A stretch of 64,000 nt of DNA from Circinella umbellata. Lineage: Eukaryota > Mucoromycota > Mucoromycetes > Mucorales > Lichtheimiaceae. The DNA lies in assembly GCA_025093555.1 (NCBI GenBank), contig JAIWNF010000026.1, positions 558,001 to 622,000 of the forward strand, given 5' to 3'. Position 1 is the first letter of the stretch. Each line of letters opens with the position of its first letter. The position numbers were made by a program, and so were the translations under genes. The notes under the pieces are model-generated. The model saw only the letters and a program-made list of their open reading frames with translations, was not told the DNA's origin and did no database searches. Positions 1 to 64,000 of this stretch are shown here, one piece after another.

Positions 1-1005
1 GGTGCCATATAAATGATTTTTATATTATTTCCTTTACTATCCATCAAAGCACGAAGAATGGCCATTTCAATAACAGCTGTTTTACCAGCACCTGTTGGAG
101 CTATATAGTATTTATCATTATTATGGAGAGAAAAATAAACTAATATTTATATTACTGTTTTTTTTTTACCTGATACCACGAAGCTTGTAGCATCATACAA
201 TGCCTAAATAAATATATAAATACAAGTAAATAATTAATATATTACTATGATAATACGTACATAGATAATAAATAACACTTACATAATCCATACAAGCAGA
301 TTGCATTGGATTAAACATTGAAAATTTAAAAATGGATTTGTATATGGTAGCTTTATAAAGTTTTTTAAAAGGTCAATTTGATATATATTTTACCGTATAT
401 TTAAAAACTTACGAATTTCATGAGTGGATTGAAGAACAATATTTGAACGTATGGGTTCAATGTATATTCCAGTACCTTTATAAATAAATTAGTTTTCTTA
501 AATAGGATTTATATTCTTAACTATATAAATTTACCAGAACGAATAGGTCGATAATGTAATATTGAATGTTGAGATAGGGGTGCTTTTCCTTTTCCTTTGG
601 ATGAAGGTCTTTCTAATCGAGAATGAGGATGACTTCCAGCCATATTGTTCTAATAATCAAATATCTTAATGTTATTTCTTTTTCTTTTCTTTTCCTACGA
701 AGGTTATAAAACATGTACGTATACATTAAAGTAAAAAATAGAAAACATACATCCATAACTTGTAAAGGTGTACGATGTGTAGTAGTACTTGTCCTATTAT
801 TCACTGGATATATAAAAGATTTATTTTCATGCTGTTGTTCTGTTGTATAAAATGGTAATGTTGTATTTCTTGATATATCTGGTTCATTTAATAAAGCTTC
901 TTCTTCATCAAGCCATCGACTGATACGTGAATTTTCATCATATTCCATTATATGATCATTGGATAGAGTATGTTGATCCATATAAATAGAAGAAGATGAC
1001 GCCAT
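1..1005 (-). CDS. HFM1: HFM1/MER3-type meiotic DNA helicase, N-terminal part (truncated by window edge)
   Basis: A meiotic ATP-dependent Ski2-like DNA helicase that promotes crossover formation; it acts in the nucleus. Only the 5' part is in the window. Six exons read in frame on the minus strand: about 751-1005, 535-649, 413-475, 283-350, 170-203 and 1-100. After a variable, Ser-rich N-terminus of about 130 residues comes a segment with FNPMQSACMDYALYDATSF, the Q-like region that precedes Walker A in this family. The Walker A motif APTGAGKTAVIEMAILRAL follows in exon 6. The combination of FNxxQS and APTGxGKT with E-A-I is typical of HFM1/MER3 rather than Brr2 or Ski2. The start is the ATG at 1003-1005, the first Met of the open frame. 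The helicase core, WH and Sec63 domains must lie to the left of the window. Confidence 0.85.
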
Positions 1006-1318
1006 TGGACGTTGTGATCTAAATTAAATCATGCATATATTGTTACACAAGTGTCAGTTTTGGCGGGCAAAGAGGTTTCAGAGTTTAAAGGGAAGAAATA
1101 AAGTTTACATTTGTTTTGTTGTACTTGACCACATTTTCTTTAAAAAAAAAGTGAAAGAAAACGGGAAGAAAAGTAAAAAAAAAAATTCATTCTTTTATTC
1201 TTAGTTTTGCCTGGTAACAATTTAAACTAAACACACACAGATGACAAAAATAATAATAATGATAATAATAGTACAATGAATACATTTCTATGATACAACA
1301 ACAATAATAATAATGCTT

Positions 1319-2703
1319 CTATTTACGACTTAAAGTATCCTTGGCAATTTTGCAACCTCTTTTCACAGATTCAATATCTTTTTTGTTATTTTCACCCAAA
1401 ACTTTGGTAGTTGAATGAACAACCGATTCTTGTAAGAAAAAGAGAATACCTTGTGCCAATGTACGCATATCCACAATCTTATTAAATACATTGACAATAG
1501 ACGAATCAGGTGAATCCTTGAGTTGTATAAAAATATTAATAAATAACATTTGATTCCATAATCGACCTTTTTGTCCCAATGTCATAAAATTAACACTTCT
1601 CAAAAGTGCCAATGATAAACATTCATGTGCTATTAATGCAGCATAAAATTTGGCAATATTGACAATACGACTTGTACGCACAGTGGATCCGTCACTTGTA
1701 TCCATACTTTCAACCATCGTACGTTCTAATCCACCTACTTCTTGTTCACCACATTCACGTAAGAAATCCCATAAACAATATTGGAATGTCACTTTGAAAG
1801 AATGATTATATTCACATAATCTTTTGGCGACAAGCATATAATATGGATTGAATGTTTTTTCCTAAAGAATTGTTGATGGTGTTATATAAAAAAGTTTAAT
1901 ATATACATTTATCTTACATTAAAGACACTCTATTGTATTATTTACTTACGTTACCAGTGCATTTCAATAATACACGTGCAATTTCACGTTGTTGTACTTC
2001 ACTTAAACCAAGTTTCATTAATTTTTCAAATGCATCAAGATAATCCTAATTGAAATGTTATTATTATTATTATTATTTTGTTATTATTGAGTCCAAATGA
2101 AAAGTAGATATTTACCTCTGCACTCATAGTTGTAATAAAGATACTTCGACGAATATCTGTATTCATGCCTTGTTTTCTTGCCAATTTTAATAATGCTGCT
2201 TGCATGGATTGATCCTTTTTCAAATCCTTGGCCATTTTAACGGGTTTCTTATTTTTACTTTCGGTACCCACCAAATTATCTTTCCAAGAAGCACCCACTA
2301 ACCACCATTTACCCTTGGTTTCAATTTGATGAATATCTTCTAAACTGACACGTAAGGGTTCTGCTGTTGCCGTATTACGTTTTTTATCTAAACCATTTAA
2401 AAATCGTTTCATTTTCATGACAAGTTCTTTATCTGCTTGTCCAGAGGATGTAGGTCCATTCTTAATCTTATTATTTTTAATATTGGCAAGTGTTTCCAAC
2501 ATGAATTTGTGACGAGTTCTATAGGGAAAAAAAGATTATTATCAAAATTTAGAGTGAATAATCATTCCCCCCCCCTCCTCCCTCTCAAAAACTTACGAAA
2601 TAGATTTAGGATCACGTTTTGCAGTTTCCTTTTGAATTTCATCAATAATATCTTTTAAAGCAGCTGGATCATCTGTACGTAAAATAGGACCAGCAGCTAA
2701 TAA

Positions 2704-2743
<40 letters not shown>

Positions 2744-4765
2744 TGTGAGTTAGATCGTTTTTTTTAGTAACAGTCTATAATAAGAATAAAAGAGATATTT
2801 TTTTTTTACTTTTAACAACTTTCAATAATAATTCAACACTGTATTCATCAAGTTCACTAATCAAAACACGAATGACATCATATACTAAAACACATGAAAC
2901 GACTTGAAAGTTATATAATTCCAACAAAAGTGTCAACAAATTCTTGGCTTCTCGAGCACCGGGTGTTACTTCATCACTCAAGGTTTCACCTCGTTTTACA
3001 GCTTCTTGACATTTTTTATATTCTTTTTCAAATGTTTCTACTAAACTTTGAACAAAAAAAGCAGCTAAAAGTTGTTTGGATAAAGATTAGTTTTTTTTGT
3101 TCTAATTTAATGTTTTAGGAAAAGTATATGTAAAAAAGGGATACTTACCACAATCAACACCTTTGAGACGATAAATACCACTCACAATAGTAGCATAGGA
3201 TACAACAAATGAATCAAGAAGATTCGATTTTTGAGCAATAGAGTCTAAAATAATACTTGTAATAGTAGATGTCACATCTAATTTTTTTATATAAATAAGA
3301 GTTAGTTTTCTGTGTCATATTCATATAATCTTTAAAATAAATATTCTTTACCATGACGAGGATAATTATCATAACATTCTTCAATTTGTAATAAAATAGC
3401 TTCAATATTGCTTTCACTCAATCTGTTCAATTGACCTTGAAGCAATCGATGTAATCGAATTTGTTGTTCTGATTTGGTAGTAGGTGCTTTTCGTAAATGA
3501 GGTGGAACATATTTTGTAGCTACTGAAGGTTTAGGTGTATCCATAGATTCTTCCTTAGATGCAGGTTTTTGTTTCTCCTAAAAATAGTGCGTTAGTATCC
3601 TCATCTTTTCATTTTCTTTGTAAAATAGGCTTACCTCTTTTGTTTCTTCTTCTTCTGGATCAGTCATGTCTTCGTATTCTTCAGACATGTCTTCATCATC
3701 CTCGGAATCATTTTCGTCAATCATTTCTTCATCCAATAACTCTTCATCATCAGATACATCTTCTTCATTTTCGAGTATATCATCTTCCTCCTCCTCCTCG
3801 TCTTCTTCACTTTCATCGAATCCAGAAAATAAATCATCCATGGCCTATATTTAAAAGTTGATCCCTAATCAATATTCGTTTGGAATCTACTCACATCCAC
3901 ATCCAAAAAAAAAGTTGTTATTACCTTTTCACCTTTTGCTTCCATCTCTTGAAGTTTCTTTTTTTGTCTCTTTTGTCTCAAATATTCTTGATCATCCATT
4001 TCTTCATCATGATCCTCATTGTTCATTTCACCACCGAATCCACCGAGAAGATCTAATAATCCATCATCTTCCAAAGCTTTTTTAAGTCCACTACCACCTT
4101 TCTTTTTATTACCAACACCCAATTTCTTTTCCCAATAAGCGATATCTCGATCATCATCCGCAAAATTATTTTCTTTTGAATTATTGATAAGATTATCCGC
4201 TTCTAAAAGTGAAGCTAATTGTGGATTGGATTTTGATAAACGTTTAAGTTTTGAATTGTCGTCCTCTTCTTTTTGTTTTACTGATTTCTTTGAAGAAGGT
4301 TGTTGTTGTTGTTCTTTTGTAGATTTTTCATCGGAGGATTGATTTTTCTTTCCTTTCGTAACGGTATTTGGTTTATTGGTATTATGATCAGGTTTTTGAC
4401 GTTTGGCTGGTTGTGTCATACCCGTTTGATGCGCTGCTTTACGTTTTCCTTTATCTAATCGTTTTTGTTTACGTAATTCTTTACGATTAGCCACCTTATT
4501 CACAAATTTATTTGAAAACTTGCGATCGTCGACTTCTATTTTTTTTTTTTAATAAAAAAATGAGAATGAGTTTTGGATTTGGTTATTATATATTTTACAT
4601 GTCAAAAATCTAAAAAATAAAAAAATATTTGCCTTGATCTTCTAATTCTTCTTGAATCTTTTGTGGAAGTCTAGATCCAATACTAGGATCATGTCTATTT
4701 TTTCTATCATTAAAACCTCCTCGAGATCCACCTCGACCTCCTCTTCTAGTATGTTGACGATCCAT
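1319..4765 (-). CDS. SGD1: SGD1/NOM1-type nucleolar MIF4G/MA3 protein
   Basis: A nucleolar scaffold for 40S subunit (18S rRNA) maturation. Ten exons on the minus strand, borders within a base or two: 4633-4765, 3925-4535, 3635-3844, 3352-3577, 3150-3277, 2810-3064, 2597-2696, 2117-2518, 1950-2045 and 1319-1861, for about 900 residues. The start is the ATG at 4763-4765 and begins an RG-rich N-terminus. A Lys/Arg-rich nucleolar-type region and a long Asp/Glu run follow. Then come YVPPHLRK and the MIF4G domain (LNRLSESNIEAILLQIEECY), which are diagnostic for NOM1/SGD1. The C-terminal half has the MA3 region, including LRVSLEDIHQIETKGKWWLVG. Intron 1 has a GC rather than GT donor (4631-4632), supported by frame continuity. 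A TAA/ATT microsatellite lies in the intron between exons 6 and 7. Confidence 0.95.
2699..2743. repeat. TAA/ATT trinucleotide microsatellite in an SGD1 intron
   Basis: An uninterrupted run of ATA/TAA triplets inside the SGD1 intron between the exons at 2597-2696 and 2810-3064. It is non-coding and likely length-variable. Confidence 0.9.
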
Positions 4766-4892
4766 TATTTTTTAAGTGTTTTAATACAGATCAAAAAAAT
4801 AAAAAAAAAAATAAAGGGCTTTTTTTTTAATAGCCCGTCTTTCCAAAAGAAGTAAAAAAGGAGGCATAAAATTTTTTTTTTATTTCCTAAAA

Positions 4893-5718
4893 TTAATGCA
4901 ATTGAGAATTCTTTGCTGCTACATGGTAACGATATCCTGGAGAAGTAGGTGTTCTTATGTTACTATCATTTATAGGATATGGATTATCCACGGGTGATAA
5001 GGCACCTGTCCAATTAACAGGTGGAAAATAAGGGAATCGTGTTTCTATGCCACCATCACCAGAAGCATCCATAGGTAATCCTCCAGGTAATGAAGCATAT
5101 CGAAATGATTCTGCAAATTGACGACTTTGTTGATCATAATCTGGTACACGTGATACTATATCTTGAAAAGAAGGTAATGTAGGACTCGTATTATTATTAT
5201 TACTATTACTGTCCATGTGAGAAGGGATCGGATGAGGGTGAGGCCTTTTTAAAAGTTTTGGTACATGTCTTGGTGAAGATGAAATCATCATAAGATTACG
5301 AGCTGCTCTTTCTTCTTCTTCTCTTTCACTTTTACGACTACGACGACCTCGACGTTGTTGTTGTGTTTGTGGTGGAGAAGGTGGAAACTCATCATTATTG
5401 GAGGATGGGAATGATATACGATAATTAGTATTCATACTATTCATACTAAAAATATCATTATTATCATAATGGATAGGTTCTAAATAAGATAATTGACGTT
5501 CTACTTGATTTTCCATTTGTTCTAAACTTTGATCGGTCATTCCGTTTTGTACTTTAAATCTTGCATATTGAAGTCTTGCTTTTAATTTCTTCGCCAACTA
5601 AAAAGAATAATCATAAATATAATTGGATCGTCATCTACGTATAATAATCTTACGTATTACTAATTACCTGACTAATATCTTTGGCAGGAGTTTGTTTTTT
5701 ATTACCTTTTCTTTTCAT
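4893..5718 (-). CDS. Whi5/Nrm1-like G1/S transcriptional corepressor
   Basis: Probable inhibitor of SBF/MBF-type G1/S transcription factors. Two exons, 5668-5718 and 4893-5597, join in frame (756 nt, 251 residues). The intron sits inside the key motif: residues about 14-40 read ISQLAKKLKARLQYARFK followed by VQNG. This matches the short GTB (G1/S transcription factor binding) helix of Whi5/Nrm1 family proteins, normally the only conserved part of those proteins. The remainder is Ser/Pro/Asn-rich and has several SP/TP sites (for example SSPRH, LSPVD and TSPG) that could be CDK targets, as expected for Whi5-like repressors. The start is the ATG at 5716-5718, which puts the motif near the N-terminus. 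Identification rests on one motif, so another small DNA-binding-factor partner is possible. Confidence 0.6.
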
Positions 5719-7587
5719 TTTCTTTTCACTATTTTATATAAGAAAGATCAAAAAAGAAAAGGGAAAAGAGAATAACATAAAAAAAAAATTCCCTACATCG
5801 GTGAGACTTTCTTCCCTCACCACCCCCCAGAAATACACATTATATGTAAGTACATTTTTGGTTTCAGATCTATGAAATTAATCCAACCGATATATATATT
5901 GAAATGGTTCTTTCTTGTGTCCATTATTTATAAAGTGAATACCGGTCTTATTCAAGTAAAGAAAACGGTATAATATGAAATAATCATATAGAAATTATGG
6001 AATAAGGAAACCACGCACAGAGTTCCTTATTATTCTGATTAATTTGTTTCAAGACGCGCTTAGAAGAATCATGCTTACCCCATATATAACGTAAGACATT
6101 TATTATTTGATCACGGATAGAATAATTTTTATCTTTTTTCTTTTTCTCTCTCCTAGACATATCTTTCTTGAATTTCGAACCTTTTTTTTTGTAATTAATT
6201 CTCTACAACGGACGAGTCTTTTCTCTCCAATACAATAAAATCTACAGAAAAAAAATTCTAATGGACCAAAAGGATTATTTAACGGGGCTTCATGATTGCG
6301 TGTGGAAATGAAGATTTTACTACTGTTAGTGATTCCAAGAACGTTGTCGACAACCAAATTATTATCAAGAAATGAATAATCTCCCTTTCGCTTCGCTACT
6401 ACGGCCAGATCCTAATTGGAAACAATTTATTATCCTAAAATCAATTTTAAGAAAGGAGAAGCGAGAAAGAAAACGACGCGTGTTGGATTCATTAGATATG
6501 GTAAGCAATTTGTTAATTCGGGACGGAGGCAGGGAAGTACAGAAAATTTGAGAATAATAACAATATTAAATTACACAAATACCAACTTTAATACTCGGTA
6601 TTATATTCTAAACATTCTTATCAGAAAAACTTGTACAGTTAATAAATAGATCAGGTTCCCAATATATTATGAATGCTATTCGTTTTTACGTATCACTAAC
6701 CAATGTGGACAGACATCATGCTACTTCTAATCAATACTTGTCCCATAGAAGTTTACAGTGCTTTCTATTCTTGGCTACACAGTAATGTAGTAGTACTTCA
6801 CAGTTTTTGTAATCTCACAATTTGTAAACTGCGTAGGTTCTGCAGCTTTGAAGAAAACATGACATAGCACTTAATAAATCTGTATATTTCAAATTTTCAA
6901 CACATATGTTATATATATATATTGATCAAATAAGGGAAATTGTACTGTATTACAAACAAAATGCTTATTTACGTATGTCGTTGTATCTCATCGGGTTATT
7001 ACCATACGTATCTATTTATAAATACCAAAGATGCTGTTGCCACGACTTTTGTTTTCAAGGAAAAAATCTTCAAACTGAACAAAATTTTAATAAAAATTAA
7101 AGAATCCAATAAGTTACGTACTGTGCTATTATCCTAGGTATATAAATTGTTGTACGTAATCTATATTTTTATTATTCGTGTATATTTCAAGAGAGATATT
7201 TCTATCACCTACTATATAGTTCTCGTATACCTATTTTGATTTTAAATAAAAAGACCACGACAACATTAGATATTTTTTTTTGCTAATTTAGGTAGACTGG
7301 CATAAAACAAAGACTTTTGTATTTTGTTGTGTAACGTATAAATGCTTGTTTCAAAAAACAATGCGCCAAAAATGGCTATTGCATACATCACACCCTTTTA
7401 ATACTTCTGCTTTCATCAGCGTTTATATTTTTACTTTTCTTTTTTTTTCCATATTCTTTCTTCATTATTATTATCATCAGTATAGAAGCTGCAGGTGGTC
7501 GCGTGCTCTATAAAATATTTTTGACAATCTATTACTAGGAGTATTTCTATTTTATTATACAATACATATATCAACAACAACAACAAA
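5719..7587. other. Divergent intergenic region between Whi5-like and NIPA genes
   Basis: About 1.9 kb with no coding region I can support, only short open frames without family features. A short perfect inverted repeat (AATAAGGAA ... TTCCTTATT) sits at about 6001-6034. The region must hold the promoters of both flanking, divergently transcribed genes. Several TACGTA palindromes occur (for example near 7110 and 7155). Confidence 0.6.
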
Positions 7588-7791
7588 ATGAGTGATTCAG
7601 TCTCCACCGACGACTCCCTTGTAGACGCTTCAATGAACAGCGGATTATATAAAGGTGTTGGTGTGTCTTTAGCAGTTGCGAGTGGTACTATTATCAAACC
7701 TTTTTTTTTCAATTATATGTCAAAAACAAAAACTGTAGATAGTGAAACACAATAGTTGGTTATTGAAAAAAGTAAAACTAACAAAGCCTGA

Positions 7792-7839
<48 letters not shown>

Positions 7840-10100
7840 TTTATTATTACGTATTATTATTATTTAGGCATATTTATTGGCGCCAGTTTTGTTTTCAAGA
7901 AAAAAGGATTAGTACAATCAGTAGAGCGTTCAGGTATAATCATTGTTTAAAATAATTATAATATATCTTTATTACTTTGATCAAAAGTTCGTGTTCTTAT
8001 TAGTATACAATAATCTACATACAATTCATAATAGGTGGAACTGCTGGTGATGGTTATGCCTATTTAACATCTGCAATGTGGTGGACAGGAATGATTCTAA
8101 GTATGTAAAATCGATATTTTTCTAACAAGCTTATTTTTATAGTCTATCTTTTTTTTTTACTCATCAAATTATGCCATTTTATATCTTTACTATGCGATTT
8201 TTTTTTAAAAAAAAATAGTGATTATCGGGGAACTTTGTAATTTTATTGCATATGCATTTACACAAGCAATTTTAGTTACTCCACTGGGTGCACTGAGTGT
8301 TGTTGTCAGGTATGATATACTTATAATGAACAGGGAAAAAATGAAGCAAAAAGAGGTTAATAGAGTAAATTTTATAAACTACTATCACTTCTACGTAGTG
8401 CCATATTATCATCTATTTTCCTCAAAGAGAGACTTTCATTGACAGGAAAAATCGGATGCTTTATATGTATTGTTGGATCCATAATAATTGTTTTACATGC
8501 ACCAGAAGAAGCCGCGGATGATACATCTATCGAAACGTTCAAAAATCTTGTCCTCTCCGTAGGTAATGTTATAGAACAGTTTATACACCTCAACTATTTT
8601 TGTGCTGCTATTGATCAGAATCAACCGATTGATGTTCATTTTTTATTGATTCTCTTTGGTTTATTTTAAATGGATTGATTCGTGTAGGTTTCTTGGTTTA
8701 TGCAAGTCTTTCCCTCTTAGTCGCTCTGGGACTTATATTATTCGCTGCGCCACGATGGGGCAAGAAGAACATGTTGGTATATATTACCATTTGTTCTGTT
8801 ATTGGCGCAATATCGGTTGTTTTCACTCAAGGATTGGGTATGGCTATTGTCCATTCGATTACTGTTTCTAACCAGTTCAACAACTACTTTATCTATATTG
8901 TGCTACTTATCGTAATTGTCACACTCATTGTGGAAATTGTTTATCTCAACAAGGCATTGAATTTATTCAACACAGCATTAGTCACTCCGACGTACTATGT
9001 TCTTTTTACAACACTTACCATTGTCAGTTCCATTGTTTTATTTCGTGGATTTGATGCAACACCTCTGGAAATAGTTACTGTTGTTCAAGGATTCTTTTGC
9101 ATATGTGCCGGCGTCGCTTTACTTCAACTTAGTCAGCGTAAGCAAAACCGTGAACCAGACGAAGAAGAAAACAATGTAACTCAACATTTAGACGAAAGTG
9201 AGAAACTGATTAAATCATTGGCAAGAGGTTCAATAAAACAAACAATGACACCAAATAGGAAGACAGAAGTCGATTTGGAACCTGGTCCAGCAGAATTATT
9301 TCCTTTTGCAGGAATAACACGTTTTGCAAGTACAACGCGAAGACAGCCAAAACCATTTCTTTCATCTATAAAATCTAGAAGTAAAGTTGTACCGGAACAT
9401 TCACATCAGTACCAAGAAAAAAAACGGGCCACAACAATTACAGGGACCATGCCTTCAAACGAGTTACCAATTGTGGTAATTGATGAAGGTAACACCAATA
9501 ACAATAATACTTTTTCGCCTGATTCAATAGTGAACAATACTATTGGTGTCGGTAACACAAGTCCTGGTGAAGATGGCTACACTCGTGAAACACGATGGAA
9601 GGATCGTATTCCTCGACCCCCAGCAGCAAGACGAGAGCCCGTTGTGGATCATCGGCATAGAAAAATTGAAGCAGCTGCTAAGCAAAGTAAGAATTCATGT
9701 ATCCAAAATCTTATAGATCCAAATAAATTCAAGCCTTTGTACTATCCGTAACAATTTATTCTAACATCTTCTTTTCTTTATTATATCTCATAATGCTAAT
9801 AAAGTATCCATCAATGTCCGGGATCCTGTTATACCTACATATTCAAGCATCAACAGTACTAGTACCACAAGAACAACAACATCTAGAAATCAGCAAAGAC
9901 CCGGATCAAATAACTCATCGTTTTCGAATAGACCAATTCGAAACAAATTTCTACAAGGTGTTCCGTTTCGTTCAAGGTCTCGTCGAGCTCAAGAAAGTCT
10001 CAACCGATTTAAAGCTTACAATCTTGGATTACATGAATCAGCCTCTGAAGATCACAAAGATTTAGTTGCTCCATCGACCGAAAATTCATCTTTGTACTAG
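7588..10100 (+). CDS. NIPA-type magnesium transporter
   Basis: Membrane Mg2+ transporter of the NIPA (DMT superfamily) type. Seven exons: 7588-7684, 7868-7933, 8035-8100, 8219-8309, 8399-8562, 8688-9686 and 9805-10100. They sum to 1,779 nt (592 residues). Family signatures appear in order: [14 protein letters not shown], then [62 protein letters not shown], and [15 protein letters not shown]. About nine hydrophobic helices end near residue 320. The C-terminal 250 residues are a hydrophilic, Arg/Ser-rich cytosolic tail that differs from the conserved core. If the last intron is retained, translation stops at 9749-9751. I prefer the spliced form because the downstream exon continues a similar basic, Ser-rich tail in frame. 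It is one of only two plus-strand genes recognised in the window. Confidence 0.92.
7793..7831. repeat. (TA)n microsatellite in NIPA intron 1
   Basis: Roughly 19 TA units in the first intron of the NIPA gene. Confidence 0.9.
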
Positions 10101-10355
10101 TTTTGTATGTATCATAAACACTCTTTTATAATTTACTTGCTTATTATCCCAATAAAATATATCCAGCCATAATACACATGTTATAGAAAACAAAATATGG
10201 TACACTATAAAAATCAAAAATTACCGGTATAGATGTGCAATAATTTATGAAGACATTTATAATTTTTTTCGGGGGGGGGGGGAGGGAGGTGAAGGGGTAT
10301 AAGATAGTGGGAATAATTTATAATATTATCGCTACTGGAGAAAATACATATTGGA

Positions 10356-12452
10356 TCATGGAATAATGCACCCGCCATTAAATGTAAATTTAGCAACAGA
10401 ATGACATTCAACAGCGATTCTTCCATGTTTCATACTTTCTTGCCAATAATCTTTTTTTGCTAAACTTGGTGGCTGTTCCGAATAATGACTATGCTGTCGC
10501 CGTTCTTCTGCACTTCCATTCATTGCTTCTTCCGTCTTCAATGCTTCATACTGTAGGAATTCATAGATTTGTTTGTCCCGTAATCTTCGATCATGATGAT
10601 CTTGGCTGATATACCAACGCGTTGACTTATTCCCATAGCGTCGTCCATCCCGTTTTGCCCATGTTGATTTATTCGTTTGTGACAGTGAGCAGATATTTGC
10701 ATATCCAACTCTTGATGTTTCTAATTCCAAGTATATTTCTGCCAGGTTAATTTCGTCAAATACATGATTCGGCATTTTTATGGTGACAGTTGTTGCTATA
10801 CTTTCCTCTTGTTGTTGCTGAACACTACATACGACGGAAATTTGAGAAAGCTGTGTACATTGATGTGACAATGACGTGAATAGTTCCGGTGTAAAATGAA
10901 CTCTGTTAAGATGAAACGATTTTAATTTATATTCTGCCATGGTTGACAATCCTGCTGTTGTTGAATCATTATTAGGTTGGGAATGATTATCTTGCTGGCT
11001 GCCAAACGTAACATGGGCGTTATTAATTTCTAACCTTTCCAACTGTAATAACTTGTTTAAAAGTTTACCGACATCAATTGGACTACGTAAACGACGACCG
11101 AATGCTAAAGCGGATATCTTCAAATCTTTTAATAATGGACAGGACCGCGTAATAGATGAAATATGGATTGAAACGTGTGATAGCTTCCAATATGCTGTGT
11201 GCAGATGTAACATAACTAGAGAGTTACCAATCGTTTGAAGCATCATGTCATATGTTTCTTTACTATATCGAAGATAATATGCATTACCACCTGGAATCAA
11301 TAGTTCTTGTATACGCCCCATTTCCAAGACCTTCAATCGAGTTCCAACATCTTCTAGAGTTTCAAAAAATGTTTGGTTTGGTGCCAATAGTGCATCGATA
11401 CCACGTAATCGTAATTCCTCAAGTTTTCGACATCGAAGTGCCAGATTTACGAACGTGTGTATTCGTTGTTCAGTTGTAACAGTAACAATACGAGGGAATG
11501 GTTGTTGCGGTGCAAATGTATTAATCGTAATAAAGTTGACATCGAGTGACGTTATGTTGGGAAACAACTCTGTAATCGATCGTATGCATGAATATTGTGA
11601 GTTTATAGATGCTTTGGCAAATGAGATCTTTAGAGTTTGTAATGGATTATGGATAGAAGATATAGATGAATTATTTATAGATAAAGTTGGTGGTAGTGTA
11701 TCATCTGGTCCATTTGTCGCTCTATTTGTTGTCGTTGGTTCTTCAGATAATTCAAACCGCATCACTATCTTGCAAAGAATTTTAAACACTTCCAGCTGTG
11801 GACAAAATGTTGCAATAGAACGGAAATGATGTGGGTGAATAGGTAAAAGTGTGGACATAACACTATCGACTGCATTATTGTTGTCGTTATGTTGGTAATG
11901 GTAATTGTCTATTACTGGCAATAGTACAAGTTCTTTTAAATGAGGTGTGTTTGCAAAAATGGTGAACGTCGTTGGTTGGGATAATACAATATGGAGTGTA
12001 GTCAATCTTGACCCATAAGTAGGAAGAAGTGTTAGTGCGATATGCTGATTCAAAGGTGGCAACTGTCGAATACTATGTAGCCAACTACTGCTGCTTTTTA
12101 ATAACTGATGACCTCGTGGGATATATTTCCATATGCGTTGATGAAAATAGAGTAGTTCAATCAAAGGACAAAGTAAACCAAGCTGTTCGATTTCTACCCA
12201 AGTCAGCCCGACGTTATCCAACAGAACTAACTTTTTGACGTGTTGGCCGTATGGAATGCCGTCATTGTCAAGTTGTTGTATAGATCGAAAGAACCGTCGA
12301 AATCTTTTCCTGGAATTAATCTTGACTGTATGATAAAGATATTTACGCATGGGATTTAACCAGTTTGTACATACACGAGAACTGGTGGCGACATCGGGAG
12401 TAGATAGATTTGCAGCAATCAACTCCAAGATTTCAAAAGGGGCATCAGCCAT
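10356..12452 (-). CDS. F-box / leucine-rich-repeat protein
   Basis: Single-exon gene of 698 residues. The N-terminus, MADAPFEILELIAANLSTPD followed by VATSSRVCTNWLNPMRKYLY, is a standard F-box (about residues 5-45), which would bind Skp1 in an SCF ubiquitin ligase. The middle shows irregular leucine-rich segments such as LKVLEMGRIQELLI, CRKLEELRLRGIDALL and CPLLKDLKISALAFG, likely the substrate-binding LRR region. The last 130 residues are charged and unrecognised. It is convergent with the NIPA gene, whose stop is 255 bp away. Large variable families of such proteins are common in Mucoromycota, and the substrate cannot be inferred. A G-rich tract (10270-10285) lies in the short gap after the stop. 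Confidence 0.88.
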   Translation of the reverse strand: MADAPFEILELIAANLSTPDVATSSRVCTNWLNPMRKYLYHTVKINSRKRFRRFFRSIQQLDNDGIPYGQHVKKLVLLDNVGLTWVEIEQLGLLCPLIELLYFHQRIWKYIPRGHQLLKSSSSWLHSIRQLPPLNQHIALTLLPTYGSRLTTLHIVLSQPTTFTIFANTPHLKELVLLPVIDNYHYQHNDNNNAVDSVMSTLLPIHPHHFRSIATFCPQLEVFKILCKIVMRFELSEEPTTTNRATNGPDDTLPPTLSINNSSISSIHNPLQTLKISFAKASINSQYSCIRSITELFPNITSLDVNFITINTFAPQQPFPRIVTVTTEQRIHTFVNLALRCRKLEELRLRGIDALLAPNQTFFETLEDVGTRLKVLEMGRIQELLIPGGNAYYLRYSKETYDMMLQTIGNSLVMLHLHTAYWKLSHVSIHISSITRSCPLLKDLKISALAFGRRLRSPIDVGKLLNKLLQLERLEINNAHVTFGSQQDNHSQPNNDSTTAGLSTMAEYKLKSFHLNRVHFTPELFTSLSHQCTQLSQISVVCSVQQQQEESIATTVTIKMPNHVFDEINLAEIYLELETSRVGYANICSLSQTNKSTWAKRDGRRYGNKSTRWYISQDHHDRRLRDKQIYEFLQYEALKTEEAMNGSAEERRQHSHYSEQPPSLAKKDYWQESMKHGRIAVECHSVAKFTFNGGCIIP

Positions 12453-12667
12453 TTTATTTTACAAAATATAGAAAAAAAAGTTAAAAAAGCAAAAAGCAAA
12501 AAGCAAAGAAAAAAAGGGAAAGGATGGTGCTGTGTTACCAAGATTTATTGTTAATGCCTTTTAATCAGATAAATGATAATAATAGTTGGTGTATAGAAAG
12601 CAGTAGGACGGTATCATAATAATAATAATAAAGAGTGGGAATTAGTGACAAGTTACTTATATTGGTT

Positions 12668-13250
12668 TTACAGATTTCTTTTCCATAATTGATAATGGGG
12701 TGAACCATCCTTAATATAAGCTCCATCTGTTTCTACAGTATAACCTAAGGATTCATAAAAGCCGCGTTTTTCAGCTACACCGTGAACCATGATGGCCTTC
12801 TTTCCCGCGTCTTTGGCTCCTTGTTCAAATGCTTCCACTAATTTTTGACCAAGTTTCATTCCTCGAACTTCTGATATAACCGCTAATCTACTCAGTACAC
12901 ATATTGTATCGTCATCATCATAAGGTAACATGCGAATTGTACCCACTGGTATCGTTGTAGTTTCATTGTCGTCACCTTCACCTGCTTTCTCGCATGTCGC
13001 CAACCATAAAGTGGCAACTGGATCAAGAGTGCTATACATATATACTATCAGACTCTCATCTGATCATAGCTCTGTCCTTATAAATAAATAAATAAAAAAG
13101 AAAACATACGTACTCAAGACTTTCTACTTCCGGAGGATATTCTAACTCCTTTATAAACACTTGTATACGAATTTCAATGCATTTTTGCTTATCTTCAAGA
13201 GTTGTTGCACGTATTATTTTAGGATTTTGATAACTGGCACTATTTGTCAT
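12668..13250 (-). CDS. GNAT-family N-acetyltransferase
   Basis: Probable acetyl-CoA-dependent N-acetyltransferase; the substrate is unknown. Two exons, about 13110-13250 and 12668-13054, give 175 residues with a GTATGT donor. The N-terminus (IIRATTLEDKQKCIEIRIQV) is the first strand and helix of the GNAT fold. VGTIRMLPYDDDDTICVLSRLAV is the central sheet, and VRGMKLGQKLVEAF is the acetyl-CoA-binding motif A (consensus R/Q-x-x-G-x-G/A; here the first Gly-containing loop reads RGMKLG). RGFYESLGYTVE is the conserved C-terminal motif. The layout resembles small fungal GNATs of the YjcF/ElaA-like type. The acceptor site is the least certain point; alternatives change about five residues. Confidence 0.85.
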
Positions 13251-14291
13251 GTTGAAAAATCAAAAAACAGTTGCTTGTATAATTAAAAGAGAAGAAAAAT
13301 GTTTCCAACGATCATCCTGATCAACATATAGGGTAACGCCTTCTCCCCTTACACTTGTAACTGAGAATGAAATCATTTGCTTTTGTACCCGAAGGTCCGG
13401 GAATTCACAGCAAGTTCGTGACAGGCTGGTAAACTGGTCCCTGTAATTTTGTTGATATAACATATGAGCAAAAGGAAAGCCATTTTTATTTAACAGTCAT
13501 CTAGTAAAAAAGCTATTGTTTTTTGAATAGTAAAGTATTGCTTTATTTAAAAAGAGAGAATAGGTACCAGGAAGAGCTGTATAGTATATGAAAATATGTT
13601 ACTTAAAACTGATATTGCATATTCTTTTTCCTTTCAATATCATCACTATAAATTGACCTTATACAAACATATGGAAAGAGAGCACATAAATGTAGGGTTA
13701 AACGATTGTATTAATTTTTAAAGAATTCGTACAATTATTAAAGATGTTTCTTTTTGTTGGTGTCATAAATAGGTAATTTATTCAAAACAATGGAATATGG
13801 TGATATGTGTAACAAGAACTTTTACGAGCTTTTCCCAATACAGAACATTATACTATAGTTGTATAGGATTTTTTTCCATGTGGAAGCTTTTTTTTCTAAA
13901 AACACATCATCATTCATGCTTCTCATCCCATTTGTTATAAACATGAATTGATATATTAATTAATAAAAAATAGACCACATATTTAAGTTTTGAATGTCAA
14001 ATTATTTTTAGTATATCAACTGTGTAGCGTGAAGAGTAAATTACTCTGTATACATGGCAATGAATTATTAGTGAATGTGAGTTATTATTATTATTATTAA
14101 TGACACATAAATCCTTCAGGCACACCGGTTATTATGACTATGCTTGTTTTGTGTACTCTTACTATAATCTTAAAACTAAACCCTCTAAATATATTATTGT
14201 GCTTCTTATGACGAAATAGTGATGGTTTTGATCGGGTATGTTTTACAGTACACTAATTTATTCTAGATGTGAAATATACTATTTTTTTCTT
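13251..14291. other. Intergenic region with a possible short coding relic
   Basis: Mostly AT-rich non-coding sequence. A short minus-strand frame (13260-13463) contains PDLRVQK, a heptapeptide that also appears in an unrelated-looking plus-strand frame at about 17828-17850. The underlying DNA is also similar at the two places. This suggests two decayed copies of one segment, but no family could be named. Confidence 0.4.
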
Positions 14292-14850
14292 TCAAACTTC
14301 ATCAGTTGAATCACCTTCTTCTTCATCAGATGAATTTTTATTTGTAATGTATTCTTGTTCAAATCCGTCCTACTCAACATCAGCAATCCATTATTGATTA
14401 CAATAGGCTTCGTTTTCTGTGTTACTTTCTTTTAAAATAGTTTTCGCTTTATCCGCTGTTGTTCTGCTAAAACTGGCTTGCATATCTGTCAATTCAATGA
14501 TCATTTTCTACAAGATAAAAGTATACTCTTTGTTAACTCTCTAATGTAAACTTCTCCGCCTCTTCTATCTTTCTTTTTATCCAACATCTTACCATTATCA
14601 AATCCAAGCTACGAAAGAGTTTTAGTAGCATGACACCATCTTTCAGGTCGGCGTATGTACGAGAATGTCGAAAATCGCATACTTCTTGTAATGTATATAA
14701 TTTCTTATCAATCAGAGACGTGGATTCGGTCACAGCTGCAACCTTGGCAACTTTACCTGTTGCTACTTCGGTGCTGGTAATGTTATTTGTTGCCAATACC
14801 CGGAGATCAAGATTAAATAAATGTGGTACTTGTTGGATCGTTGAACTCAT
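14292..14850 (-). pseudogene. Unrecognised two-exon gene with two in-frame stops
   Basis: Exon 1 (14593-14850) starts at ATG 14848-14850 and encodes MSSTIQQVPHLFNLDLRVL and then a Leu-rich segment. A GTAAGA donor and a TTGTAG acceptor join it in phase 0 to exon 2 (from 14507). That frame reads through TDMQASFSRTTADKAKTIL to YCNQ, then TAA, WIADVE, TAG, then DGFEQEYITNK and an acidic SSDEEEGDSTDEV tail before a final TGA (14292-14294). The frame stays open except for the two stops, and both could arise from Gln codons by one C-to-T change each. This looks like recent inactivation. If the locus is still active, the protein ends at the first stop with about 120 residues. No family recognised. 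Confidence 0.5.
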
Positions 14851-15445
14851 GTCGCCATAATAAAAAAAATGCTTAAATATCTTGCTCCATTCTTTCCTCT
14901 ATTCTTCTTCAGCACTCCCCAAATTCAATTCCTAATCTACCACTGTAATTGGATACATTTTTCAGTATTTGACTATCAGGGACGTTTCTAAACACTTTTC
15001 AAAATATTGGTCTGATAACATATGCGATTTATAGGCATGTTTCAATCTAGAAAATAGACAATGTAAGATCTTTGCCATTTTTTAATAGTTACATCACTCT
15101 AATTACCGTACTCTAATAACTTACATATTGGTAACTACATCGATCGAAGCCATTCGCATTTTTTCTGTAATAGATTCAAGTCAATTGTTCGATACATTCT
15201 TTCACAGAACTTAGCACCATGGGAAAAAACCAGAACATCCAGAACATTACCCAGAACATCCAGTACATCCGGTACATCCAGAACCTCCATCACCTCCAGA
15301 GCGTTACACCAGAACCTCCAGCACAACCAGAACCAGATTTCGAACACAAAATTCCATAAGTGAACAACAGTGAATGAAATTGAATAAAAATATAGTGTCA
15401 AACGTTTATTCTTTTATTTTATTTTGTGAAAAATAAAAAAGTTTT
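14851..15445. other. Intergenic region containing a CCAGAACAT-type minisatellite
   Basis: No gene recognised. Positions about 15229-15340 hold imperfect 9-bp units (CCAGAACAT, CCAGTACAT, CCGGTACAT, CCAGAACCT). They are GC-richer than their surroundings and can be read as a short Asn/Ile/Gln-rich peptide or its antisense, with no other coding evidence. Confidence 0.6.
15229..15340. repeat. Imperfect 9-bp minisatellite
   Basis: Degenerate tandem units of the type CCAGAACAT/CCAGAACCT, visible directly in the sequence. Confidence 0.75.
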
Positions 15446-16800
15446 CTAAATTATCCCAATTTCTCCAACACGAATCTCTCCTGGAATCATATCCGGGTAA
15501 ATCATATATTGTCTATCTTCGACCAGCGAAGATTTCAACATTCCTGCATAGCCTTTAATATTATCGACATGTGTGACTATAACTTTATCAGCAACATTCG
15601 AATTATTTTCTCCTCGATTTCCATACGCCCCACCGATTTTCTTCCTTACACCTGTGCCATATTTAGTTCCTTTAATATTGGCATACACTTTCAGAAAACA
15701 AAGTGGATGTTCTTGGTCTAATTTATAAGTGGTTATCATCATAAGTAAATTGATTTTACTTGTTTATAGCAGTTTAATCTTTTACGTACCCTGGAACTTA
15801 TGTGTAAAAAAACGAATGACCTCACCAAAGTAGGTAGCGTGTGCATTTTGTGTTCTTGATATACCAAGAAATATCCTAACTAATGTACTGAGTTTTCGTT
15901 CTAATTGTGGATATCTATTGCAGTTATACACCGTGCCAGATATGTACAGACGCTTTCCTATACGAATGTTGGTGTCTAGTACAGCATTTTCCGCGCGATT
16001 GTCATCGAAAAAACTATGCCAGTAAGTTCTCAAGGGAACTAACATAGTATCGTCAGCAGTGCTTAGATGGAGATCCCATAACTCAATATGAGGATAACCA
16101 GGTACTGTGTACTCGTCTTTTTCAGGTTCCTCGCCTAAATAATCGTCTCCATAATATACGCGGTTGAAGTTTCGCATGAGTAATTGGCGTTTGATAACGT
16201 TACCAGCATTTTCCCCAAGTGAAACTCGTGATTTTACATGTTTTTTGAAGAAGCCTACAAAGAAAATAATCAGCAAGGTGATTGCGTTTTTTTTTTTGGG
16301 ACCCTTGAACATTTTGATTATTTACCAATTGAGCGCTCGGCTGATCTTGTACTATAAGCTCTGAGGAGACCAAGGGCTTTTGGACCGTCAGTCTACAAAT
16401 ATAAATAATATGAATAATAAGTTTTATGCTAGCATCATCCAGATACTCGCAAAACCATACCTTTTTTAACAATCGTTTATTTTCAGCATGAAGATAATCA
16501 TCGCAGTCGTCAACTTTTTTGGTTCGTGATTCATTTTTAACCTTGGTAATGATGTTCTGTTTGATAGTACTACCATCATCAAGAGCATGCAGTTGTGAAC
16601 CATCTTTATCATCATTTATGCCCACGATTCCATTGCGGCTAAGTCTATAAAAAACAGAGAAGGTTGATACAATAAAATGAAAGAAAATAGCAACATGACA
16701 AGAGTAAACATGTGTCTTAATTTTCATACCTTGCGGCTTTTACTAGCTTCTGCCTCTTGGGCTCTTCTAGATCGCGGTCGTTTTTTGGATGCTGACTGTA
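15446..16800 (-). CDS. Unrecognised multi-exon protein, possibly transposon-derived; 5' end not found
   Basis: Exons that join plausibly on the minus strand: about 16729-16800 (SASKKRPRSRRAQEAEASKS, basic), 16462-16645, 16329-16393, about 15790-16255, and 15446-15710. The two large exons are clearly coding: GFFKKHVKSRVSLGENAGN through GEVIRFFTHKFQ, then DQEHPLCFLKVYANIKGTKY to the stop. The pattern of a GEV-x-x-FF-x-H segment followed by a hydrophobic -LCFLKVY- strand reminds me of the C-terminal region of KDZ/Plavaka-like transposase proteins. That is a recollection of pattern, not a match I can verify. No convincing start codon lies upstream, since stops occur near 16960-17000, so the gene may begin further right or be decayed. 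Confidence 0.45.
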
Positions 16801-18402
16801 AAAAAAAAAAAAAAGCCTATGTTAGAAATCTTTGCAGAGCGTTGTTCCTCTTTGCCCTTGCCTGGAGTTCAGTGATAACAACGCTGATCTCCTCCAACAA
16901 TTTATCATTTACTTACAGCAGCAAAAGATTGTGTTGCTTCATGGCTTGCTCCTTATACCCGTTTGTTAATTATTTGGTGCCATTGTTAAAACTAAAGGTA
17001 GCTTTTTTTTAGAGGACAAAGTTGTCCATTTTTATTTAAGCGGAGTTCTCAACACGCATTTTACATGAAAAAAAATGTCCAGGGGAAAGAAGCAAGTTAG
17101 GATAATTATGAAATGTGTAACCCCTTGACGCTTGACGTTTTGTAATCATAATATTATATACTGATACTGCTCAACCACATTTATTTGACAATTGCATAAT
17201 GATTGTTGGCAGATGATATATATAACCTTTTTAGAAGCATTACTCCATTGCAATTAAAACCTAAGCATAGTTCATAAGTAGAAATATGTTGTAACTTACA
17301 TTGTTATGCTGTAATAATAAATAACTTAACAGATTGTAAACGAGGAATCTTTGCAAAGCATCTAGAGAATAACTATTTTAACGACAAAAAAAGTTTGCCG
17401 AGAAGGCTTTTCGACATCGCTCTCATATGGAAAAGAAGTTCTTTTTGATGATCTCAAACGAGGTAAAAGGGAAAGATCGCTGGTTCCAACAAAGACATGA
17501 TGCTGCTCATAAACTTGTATTTACTAGTTTGCCATAGGTAGTCGCAATAGTGGTACTTTATTTGTGTAGAAACCATACGTATCAGAATACTCGAACCAGT
17601 AACTATTTCATCCTGTGGCAGCAATTGGTCACTTGCCATCCATGCTAACTATGCAGAAAAAGGACAACTCAACGATTAAACTATTGTATGAAATCGCCAA
17701 ACGAGTATGTCGAGATGAAGCTGTTGTTAAAGAAGGAGCGCGATAACACGCTATTAGCACCATCTGAAGCAAGGCAATGTCATAATTCAACCGGGCGATG
17801 TTCGTTACTGCTGGAAGAAGACGTTCCTGATCTTCGAGTTCAAAAGCGTACAACGGACTGTCGTAGCAATGAATTGGAATTAATGAAAGAATTACACACG
17901 GAATATTTCACTATATCATCATATACTAGCTATTCGGCAACTGAACCACGCTACCACAACGCCAAAACGAAAAAAGCTCAGCCATGACAGGAAAAGCCCC
18001 ACTAATCATCAGGGAATAATTGCTTCAAGATAATTATTTGGGAGAAATGCACATCTCCATAAAAGAGGCAAAATCTAATCCGACTTCACACTTTATTTAC
18101 ATGTATTTTCTCCGAAAACAAGATGACGCGATGTTGATTTTTTTTATTGACAGCATTTCTTCATCCTGAAAACCAAAGTAAAATATTATAATAATATTAT
18201 TATTACGCATTTTTTTTTTTTTGTAGAAGATAAATTATTATTACGTATTAGCATAAAAAGAATAAATAATTATTATGTACAAATTAAGTAAATGGGTGTT
18301 TTAGTAGGTTTGAAAAGTAAATATTATAAATAAATAAAAAAGACGGAAAAATTATAAAGTCATACTGGGTGTGCTCATAAATAGGAGTAAACAGTAATAT
18401 GA
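16801..18402. other. Intergenic region with a short open plus-strand relic
   Basis: No gene recognised. A plus-strand frame at 17688-17987 (about 99 residues, including LLLEEDVPDLRVQKRTTDC) and an overlapping upstream frame at 17642-17743 look like one decayed reading frame interrupted by a shift. See the related PDLRVQK segment at 13384-13420 on the other strand. The rest is AT-rich. Confidence 0.4.
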
Positions 18403-19690
18403 TCAATCTGTTGATATTTGCTGTTCATAGTATGCTGGGGTATAAACAGGTAAATCTAAATCCACGCTAACTGCATCATCTCCTCCAATCCCTGGTCTAG
18501 CTCTGGGTTGATACCGTTGTTCTTGAAGAAGGCCATCCATTCCAGACTCTCCAATATCACTTGGGCCTGAGCTAGGACAGTCAGTGATAATCATAGGAAA
18601 TTCAAGTTGTAAAGGTTTGGCCTCGCTTCCGGAAGTAAAATGAATGGTGATGCGACATTTATGAGAGATTTCCAAGAATGGATTAAAAGTATGCATACGA
18701 AGGGGTTGTACGATTTTATTAGATTTGGTCAAATACAACGGTGTTCGAATGAAATGTGTTTCTGAACTTGTAGAGAATGTCGGTGGATGATATAACGAGC
18801 TTGGGAATTTAATAACTTTCGGTGGCAAGCTATGAACACCTGATTTTATGGAGAATCTGTAAAGTAACACATAAATGTTGTCATAGTAACAACTGCTTAG
18901 CAAAAAAAAAAAATTCGTTTCCCACTAAATTTTTAAATAGCCATCCCATAATCATAGTTTTTCTTTTTTCTTATGCTTACCTATATGCTTCCAATTCTTC
19001 TAAAGCTAATTCCACCCGATCCACTTCAACACGTTCCTTTTCAACACTCCAGCGTAACGCTACGACTAATTCTCCTGATTCTGCTGATGCAGCTTTTGGG
19101 ACTTCAGCCGACCATTCGAACCATTCGCGAACACCATGGTGTTCAACGCTTGGTATCAAAGCCGAAGGACTTGGAAGATAATGACGTTTAATCAATACTG
19201 TTCTTTGAATTCTATACTTTTTGAAGAATGTGCCTGCTGAGAAGTTGGCTACTAGAGTATATTCAACAAAAGCACTGTTTGCTTTAATAGAAGGCGGGAG
19301 ATGAGTAGGCATATGTAATCCAAAATCAATAACAGGTGCACCTGTGAAAATAAGTTCCTTTTCAACTTGACAAATAGTAATCGTTGTTTGTAACATGGTT
19401 GTACCAGTCATATCTGCAGGCCCAGTAATTGCATCTTGAGGTAATGAAGCCACAGGTACTTGGATTTTTAAACCTGCTTTACCAGTCAACTGTAAAGTAA
19501 TACGATTCCACTTAATTTTACGATCATGAAAGACAACATTTCCCATAAGACGAGTACGAACGTGTGATAGTGGGTTATCCTGGGTGGCGGGTCCAATAAA
19601 GTGGACAGGAGAATCATCTACAACAAGATCAACAGGTGGAAAGTTTTTGGTAGAGTTGGATGAATTACTTTGCGCACCGAATCTTTTCAT
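18403..19690 (-). CDS. Alpha-arrestin (Arrestin_N/Arrestin_C) trafficking adaptor
   Basis: Likely adaptor that recruits a Nedd4-type ubiquitin ligase to plasma-membrane proteins. Two exons, 18981-19690 and 18403-18856, sum to 1,164 nt (387 residues). The N-domain shows VHFIGPATQDNPLSHVRTRL and GNVVFHDRKIKWNRITLQL, followed by a QVEKELIFTGAPVIDFGLHM strand block. The C-domain follows with RIQRTVLIKRHYLPSPSALI and later LEISHKCRITIHF and PLQLEFPMIITDCP. The tail ends LPVYTPAYYEQQ, with PxY-like sites that may replace a PPxY motif. The start is the ATG at 19688-19690. The frame is open further upstream but reads as low-complexity Phe/Ser-rich sequence typical of a pyrimidine-rich 5' UTR. Confidence 0.85.
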
Positions 19691-20037
19691 TTTGTTTATA
19701 TGTTTATATTGATATGTATAATAATTTGAAATATAACAAAAATTAAAGAGAAAGGAGTTTTTGTCGAAATAATGTGAGAAAAAGAGAAAAGTATATCGTA
19801 ATGGTTTTTTGAGACTTTTGGGAGAAAAGAATGGGGGGAAAATGGTACACAGGTGAGAAAAAGAAAGACAAGAGTTATTGTTGAAAAAACTAAGAGGGAA
19901 AAAGAGAACAAACATATGTGGGAAACTATAGTTTTTTTTTTTTTTTGTTTATCAATTATCTCTTTATCTTTATCTTTATCTTATCAATTATCAATGATAT
20001 GCTTGACCAATTGTTGTCTTAAAAATTGGTTTCCGAT
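19691..20037. other. Intergenic: promoter of the arrestin gene and 3' end of PTPA
   Basis: Pyrimidine-rich on the minus strand upstream of the arrestin start, which is typical of fungal 5' UTR/promoter DNA. A short TTATC(TTTATC) repeat occurs at about 19961-19990. No gene seen. Confidence 0.6.
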
Positions 20038-21507
20038 TTATGGGGATGCTTCTTCAAAGGGGAAAAGGTATCCAAACAAAAAATGCTGAGCAACAGGTAC
20101 TTTTTTCAAAACTTCTGCCATATACATTTTGGTCATGCCAGTATTCACTTTACTCCATGAAATTACCCCTGAAATGTCATGTAGCATTGGTGAATGTTCG
20201 TGAAATGGACCTCGTTTAACCTAAATTCTCCGTCAATCAAATACAAATTCCCGCTTATTAAATTAGCCCGACATAACACTATATTTTTCAATAGCATTCA
20301 TCTCTTTTTCCCTCTCTTTTCTTTTTATACTCCTTTTTCTTTTAAAATTACCTCATGAATATATTGAATACAGCGAAAGTACATGTTTTCATCTGCCATG
20401 GCGTCTACTGTATCTCTCGAAGTAACTGATTTGGGTTTCAAGCGTGGATGATCTGTATATTACAGACACAATGATTAGAGAATACCATTATACAAAAAAA
20501 TAAAGTCTCATGGTTGACATGGTTACCTACCTATAAGTTGAGCACTGCCCCAAACATATGGAAGAAATTGATGATCATCTAATCCCCATACACCATGACT
20601 TCCTGCAGGTTCCAGCGTATATGTTCTCTGAATTTTGCGTGCTAACTCAAGGTATCTAATAAATCATTTTATATTTTTTTGCCCGCCCTTTATGTTCTAG
20701 TTACTCCATTTTTTTTCCCTCGAGGATCCGTGGATCGGATCACAAAAACTTTATATTAGATTTACCTCACAAATATCCTTAAAACAATAGCTTGATAATC
20801 ATCCGAGGTAAATCCACCCAACAAGGCGATGCCGCAAAGCCATGCAAAGAAATTTAATTCATGTCCTGAACCATAATCTATTCGAGTACTATTACCAAAT
20901 CCACCTGCCAAATATATTGTCAACTCAGGAATTGCTGGATACATGCTTTCAGGTAATGCTTTACGCATCAAATTATCTGCTTCCTATTGTACATCAGATT
21001 ATGCATTATTATAATTATTCGTTCCTCTTTTGTTTTTTATTTTGTATGCAACTCTAGCGCGAGTATTCGATTGTACGCCAAGAAACTTTTGCTTCTTTTT
21101 TCTTTTTTCTTTTTTTACCTGCTCCACTTTGTCAGCCCATTGTCGAAAGGCCTTGTTTCCAAAACGTTGTCGATTGTCAAGAGGTGGAAATTCTGCAAGC
21201 CAGTTATCCATCTCTTCCAGCATGTCCAAAATACGTTGCGTTTGCTATTTTGTCATTTTTTCGACCATAAATCTTGGTTGTAGTAAGATAAACAAAAACG
21301 ACAAAATCATAATGTCAATCTTTTACTTACCTCTGAAATCGGGCATGGATCTGAGATTTTCTTTTTAGTCACACTGGCGTTTAACAAACCAACAAATGTC
21401 ATCAATCGCTCAAATGCTTTGCTGCGTGTAAATATATCGATATCAGATTGCTTAAAAATGCATTTCTGTGGAATGGTAGGAATATATGTCGATAGTAAGG
21501 ATTCCAT
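20038..21507 (-). CDS. PTPA/RRD-type PP2A phosphatase activator (peptidyl-prolyl isomerase)
   Basis: Activator of serine/threonine phosphatase PP2A and its relatives. Six exons: 21331-21507, 21119-21244, 20766-20983, 20531-20655, 20352-20452 and 20038-20220. They total 930 nt (309 residues), the usual family size. Diagnostic stretches: [59 protein letters not shown] followed by [29 protein letters not shown], and the C-terminal [19 protein letters not shown] with FPFE. The highly conserved YGSGHE and WGLDD-x-x-FLPY motifs that form the active groove are intact. The start is the ATG at 21505-21507. The intergenic interval to the next gene upstream contains a (CA)n tract. Confidence 0.95.
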
Positions 21508-21675
21508 GTTTTTTTAATATTTTTATTTTTTCTGAGCAAGTTTTGGTCGTAAAATAAAGGGATCCCGTATTATTGCTGTTTTAAACGCCTCACGTATTTT
21601 TTCGCATGAACGAAAGAAGGAAATCAATTTCTGTAACCGCACAAAATATTAAATCTTCATATCTCAATCTTACAT

Positions 21676-21709
<34 letters not shown>
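21676..21709. repeat. (CA)n microsatellite
   Basis: An uninterrupted CA/TG dinucleotide run of about 17 units between PTPA and the Nudix-CCCH-W2 gene. Confidence 0.95.
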
Positions 21710-21710
<1 letters not shown>

Positions 21711-21923
21711 AAAATAATATTTATACAGCAATCTTTACTAATGATCAGACTAAGTTTTTTGGCTTCTCGCACAAAAAAAAAGGGCCATGTGTGTAAAGGT
21801 TTATATTTCTTTTTTCAAAAAAGAGACAAGTTGAAATAGAAGTTGAAAAGGGGGATATAGAAGAACCAAGGAAGACTTGAATTATTTTTAAAAAAAAGAA
21901 AAAAAAAAGAAAAAAATTGGCAA

Positions 21924-21925
<2 letters not shown>

Positions 21926-21973
<48 letters not shown>

Positions 21974-21990
21974 GTTATTATTATTATTAT
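21926..21990. repeat. (ATT)n microsatellite abutting a stop codon
   Basis: About 21 ATT/TAA units with one substitution. On the minus strand the first TAA unit (21987-21989) is the stop codon of the Nudix-CCCH-W2 gene, so the 3' UTR starts as a (TAA)n run. Confidence 0.9.
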
Positions 21991-24952
21991 TCGTCGTCTT
22001 CATCTGCGGTGCTTAACCATTCAATAAACTTGGAGCTCTTGACCTTCAATTCACTACCGTCTTGTAATACTGCATACCAACCAAAGAAGGCTTCTTCATC
22101 CACAAGATCACAATCATACCAAGTTGAAAAAGCTACAATCGTTTTAGAAAGTAATCCGGGACTACGTTGGGTTACAAACTTTTCCCATGCCTTCAATAAA
22201 GTACGTTGATCTGTCATGTTTTTCACAAACTATCATAATAATTATTAAATTAGACTCTTATTGATAAGAAAAAAAAGGCATATACATCTACACCCACTCA
22301 TACATATTAAGCACATATTTATAAGAAGTACTTACTGTTTGGAAAAGTGTAATACGTGCTTTGAGAGTTGCGCCGACACCTGATGGACTGTCTTCAAGTA
22401 AACTTGCCAAAAGGATAAAAAGTAATTGACGTTTCGATAAATCATTACGCATTTCCAGCTTGGTAACTTCTTTTACATCATCAGAAAGCTTTCCATTGCT
22501 AGTAGCCTGACTAGCTGTATGCTCAGCAAAGTATTTTTTCAAGTCCCCAATAATGGCTTCCTCTTGGGCAGCTTTGGCTGGTGTAGGAGAAGGAGTTTTT
22601 GCAGGAGGAGACCTGATTTTGTTTTGATAGATGTTGTATACATATGAGTTTATAATGATCTTTTTTTTTGCATAATAATAATGAAATTGGAAAAATAACT
22701 TACATTTCAAGTTTTGCCTGTTCTTCTTTGGATAAGTGAACTACCTTCATCCACGATTTGTTGGTCGGCTATATAGTTATTTATACACATATTCACGCAT
22801 ATAGTTAATAACAAGTTACACCCAGCTTTACAAAAAAAATGTACTTACACTAATTCTACCATTCATCACCTCTCGTAATGGTGTATTGGAATTACGTTGA
22901 TTTTGCTTTTCCATAGATTTACTAATGCTACTATTGTTCTTAGTGTTGCTGCTAGTGGTTGTTGATGTGGTGGTGGCAATTTTGTTGTTCGTGCTGTTGG
23001 ACCGGCCATTTTGTTTCACAGCAATTGGTTTGGGTATATCTTCCACTATATCCCTCTTTGACAAATCCGGGTGTTCTGGGTTATTAATTGAATTTTCATC
23101 CATATTTTGATAATCATTGTTATTGTTATTGTTATAAGTGTTGCTGTTGCTGTAGTTGCTATTCGTAGTAGTGCTGTTATTTATATGAGTTCGAGCCCGC
23201 CACGAGCCACCCGCCGCCGATCTTTCTTCTCCATGAAGATGTTGTTGTTGTTGATGATGATGATGCTGTTGTTGCGGTTGTTGCTGTTGCCTGAAATAGC
23301 GTTGTTGTTGTTGTTGTTGATAATGGTGATGTTCCACAGGTGGTGACGCCACACGTTGCGGTTGTTGCGTTTGTGATTGCATCTGATGATGATGTACTTC
23401 ATGGTGCTGCTGTTTCTCTTGATAAGGCTGTTGCGAGGATGGGTATTGCTCATCTTCAGACCGTCTGCCATTACTATTTTCATTGTTATTATTAAATACT
23501 GGTCTTTCCTTCAATTCTTGAGTACCGTGTGCTATTAATCATAATTATTAGGTACATTCTCTCCTGATATTTCACTTAGTGCACATATTTCCCTATGTTT
23601 TTTTTCTTTATACCCATCCAATAAAGAAAAACTTACCAAAATGACATTTAGGTCCGTATTGACAAAAGTTGTCCTTCATAAAACGTTCACACAGCTTAGT
23701 CTTGTATAAAGCATTAGCTTCAGCATTCGAAGATGTTGACTTGTTATTAGTCGTGGTACTACTACTATTATTCGTCGCAGTAATAGAAGGCATTGTCATC
23801 GCTGTTGCCGTGATACCATTGTTGTTACTATTGCTGTTACTATTGCTGTTGTTATGGTTACCGTTGATCTGGTCATTATTACTACCATTACGATTTTCCT
23901 CTTCAGCAATGCGCTCACGAAGTTCAACAATACCATGAGCAAAAGTACATTTGGATCCATATGAACACATTCCTTCCTTTTCAAAACGTTCACAGAGTCG
24001 AGTTTTGTACAGCGGATTAGCCGCAGCAGAGTTTTCATTCTGTTGATTTTGACGTCTCTGCTGTTGATCATGTTGTTGATTTGACGACGAATTTTGTTGC
24101 TGACGAAGGTGATGATTATTTTGATGGTGAGTCACCAAACCATTGACTTGGGGAGAAGATGATGACATGTTACGTGTAGTAGTAGACGATCCATGCTGTT
24201 GTCGATGATTATTATGATGATGACGTTGACGATGATCCATCAAATCACCATTATTATCTCTGTTACGACGATTTTGTTGACGCGTCTTTAATTTATTTTC
24301 GATAAATTGCTGAGCATATTTAAAAACATCTTCCATACTCTTAAAAATCACTTTCTCAGTGGCAACGTGTTGGTTACACCATTGGAAATGCACACCATCT
24401 GCATTTGGAAGTAAACGAGCATGATTATCCAATATTTGTGCCAAACGATAAACGACTTTCTTTGGACTTCAAAAAAAAAGCACATATTGTAGATCAGATT
24501 ATTTTGATCTCTCATTTTATCCGTTACTGACGTACCCCTTGAATGAAAAAAAAATAATCTCTATCTAGCCCCCTTAAAACCTCGATTATATATATATATA
24601 TTTGGTTTTACTTACCGAGTACCAGAGAGGTATTTGAGTTCAATTTTAAAACCTTCTTCCACGCGAAGATCCTTTGGGCTTAAGCCAGTTGCTTCAAACG
24701 TTTCACGTAACGCACATCTAACAGATTTGACATTTTGAGTTTTGCATCCTTTTTTTTCAATTAACTTTTTTTTTAACAAAATGAAAACAGAACTTACTTG
24801 ACTTCGTCTTCTTGACCAATCACTTGTCCTTTAGGACAAAACCAGTGTTTTTTATTTGTAAACGAGTCGTTTAATAATAAATATTCAACGTTTCTCTGCG
24901 ACCGATAAATTAATAATCCAGCGTATAGATTGTTTTGAGAAGATTTGTCCAT
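21987..24952 (-). CDS. Nudix - tandem CCCH zinc finger - W2 domain fusion protein
   Basis: Seven exons (24798-24952, 24616-24717, 23637-24466, 22849-23531, 22704-22768, 22336-22612 and 21987-22229) sum to 2,355 nt, giving 784 residues. Residues 8-95 resemble Ap4A hydrolase (NUDT2-like): WFCPKGQ, then the Nudix box G42-x5-E48-x7-R56-E57-T-F-E60-A61-T-G63-L64, then GFKIELKYLSGTRPKKVVY. A61 replaces the second Glu of REUxEExGU. Two C-x8-C-x5-C-x3-H fingers follow (C244/C253/C259/H263 and C345/C354/C360/H364), each with a YKT(R/K)LCERF lead-in as in TIS11/TTP mRNA-binding proteins. They are set in Asn/Gln/His-rich sequence. From about residue 615 comes a W2 domain as in eIF5/eIF2B-epsilon/BZW, ending in FIEWLSTADEDDE. 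The Nudix box and finger 2 are each split by an intron that splices to give the exact motif, so the joins are well supported. Inference: an mRNA-binding regulator linking 5'-end or dinucleotide chemistry to decay or translation. Confidence 0.85.
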
Positions 24953-27109
24953 GTGGTAAGGGGAAAAATAATAATAAAATTAAAATAATAAATTCGAAAG
25001 AATAAAAAATAAAATAAAAAGCGGGCAATGGCAATCAGTCAAAAAGAGGTTTTTGTTTAGGCAGACGGGTTCTGAAGAGAGAGAAGAGAGAGGGACGAAA
25101 GAAAAACGGGGTGGTTGGTGGGAGAAGAACACTTATAAACGAAAAAGCAAATTCGAACGAAAATGTGTAAAGGCTATATAAACACTATTTGTTTTTAAAA
25201 AGAAATGAAATTCGGTCTTCTCTGTTCTGTTCTGTTGTATTTGTTTTGTCTGTGTGTGTGAAGTTTTTGTATATTTTTTGTTTTCGCAGAACAAAGAGTT
25301 CGAAAAAAAAATTCAGTTTTTCTTTCTTCTATTTTTTTAACTCGGTAGATTTTTACCCTGAATTTGCAAATTTCTATCGACCCACACTTTTTAAAATTCT
25401 GCACTATCCAAGTCTCTATATTTTTTTCTTACGATAAGGTTTATTTTCTTTATAATCACCTGTCCTGCTTTTTTTTGCTTTAATTTTATCACTCATGATA
25501 CTGTTTTCAGTTTTATATGTTGCTTCTGTTATTATATTTAAAAAAGATTAATTAAGACTTCTATGGAAGTACACTAACAGATCATGTTCCATCAACACTT
25601 TACTATCATGTGAACAAGTGGAATATACAAAGATACTAAAGTTTTATGCTTAATTATTTCATACAATTGTAAATATTTAATACACATTGTATAATAACAA
25701 AAACACTCGTTTGTAGCTTCTGAACTTGGCAAACAAATATTCGCCAATACCGTAAGAAGGTTATAAAAACTGACTACACTATGTATTGGAAGCATCATTC
25801 AACAAATGGTAACCACCATCAATATAAAATTTATCACTCGTTGTTAATTAACTACGTAGATCATTATCAAAACCAATTTAATTATATGCTATAGACCCAC
25901 TGCATGCTGTGAAATAAAAAAAATTCATCATATGTTTTTATGTATGAATATAGGAACAAGAGTTGATGTTGTATGAACCTTGCCGCGCCGGTAACTTATG
26001 TAATTCAAGCGTTATATATCTATTGGGCAATAAATATAATTTCAGTGTTCATAATTGCGGGATTAAGATAAATTGATCAATCTTCTTTTTTGCAAGTGGA
26101 TTTTTTTCACCATTTGACTACCACTCAATTTGACATTTGGGCCATCATAGTAGAGTATGAAGTAAAAAAAAGTCTCACTTCATTTTTGTGTTATATAGCT
26201 GTTTATACATGAGCATCAGTATTAGCAGCCATCGATTTGGCAATAATAAACAACCTTCTACGTACTAAATCAACAATATCAGACAGTTAACTTGACATTT
26301 TCATTTATAACTTTGTACGTATGACACACGATAGAACTGATTTGAATATTATTTTAAGAAATGAAGAAAGGCTAATGGAATATGTATATAGTAACTGAAC
26401 ATATTGATTACTATGTAAATTAAAAAATCTTTTAACGATTATAATAGCGTTAACCTTTTCAACACCCTCTCGCTTTTTAACATAATACAATCGAAGCAAC
26501 ACCTATGTATTATATATGCAAAAGCCTTAATGGATGACCATTTCAATATATATATACTTCAAATAATTACTGTCAATATACATGCATTTTTATATTGTTG
26601 TACAGCGCTATTATATAAATTAAACTCCTGATAGTACGTATCACCAAGTGATTGCGCTGTGCCGTAGTCATACAGTAAGACAACTGCTATCATGGGTCAC
26701 GGAGGGAAGAAGTTTAAGAATGTCAAAGCACACAGGAATTTCAAAGATGCCATATGTATTTGGTAGTACTAACCTTTCACGAATGGTTCTATATTTTTTA
26801 CCGGTGCTCATTTCACAGTGTCATGTTACCTACATACAAGGGTGTTTAAAAAAACCACAAGCTATAACCCTGCCCCCTTTTAGTAGAATTTGTTCAAACA
26901 ATTGTACAAAATAAAGTCTCTGAGGTATCATTATTATTAATTTTCTAACCCTTTTTATTGTACGTAACTACTTCTTTCAAATGGCGTTTTGCCAAAAAAG
27001 AAAAAAAAAACTTTCAAAAAAGTACAAAAAAAAACCAAGTTCCGGACGGGAACTTTTAGTTTATTATTACTACTTTAACTAATATGTAGTAATAATAATA
27101 TTTTTTTGG
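24953..27109. other. Long gene-free interval upstream of the fusion gene
   Basis: Purine-rich GAGAGA tracts at about 25075-25100 are probably part of the promoter or 5' UTR of the minus-strand gene ending at 24952. The remainder is AT-rich with only short frames lacking family features, including a plus-strand frame at 26648-26914 that I do not recognise. A hairpin (AAGTTCC-GGACG-GGAACTT) sits at about 27036-27055. Confidence 0.6.
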
Positions 27110-27501
27110 GAATTGCTACGGACACCCCATATTTTGGCCTTACGATAGACCCCACAAATAAAAAGTTGTAAACTATAGTAACAGCGTTATCAACACCAAT
27201 ACCGCTTCTTGTTTGACCACTCATATATATCATTAAAAGTATACATTATTCCTTGTTTGTCTTGTTCCCATGTGGACAGCTCTCACTTGTGTACATAACG
27301 ATAAAGTGAGAGAAGATAAGAATACTGAACGATATTTATAAAACGTTGAACTGCTAATATGAGCTTCATAAATACCTTTTAGTTATATAATACTAATAAA
27401 TGTATATATAGTGTAACTATAAATGGCTGGATACGACATAATTATATCAGATGGTTAAGTATCTTTGAAATTTTTTTAAAGTGGGGTGTCCGTAGCAATT
27501 C
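27110..27501. mobile_element. 392-bp MITE-like element with 20-bp perfect terminal inverted repeats
   Basis: Left end GAATTGCTACGGACACCCCA (27110-27129) is the exact reverse complement of the right end (27482-27501). The interior is AT-rich and non-coding. I cannot identify a clear target-site duplication, and the flanks are T-rich on both sides, so the superfamily is unassigned. Confidence 0.75.
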
Positions 27502-27639
27502 TCTATTTTTTTTTTTTGATCATTTTCTTATTGAATTTTTATCTTCTGTGAGGAGAAGAAAGTGGAAAAAGAAGACCTTGCGACTTTTCTTTTTCTATAA
27601 AAAAAGAAAAATGGGCATATAAAAGAAAAAAAACCAATG

Positions 27640-27834
27640 CTTGGTAACAAAAGTCTGCGTAAGCGGAAGTGGGCTAAATAGCTGACTGCCGATTGACTCT
27701 AGGGACGCTTGCCGTTGTGCTAACACCGATTAACAACAGTTTGCGAGAGAGGAAGTGGACTACTCCCAGCCATGGCCTAACCAGTTCCGCTGACTATTCT
27801 TCTTCCCTGGACCATTGCCCCGTTAACTTTTTTT
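27640..27834 (+). ncRNA. Candidate Pol III-type structured non-coding RNA
   Basis: A roughly 190-nt island whose base composition (near 50% GC) stands out from the AT-rich gap. It has no usable open frame. On the plus strand it is preceded by TATAAAAG (27617-27624) about 25 bp upstream and followed by T7 (27828-27834), as in TATA-driven Pol III genes. Two related internal segments, GCGGAAGTGGGCTAAA and GAGGAAGTGGACTACT, suggest a repeated structural arm. On the minus strand a T8 run also follows the island, so orientation is uncertain. I could not match it to U1-U6, U3, 5S, SRP, RNase P or MRP by eye. Confidence 0.3.
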
Positions 27835-28505
27835 CGTGATCGTTTTTAAGTCGCATTCTTCTATTGGCTCGCTTTAATTAAAGCATAGCTCAAATAATTT
27901 TATGACCAAGTAAAGTATACGCTTGTATTAACAAAATGAGAAAAGGATGATGTTTTGGCAAAAATAAATGAAAGTAAACGGTAAAGAAGTACAATTGTCA
28001 TGGTGATCAAAGTACCTACTATTATCAGTTGTTTCACAGCCAAACTCCGAGAAAGCACAGACCTCCCTTACAACTCTTTCCTGACTGGAATATAATATTC
28101 CCAGTGTTGGGCTTTTACCTGGTTAGGAATCACTATCATATGGACTGTTTTTTTTTTCTCAAAAAAAATATAAGACTATAAAAAGGTATAAAATATGAGT
28201 TGAGAAATAAGATCGACATAATCCCAAAATAACCTGCCCTACAAGTTTCTTCTTCGAATCCTCACTTCCCAAACAATACGTGAAAAATACAGTACTTCAA
28301 ATACATCAACTTCATTACAACGAAAGCTGTAACAGTGGTGTGAGCTGGGGGTGTCTTTACGATTTATACAAAGGACATTGAAAAAACAATAAGCCGTGAT
28401 AGGTATTACTTGCGATTTAGTAGTTACCATACTGTACAATAAAAAATTTAATACGTAATATGATAGATACATCTATATAGTTGAAACTGTCGTGAGATAA
28501 GCTTC
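27835..28505. other. Intergenic sequence, nothing recognised
   Basis: AT-rich with short frames only. A locally GC-richer stretch at 28015-28130 has no identifiable coding or tRNA-like features. Confidence 0.5.
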
Positions 28506-28797
28506 TTTTATACTACCAGATCCAATAATTGATCTGCTTCATTCAAAATAACCCAGCGTAACTGTTCTACATCAAAACTCTTTGTATTCTCTAAATGATC
28601 CAATAATGGACCTGGGACCAAAATATTGACACCGTTACGTAATCTTGCTTTTTCCTTGTTTTCTTTTCACCACCAATCAATAATCCAGAAACAATCCAAT
28701 GTAAGCGCTTGATATCTTGAGATCGAGATACGTTCACTAATTTTTGAAGTACCTGGGGGACTTGTTGGGCCAATTCTCGTGTAGAATTAATTCAACC
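28506..28797 (-). pseudogene. Fragment of a DDX31/Dbp7 DEAD-box RNA helicase gene
   Basis: Minus-strand translation gives STRELAQQVPQVLQKLVN and [11 protein letters not shown]. After a one-base shift near 28665 it continues [20 protein letters not shown], then [20 protein letters not shown] and ADQLLDL. The order PTREL - GG - TPGR - DEAD and the segment GGEKxKxEKARLRxG mark the DDX31/Dbp7 subfamily (60S biogenesis helicase). Motif Ia is altered (PTREL to STREL), motif Ib TPGR reads VPGP, and motif II DEAD reads NEAD. The frameshift and a premature stop after LLDLVV complete the inactivation. Only about 95 codons remain, so this is a dispersed gene fragment. The functional gene is presumably elsewhere. 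Confidence 0.85.
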
Positions 28798-29368
28798 TCA
28801 ATCGACCAGAACTACTACAAGCAATAACGCTTATATTGTCAAAACATATCTATGACCTTTTTTTTTCTTTATGGCTTGAAAAAATAGCAAGAAAAGCAAG
28901 CATTTAATTAATTTATAAAAACGTGCGCCCTCCATTAACCAATATATATATATATATATTATTACAGTTTTAGAAGTCATCACTCTATTCTCTTGTTTTC
29001 ATTAGTGATGCTGTCTGTTTTAAAACTTTATCACTTTTATTCAAACGTATTTTTATTATAAGCATAATCCTTATAATTAAAAAATTAAATAGTGAAAGGG
29101 CTTTTTTCTTCAAATAAGTTTAAAATGATTTGTAAGTTGAAAAATTATTAACATATATAGATTATCATTTTATATACACAAACGGCATAGAAATAGATGA
29201 TTTATTCAAAGAAAAGAACTTCAATTTGTTAAATGAGAGAGAGAGAGAGAATATGGAGGTGAATGTGAATGTGAGTGAGGTTGTGTATCAACATAATATA
29301 TGTTACATGGAATTTTAAAAGAATTATTTGTGAAAAGAAAAAAAAAGAGAAAAGAAAAACGTCCTAAT
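28798..29368. other. Intergenic / 3' UTR of the Ca2+-ATPase gene
   Basis: AT-rich, with a short (TA)n at 28943-28958 and a GA-repeat at 29235-29250. No gene recognised. Confidence 0.6.
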
Positions 29369-32300
29369 CTATGATTGATGATTGTTGGAAGCTTTGTTTT
29401 GTTGATGCTCGGAAGCTTCTCCAGCTGCTCGGTTGAAATCTTGAGCATAAGCAACCAAGGATGCGAATCTGTTATTGCTAGAACCGGGGGTGCTACCATT
29501 AGTTGAAACAGCGCCATAACGAGGGGGAGAAGTACCCAACAAGCTAGAGCGAACACTAGTAAGTGAATCCGAACGGCTATGGCTACGGTGAGGATGACGC
29601 GAGCGACGAAGCATCGAATAAACACGAAGACCGTTACGAACATCACCTATAGCACCTTCCCAATGCATACGAGAATAGGTAGCAAGTTGACGAGCATCTT
29701 CACGGAAATAACGTTCAAATCCACAGTCGGGCAACAAACGAATAATAGTACCGACAGGAAGAGAAAGAGAACCAATCAATACAGTAATTAACCATTGCAT
29801 GGGTGTCAAAGGTGTAGTTTTGAATGCAATACCACCAAATGTGACAATCAAGAATTGGGTGAGAACAACGATAACTTGAATAGTAATAAAGATCCAGTTA
29901 TTAAACATATCCTTGAATACGTTAATACTTCCATCAATGCGGCGACAGTTAATTTCGTTGAAGACTTGTAAAAAGACAAAAATATTGAATACGATGGTAC
30001 GCAATACTGCATCATCATGTGGACTGTCACCAAGGTGGAAAATAGGTTTGCCGAGATAAATAACACACAAGTTGATGACAATTTGGAAAATAGCTTGGCC
30101 AACAATCATTTTGCCCATAGTAAAGTTGATCAAATGAGCATATTTCGAAATGGGTTTACGTTGAAGCAAATCGTCAGTGGGTGGTTCAGTAGCTAAAGCC
30201 AAAGCAGCTAATGTATCCATGATAAGGTTTACCCACAAGAGTTGTACAGCACTCAAAACACTTTCAGAATCGGCGGAGCCAACAGCACTAATGAATGAAA
30301 GAGCAACCGCTGCGATATTAACGGTCAATTGGAAAGTCAAGAACTTGCGTACGCCATCATTAACAGCACGACCCCATAACAAAGCCTTCAAGATCGAGTT
30401 GAAGTTATCGTCCATAAGAATAATATCAGAAGCTTCCTTGGCAACTTCAGTACCAGCAATACCCATACTAAAACCGACATCAGCCATTTTAAGAGCAGGT
30501 CCGTCGTTTGTACCATCACCAGTCATACCAACAACTTGATCTTGCTCCTGAAGTCGGCTAACAACAACAGTTTTGTCAGTAGGAGAGGAACGAGCCAAAA
30601 CTTGTAGACGAGGAATAACCTTGCGTTGTTCTTCAACAGACATGGCGCGTAATTCTGGACCGGTTAATGCTTCACCACCCTTGGTAAGAATACCAGCATT
30701 GCGAGCAATAGCCTTAGCTGTAGTCAAGTTATCACCAGTGATCATACGAACAAATACACCAGCTTCACGGAATTTAGCGACAGATTCAACGACACCAGGT
30801 CGAAGAGGATCCATAATACCCACAATACCAATCAATGTCAATTCTTCAAGTGGAGGTTCATCAGTGTCAGTAGCATTTTCGTATTCGTCGGTCTCAATAT
30901 CACGATAAGCCAAAGCGATGGTACGCAAAGCATGGTTGGCGTATTCAGTAATAATATTGTTCCAGCGGGTGAGTACCTCCTTATCAAGTTTCTGGGTGTT
31001 ACCCTTTTCATCAATGAAATGAGTACAAGAGCCCAAGACAATTTCAGATGCGCCTTTGACGTAAGCGCGATAATCGGCTTGTGATTTTGACTTTGCAGTG
31101 TTTTCTTGAACCTTAATAACAGTTGTCATGGTCTTGCGCTTAGATGAAAAGGGGAAAACCTTGGCAATCTTGGCGTCGTGACGAATATCTTCATAGCTAC
31201 TACCGAGGCTCTTGGAAAAACCGAGCAATGCACATTCCGTCTTGGAACCAACAAAATCAACATTACCATTTTCGTCCTTGCCTTCAAATGCTGTAGAATT
31301 GACAGCAATATTTTCAAACAATAATTCCTGAACTGCCTTGGGATCCACCTTCTTTGCCCAGTTCTTGATGTCTTCAATAGAATCAAATGATTCTTCGGCC
31401 AAAGTACCACGTACAACAGTCATTCTGTTTTGGGTTAATGTACCCGTTTTGTCCGAACAAATAGCAGTGGCGTTACCCATGGTTTCACATGCTGCCAAGA
31501 CACGAACGAGATTGCTATCCTTAAGCATTTGAGTGGTAGCAAAAGCTAATGCCATAGTCACAGCCATAGGAAGACCTTCTGGAACAGCGACAACAATAAT
31601 AGTAATAGCTTGAATAACAATACTAATCATAGCAGCGGCGATTTCTCCAGCTGGAGGGAATTCATCTTGTAATGCGGCAGTGACAAAGAACTTGATGACC
31701 AAAGCCAAGAGCATAGCAAGGGCAGCAGCAAAACCGAGTTTGGCAATTTGTTCAGCTAATACATCGAGTTTGACTTGCAAAGGAGTACCTTCGGTTTCTT
31801 CGCCACGCATGGACATCATGGTCTTACCATAAAAAGAATGTTCACCGACAGCAATGACAAGTGCACGACCAACACCTTCCAAAACCTTAGAGCCCGACAA
31901 AATAAAGCAATCGCCTTTGCCTTTACCTTCGGTCTCTTTCTTCATAGTATCGGTTTCACCAGTGGCAGAAGATTCATCACAGGCCAAGTTATGACCTCCC
32001 AAAAAGATACCATCGACGGGAACAATATCACCCGGTTCAAGTTCGAGAACATCACCGACATTTAAATCATAGACGCTAATTTGTTGTTGTTTACCACCCC
32101 GCAATACTTTAACTTCACGATCCTCTTTCTTGGCATTGAGTTTCTTGAATTGAGCTTCTTTTTGATAATCGTTGACAGCATTGGTTAAGACAACAGCTAA
32201 TACAGCAACAAGAATGGCAGTACCTTCAACCCTAATTTAATTATATAATAAATCATCCAATTTTTAGAATTCGGAGAAACATTTATTTTAGTTGTTCCAT

Positions 32301-32901
32301 AATGTAACAAAGTGGATATGTGTCACATTTATTAGCCACGAAACTTACCAGCCTACACGTGGCTCGTCTGGGGGGTGTCGTGGCGAGTAATCTTCCCATA
32401 TACCGACAGCAAGACTTACAAACGAAGCAATGGTCAACATAACTATTAAATTCATTTACACAACGAAATGATCATTAATAAATGCAATTACTTCTTTTTT
32501 GTTGTTTTTTTCCCTCCATTTCGGGGAAATGGGCCCGTTGCAGAATAAACATTCCAAATAAATAAAAAAAAAATAGACAGCATACTCAAAGTTTTGTCAT
32601 TATAGGCTGCCCATAGTAATTCCATAAATGTTTTGCTTTGTGCTTCGGGCAAGACATTTCGACCAAATACCGATTGACGTTCATTGAATGGTTCGTCACT
32701 TGATCGTTCAACACCTTCGTCAGCAGATAAACCGACGCGTACGTCAACACGTAATTTTCGAGCGAGTTCTTCAGTACCACCCAGTCGTTCAAGTAAGTCT
32801 GGACTTTTTGGATCAACTAAATGTTGTAGTTCTTCAGCAGATACCCCAAAGGACCCTTGATGATCATTATTGATCAGAGGCCTTCGTTCTTCTCGAGGCA
32901 T
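29369..32901 (-). CDS. PMC1: PMCA-type (P2B) Ca2+-transporting ATPase
   Basis: ATP-driven Ca2+ pump of the vacuolar or plasma membrane. Three exons, 32586-32901, 32349-32442 and 29369-32231, total 3,273 nt (1,090 residues). The start is the ATG at 32899-32901 (MPREERRPL); the frame extends upstream only as Phe-rich UTR-like sequence. Seen in order: membrane pair M1-M2 (VEGTAILVAVLAVVLTNAVN), actuator TGE (about residue 228), PEGLP in M4 (about 354-358), the phosphorylated Asp in CSDKTGTLTQNR (D397), the nucleotide-binding KGASE region, MITGDNLTTAKAIA, and the hinge GDGTNDGPALKMADVGFSM. The M5-M10 helices carry NLIMDTLAALALATEPP, typical of P2B pumps. The tail is Arg/Ser-rich and could carry the regulatory region. 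All catalytic residues look intact. Confidence 0.96.
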
Positions 32902-34120
32902 ATTATGTTTTTTTTTTCTAAAAAAATTGAAAAGAATGAAAAGAAAAAGAAAAAAAAATAAAACGAAAAGGAAAGACAAGATAAAATTTATTTATTGGGG
33001 GGGAGGGGGGGGACATGAAATATATAAAAAGAGAACTGGGAACACTTTAATGTTTGTTAGTTTTCTTCATGCGTGTAATAATCGCTGTGTGAAAAAAAAA
33101 CCAACGAGTATATGTATATAATATAGCCTACTCAGCCATTTCTTTCGGAATGTTCTGCTATCAAATTAATTATAGATTGCCACAGAAATTTTGCTGTTCC
33201 CTTCTCTCCTTGGGTAACAGCACTGAATTGACTTTGAGTTACACATGATATAAAATTTTCCTTTTTATATAAATAAAATGCTGTTGATTGATATACTTAT
33301 TTAATTTTTTTTGAACAAGTTATCAAAAAACAATATCACGTTCTATTGAAGTTTTTTTTTGTATTGAGATAGACTAATGGCACGATGATTTTTATTTAAA
33401 CGACTTCATAATCAACTCGGCAGTGAATACCGATGGTTGTTTACCTAGCTACCCATTTATTGGCAGTAAATTACCTTTTCCCATTATCAATTAACATTAA
33501 AGTATTTTACAAAGAGCACAGACAGGTTAATGCTTTTTTTTCGGTCTAATTGAAACGACACCAAGTAGTTTTTGTATAGAAAATGTCATGCTATCATCAT
33601 CATCATAATCATCATCATCATAATTCATTTTTAATATTATAATTATATTTCACACTAACCAGTTATTGTATTCGGACTTATGCACATGTTTCAGAAAGTG
33701 AGCTATTTTATCACTAGGGCGTTTTCTTTGATTGTCGAGCGAACCAAATAAATATGCACCTTATACTCATTGTTGTCATGACTCTTATGTACTGTACTAC
33801 TCTATTCCAAAATTCTTTCATTCAAACAAAGATGACAACTATTTATATAAATACATCAAGTAAAACTTTTGTTTGTTTTGTTTTTTAAATAAAAAAAGTA
33901 TGTGAGATGTATTTTCTACATTAAAACAACAAATAAAGCAATCAAATTTTAATGAAAATGAAGTAGTAGTCGGTTGAATTGTCGAAAAAAAGTAAGAAAA
34001 AAATGTAATATTGAAACAATAGGAAAAGAAAAGGGAAGAGGAAGGGGGAATATATGCAAAAACAAGTAATGAAAAAAAAATTACAGCATAAAAATGTAAT
34101 AAGAAAAAAAAATAGAATTT
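32902..34120. other. Intergenic region between Ca2+-ATPase and FCP1
   Basis: Contains a G-rich tract (32997-33012), a (CAT)n-like run at 33593-33625 and AT-rich sequence. No coding region supported. It holds the promoter of the Ca2+-ATPase gene and the 3' end of FCP1. Confidence 0.6.
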
Positions 34121-37100
34121 TTACTCGATTTCATCATCAAGAGCACCAGCAAAGTCATCTAGTGATGAAGAATCGTCATCATCATCTTCTTCTTCATCAT
34201 ATCCAACATGATCTTCGTCATCATAGTAATCACTTTGTTTGTTTTCTTCATCGTCAACATCCCCTAAATCCGGTACACCCATATCACTGTCAGGTATACT
34301 ATTATTATCACTTTCCATTTCGTTGTCATCCAATGTTGATACTTGGGATAATTGTGAACGTCCACGCATAGCTGTTGTCATCCTTCGCTTCGCTAATGGT
34401 GATTTGGCTTCTTCTTCGCTTTCACTTTCTGATCGATTATTATAACCATCTCGTTTCCTTCTCGTCTTTTTTATATATGCCTTTTGTGAAGATGTTGGGC
34501 TGTTTTTTTAAAAACAAATAAATAAATATACAGAAACAAAGAAAATGAAACAGGAGTAGATAAAAAAATAACAATAATATTCTTACCTGTCTATTGCTTC
34601 TGAGTCTGTGTCTCCAATATCTGTTCCACTTTCATTGAGGGCATCATCAACTTCTCTATCCATTTCATCCCAATCAACATCTTCTCCAAGACTATGTTCA
34701 TCGGGATCAAAGGCACCATCATCAAAAGGGGTAGATTCAGGATTTTCAACTTCAACTTCACCAGAATCACCAGAAGGGTTTAGTGATGGGAGTATATAAC
34801 GTTTTTCATCTTGTTTTTCCCATCGTGCTGCACTATCCAACAACCAATCTATAGTGACAATAAAAATTTTGTTTGTTCGTCGTGCTCGATTGACCTTATC
34901 GGTTCCAGCCTATAAAGAATTTGTAAATATAATGTGTCATTTAAAGAAAAAAGAGTAGGTTAATATTATCCTTATTTGTCGTCAGAGCCGATCCCAAATC
35001 CCAAAAAAAGAAAAAAAATTACCTTTGCAGCAATGACATGTGTAACATTGCCAGTCAAATCTGGTAGGCACACAGCCCCAAATGATTCCGCTAACCGCCA
35101 ATACATTGAATCGGATAATGTTTGTTGTTGTGGAATTAAGCCTGAAAATACAATATGAATATCATCCAATACCCTCTTTTTCATTTGAGGTATCAAATCT
35201 TTTACATCTGGTTTCTCCACTGGTGTTCCAGTACCATTCTCTGTTTGTTGTTTGTTATATATTTCTAATCCTTTGTAAAATCGGTCATGTACTTCTGTCA
35301 ATATCTAATTTTATAATAAAAAAAAAGAATTGTCATTAAATTTGTTGATTATCAAATAAATAAGTCATATATATATGTGGGTACTAGCATATGTGTGGGT
35401 TAATATAACTTGTCTATTTACCTCTGTCATGGTATATAATTCTTTATCATTATCAACAAGTAATGGTCGATCTTGACCTGGTGCCAATTCATTTTGCTTT
35501 TGCGCTAAAGGACGTTGCTGTTGTTGTTCTTTTGCCATTGCTTCTTGAATTTTTTCTTGTTCTTCAAGAATCTTGGATTCATCACCATTTTCTTCATCCC
35601 CTTCCTCTTCTATATCATCACCATCCTCGTTATCATTTTCTTCTTTCTTATTATCTTCTCTGATTTCCTTTGCTTCGCCTTCTATTGTGTGTCACATAAA
35701 CAATGATGTCAGGTGAAACGCGTTTCTTTTTTTTTCCACATATTTTTTATAGCAAAAAAATATTTACCTTTCTTTGAATCAGTTATTTTTTCTTTCTTGT
35801 CTGTGTGTTTTCCAATTTCATTCCTTGGTTTTGGAGGTTGTGCGGGAACATCTGGAATCTAAAAGAAAAGGTGATATATATACATTGGGTTAATGATTAC
35901 TACATAGCAAAGAAAAAAAAACCAGCAGCACAAGATATAATAAATGAAATATGCATCACAAACCTGCTTTGGTGCAAATGGGGAATTAATATCACCAATA
36001 CCGACAAAGAACTCATCTAGATTGATTTTTTATGATACATTTTACTTTTTAGTTATTATATATCTGAATATGAATAATTAAATAGAAAAAAAATATCAAC
36101 TTACAAGGCTTTATTTTTATTAAGTTGGGAGAAAAACTCCATACGTCTGACCGATCATCTAGAACTACGACCATGGATGTATCGCAAGGAAAAAGTCGTT
36201 GGATTTTCTTTTGTGTAACACCTAAAAAATGACATGTCAGTCACTTTTATTTTTTCTTTATAGCTTTTTGAAGATAAAGGAGAAAGGAAAAGGGTCGCAT
36301 GACATTTTCTATTATTATTATTCTTATTACTGATTTACTTACTACCACTCTCATCCCGCGATAAAATACGACCACGAAATAATTTATCTTCTGGATCAAT
36401 TTCTCGTGCTACTGCTTCTGCATAATGTCGAGTTCCCATAGTATAAATATGTAATTCATATTTTTCTGACACTTTTCGTAAAAATTCAGATAATCCGGGT
36501 CTAATAAAATAAAGTTAGATCAATTATTTAACGATTCTACCTTTTTAGTAAACGAATGAAGTTATAAGAGTTAGATTCAGTTTACCTTAATTTTATATAA
36601 TACATCAAACTACTACCAGGTAATGTAAATTTGCGAATATCTCTTGTTGCAGGATGGTTTGTATTATTTTCATCTCTCATCCAGTCGCCCACCGTTGGAT
36701 CCCAAGTAGCATGGACGACAGTTTGATCCAAATCTAGGATCAACGATAATTTCCGATCTTCAAGTAATCTTTCAGCATTTTCATGTTCTAATCGTTCTGC
36801 TTCCTAATATAAAGATAAAGTATATGTCTGTGAGAAACAGACCACTATATCAGCAAAATAAAAAGCCTTTTTTTTAACATACCTGTCGGCTTACTGTTAA
36901 GCCCATATTATCGTGGCTCATATTAATATGTGCTTTCGTATTATCATTACTAAAATATAAAATAGAAGGAAACTTATTAGAATTTAACTTTTTTTTCTTC
37001 AAATTACAAAATGACAAAAGAGGAAAGAGCACGTTTATATTTCTTTTTATTTCCTTACGTCTCTAAAACGGCACCACAAAGTGCACAAAGACCGTTAAAT

Positions 37101-37123
37101 TGAACTTCGTGTGTACAATCCAT
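34121..37123 (-). CDS. FCP1: FCP1 RNA polymerase II CTD phosphatase
   Basis: Dephosphorylates the RNA polymerase II C-terminal repeat to recycle the enzyme; nuclear. Eleven exons: 37059-37123, 36883-36949, 36586-36803, 36343-36500, 36105-36221, 35964-36016, 35768-35858, 35422-35681, 35023-35304, 34587-34909 and 34121-34499. They sum to 2,013 nt (670 residues). Active site D68-L-D70-Q-T72 (SLILDLDQTVVHATWDP) and the distal pair in VVVLDDRSDVW (D191-D192) are intact. HIYTMGTRHYAEAVA is the conserved core. An acidic and Gln-rich linker precedes a BRCT domain (IHIVFSGLIPQQ through VTIDWLLDSAARW). A very acidic C-terminus, ending DDFAGALDDEIE, would contact TFIIF, as known for this family. The N-terminus MDCTHEVQFNGLCALCGAVL has a CxxC-like pair seen in FCP1 orthologues. 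Confidence 0.96.
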
Positions 37124-38119
37124 CTTGATGATTTTCGTTAGATCTGAATTATTTATGCAAAAAAATGAAAAGTTTTTTTTATATAATCAGTTGAGGGTCA
37201 AAAAAAAAAAATAGACCAGCATAAAAAAGAAAAAGCGCAGATATTTTAATAGAAACTTTAAAAAAAAAAAGAATAAAAATACATTACAGCATGTAAAACA
37301 ACAACATCAACAGTAATGTAGAAAAAAACACAATGAAATGCTTCTTCTTTTATTTTTATTTTCCTCGTACCTTGCGTGTGTGTGTGTGGGAAGAGGGGAA
37401 GATAAAATGGAATAGTAAGTTTCTTTATTTATTATTTTATGAAGAGAAGGAAAAAAAAAAAGAAACTTTCTTTTCGTCGCGACAAAATAAAAGAGGTTTT
37501 TATATTTTTTTGGTAAAATCCATGCACACTTTACAAGTTCTTGAATTATTTCGACCAATGAAACCTGACTTTGGGATTTTCGCGAATAACAATGAGAGAG
37601 GTAGATTCAGTTTGGTAAGATATAGTTATTTTTATTTTTGCTACACAGTCAACATGTTATTGATAAAAATGTTACTATGGTGATGATATTTCGGTAAAAT
37701 AATATTAATATTCATTGTTGTCATGGTGAACAACCAATCCTGCTTATCTTCTCTTCTGCTGATTTTTCTTACATCAACCACATTTATGTGTGTACTTTTC
37801 TGTATTACATAATTCAAAGTCATAACGTTGTTCTCTCTTCAACATTTAATAATACATAATATAAACTGGCTAAAAATAATAGCTCGCAAGTTTGTCTAGT
37901 AAATAACTACGTATCTATCTAAAATTCAATAGGAAGGGGCGTGAGCATCCTACATGCGTTTATTAAATTTCGAGAAAAGGGCGCATCTCGTTCTAATATA
38001 ATCCAACGCATAGAATTAAAACTGTTACAACATTTCTGCAAACAATTCCCAGTGGTTTTTTTTAAAAAAATAATAATAAAAGATTGACATACGTATACAA
38101 TTTTATTATGTATTTTGAT
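37124..38119. other. Intergenic region, nothing recognised
   Basis: AT-rich, with a (GT)n tract around 37376-37388. Short frames lack family features. It holds the FCP1 promoter and the GPD 3' region. Confidence 0.6.
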
Positions 38120-40109
38120 TTAATGCTGAAGTGCATCTATAATTGATTCTGGAGGCGCATTTTCATAAATGACTTGATATACCGAAGTCATCAAAGGAAA
38201 CCTAAAATAATATGTATTAGTTAGCTGCTTTTGATATCTAGGAATAAGAAATTCGTCGTGTTTCCTTATATGTTTCTTTATCATAAATAAGGTATATCAT
38301 CCCAAATAAAAAAAAGGCATACTCGTCTGTCATATTTCGAGCTTTCAAGAAGCGATGTATTTCAAGTGCAGTAGTAGTGCCTTGACTTTTTTGACCATTC
38401 AATAACTCTTTTTCTACTTCTTCAATAGTCTATTTTGAATGTAGAAAAAACAAAATTATGTGAGTTTATTGGGATTCAAATCCTTTCCTATTTCGTTTTT
38501 ATCAAAACTGTAATAGTAAAATAATACTTTACTTTATTTGAACCAATAAATGCTTCGGCCACTTTACGGTTTCTAGAAAATGTAGAATATTAACTTTTTA
38601 GTAAGTTTTTTTTTGAGAATTCAAGCAACTAGTCTAATTACTCACCTTCCACCAGCACATGTAGTAATTAAGTCGGCCACACCACATGATTCTATATGAT
38701 TTTATATTCTTACTGTGTTAATAATATACAATTTGATGGCAGTGGGATATATGTCTCTAAATCAAAACAATCATATATACATCTTACCAAAAAATGTTTC
38801 TGTATGAACACCTCCGAAAAATGTTTTACCAAACTTTCTCATTTCAAGTAAACCACGACGGATGAATGCTGATTTAGTGTTGTTACCATATCTAATTTAT
38901 ATATATTTCCTCCACGATTGTTAGTAAATATACTTGAAAGAGTAGTTATTTTATGACTTTGACCAATACTATATTTACTTTAAACCATCACTTATACCGG
39001 CAGCAATAGCTACTACGTTTTTCAGGGCACCACACACCTGTAAACCGCTATAATCTCCAATTACAGTAATGTTAAGGTAATTGGTATGGAAAAGCTTAAA
39101 GTACGTAATAGTGATCGAAAGGAAACAGTTAAAAAAAGTCACTCAGTTAGCCAACAGAAAAAAAAAAGTCATTCACAACTGCAGATATTCTCAATTCCTG
39201 AATTTACCTTATGAAAGATTTTGCCGTCTGTCTCTATATTTTTTGTACCAATTGTTGATTCACCATATTTTTCTTCGGCGACTTCAGATGCAAGATTGGC
39301 ACCACTTAATGCGCAACACTCAATACCGAGAATTCTGGATATTTCATCAGAAAACAACATAATCTCGTTGTTATGGAAATCCAGACCCTTAAATTGTACG
39401 ATGTAGAATATGAAATCTTTTTGTGAGTAATGATAGTAAATTACATGACAACCAGGATACCACCATCATATTTATGTATGTTACCTTGATTAATGAAATG
39501 GCTCGGCAATCATTATTAATGACACCTCGGAGGTTCTCACAAGTTTTATAAACAAACTTTTTATGATATCATGTAAGACTCTCAGATTTATTATATAATA
39601 CATAGTATTATTATCTATCATATACATATTCCAAAAATTACCTGATGTGGCATTACAAATACAAGAATATTAGCATCTCGTGCTGCTTCTTTCACGTCTG
39701 ACAATGCTTTAATATTATCTGGTAATCGAATTCCCGGTAAATACCTTTATAATAATAATAATAAAATAGATTAATAATGCATAAAAATATTAGACTTGAT
39801 TTAATGCCCAAAAAAAGGGAGTTTGATACTTTACTTTACATTCTCATGATCATTATTAATAATGTCAGTCAATTTTCGACCATTTACTTCTTCTTCAAAC
39901 ACCCAAACCCTGACAGTTTGATCAAATAAATCAGAGTGTTTTTCAACGTTTTGTCCAACGAGTCGAGCAATAGCTGAACCCCTATAATATATTTACATAT
40001 ACATGTAAGAGAGAAAAATAATGATTATATTCATATATGTGAAAATAGATAATATTTTATACCAATTGCCTGAGCCTATAACCGAAACTTTATATTGTTG
40101 ACCACCCAT
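38120..40109 (-). CDS. GPD1: NAD+-dependent glycerol-3-phosphate dehydrogenase
   Basis: Cytosolic enzyme that reduces dihydroxyacetone phosphate to glycerol 3-phosphate for lipid and glycerol synthesis. Eleven small exons on the minus strand, borders approximate: 40063-40109, 39835-39981, 39642-39744, 39485-39556, 39208-39387, 38979-39094, 38788-38891, 38646-38691, 38533-38572, 38323-38429 and 38120-38202, giving about 347 residues. The N-terminal Rossmann motif is [14 protein letters not shown] (G12-x-G14-x-x-G17). [40 protein letters not shown] and [19 protein letters not shown] (with the catalytic Lys region) follow. [19 protein letters not shown] is the substrate-binding Asn-Arg motif. 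Every conserved block is present and in frame across the introns. The high intron density contrasts with the Ca2+-ATPase and F-box genes nearby. Confidence 0.95.
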
Positions 40110-40579
40110 GTTATTATAGTAACGATCAAAAGTAAGAAGAGATGAAAAAAAGAAGAAAAAAAGAATGAGAAAGATCACGAAAAGCAAAGAAAAAAAAAAT
40201 TCAGTGGTTTATGTTGGCCCTTTTCATTTCGAGGTAAGACCCTTGCTATTTGTTATATAACCCGGAAGTAGATCAATTATTTTCGGAGTCTTCATTTTGT
40301 ATCTTTACTTGCAATTGTAATGATAAAAATGATTAACATTTATACAAATGATAATAAATCAATAGTTTTATTTAATTTCTCTTCTTTACTTAATATAGCT
40401 ATAGTATATTCATCTATATATAAGTTGAAAACAGAGAAACGTGAGGTTATCAAACAAGTTTCATATTGAGAAAAAGTTTATGATCATTTGATGAAACAAA
40501 CATCCATCTTGTAGACAAAATATGAATCTGGTTATTTTAAGTTAACCAATTTTTTTATTGTATATATATATATATCTAC
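40110..40579. other. Intergenic region between GPD1 and ELP6
   Basis: AT-rich promoter/terminator DNA of 470 bp, with a short (TA)n at 40561-40574. No gene seen. Confidence 0.6.
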
Positions 40580-41579
40580 AATTACACTTGAGATATACCC
40601 TTTGCAAAAAACTCTGCATTATTATCTAAAATCTTATAGTGCAATGATTGTGCTACAGTGGTTGTTGATCTTGGAATATATTGTGGACCATGTAAAATCG
40701 ATAACTATGAACCAACATACAAATATAAATTAATTTCGGTTGCTTTTTAAATTCTCACTCTCTATAATTCACATATAAATGGATAATAAACAAAACATTT
40801 TATATACCTGTCCATGAATATCTCGTGCTAATCCACTGCCTAACGCCTCCGCTTGAAGAATAAGTTCAGCACTAGTAATAACAGATTTTACAAATGCATC
40901 TTGCTCTGGATCTTCAGCTCCTTCTTCATCTGCATGAACAACCGTAATCAATGTACCGCCCACACTTTCCATTAAAACCTTAAGTTTATGTAAGAATTGA
41001 GATACTGAATCTAAACCATAGCCTGTCATTAATAATACACTTGCGTCGTCAAGAATCAATAACGGATGTGGTTTGTTGGTTTGAGAAATATGGCGACGAA
41101 TGGTTTGGTAAAATGATAATAATATATTATCTGAAGGTTTTGAACCTTCGAGTGTATCAGTGGGTGTACTTGGGGTACCAGTAGGTGGATAAGGTGTTCC
41201 TTGAGTGTATGGATTAATATGTGTTAAACCGTCAATAAAACTAAATTGGCCAGATTGTTTATACGCTTGCAAATTGATACCCTTATTTTTTAGATATACA
41301 AATATGAGTGAGATGCATATTATTATTGCATTTTCTAAAATTCTTTAATAAATAAAAAAATATAAGTACCAATTTACGTCCAATGAGGAAATAATGGTTG
41401 AAGATCTGTGAAAGACCGATCAATACGACGTGTTGATCAGCTTTAAGGTGATTTCCAAGAAAATGATGAATCAAAAAGTTTCCATTTGATTTAAGCGTGT
41501 CAGTAATAACAATGTGTGATTTTGTAGGTGGAACATTATTTGGAAAAGCGAGAGCTGCGTCTAAGGTTGCATAACCCAT
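40580..41579 (-). CDS. ELP6: Elongator complex protein 6
   Basis: Subunit of the Elp4/5/6 ring of Elongator, which modifies wobble uridines in tRNA. Three exons, about 41370-41579, 40808-41281 and 40580-40704, give roughly 269 residues, close to the family's usual size. The RecA-like but ATPase-deficient fold is shown by NGNFLIHHFLGNHLKADQHV and VVLIGLSQIFNHY, and then by HPLLILDDASVLLMTGYGLD. LKVLMESVGGTLITVVHAD follows and LARDIHGQLSILHGPQYIP marks the C-terminal domain. As expected for ELP6, no Walker A motif is present. The start is the ATG at 41577-41579. Confidence 0.9.
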
Positions 41580-41711
41580 TATTATTTACAATGAATGAAA
41601 AGAAAAAGAATAAGGTTTTTTATATAAGCACTAGAGCAAAAAGAATAAAAAAAAAATGCAAAAAATGGGGGGTGAATTTTTTTTATTTCAGCAATTTTTT
41701 AAAAAAAAAAA

Positions 41712-44700
41712 TTAAGACCAGTTATCCAAAATCCTTGAACGTTGTCGTTCCACAACCTTTGTTACTTCTTGCATATTATTACTTGCACGTTGAATCATTT
41801 TTTCAAGATCTGCCATATGTTGATCTAATTTATCCTTGGCTATTTGTGATTCTCGTAACTGAGCGTCCCACGATGCATTATCATCTTCTGCCACTTTATC
41901 CCATCCATTGGATGGATCTTCCACCATGGCTGTTTTTGCTTGATGATCAGGATCCAATTTACCTAACCAATCCCATAATTCATTTTCAATTTCATTATGA
42001 TTGTTGTTATTGGTATGAGGTGATGATGATGCTTCAGGCCCCCAATTTTTCTTAGAGTCAACTCCTTGGTGAATTGCTCCGAGTTGTCGATCCATTTGTG
42101 CCATTTTACTTGCAATGTAAAGATTGATAAGAACCAGCATAAACATACATATAACAGAAATTTGAGATGCATTGGGTATTGTTGCGTTGGAGATAAGCCA
42201 ATCAATAGCACTTGACAACATTCGTTGCCATGAGCTTTGATTATCGGGTTGCGACTTAACATCGGCATCAGGACCCTTTTGACTTTCTTTGTTTTTGTGT
42301 TTTCGTTTAACTTTCTTTTTGCGTTTGTCAGTTTTCTTGTTTTGTGATGATGTTGATACTGCTGATGATTTTCCAATATAATCCCGTATACCAGCTTCCA
42401 AATCTTTGTAATAACTTTCTTGACCACTAATAGATGCACTTTCAATAGTAGCTATTGAATTAAAAAAAAAAAGCTCATTAGTAAACCTTCACTGTTTTTT
42501 TTATTTCTACTTTCTGTGGAAAATGTTTTGCAAGAATAAAAAGAGTGTTTACATTTCAACCATGATGATTTGGTAAAGTCCACTAATACGGTGACCAGCA
42601 TCCGTACTCGGTCTTTCCCAGCCCACATCAAACATGTTCTTGTTTTGATACTAAATGATCCACCTGATGGTACCTCGGGAGTTTGTGTTGTTGTCACTTG
42701 TGTAACAAAATCTTCGAGATCACGATGTAAAATTTCTTCTCTCAGTAAACACTTTGTTGATTTGGGTCCTAAATTTATATGGTTTTTTTTTTATTATTAG
42801 TTAAATTTATATCATTCAACTTTTTTTTCTTTATATTTTTTGTGTCAAATTGATATTCATTTACCTATTGATCCATTAAGTGGTTTTATATATGACATTT
42901 CTCGCACAGATATAATATTATCGGCATCTGAATCGTGCCATGGATTGATATTTATATCTGAATCATAAATAGAAAGTAATTAATTTATAAAGTTATAAAT
43001 TTTTTCCCCATTCTTCAATGCCTTTTTTTTAAAAAAAAAACTTGTTTCTTACCAGTGCATTTTTGTTCTGTTAAGAATTTTTTTATGAAATCACTATTAT
43101 ACAATAGATTGTACAGGGTTTCGATAGTACAATTGAAAGTCTGATCCTGCACGACTTTCGCATAATGTTCCCCGGCTACTAAACAATCACACTCCGTCTT
43201 TTCGCGTTTTTGTACAGGTTTATTTCCGTTATTATTACCATTGTTTTCATTACTATTATTGGTGGTATTATTGTTCGATCCAGATAATGTTGGTAGTGGT
43301 GGTGGTGGTGTTGCTATTGCTTTGACGTTCGGTCGTGATCCGGCTTCAGAAATAGCTCGACGTCGTGCTGCTTCTTCATCTTTAGTTGTTTCAGGTAAAG
43401 GTAATGAAGCAAGTGAATTCTGTCGATCTTGTGCTGCTATATATATTTATTATAGAACAATAAATATCCAAAAAAAGGACACTAAAAGGCGCTAGTAGAA
43501 CTTATTTTTTAAACTTACCATCATCTTCAGGCTCAGATACGGAAGATTCATCATCACTTTCATAAGTGTAAGAAGAGTCATCAGATGTTGTAATATCTTC
43601 ATTGTCATCTACTTTATCATTTTCATCACCGTCTTGATTTTCGTTTGTCTTCAATGATGGCCTTGACATACGCCATACGTCAACTATTAAATCATACGCT
43701 TGATCTCGTGACAAAAACGACGCGAAGAAATGCTTTTTTTTTCAAATATCCCCCCCAAAAAAAATTGAATTAAATTAGTAAATAGAAATGACATAAACAT
43801 TAAAGAATGTTATAGAAATAATGGATATATTTATATCATACCTTTGCATGTAATGTAGATACTTGGATAGCATTGGGAATAAATAGAGCAGTAGTACGTT
43901 TTTCAATGTCAACTATATCTGAGAATGCAATTACCAACTAAAATAATAATTATAAACCGAGATTAATGAGTGTTATATATTCTTGTTTATATTGACATTC
44001 AATTCAAACCTGTTTTATTCAAGCTTAAAAGATATAAAGACTTACATTCGTTACCCATCCAAAAATATTGGCATTAAAGCATAAATGATTCTCGGAAATA
44101 TATATTCTCCCCTGAAGTAAAATCTCTTTTTGAAGGGCACATCCAAAATCTATATTGCAATATATACATAATTATAACAATAATTTGATTCATATTATGA
44201 ATAAGAAATTCTTGTAAACTTGGGTTGTTTTTTGTACAACAAATAGTAAAATATTTTTTTTTATAATACCTTCAATAAGAGGATCCTCTTCTGGTACACT
44301 TCGAAACAAGGCATGAAAATCTTGGTTTCGTTTAGCGTTGGCAGGTTCGAAGTGACAAGCAGGTGCAATACTACCAGCAGCAAATGACGTTTCAGAGGAA
44401 GCGTCATCTGAGCCACGATGTTGTTGTGGTTGTTGTTGCGGTTGTGGCTGTACAGTCGGTTCATTACGCAATTTACTATTGCCTAAAGCTTGCTTTTCAG
44501 CATGGGTATCTGGCAGTTCGTTTACAGAATGAGTCGACAAGCTTGATCCACGAGAACGAGGTTTTCTATGACCACCAAAAAGTCGTGAAACTGTATTAGA
44601 TTTCGTTGTCTCGGGTACGATGGCTATTGGGGGCGTAGCTGTACGAGAATTGTTATTATTATTATTGTTGTTGTTGCTAATTACATCATCTTCGGAAGAG

Positions 44701-44963
44701 GATGGCATGACGGCTGTATCAGGAAAATGATGTTGTAAAGAAAGCGTTTTCGGTGAATCAAGGTGTGTTGATTGTGTTGGAGAAGGTGCAGAAACGTTAA
44801 TGGGTGGTGCTATGAGTGCTCGTGGTGAACCTTCACTATTTCGACGATGAGTATTTCCAGAAGTAATAATAGTGTCGATAGCTAGTGGACGGTTCACTCC
44901 AGAAACAGTATTAGAATGTGGGCGTCTTTGTTGCTTTTGTTGTGAAGGAGGTGATAAACTCAT
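41712..44963 (-). CDS. GRAM-VASt membrane-contact-site sterol transfer protein (LAM/Ysp2/GRAMD1-like)
   Basis: Probable ER-anchored sterol transporter at membrane contact sites. Eight exons: 44270-44963, 44046-44149, 43842-43937, 43519-43733, 43053-43436, 42865-42957, 42553-42768 and 41712-42451, borders within a base, about 846 residues. The Ser/Gln-rich N-terminus leads into a GRAM domain: RNQDFHALFRSVPEEDPLIE, CALQKEILLQGRIYISENHL then CFNANIFGWVTN, and RTTALFIPNAIQV. An acidic linker follows. The VASt (StAR-related) domain spans HYAKVVQDQTFNCTIETLYN through NPWHDSDADNIISVREMSY and MLVTVLVDFTKSSWLK to SYYKDLEAGIRDYIGK. A single hydrophobic helix (ISVICMFMLVLINLYIA) near residue 690 is the likely ER anchor, and a C-terminal coiled coil follows. 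The start is the ATG at 44961-44963. Confidence 0.93.
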
Positions 44964-45096
44964 CTCTCTATAAAAGAAAAAAAGCGCGGGATGTTATTAT
45001 ATATGGGGGGAGGAAAGGGGGATCGTGGAACCAAAAAAACGGGTGTAAAGTAATCAGCGAGTGTTTTATGTATAATAGTCTTGTGTGTATATAATA

Positions 45097-45128
<32 letters not shown>

Positions 45129-47728
45129 GAGAAAGTGAGGCAGAAGGGAAAATGATATCTTTTTTTCTGTGGCCGCCAATGCAAATTATTTGAAATGACC
45201 CCCAAACTAAAAAAAAAAAAAAGGAAAAAAAAGACCGCTTCGTTTTCGATTGCATACAAGATATGACTGGGTGAAGCCATGTGCAGTCGTGTCACCATGC
45301 AACACAAAGCTGAGCTATTTTTCTTTTTTATGTTCCTTTTACCTTGTTTTTTCTTTTTGCTATTCGTGTACGACTCACTGATGGAGAAATAACCGATTTG
45401 CCTCAGCCAGCTCCCGCATGATTTTCTGCTTTGGAAAAGTAATTTTTTATATAAGAATTATATATTTTATGGATTCCATATTTGTATAAAAGTAACAATT
45501 TATATTACTACCAATCATAATGGGAGTGAAGTATTAACGGAGTCTCTATGAAGCTAGCAGTTGATATAAATATATTGGATAATTAAGCTTTGATACCTTA
45601 TGTTGCTTTTGCATTATTTTTATAATGGTTGCTTCTTAAGAAGGATTGGCGGTCGTATAATCACTTTACGTAATTTTTATGTTTTGTGCTTAGTTATTTT
45701 CAACTTCCCTTCATATCCTTGTATATTACTATTATAAACAGCGCAAATTTGAAAATTATCAAGCCCAAAACATAAAAATACCAGTACATCCAAAGTGAAA
45801 TTCGGCCGCGAATAATTAGGAAAAAAACAACTAATATGTGTACAAAAATATGCAGATCATCATTTTGTCTTGGAAAGAGAGTGTGACACGTGTAAAAGAG
45901 TTTGATTTATTTTTACATTCTTTTTTTCCTATTATGTTACTTTTTCACCGTCCGGACAACAATAATAAACCACCCACGCAATAAAAAAAAAAGAATCGCT
46001 TGTTGTCTTTCACTTATTTTAGTAATTAATCACTTGGAACATATTATAATAAGATTAATGTAGTGCTCAAATTCTTGTGACTTGTCAAGAAGATATCTAT
46101 ATCTTAAAAAGTCATAATGTGTACATTAACAAGAAAAAATGCCCAGTAGGAAAATTTTCAAGCGACTTGTGCTTTTTTTTAGGCTGAGTAAAGAAGTATC
46201 CTTATTTATATAGATGAAATGTATGATTTTGCGGAACGTAATTTATAAAATAACGGTGCAAGTAGAAGAAGTCATATTATGTAGTCCAGAAACACAAACA
46301 ACGTTATTTATCAAATGTTCTATTTTTCTCTAGGTATTATCATATTACTGAAATTTTCTAATAGATTATAATTAACTTTCCTTATCATTTTGTATAATTA
46401 TAAAGTATATAGGTTTTTTTTTCAATACCTGATATACATTGATAAACGTTTTGAGACAAGCTGTTATATTTACTTTTATTGGTTTCTATAGTATCTCACC
46501 ACTTGATTTTGATTATAGATCTACGATACCTTTTTGGTAAAATATACAATTAATTAAACTGAACACATAACATTAAATTTGCTAGTGTACCTATCAATGA
46601 AGGCAAAGCATTTATTACGTATCGAGCTAAAATACGTACGTACTACATTTATGATGTATATTAGTAGAATAATTGATATGATTCTTTTTAAACATAGTAA
46701 AATTTTGTGCATTCAAAAACGTCTAATGAAACATGATGTTATATAATGGCAATTGTATAGTACAATGTTCAATAGTGACGTTCATAACAGTTCGTAGTAT
46801 CAACTAATCAAATAATTGCATAATGCAGTAGATTGCTGATACAAAGAACGAAGAGAAAAAGGGGTTCGGAAACATAAGTATATATAAACATAACCAATGA
46901 ATATATGCTAATTAATATCTATATTATATGTAATAAATTTGGATTAAAATTATGTACGACTATCAGGTGATGAAGACGGTTATGAGTAGGTACAACGAGG
47001 AGAAAACAATGAAAAATATGGTAGTGAGAACTAGTCTATGTAATATCCTTGAAGGAAACAAAACTTTGATATTACTGCTTATTTCAAGAAAATAAATTGT
47101 ATAAATTTCTGTGTTTGTGCAATGAAACGGGATGTTTGATGAAGTTCCATTGAGGTGGTTTCTTGTTTTGTATAAATAGTTTTTGTAATTAATAGTAAAG
47201 TCAAGATGCGGTGATTTTCATAAAGTCAATCTAAGTATATGGTTGTTGATGCACGAGACCAATAGCAAGAAGAAGTCAGTTTATTATTGTAATCGAAAAA
47301 ATGGATGGCATGCGTACAATTCAAATAATATGTTTTAACTTTGGAGCGATATTCTCCCACATGGCCTACTGAGATAAAATGATATTGTGATGCTTCATTT
47401 GGGAGTACAGTAAGTTGAAAATTGATATTCTTATTAGAAAAAGATCCCGAGGTGGGGTGGGGTATGAAAGTGGTTTTAATTGTTGGTGAGTTTAACTTTG
47501 GATGAAGTTAAGTCATTTTAAAAGAAGAAATGTTTTTAAAGAATCGAAGCTGTTGATTTGAGCACAGCGGGGTCTATTTCTTCCAGCTAGCTTTGTGCTG
47601 CCTCCAGCCAATAACCACATCTTGTTCCTACAAGTGCATAATCTTCGTACAAAAAGTACTTTTTGCTTTTCATAATACTACTTCAAGTATAGCGCGTACA
47701 AACTGTTTTAAAAGTATTTCTGGAACTA
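44964..47728. other. Gene-free interval left of the inverted-repeat region
   Basis: Begins with a pyrimidine-rich stretch and a (TG)n tract at 45093-45120, the probable promoter/5' UTR of the GRAM-VASt gene. The rest (about 45,400-47,700) is AT-rich with many TACGTA palindromes and no coding region I can support. A small hairpin-forming sequence lies near 47,559-47,600. Confidence 0.6.
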
Positions 47729-48104
47729 AAAACACTTATTTTGTTGTATATAAAAGAGTTTGACAGATTGTAAAGATACTGTGGCTGTTTGTAATTTTGG
47801 TTGTTTCAGAAAAAAACACGTCTCTTCTCTTCCTGTTTTTATAATGCTCTGTAAAATACTACTGTATGAGCTAAATAATGGATTAAGCATTTTTCAAAGT
47901 GTAAAAGTTGGTAGATTCAGTCGTTTTGAAATTTAAAAAATAATGGAGAAGTAGTCATCAAGTACCATAACAAAAAGTCTGAAAGCCTCTTGCTACGTAT
48001 TGATGTCCATTGAAAACAATATTATAAGACAAAACCATTTAAAACGAACTTGCTTTCTAAGAGCGTATTCATTATTATTTGATTCAGTCATCCGCTAATT
48101 GTAC
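47729..48104 (+). repeat. Direct repeat A, left copy (376 bp)
   Basis: Near-identical and in the same orientation as 56412-56786, with scattered single-base differences. Starts AAACACTTATT and ends CCGCTAATTGTAC. No coding capacity recognised. Together the two copies bracket the inverted repeats B. Confidence 0.9.
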
Positions 48105-48170
48105 CTAGTTTACTGTCACCGCTCGCTATAACGATATTCGATATAACGATATTTCGATATAACGATAGGC
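48105..48170 (+). mobile_element. Truncated pogo/Tigger-like transposon end
   Basis: The segment TACTGTCACCGCTCGC then TATAACGATATTCGA, with three copies of a 15-16-bp TATAACGATATTCGA unit. This resembles the subterminal CTCGCTATAACG repeats of pogo-type DDE elements. It lies exactly between repeat A and repeat B and has no counterpart at the right-hand copy. Confidence 0.45.
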
Positions 48171-49362
48171 ACAATGCATTTTATGCATATTGCTGTGAGA
48201 CAAATTTTGCTGAGTTGCTGGGATATTAAAAATGGCCGCAGCGTGCCAAAATTGTTTTTTCCTTTCTTTTCTCTTTTCTTCTTTAACACCTCCCTCCAGG
48301 CTTTAGGTGGCCAAAGGAATTTGACGGAACTCAGGACTTCATTGCCACTTGTGTTGTTCCTGTTTTATTTTTTTCTTGTTTGTGCATGCTAAACTGGCTA
48401 TTGTCCTTGGAAGCGATGTACCCCAGGTGCGTGGGTGAAGTTCCTGAATGCGGAGGGGATAGAGTTTTTTTTTTTGACTTTATCAGAGCGCTTCAGAATT
48501 CAACATTCCTGGACGAATGGAGTTAACCCGTGTCAGAACGGAGAGAGCCATTTCTGATACAACAACGTAACTCTTGCCGGAGCTTGGGACGTACCACCCC
48601 TAGGACTTTTGGATGCGCGCGATGCCGGACGGGCCTTTCGAAATCGGGCAAGCACACAAACTACAAAGGACATAACTTTTCCAGGGTATTATGTAGTTAA
48701 TTCTGCAGCTTAACTGGGTAAACCACTGCATTGTAAGATCTCGTCTCTTCGGATCTTCGATTTGCGTCCCTCAATGTAGCCCTAACTGCTGCCATGGTTA
48801 CGAGGCAGAAGTGGTTTCTTGTCTTTTGTTTCATAACTTTACCTCGTTATTGAGAGGTTTTTTTTTCCAAAGTGGCACCCCTTGGTTTATTAGCAAAAAG
48901 GCAAGTTTTTTTTAAAGCTTTTAATGAGGAGAGGGAACAAGTGTGTGTTGAATGAATGTCAAGTAAAAGTAATAATAATATTTTACTAATCAATATTTTT
49001 TACTGTTAATGTTTTAAATCTCTATGGGAACTGTTTGAGCCGGTTGGCGACCTTCAAGACGACGCGGCGCTCGCGTTCTGGACTTTACTGCGCATTTACC
49101 TAATTTGGTTTTTCCAATGGATAGTACAGCCTTTCCCTTGCACAAAGAGGCCTTGGCGCGCGTATTGTTCCAGAACGTTGGGAGCACTTTTACTAAAGTT
49201 TTGGGTTGTGGAGAAACCAAACACACATTTTTGGGAATAGCTAGCCTTCCACCTTCTCGTGGTTATTCTCGTTAATCAAGTTATATTTTTATTTCTTGAG
49301 AACTAAGAGGAGGCTTAATATTTATTATAATGAATAAAATGCTATTATGAATTAATTTTTTT
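48171..49362 (+). repeat. Inverted repeat B, left arm (about 1.19 kb), decayed element
   Basis: Reverse complement of 54961-56149 with scattered substitutions and small indels. It begins ACAATGCATTTTATGCATA and ends near GAATTAATTTTTT. It carries relics of coding sequence: 49030-49275 reads LWELFEPVGDLQDDAALAFW, then after a 1-base shift FTAHLPNLVFPMDSTAFPL and GETKHTFLGIASLPPSRGYS. An upstream plus-strand stretch (48416-48556) reads RCTPGAWVKFLNAEGIEF before decaying. The protein family is unrecognised. Confidence 0.85.
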
Positions 49363-50566
49363 CAATCATGAAGTGGTGTAATGTCTTTTTGTGGATGGTG
49401 TTGTCAGTGGGAGGGGTAAGACTGGATGAATCTGTCACACTCGGTACATCTTTTGAAGCATATTATCAAAATGAGAGAATGACGAATTTGACAATGTGTT
49501 GATCATGCCAGCTAACGCTGAACCCTTTTTTTTGCTCTCTGATAGATTTACAATAGGAACTTCTAAGCTTTTTTACCTTCATCATATTTGTATACTCGCT
49601 AGATTCTTATATTATCTCAGCAATATAAGGAGGATATATTACATACTTGTATGGGTATACGAAAATAGCATAACTACTAAATTGAGTAGCTCAACAAGTA
49701 TTATACGACTACACACTCCCGATCTAATAATACAATAACAAAATCCATGAATACACACAAAGCCATAGAACACAAGCAAGTATTATATACATTGATAAAA
49801 TCATGTTAGGAATTTTCTCTAAAGTTATACAAACATTTTTCAAGATAGCAACTGGGTCTTGGCTCATGTCGTCCTTTTCTTTCTCTTTTACAAGTTTACA
49901 CCAATATACCAATAGTGTAAAGAATCAAATGTCATTATACACTTACAGTTAGCGATGACGACAACAAAACATATTTTTTGCTTGATATATCATTTTTACG
50001 TACCTACCAAAATAGGCTTAAGGGAGTACTTTGTTTAGAATACACAAAAGATCGATCTCGTATCAAACAAGTAAGTATTAACTGCATATCTACTGATAGA
50101 ATCATTTCATTACATCCATGAACTCCGCTACGCTCGAGGATGGTTCATAAACAATGCCGTGTACTTTAGGTTTATAATGAGAAGAACAAAGAAATAACTG
50201 ATCATTTACATGGGTCTTTTGTGTAACCTATTTATATGATTTGAGTGTTTTTACTTGTTTTAGAATACATACTGCAAGTGACAACAATGAAATGATGAGA
50301 ACATGTATCATTAATGCAAATACATAATCAGCGCAACTTGTTTATCTCTTCACGAATGAAAATTATTCTTTAACAGAATCTCCTTTTCTTTATCTTTTTT
50401 ATTTTCTTTTGTTTCCCATTATTGCGAGAATTGCTGCTTCTTAAAGAATATATAAACCAACTTTACTGAACGACTTTATTTTTTACTTCTTCATCTATAC
50501 TTCCTTTTTTCCCATTCAATAACATCTCAAACATCCGGTTTATATCTACGTACATCAATCACTACT
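49363..50566. other. Intergenic sequence upstream of the frameshifted F-box gene
   Basis: AT-rich with no gene recognised. A CT-rich stretch (50,385-50,530) just before the F-box start is promoter-like. Confidence 0.55.
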
Positions 50567-51955
50567 ATGAACCACCACAATCAGCATCAAAACTCTTTTG
50601 ATTTTTTACCTCATGTTCCCAATGAGCTTTTAATCAGTATATTTTCGTATCTTAATTTTTTTCAATTTCTTCAGTGTCTCGACGTAAGTCGGTACTGGCG
50701 CAATCGATTGATGAACGTTGTCTGGGTGCGGATGGAAAATGTATTTTTCGAACAAACACCCGTACTCCAGAATCTCAACAATAGTGAAGAACGGCCCTTG
50801 GTTGGACGGTGGCTTCATGGATTACCTATACCGTATATTGTGATGTCACCGGAAATGGTGTTTTTAACATCATTGATTACCGACCGCTATTGTCAAATTC
50901 AGACAGCAGGTATGTAATTTTGTTTTTGTCTTCCAACTAAATAAAGAGCTGAAAAATTGTATCAATTTGTGTAATATTTCAAACACGTAAAATTTTGTAG
51001 TAATGCATAGAGCTGGATTTGACTACATTTACCGATTTTTTCAATTAAACTTCACTACACTACAAAACCACTTCTTACATCAAACTACTTTTTCTTCTGA
51101 TAACGCCAATATGTTTTTCACTTTGATCGCTACAAATACTACGTTACGTAACTTCCATCTTCACCAAATACACCTTCTCCCCGATTTGTTTATATTCGCA
51201 ACCAGATTCCTTTTCTTACAAGACTTACGATTGATCACATAGACGCAAGTGATCCCATTTTACTTTTTCGGTTTATTGACGCCACGTTGCAACAGTCCAT
51301 CCATTTACAAGAGCTAGTATTTGGACCTAACACCTTTTTCCGAAACCACATTACATATATCATTGAACTTTGCCCACCAACTTTACTGTCCTTTACCATC
51401 TCCGCCAATGATGCCATGCGTCATCTACTACGCCACGACCTTCACATCATACAGCATCCACACCATATACATCCGCTTCAAATGCTCTCACTCGACTACG
51501 ATATACACACATCTCCCCAGGCACCTTCAATCAGCATAAACGACTTAAATGGAATATCTTTCTACGTCGCCAACACCCTCCAATTCCTCCACATACGTGT
51601 ACCTTGGGGTAGATCAAGAAACTGGCGCCAAAACATCAATGTAATAAACGTTCTTGCTTCTCTCATTTCCCAATGCCGACAACTACGTGTTGTATACTGG
51701 GAACAGCATATAACAGAGGTAATTTTGGCTGCTTTAGCTGAGCTACCTCATTTACAAATCATTCATTTCAATCTCTACCATCACCGTCATTCACCCCGAC
51801 TCACGCACTCATTACAAACCTTTTTCCAAAACATTCCTTTCAACCAACTGACCGAAATATTTCTTCTTCATGCTCGCCCTCGTCTCATAAATCCCGATAC
51901 CGAACAGATCATCTATACCCGCTTCCCGAATGCCATAATTTGCATCCCACAGTGA
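50567..51955 (+). pseudogene. F-box/LRR gene with one frameshift
   Basis: Exon 1 (50567-50910) starts MNHHNQHQNSF and contains an F-box: LPHVPNELLISIFSYL then LQCLDVSRYWRNRLMNVVW. A GTATGT...TGTAG intron (50911-51000) splices in frame into VMHRAGFDYIYRFFQLN. The frame then stops at TAG 51240-51242. The reading continues at once one frame over as IDHIDASDPILLFRFIDATL to a stop at 51953-51955, with normal LRR-like sequence throughout. One lost base near 51,225-51,235 explains this. No GT...AG intron removes the shift in frame. It is either a recent pseudogene or a sequencing error. It is a different F-box family member from the gene at 10356-12452. Confidence 0.8.
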
Positions 51956-53054
51956 TAAAGTTAATCACTTTATACGTAAATAAAAACATTCTTTCCTTAA
52001 TATAGTAATGTAATTAGTATAAACTACATAATCAAAGATAATTTCCTCGTTTATTTTGTATTAAAGGGTTCAAAGTAGTCTATTGACGAAAATATAGTAA
52101 TGTATAGTTAAGAGTATTGTCAACTTTGTTGTAGGATTCTTCTTTTCAACGATAATTCGTCTATTATTTAGAAGTTTTCTTGTTTGTAGAAAGAATATAT
52201 ATCCTCAAAGATACAAAGCTTATCATTACAATCTAAGATGGACATAATAGTTTCGACTTCTTGGTTTACGTACCACATTTTAGTACTTGAAGAACCTGAG
52301 TAGCAAAGATTGTTCCTATTTACAAAATTCAAAAAAAAAAATTCAGTTTCAAAAAGAGAAAGATACTTAACGAACATTTGAGTTCCCTTCATCAAAAACC
52401 AAGAAGTAGCTATACGTGACTAACTTTGATTGTAGAATTTTCCTGAATAAAGATAATGTAAAATTTTATATTCTTCCATGTAGCCTCGCCCACCATCATT
52501 ATAACGGCAAAAGTCGATCAGAGTAGAACTATATATTGTATTGTATCAAATTGACTTTTCTAGCGATAGTTCAGACTTTTTTTTATTCTATTTTTGCTTT
52601 TACAAATAAAATTACTTCTGAATACAAATCCATCGAAAATCTTTTCACCATTATATGATTATAGTGAGGTGCACTACATTTTTGGGTATATACAGTACGT
52701 CATTAAACGAGCCCAGAAGTACCCAAAAGTGCTCAAAAGTGCCTGAAGGAAGGTATTTTTCTTTCTTTCTAGATTTTGTTTATTTTTGGGTACGTAACTT
52801 ACCATGATGCACCCCATTCAGCTTAATAGTAACCCATACTCTAATCTACAACATTATCAGTTATGAATTTTTATACGATATTGAAATTTAATAAACAACA
52901 AGAACAAAAATACGTAACAGTAAAGCTATAAGGCCTAAAAAGACTCAAGCATTGACTTCTTCCATTTTTTTACTTGTACTAGAAAAATTGACTGCATTAC
53001 TTTTATTACCGAAAATGGAAATACTTGAAAATTATGGCACCCATCATATTGCTA
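51956..53054. other. Intergenic region with a short tandem repeat
   Basis: No gene recognised. 52,712-52,745 has imperfect 11-bp units (AGAAGTACCCA/AAAGTGCTCA/AAAGTGCCTG). Confidence 0.6.
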
Positions 53055-53860
53055 CAGTGAGTATTCGTTAAACCGGTACTCAATATATGTGAGGGTTTTT
53101 ACCGGTTTAGCGAATTACCGGTTTAACGAATCGAAACGCAGCTGGTACCAATATGTAATATACTGAAAAAATAACTAAGCTGTACGGATAAGATAAAAAA
53201 AATGATAGCTGATATAATGTATCTATGCTACTATGAGCTAATATTTTGGTGATAAAAATGATATTACTATACAGTATTCATCGAATAGTAACAGTTAACC
53301 AGAGACAGGATTAATAATGAATGTACAACAAAGTGTGTTTAAAATATGGACCATGGTTAGCGGTTGAATAAATGAGTAAAAATGAATTGAATCAGCAACC
53401 TAATTACATACATTACTCAATGGTAATAAACAAGTACGTGACAAAGTTGAAAAGAAACACATACATATCCAGATAAGAAAGAAGAAAAAGCATCTGTGTG
53501 AAGTTGGTGAAAAAGAGACACTGTTATCAATAAGGTGTTGAGAAGGTTTCTTTTGACGGCAAGAATGATTTGTGTATTTTCAATTTCTATGGAAACAAAG
53601 TAGCCAACTGAAAACAAAGCGAAGAACTGAGATGACGTTAAAGGAAGGCCGTGTCAATAATGTTATCAATAAAAACTGATATTATATTATATAAGAAAAA
53701 ATAATACTATTATAAACCCGGTAAATATTTAAGAAAGCTCACCGGATACCGGTTTAGCGAATCACCGGTATTTTACTAAGTATATAAAAAATATTTAAGA
53801 GATATTACCGGTTTAGCGAAATACCGGTTTAACGAGCACCGGTTTAGAGAATACTTACTG
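53055..53860. mobile_element. TA-flanked pogo-like non-autonomous DNA transposon (806 bp)
   Basis: Ends are CAGTGAGTATTCGTTAAACC on the left and the reverse complement CAGTAAGTATTCTCTAAACC on the right, both flanked directly by TA (53053-53054 and 53861-53862). Several ACCGGTTTAGCGAA/ACCGGTTTAACGAA motifs sit near both ends (53,099-53,132; 53,752-53,766; 53,806-53,848). These are likely transposase-binding sites. No transposase frame lies inside. TA target duplication and CAGT...ACTG ends fit the Tc1/mariner-pogo superfamily. Confidence 0.8.
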
Positions 53861-54354
53861 TATATTGTAGATTGGTTGAATTGAATAATTACACTGACAA
53901 AATTTTCCTGACACAGTTGTTGATCAGAAAATAGAAGATATAATGTTCTTCTTAACTTTATACCAGTTTATTCAATGTTTATGTACATTATTACGTATAT
54001 GAAAGGGTTACATAAGCACATTGTGTAAAAAGACTATAATTTTGTTTCAGCGTTTTCTGTTAATAAACTAGTAATATATATAGCCTTTGATACAAAGAAC
54101 AAGCGAGAACGATACTTTTGATTATACAGTATACAGCACGTAGTTATCGTCAGTGGGAAATTAGGCTCCAAGAATGTTTATTACATTAAATTTTGATGTC
54201 ACCTTGCCCAAAACCGTTATATTACGTACTCTTATTTCAACTTGACCGTTTTACACACTCCACGTTTAAAATCACAGTGCGGAAGGAGTTAAGATACCAC
54301 CGAAATGGGATTGTAATATATACGTTTTATTCTTTTTCATGAAGTTATGTGTTA
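53861..54354. other. Gene-free spacer
   Basis: AT-rich, nothing recognised. Confidence 0.5.
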
Positions 54355-54800
54355 TTAACATAATAATTTCATAAAAAATAAAAACAGTAGAATATCAGTG
54401 CAAAAAAAAAAGATAGAAAAATAACGAGGGATAGAAAATAAACGAAGAAAGCATTTTATTGGCAAGTCTCGTAACCCCAAAGAATTTAAGAACAAGGCTA
54501 TACAAAGATTTTCAGCTTCCTGATGTGGCCCAACGGACATACACAGTATGTGAAGAAACTGGAGTGTGTTAGCTAGATGTAATTTTTCTACTATCATTAA
54601 AATTGTTCATACTGGCTATTTGTGCGCGGGAAGTGTGTATCGTAGTTGAGCGAGAACATTTGGATCGGATGGTGTGTTTGATAGAGGTGGAGGAGTGAAG
54701 TAAAAATATTTTCAGTTACAAAAGAATAGTTGGTATAAATAATGAAAAAAATGTACAAGAAAAACAGAGCTTCAAGATTTATTAAATACAATTGTTAGCT
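54355..54800 (-). pseudogene. Decayed inverted copy of the F-box gene
   Basis: Minus-strand frames contain LHLYQTHHPIQMFSLNYDTH and LANTLQFLHI followed by a QEAEN segment. These match HPLQMLSLDYDIH and VANTLQFLHIRV...WRQNI of the F-box gene at 50567-51955. Order and spacing agree, but stops and shifts interrupt the frame, and the F-box end is missing. It lies next to the right inverted repeat arm in mirror arrangement to the left side. Confidence 0.7.
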
Positions 54801-54960
54801 GAAACAAACAAATATTTACTTAAAATCAATAATTTCATATTACAAGTATTAACAAGATATAAATTCATGGTTTTTTTTAAATATCAAGTGTAACAAACTA
54901 GATCAGCCAACACCACCAGTAGCAGCATCCACAAAAATACATTACACCACTTTACGAGTA

Positions 54961-56149
54961 AAAAAAAATTAATTCATAATAGCATTTTATTCATTATAAT
55001 AAATATTAAGCCTCCTCTTAGTTCTCAAGAGATAAAAATATAACTTGATTAACGAGAATAACCACGAGAAGGTGGAAGGCTAGCTATTCCCAAAAATGTG
55101 TGTTTGGTTTCTCCACAACCCAATACTTTAGTGAAAGTGCTCCCAACGTTCTGGAACAATACGCGCGCCAAGGCCTCTTTGTGCAAGGGAAAGGCTGTAC
55201 TATCCATTGGAAAAACCAAATTAGGTAAATGCGCAGTAAAAGTCCAGAACGCGAGCGCCGCGTCGTCTTGAAGGTCGCCAACCGGCTCAAACAGTTCCCA
55301 TAGAGATTTAAAACATTAACAGTAAAAAATATTGATTAGTAAAATATTATTATTACTTTTACTTGACATTCATTCAACACACACTTGTTCCCTCTCCTCA
55401 TTAAAAGCTTTAAAAAAAACTTGCCTTTTTGCTAATAAACCAAGGGGTGCCACTTTGGAAAAAAAACCTCTCAATAACGAGGTAAAGTTATGAAACAAAA
55501 GACAAGAAACCACTTCTGCCTCGTAACCATGGCAGCAGTTAGGGCTACATTGAGGGACGCAAATCGAAGATCCGAAGAGACGAGATCTTACAATGCAGTG
55601 GTTTACCCAGTTAAGCTGCAGAATTAACTACATAATACCCTGGAAAAGTTATGTCCTTTGTAGTTTGTGTGCTTGCCCGATTTCGAAAGGCGCGTCCAGC
55701 ATCGAGCACATCCAAAAGTCCTAGGGGTGGTACGTCCCAAGCTCCGGCAAGAGTTACGTTGCTGTATCAGAAATGTTTCTCTCCGTTCTGACACGGGTTA
55801 ACTCCATTCGTCCAGGAATGTTGAATTCTGAAGCGCTCTGATAAAGTCAAAAAAACTCTATCCCCTCCGCATTCAGGAACTTCACCCACGCACCTGGGGT
55901 ACATCGCTTCCAAGGACAATAGCCAGTTTAGCATGCACAAACAAGAAAAAAATAAAACAGGAACAACACAAGTGGCAATGAAGTCCTGAGTTCCGTCAAA
56001 TTCCTTTGGCCACCTAAAGCCTGGAGGGAGGTGTTAAAGAAGAAAAGAGAAAAGAAAGGAAAAAACAATTTTGGCACGCTGCGGCCATTCTTAATATCCC
56101 AGCAACTCAGCAAAATTTGTCTCACAGCAATATGCATAAAATGCATTGT
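54961..56149 (-). repeat. Inverted repeat B, right arm (about 1.19 kb)
   Basis: Mirror copy of 48171-49362. In this copy the minus-strand frame 55042-55305 is intact where the left copy is shifted: LWELFEPVGDLQDDAALAFW, TFTAHLPNLVFPMDSTAFPL and ARVLFQNVGSTFTKVLGCGE, ending ASLPPSRGYSR and a stop. The upstream part is interrupted by stops. Family not recognised. Confidence 0.85.
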
Positions 56150-56411
56150 ACTTGTTTTTGCTTCAAGACTGTCTCCCTAGAAAAATTGTCAGTTGTTCCA
56201 ATATCATAGTCAATCATTTCAAACATTAAATAAAAGGCTGATTTGGCTTCTCTAAACTATACTTTTGCTTTTATCCATACAATTTCTTCTCAATACAAGC
56301 CCGCCATATCGTGAACTTGTTGAACAATCTAACATTACGAAGGCCAAACATTCTGACATAGATGATTAGAGGATAGAGATAAGAGGAAATGTATGATTTT
56401 TCCTATCATAT
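56150..56411. other. Spacer between repeat B and repeat A (right side)
   Basis: 262 bp with no match to the 66-bp spacer on the left side. Nothing recognised. Confidence 0.5.
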
Positions 56412-56786
56412 AAACACTTATTCTGTTGTATATAAAAGAGTTTGACAGATTGTAAAGATACTGTGGCTGTTTGCAATTTTGGTTGTTTCAGAAAAAAACA
56501 CGTCTCTTCTCTTCCTGTTTTTATAATGCTCTGTAAAATACTACTGTATGAGCGAAATAATGGATTAAGCATTTTTCAAAGTGTAAAAGCTAGTAGATTC
56601 AGTCGTTTTGAAATTTAAAAAATAATGGAGAAGTAGTCACCAAGTACCATAACAAAAAGTCTGAAAGCCTCTTGCTACGTATTGATGTCCATTAAAAACA
56701 ATATTATAAGACAAAACCATTTAAAATGAACTTGCTTTCTAAGAGCGTATTCATTATTATTTGATTCAGTCATCCGCTAATTGTAC
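56412..56786 (+). repeat. Direct repeat A, right copy
   Basis: Same orientation and nearly the same sequence as 47729-48104. Ends CCGCTAATTGTAC before unrelated sequence. Confidence 0.9.
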
Positions 56787-58400
56787 GTACTTTAACAAAA
56801 GTACGTAAAATATAGCTATTTTAAATAGCAATAAATTACAAAATGTATACCGTATATGAGCTGTATGCATTGATACAATCACAGTTTAATTGTGGTATGA
56901 ATACTTAATCCACGCCACATATTCAATAGATTTAACTTGTTGGGTTAAATATATAATAAATAAATAAAAGGTGCTTTCCACTTTAGTAAGCTTATGATGA
57001 TATTCATATGTGATGACATAAAATATATAAAGATGTCAAGATAAAAATGAATGAACGATGATAACTATAAAATTATATTGAACGAATTTAAGCATTAATG
57101 GCAGCTGAAATATCAATAATTGAAAACATGTTTTGTCTATTATAACACGTATAATCATTTTTACTACGCATTGCTCTTATTTTTATTTTTGGATTTTTGA
57201 TGCATAACCAATTCCTGTTTGTTTTTACAGTTACCACAGCTTGAGCTGTCGGTGCGTATAGAAAAAACTACAATACCCATTGTTAATATATTTATATGTT
57301 TCCCTTAGGTGCGTTATTCTCTTGGTTTGGCTCCCGTATTGTAATGATCATAAACATCCTAGCTATGTTGAACTATTCTTAACATACGTAAAAATAATGA
57401 TTTCTCTATTAAAATTCCTCTTTACGTATTTATCGTTTTAATTGATTTATTTTATCAATGAGAGGAGCATGTAATCGAAAATTCAATAGTAATATGCTTA
57501 ATAATAATAAAGTTCAAACTTTTATTTACTGATACGTAGTAAGGAATAAAAAATACTACTCTGTATAAAATTGAAAGATAGGGGCTAAATAAATACAACA
57601 TATCAGTCATATCAAGAAGAAGAATATATATGCACTTTCATTTATACGTACAGTAAAAGAAAAAACCTTTAGGGACTACAATATGACGATACCATAGTGG
57701 CGCAAAAATAATAATAATCGAAGGCCAATGCAGTTAATCTCATTTTGGATTAAATAATATATCTCATTCCTTTACTTTCACTCTTATACTTATGTTGTCT
57801 CAAATGCCATGTTTACAGGTATATTATGTAGGTACTACATGTAATGTATTCTATATAATGATATCGAGGATAAATAAGCTGAAGAAAAATATATACTATT
57901 GTCTGTTACTTCACCAGCTTAATAATATACATCCAGTTCATTCAAGGAAATAGTCATGTTCGCTAATCATAAAAGTAGCTTGTATACTATTGCTTTAATA
58001 TACCTACCATAGAATAGTGATGATGTTTTCTTTGTCTTACGTGTGTAAAAGTACCTCATAATACGTAAGGATAAACATTTTTTTTTGTAATAAATACTTT
58101 TAGTAAAGGAATGGAATAAAAGAATGTTGCCAAGTAAAAACGATATTCTGCCAAGCATGTAAAGACCCAGGAAAAATTATGAGTGTACATTTGATTACTG
58201 GCTTGTTTACTGCGGCTAAAATGTTACAGGTGTCATTCAGCTAATCTATCTTAAGGGCGGGAATAAATAAAAAAAAACAATCAACACAAAACCAAAAGAA
58301 CTTGTTAATTAACAAAGACTTCCAGTAAGTTTATTTTTAAAGAGTAAAAAAAATCTCTTCATGGTCTTTTCAAGTACCAAGTATAAATTTATTTTGAAAT
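56787..58400. other. Gene-free interval
   Basis: AT-rich (TACGTA palindromes common, for example 56,784-56,807 as an inverted GTACGTACTT/AAGTACGTAA pair). No coding region supported. Confidence 0.6.
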
Positions 58401-58401
58401 A

Positions 58402-58767
58402 GATTCTGGTCATGTCGATACATCTCTTGATGATCTCGCAGCTTTTGTTAATACCTCTGAGGGTCCTAAAGATATATCACTAAATTATTTATGCAACGGA
58501 AGTAAAGACGGAAAACACTCTGAAAAGGGTCGCTACCCTCGGGCGTTTCTCCGGTATCAAACAAGCTACCAACACAAGTTTACGCTCGGACCTCCTTGTT
58601 GACCCCAAACTCTACAAGTTACGGACGAGGAGTTGGATGGCAAAGTAGTCCAAGAGACAAAACAAGAGGATAAAAAGCATCCAATCAAATATTCCTGTGG
58701 TGATTTTTGGATATTGTTATTTAATTCATTTTTGGTTCTCTGTAACACTAATAATAAAAATACTTGG
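58402..58767 (+). pseudogene. Coding relic with one in-frame stop
   Basis: One long plus-strand frame reads DSGHVDTSLDDLAAFVNTSE, then YLCNGSKDGKHSEKGRYPRA and QTSYQHKFTLGPPC. It meets TGA (58609-58611) and continues PQTLQVTDEELDGKVVQETK through HPIKYSCGDFWILLFNSF to TGA at 58765-58767. It is open for about 120 codons apart from the single stop, so it is probably a recently disabled exon. No family recognised. It may belong with the zinc-binding relic just downstream. Confidence 0.5.
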
Positions 58768-58855
58768 ATGACGTGAAGATGAAAATTTTAATTATAGTTC
58801 TGTTGTTCTTTACTAAGCTAAAACACTCTTATCACTTACATATCTCCTGGTTGAT

Positions 58856-59380
58856 GATTGGCGCAACTGTCCATATCCTAATTGTAGTGGTAGACTACAG
58901 TCTAATGGTTATCCAAAAGATCCTCCTGCTTGCCATGTAGGCTCTCAAAAGCTATTATATATATAAGCATATATATTATCAAGTTTAAGAATCATATTAA
59001 TATTTTTTTATTCGAATTTTTCATATAGATTCAAGCTTTTATTCTTCAGAACTTCGTTTTATTATTATCAATTGTACGAACATCGTGGAATTTTTACAGC
59101 ATGAAAACTGGCTTTTGGAGTTGGAAATATTCAGCACTTAAAGTTCACACAGCATTATATCAACAAATCAAGTTATCTACTTGCGTTACTACTGCAATAG
59201 CAAGCACTGAAAAAAATATTTCAGTAGATACTAAAATCAAACAATTTGTTGGTTTAAATCAAGACCTTGTACAGTGGTCAATTGATATCTCAGCAATTAA
59301 AGGATCCACTTTACATGGAATTTGGTTCGAACAATACAGAAAACAATTGAAGTATAAGAAGCCAAATTATGCAAAGTGAG
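58856..59380 (+). pseudogene. Zinc-binding, transposase-associated relic
   Basis: 58,863-58,938 reads RNCPYPNCSGRLQSNGYPKD and PPACHVG, a C-x4-C...C-H pattern like the zinc-binding segment preceding KDZ-type fungal transposase cores. After a TATA-rich gap and likely intron, a frame from about 59,050 to 59,379 reads LLELEIFSTKVHTALYQQ-like sequence, then LSTCVTTAIASTEKNISVDT and IKGSTLHGIWFEQYRKQL. The upstream and downstream frames do not join cleanly, so I call it a relic. The transposase link is inference. Confidence 0.4.
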
Positions 59381-59958
59381 AAAAGAAAAAAGAACACAGT
59401 AATAGTAATAGTAGAAAATCATGTAGCATGGTTTAACGATGTTCTTTTGATTTTCTTGTGCTTATAGACCAAGAAAGCCAAAGTACAACAACTTATTATG
59501 GAACACAACTACAGGCAACCTCCGGTTTTTGCACCTGAGATTTCCTGATTTTTTGTTGCAGAACCGAAGACTTGCAACAAGCGAGAGCACTTGGTATATA
59601 ATTAAATTCGGCATCTCATCAATTATTCTTTGCTGGCATGGTAGGTATTTCCATATTTTGATAATGATTCATAAGAATACTATACATCAAATTATAGTAT
59701 AGTTTACTCCTGGTTAGCGCAACTCCCCCAGAAACCTTGATTTAAGTCGCAAGTTGCGATTCCATTACGTATTTTTAACATTTACGAAAACATATGGTGC
59801 AGAACTGGGGTATTTTCAAAAGCGGAAGGTGCAAAAGCGAGAGTGGACTGTATATTCAAAAACACAACACGGGTAAGTCTTTGAGTCTTTTATTTTGTAA
59901 AAGTGTCACCTGCTTATTAAAGTTTTCAAACTAATGATAAAAAAAACTGTCATTTAGA
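59381..59958. other. Intergenic / degenerate sequence
   Basis: Short open stretches (for example 59,470-59,600) may continue the decayed gene upstream. Nothing firm. Confidence 0.4.
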
Positions 59959-62200
59959 GGCGACTACGTGGGGATTATATCGAAAAAGGATTGATATTAC
60001 TCAATGCTGTATCGTCTGCTGCGACCCATGAGGCACGACGACTATTTGAAAGTTTCGATAATAGCGATAATTCAGGTGATGGTAGCAGTAGTGAACCTCC
60101 AGGATCTACTAGTCTACTTTTTCTGAACAAAATAACAAGCATGATAAAGACGGAGAGGCTTTTAATAACCATGAGGATAATTGACGATGGTGATGGCGAG
60201 CAAAAGGAGTGTGTGCAATGTGTCTTTAGAAACATTAGCTATGAAAAGGGTAAAAATCTGAAAGCTCGGATTAAAAATGTTATAATCTTACTATGTGCTA
60301 ACGTTTGTTTATATATAGTTATCTAATGTATTTGAAGTGAATGATATGGATTCTTTGATAAATCTAATGATGAATGGCGATGATATACTATCAAAAAAAC
60401 CAATAATCATATCATAAATTAATAAGTCAAATACATGTGACCGAAGTTGAAGAGGAAACAATAAAGTAAGGGAAATAAATAGATGGAAAAAAAGAAACTT
60501 ACCGTTGAGTCTAATTTTCTTTTATAATATGCCAATATGCAGGTTATTGCTTTCTAGCGCTATCAATTTGCTTGATGATCCAGTTGTTGCCTGTATGGTG
60601 AATGTCTCTTTACCAGGACAGCTGAAGTATAAATGGTCGGTGAAAAGCAATTTTGACTGGAACTGTTACAGATTTAGTAACAGGCAGTCTTCGGTAAAAG
60701 CGAACTCAGCATTACTTGGGTTGTACAAGCCGGTTCAGCAGAATAAAAGGGCTGCTGGAGTGGAAAAATATTAAAAGTTCACTATAGACAGGATTAGTCT
60801 ATAAGAGGAATGGACTTGATGACACGAGCAGAAACTGATCGCATATTAGATACGTAATAACAGGTACATAGTTTAAGTAAATATGTACAGTCTACATTCA
60901 AATATTAACGTTTGATTGATAGTGGTAGCACCAGTCTAATTTGCTTGCTGCAACTTACATCAAGAAGATCGAATTGATCAAGAAAAAAGAAAGAGGCTCG
61001 GAACTTTATAATCTACTCCCTGTATTGTAACTGGTGTAAGTAAATAAATTGGAAAAGGTTGAGTTAAAGTAAATCTAAGGGAGTCGACTTATCTTTTTTT
61101 TTTGCTAGTATTGAGTACATGGATATTAACATCAAGGATGTTGCATTGGAAACAACATATTATCGAAGATTTGCGATCCTATTGGACTTTGTATTTGAGG
61201 GTTTGAAAATTGAATTGAAGGAGTATGATAAGTGTTATATCAATCAAAATTTAATAAAATACGAAACAGTAAATTATTATCACTATTTATATTAAATCCC
61301 AACCGATGGCTGGGTATATCAATATGCGTGTATGAAACAATAATAGTATCTGATTTGTTAATGACGATGAATAATGACAATAAGATATGTGAACATTATA
61401 TCCTATATATGCGTTTTGCCGTTGGTGAAATGATACATCAACGCAGCTGTCAAATAGTATTAATAAAAAAGACGGACTTCTTTAACATTAAGAGTTAAAT
61501 TGAAGCATACCCTAAAATACCCAAAATGCCAGTGACACTTATTTGATTTATGCTATATTTTAAGTATATAATTTTGAATGAACGTATTTATGAAGTCATT
61601 GCACGTTGTATACAACGGTAAGTGTTTGAGGCTTTTTTTTTATTTTTGTTATCGTTTATTTATTTTACATTATTTTCTTTCTAACTATATACTATTCAGC
61701 GGCGAAGCGGTTTCCGAGGCCACGCAAATAGCAATGGAACAAAATGACTATGACGAATTAGACGTGCTTATTAATATTCAAGACTCCACCATTTCCCTTG
61801 ATTCCAATGAATGGAAATCCAAGAAGACTCAAAACATTAAAATCAAACATCAAAGCAAAAACAGAAGATCTAATTGTGAGATATTGAACAGCTTATATAT
61901 TATTAGTAATGGTCTTACTTATTCTATTTTGGCGATGGATGGTATTGGTAAGCAAGAACTGGATTATTCGTAAAAAAAAGAGACACTTGAATAGTTAATC
62001 CCAAGAACTCATGAACTTTTTTTTAGGTATGGTCAGCTACTTACATCTTCAAAAACTCAAGGAAGATACTTATGTTACCACCTTGATGGGCAGTGTACTT
62101 TTACCTTCTACATAGTATTGACGAACTGAGTATCTTCAAGAATACACTTGAAACTTTGGTCGTTTGGCATAATTTTATGGAAGATTCAAATCAATATAAT
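59959..62200 (+). pseudogene. Broken multi-exon gene of a Mucoromycota repeat-rich protein family
   Basis: Plus-strand exon-like blocks: 59,959-60,249 (LLNAVSSAATHEARRLFESF ... IDDGDGEQKECVQCVFRNIS), 61,111-61,245 (YMDINIKDVALETTYYRRFA ... DFVFEGLKIELKEYDK), 61,702-61,948 (GEAVSEATQIAMEQNDYDEL ... NGLTYSILAMDGIG) and 62,027-62,117 (MVSYLHLQKLKEDTYVTTLM). The last two join by a GTAAGC...TTTTAG intron in frame. After a stop at 62,115-62,117 the sequence resumes in another frame as DELSIFKNTLETLVVWHNF. The ending, a hydrophobic GxVxYLxxLKxxEDxY block, an LP, then a TLE-x-L-x-x-W helix, resembles a large family of uncharacterised Mucorales proteins I recall by pattern only. The frameshift and missing start support a pseudogene. 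Confidence 0.45.
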
Positions 62201-64000
62201 TAAAAATCCCGAGCTTTGCTTCAACTGCTTTCAAGTTACACAGCGATAAAGATGGACATCATACTACCACTCTTCCAACAATATTTTTCACCCCCAACCT
62301 AGAAACGGTCATTGAGTATATGAATCACCATTTCCCTCTCCTATTGTTCCTTGGATCTCAAGCGAGCATCTTCCAAAATATTCCCAGTAAAAACATGAGA
62401 GAGACAACGAATGGCAAGAAGGGTTCTTAATAGACCAATACAGATCGGATCCATAACCCCCGATGCAAAAAAAAAAACCACTGATATAATTAACTATGTT
62501 ATTCATTAAAAAAAGGTATATGAAATAAAGAACTTATTTTATATCTGTAAAAAAAAGTGAGCAAAGGACTGGTAGAGTTATTATAGGTACGTACCTCTAC
62601 TCTTTCTCCTTGTACATTTGATACGTATACTATATTTTACCTCTTCGCGTACCGCAGGGAAGCGACCGTATGCCTATATTGGCGCAGGTGAAATGAGTCT
62701 TTCCATAAATAAAATAATAAATTTTAACCTAAAATTCCGTGCTTAAATTTACACCGTTATAAGCTTATTTTAGAAGAATAGATTTGAGTGCCATTCTCAA
62801 GAGCACAAGTTTATAATTACATACACTATGAATCGAAGGTGAACTTAAAATACGTAATATACATATTATCGCAATAAAAAAAACACATACTCATTTATCT
62901 AGTAGTAAAATTATAAATTATTCTAAATTTACATCTTCAACCAAACATATCTTCCAGGGACGTATTGGGTAACTACTTTGGAGCGGGTGAGCATATTATT
63001 CCCTCCCTTGCTTATCACACTGGCGCCATTGCTATCAGTTTTCTCAGGAAATAAATGATGGATTGCCGTTCAAATAAGTGATGCTGTCTTTGGTTTACGT
63101 GGTGCTATTGATAAAATGAATGGAGTTACAACATTTATATTGGTATGCATAATAATATTGTGTCAAAAAAGCAATGTGCAGCAGTAAAATAATATAGTTG
63201 ATAGCTGTAGTAAAACTTCGTATGTCTTTGGAAGAAATTATTTTGGCGGCATACTGAAAAAAAAATAGTTCATTAACCTCTTTCTTTCTTTTTGGGAATT
63301 TATATGAACCAACAACGGTTGTTAAAGGTGTAATTATTGTCATATTTGTTTTATGACTGCTTGTTTGTCTTTTTCATTTGTTTCCATTTTCATTTCAATC
63401 GCTCTATATTTGAGCATACAGCAGTAAACAAAAAAAAACAAAAAATTCTCGATACGTAAAATATATTAATTTAATATACTTTTCTGTTTTTTTTATAACA
63501 GGACGGTAGGGACTTGATCCATAAACCCATGATTGTAATGATGGACCGTATAACAATGACCTGATTTCAGTTCTCTATTGGTGATGACTTTTCTCCGTCT
63601 CGTCTGTGAGGATACGTGTTATCAGAAATGGTAGGTAATATCAAGATACATGGTAATCGAAAAAGGATCAAATCGATTACCAGTCAAACTGGTACCGCCT
63701 GATTTGGAGCCCAAGATGTTTATGGGGTATGGATCTAATCAAAGGACGTGACGAGGGTGAAACCTTTTGACTGACACGACAAAAAAGAAAATCATATTCT
63801 TCAAATAATTTTTGTATAGCAAAGATGGAACAGAACAGATGTTTTGCTTAACTTTATCACGGTAAGTTTTACTTTATAAATTTAGGACGGTATTTTTTTC
63901 CCCGTTATATCGATTATTAATTTGGCTAATTAATAGGGGATAGTTTCGTGAAATCTAAGAAATTAAAAACTGCTTCTTATGATCCGTATACTTTTTTTTT
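62201..64000. other. Right-end interval, nothing recognised
   Basis: AT-rich with a few GC-richer stretches (about 62,640-62,690; 63,500-63,770). Those have only short frames and no tRNA-like or family features. Confidence 0.5.

Follow-up and report, generated by a model that had tools for sequence, protein, structure and literature searches.

A predicted single gene of Circinella umbellata that joins diverged Nudix, CCCH and W2 domains

Introduction

The TTP/TIS11 family is defined by an 18-residue linker between two CCCH fingers, and each finger is canonically preceded by the lead-in (R/K)YKTEL. Proteins of the TTP type are known for the recruitment of decay enzymes, and proteins carrying a W2 domain, which usually sits at the protein C terminus, for the control of initiation. 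In the case of CPSF5/NUDT21, RNA is bound by the Nudix domain itself, and the protein contains neither CCCH nor W2 domains. The combination of Nudix, CCCH and W2 domains in one protein is unusual, and we know of no earlier description of this architecture.

According to the available excerpts of a published study (PMC5389931), the Nudix box follows the motif GX5EX7REUXEEXGU and binds metal, and a tyrosine in the X-loop, specific for ApnA, contacts the substrate in ApnA hydrolases. The same excerpts list mRNA decapping among the functions reported for the Ap4A clades, name DBC1 as a noncatalytic Nudix protein, state that box residues have been lost more than once among Nudix proteins, for example in CPSF5, and call the structures 3U53 and 1XSC human (PMC5389931).

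Results

Gene structure and domain architecture

The window analyzed here is a stretch of 64,000 nt from Circinella umbellata contig JAIWNF010000026.1, and window positions are used throughout. On the minus strand, splicing at GTAAGT...AG joins seven exons (24952..21987) into a coding sequence of 2355 nt, which encodes 784 residues followed by TAA (Table 1). All six introns are of the GTAAGT...AG form and range in size from 80 to 149 nt. The sense strand of the 2966-base locus contains GTAAGT six times, each time at a donor of the model, where 0.88 occurrences are expected from dinucleotides; the opposite strand of the locus contains none. The coding frame is free of stops until the final TAA, and the remaining frames contain 1 to 44 stops per exon across the seven exons. 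No Met codon precedes the start ATG in its stop-to-stop frame, and the base at −3 is C. The coordinates, strand, seven exons and 784 residues given by the first-pass annotation were all correct, as judged by splicing and by the open frame to TAA.

Table 1. Features of the fusion gene, in window positions.
Feature	Position	Strand	Description
Whole coding region	21987..24952	-	ATG at 24952, TAA end at 21987; open exon frames; 6/6 donors GTAAGT
Exon 1	24952-24798	-	
Exon 2	24717-24616	-	
Exon 3	24466-23637	-	
Exon 4	23531-22849	-	End of finger 2, then long N/Q/H/S/T-rich linker
Exon 5	22768-22704	-	65 nt; bridges CCCH part and W2 part
Exon 6	22612-22336	-	
Exon 7	22229-21987	-	
NUDIX domain	24289..24922	-	Residues ~11-145; PF00293 over 11-120; NUDT2 3u53 over 17-141
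Nudix box	24681..24829	-	Residues 42-64; intron 1 inside; Ala61 codon 24692-24690
CCCH finger 1	23932..24009	-	Residues 239-264; C-x8-C-x5-C-x3-H; lead-in YKTRL; PF00642; 41.4 bits in own-genome search
Linker between fingers	23692..23934	-	81 residues, N/S/T-rich; 264-344, between His263 and Cys345
CCCH finger 2	23524..23706	-	Residues 340-365; intron 3 inside; zinc-ligand His from exon 4
Probable N-terminal half of W2 HEAT domain	22212..22551	-	Exon 6 and start of exon 7; eIF4G1 alignment
W2 (Pfam match PF02020)	21990..22211	-	Residues 711-784, up to C terminus; boxes YDCDLVDEEAFFGW, FIEWLSTADEDDE

The domain searches that the annotation had proposed for the translation placed all three families above their curated Pfam-A cut-offs on the 784-residue protein: NUDIX with 29.6 bits (cut-off 21.1), zf-CCCH with 63.9 bits in two stretches (cut-off 20.5) and W2 with 44.4 bits (cut-off 30). 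A search of residues 1–145 against NCBIfam gave no match above cut-off. The residues N, Q, H, S and T make up 56–66% of three linkers of the protein. The claim of a three-domain architecture encoded by a single gene is supported by the Pfam matches, the splice sites and the reading frame, from which the fusion is predicted to be, very likely, one gene. The three-domain model withstands these checks, and every predicted domain belongs, in diverged form, to a known family.

Introns 1 (24797–24718) and 2 (24615–24467) split the Nudix domain, intron 3 (23636–23532) splits the second finger, and intron 6 (22335–22230) lies directly before the Pfam W2 match, within the eIF4G1 alignment. Exon 3 is a single open frame, residues 87–362. 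It begins in the Nudix domain, whose C-terminal part it encodes, and runs on through finger 1 into finger 2, of which it contains most. The link between the Nudix C-terminal part and finger 1 needs no splicing, because both lie in this open exon. The possibility that the Nudix and CCCH parts had been merged by accident was rejected, residues 87–362 being within one open frame. The join between the CCCH and W2 parts depends on intron 4 (80 nt), the 65-base exon 5 and intron 5 (91 nt), across which the frame is maintained. The TAA stop also opens an imperfect TAA microsatellite (window positions 21930–21989), of which it is the first repeat unit.

Searching the spliced protein against its own genome (50.8 Mb, 210 contigs), exon by exon, did not reveal a second copy of the fusion. 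The eight matches consist of the gene's own seven exons and one TIS11-type gene (C161:83583–83786; E 1.2e-6). One stretch in viral contigs matched the pattern, as did 57 in prokaryote genomes searched with a 348-residue part of the protein; none was confirmed as a relative in either set, which is unsurprising for a fungal gene.

The Nudix domain

The Nudix box is located within the first two exons; introns 1 and 2 are both spanned by the NUDT2 alignment (residues 17–141). The top PDB sequence match is NUDT2 chain 3u53 (E 1.4e-17), and the five best solved chains, which cover fusion residues 11–142, all bear the name Ap4A hydrolase, with E values from 1.4e-17 to 1.9e-12. These five chains represent three distinct proteins, since 3u53, 1xsa and 4ick are versions of NUDT2, an asymmetrical Ap4A hydrolase; the others are 1kt9 and 5cfi.

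In the box of the fusion, GQVIGQEDEVKCALRETFEATGL, Gly42, Glu48, Arg56, Glu57, Glu60 and Gly63 are retained, and Glu60 is followed by Ala61. The segment RETFEATGL, when compared to REUXEEXGU, has Ala61 in place of the second Glu of the EE pair, so that the box is incomplete. At this position, Glu is found in every one of the five Ap4A-hydrolase chains, which represent three proteins. The U position of REUXEE is Thr in the fusion and likewise in NUDT2. The Glu of RE is Ala in chains 1xsa and 4ick, presumably as the result of an engineered change. Ahead of the conserved Trp, 5/5 of the same chains (three proteins) contain the loop S-[HD]-E-H (SHEH/SDEH), a pattern defined from alignments rather than from a curated definition; the fusion reads NADG here, and its Asp109 aligns with the Glu of the loop. 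In the X-loop, Tyr81 is retained and aligns with the NUDT2 tyrosine. The residue number 87 given for this tyrosine in the available excerpts of the published study fits the numbering of chain 1xsa, which is five above that of 3u53 (PMC5389931). In summary of the alignment, the RETxE segment and the X-loop tyrosine are common to the fusion and NUDT2/Ap4A hydrolases, whereas the fusion differs in the Ala at the second Glu of EE, in the loss of S-[HD]-E-H and in the attached fingers and W2 domain.

The Nudix family search of the genome returned 11 matches; the fusion gene escaped it because three exons each encode a part of the domain. The EE pair, read by eye, is present in 10 of these 11 other matches, one of which (L045) carries Ile where RE has its Glu. 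The remaining match is isomerase-like, lacks the standard box and, we presume, resembles isopentenyl-diphosphate isomerase. A NUDT2 query gave three weak matches in the genome: one exon of the fusion (E 0.21) and two Nudix loci elsewhere (E 0.019 and 0.033). With this query, which is insensitive in that the fusion's own exon scores E 0.21, no clear separate NUDT2-like gene was found in the genome.

The designation “Ap4A-hydrolase-like” is therefore appropriate at the level of sequence, but the enzyme that it implies is doubtful, because one Glu of the box (Ala61) and the S-[HD]-E-H loop (NADG) are altered. Introns do interrupt both the Nudix box and finger 2, as annotated, and splicing restores finger 2; the Nudix box, which had been described as perfect, is imperfect at Ala61. 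In the Nudix domain, catalysis is probably weak or absent. The domain may still bind a ligand, perhaps an adenine dinucleotide, and looks to have lost part of its metal site; the loss of the second Glu may have reduced activity without abolishing it. CPSF5/NUDT21 (CFIm25) is likewise a Nudix protein with altered box residues, but in the available excerpts it clusters away from the Ap4A hydrolases (PMC5389931).

The CCCH fingers

Both fingers match C-x8-C-x5-C-x3-H exactly, at residues 244–263 and 345–364. Among solved structures, they are closest to butyrate response factor 2 (1rgo) and tristetraprolin (1m9o). The lead-ins are LYKTRL and LYKTKL, in which YKT is unchanged and the first residue and the Glu are changed relative to (R/K)YKTEL. 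The CCCH family search of the genome yielded 23 matches, two of which are the fingers of the fusion. A standard tandem CCCH gene on contig C161 has the lead-ins LYKTEY and RYKTQI, and its fingers begin 38 residues apart, corresponding to an 18-residue linker as opposed to 81 residues in the fusion. Contigs C127 and C35 each harbor a similar single finger (six CCCH loci were pattern-scanned, of the 23 matches).

The fusion thus has in common with TTP/TIS11 (1rgo, 1m9o) two C-x8-C-x5-C-x3-H fingers and the YKT lead-ins, and is distinguished by its linker (81 versus 18 residues), by the lead-in forms YKTRL and YKTKL and by the added Nudix and W2 domains. Accordingly, the label “TIS11-type” fits each finger alone but not the spacing of the pair, and a standard TIS11 pair was rejected on the basis of the 81-residue linker. 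A continuous nonamer would be a less likely target for the pair than two short elements set apart from each other. The long linker predicts spacing tolerance, which could be assessed by comparing two spaced UAUU sites with UAUUUAUU.

At two other CCCH loci on separate contigs, L011 (G000:C172:125752) and L012 (C179:198618), the 32 residues around the finger are identical, pointing either to a recent duplication or to an assembly stretch that is present twice.

The W2 domain

The W2 domain matches the solved chains of eIF5 (2iu1, E 5.1e-5) and of eIF4G1 (6zmw, E 2.3e-4 over residues 645–783). Pfam gave no W2 match on the exon-6 half alone. The W2 family search of the genome returned five matches, including the fusion gene, and both aromatic/acidic boxes of the fusion are retained and align with stretches from the four other loci. 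By family features, we take these loci to be eIF5, eIF2B-epsilon, a 5MP-like gene and a further, fifth W2 protein; on these labels, separate genes for eIF5, eIF2B-epsilon and a 5MP-like protein exist beside the fusion. The fusion shares with eIF5, 5MP (BZW), eIF2B-epsilon and eIF4G1 a C-terminal W2 domain with both boxes, and Pfam found in it none of the other domains of these proteins. Unlike in eIF5, the loop after box 1 is shorter, by approximately 7 residues, and contacts with eIF2-beta or eIF3 may therefore be lost.

Single-sequence AlphaFold models of exon 7 are mixed alpha/beta rather than all-helical, the best of the five having a mean pLDDT of 78.9 and the rest between 47.0 and 74.6. 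This result speaks against the all-helical fold expected of W2, but it was given little weight, since only half a domain was modeled and no alignment was used.

The fifth W2 protein, L005 (G000:C127:115182–115412), is encoded by one open frame of 737 codons. Its W2 domain scores 41.5 bits on a 239-residue piece, and beyond it lie long stretches that are acidic and N/H/T-rich. The N-terminal parts of eIF5, eIF2B or 5MP were not seen in its translation, inspected by eye.

Discussion

The reading that we prefer, at a probability of about 0.42, is that the fusion is an mRNA-binding adaptor that would bring the initiation factors contacted by W2 to U/A-rich mRNAs, with a degenerate Nudix domain that would be inefficient in hydrolysis. 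In this model we infer the single transcript, the RNA binding, the W2 partner, the loss of catalysis and the direction of the effect. One gene with a single transcript would give rise to one adaptor protein, whose two CCCH fingers, set apart from each other, would recognize one short U/A-rich element each. At the C terminus, W2 would dock on an initiation-factor partner, eIF2-beta or eIF3, as in eIF5, 5MP and eIF2B-epsilon, and initiation on the bound mRNA could be lowered or redirected as a result of this docking. The degenerate Nudix domain would most likely act by binding rather than by efficient hydrolysis, its ligand being either a protein or a nucleotide (Ap4A, cap or NAD-like).

All of this presupposes that the CCCH and W2 parts belong together. 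It is highly improbable that the model has merged two neighboring genes, a Nudix–CCCH gene ending in intron 4 and a W2 gene starting in exon 5 or 6. Such a division would fall conveniently in that introns 4 and 5 lie outside the recognized domains, that read-through into intron 4 meets a stop after six residues, and that Met597 in exon 5, or Met612, whose codon is split by intron 5, is at hand. However, both introns are GTAAGT...AG and keep the frame, exon 4 is open as far as its donor, all six sense-strand GTAAGT sites of the locus are used by the model, the W2 domain sits in its usual place at the C terminus, and a second promoter would have to be located in coding sequence or in introns 4 and 5. 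If the gene is one, its product could still act otherwise than through initiation: the W2-like and Nudix domains may be mere scaffolds that have acquired new partners, and the protein would then in essence be a TIS11-like decay factor, with deadenylases recruited via its linkers. The long linkers rich in N, Q, H, S and T (56–66% in three of them), which are typical of mRNA-decay granule proteins, and the shortened W2 loop point in this direction, but both aromatic/acidic boxes of W2 are retained and its Pfam score is 44.4 bits, and we regard this decay-factor reading as rather unlikely.

The catalytic state of the Nudix domain bears on a further alternative, in which an active Np4N hydrolase or decapping-like enzyme is targeted by the fingers to AU-rich mRNAs and alters their 5′ ends, with W2 holding it at ribosomes engaged in initiation. 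NUDT2 is the closest solved relative, and Arg56-Glu57, Glu60 and Tyr81 are retained; a separate NUDT2-like gene was not found in the genome, a weak point in its favor given that the fusion's own exon reaches only E 0.21. Decapping is also listed among the functions of the Ap4A clades in the available excerpts (PMC5389931). Nevertheless, Ala61 occupies a position that is Glu in 5/5 Ap4A-hydrolase chains, and the S-[HD]-E-H loop reads NADG, and we regard an active enzyme as unlikely.

Were the fusion an adaptor, a protein with both CCCH and W2 domains would provide a direct route from an mRNA sequence element to the initiation factors, and a degenerate Ap4A-hydrolase-like domain alongside them would be a testable nucleotide sensor. 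A more far-reaching and, in our opinion, doubtful proposal is that the fusion represents a new architectural class of mRNA regulator, in which ARE binding is wired to initiation via W2 and a pseudo-Nudix gate senses Ap4A or a 5′-end nucleotide. If true, a stress nucleotide could tune the translation of a chosen set of mRNAs within one polypeptide.

Other genes in the window

Long frames are found on the minus strand at window positions 29369–32991, and we take them, by their motifs, to resemble a P-type calcium ATPase. Further frames are located at 10356–12458 (minus strand) and 50456–51955 (plus strand); both are presumably F-box/leucine-rich-repeat-like, judging from their features.
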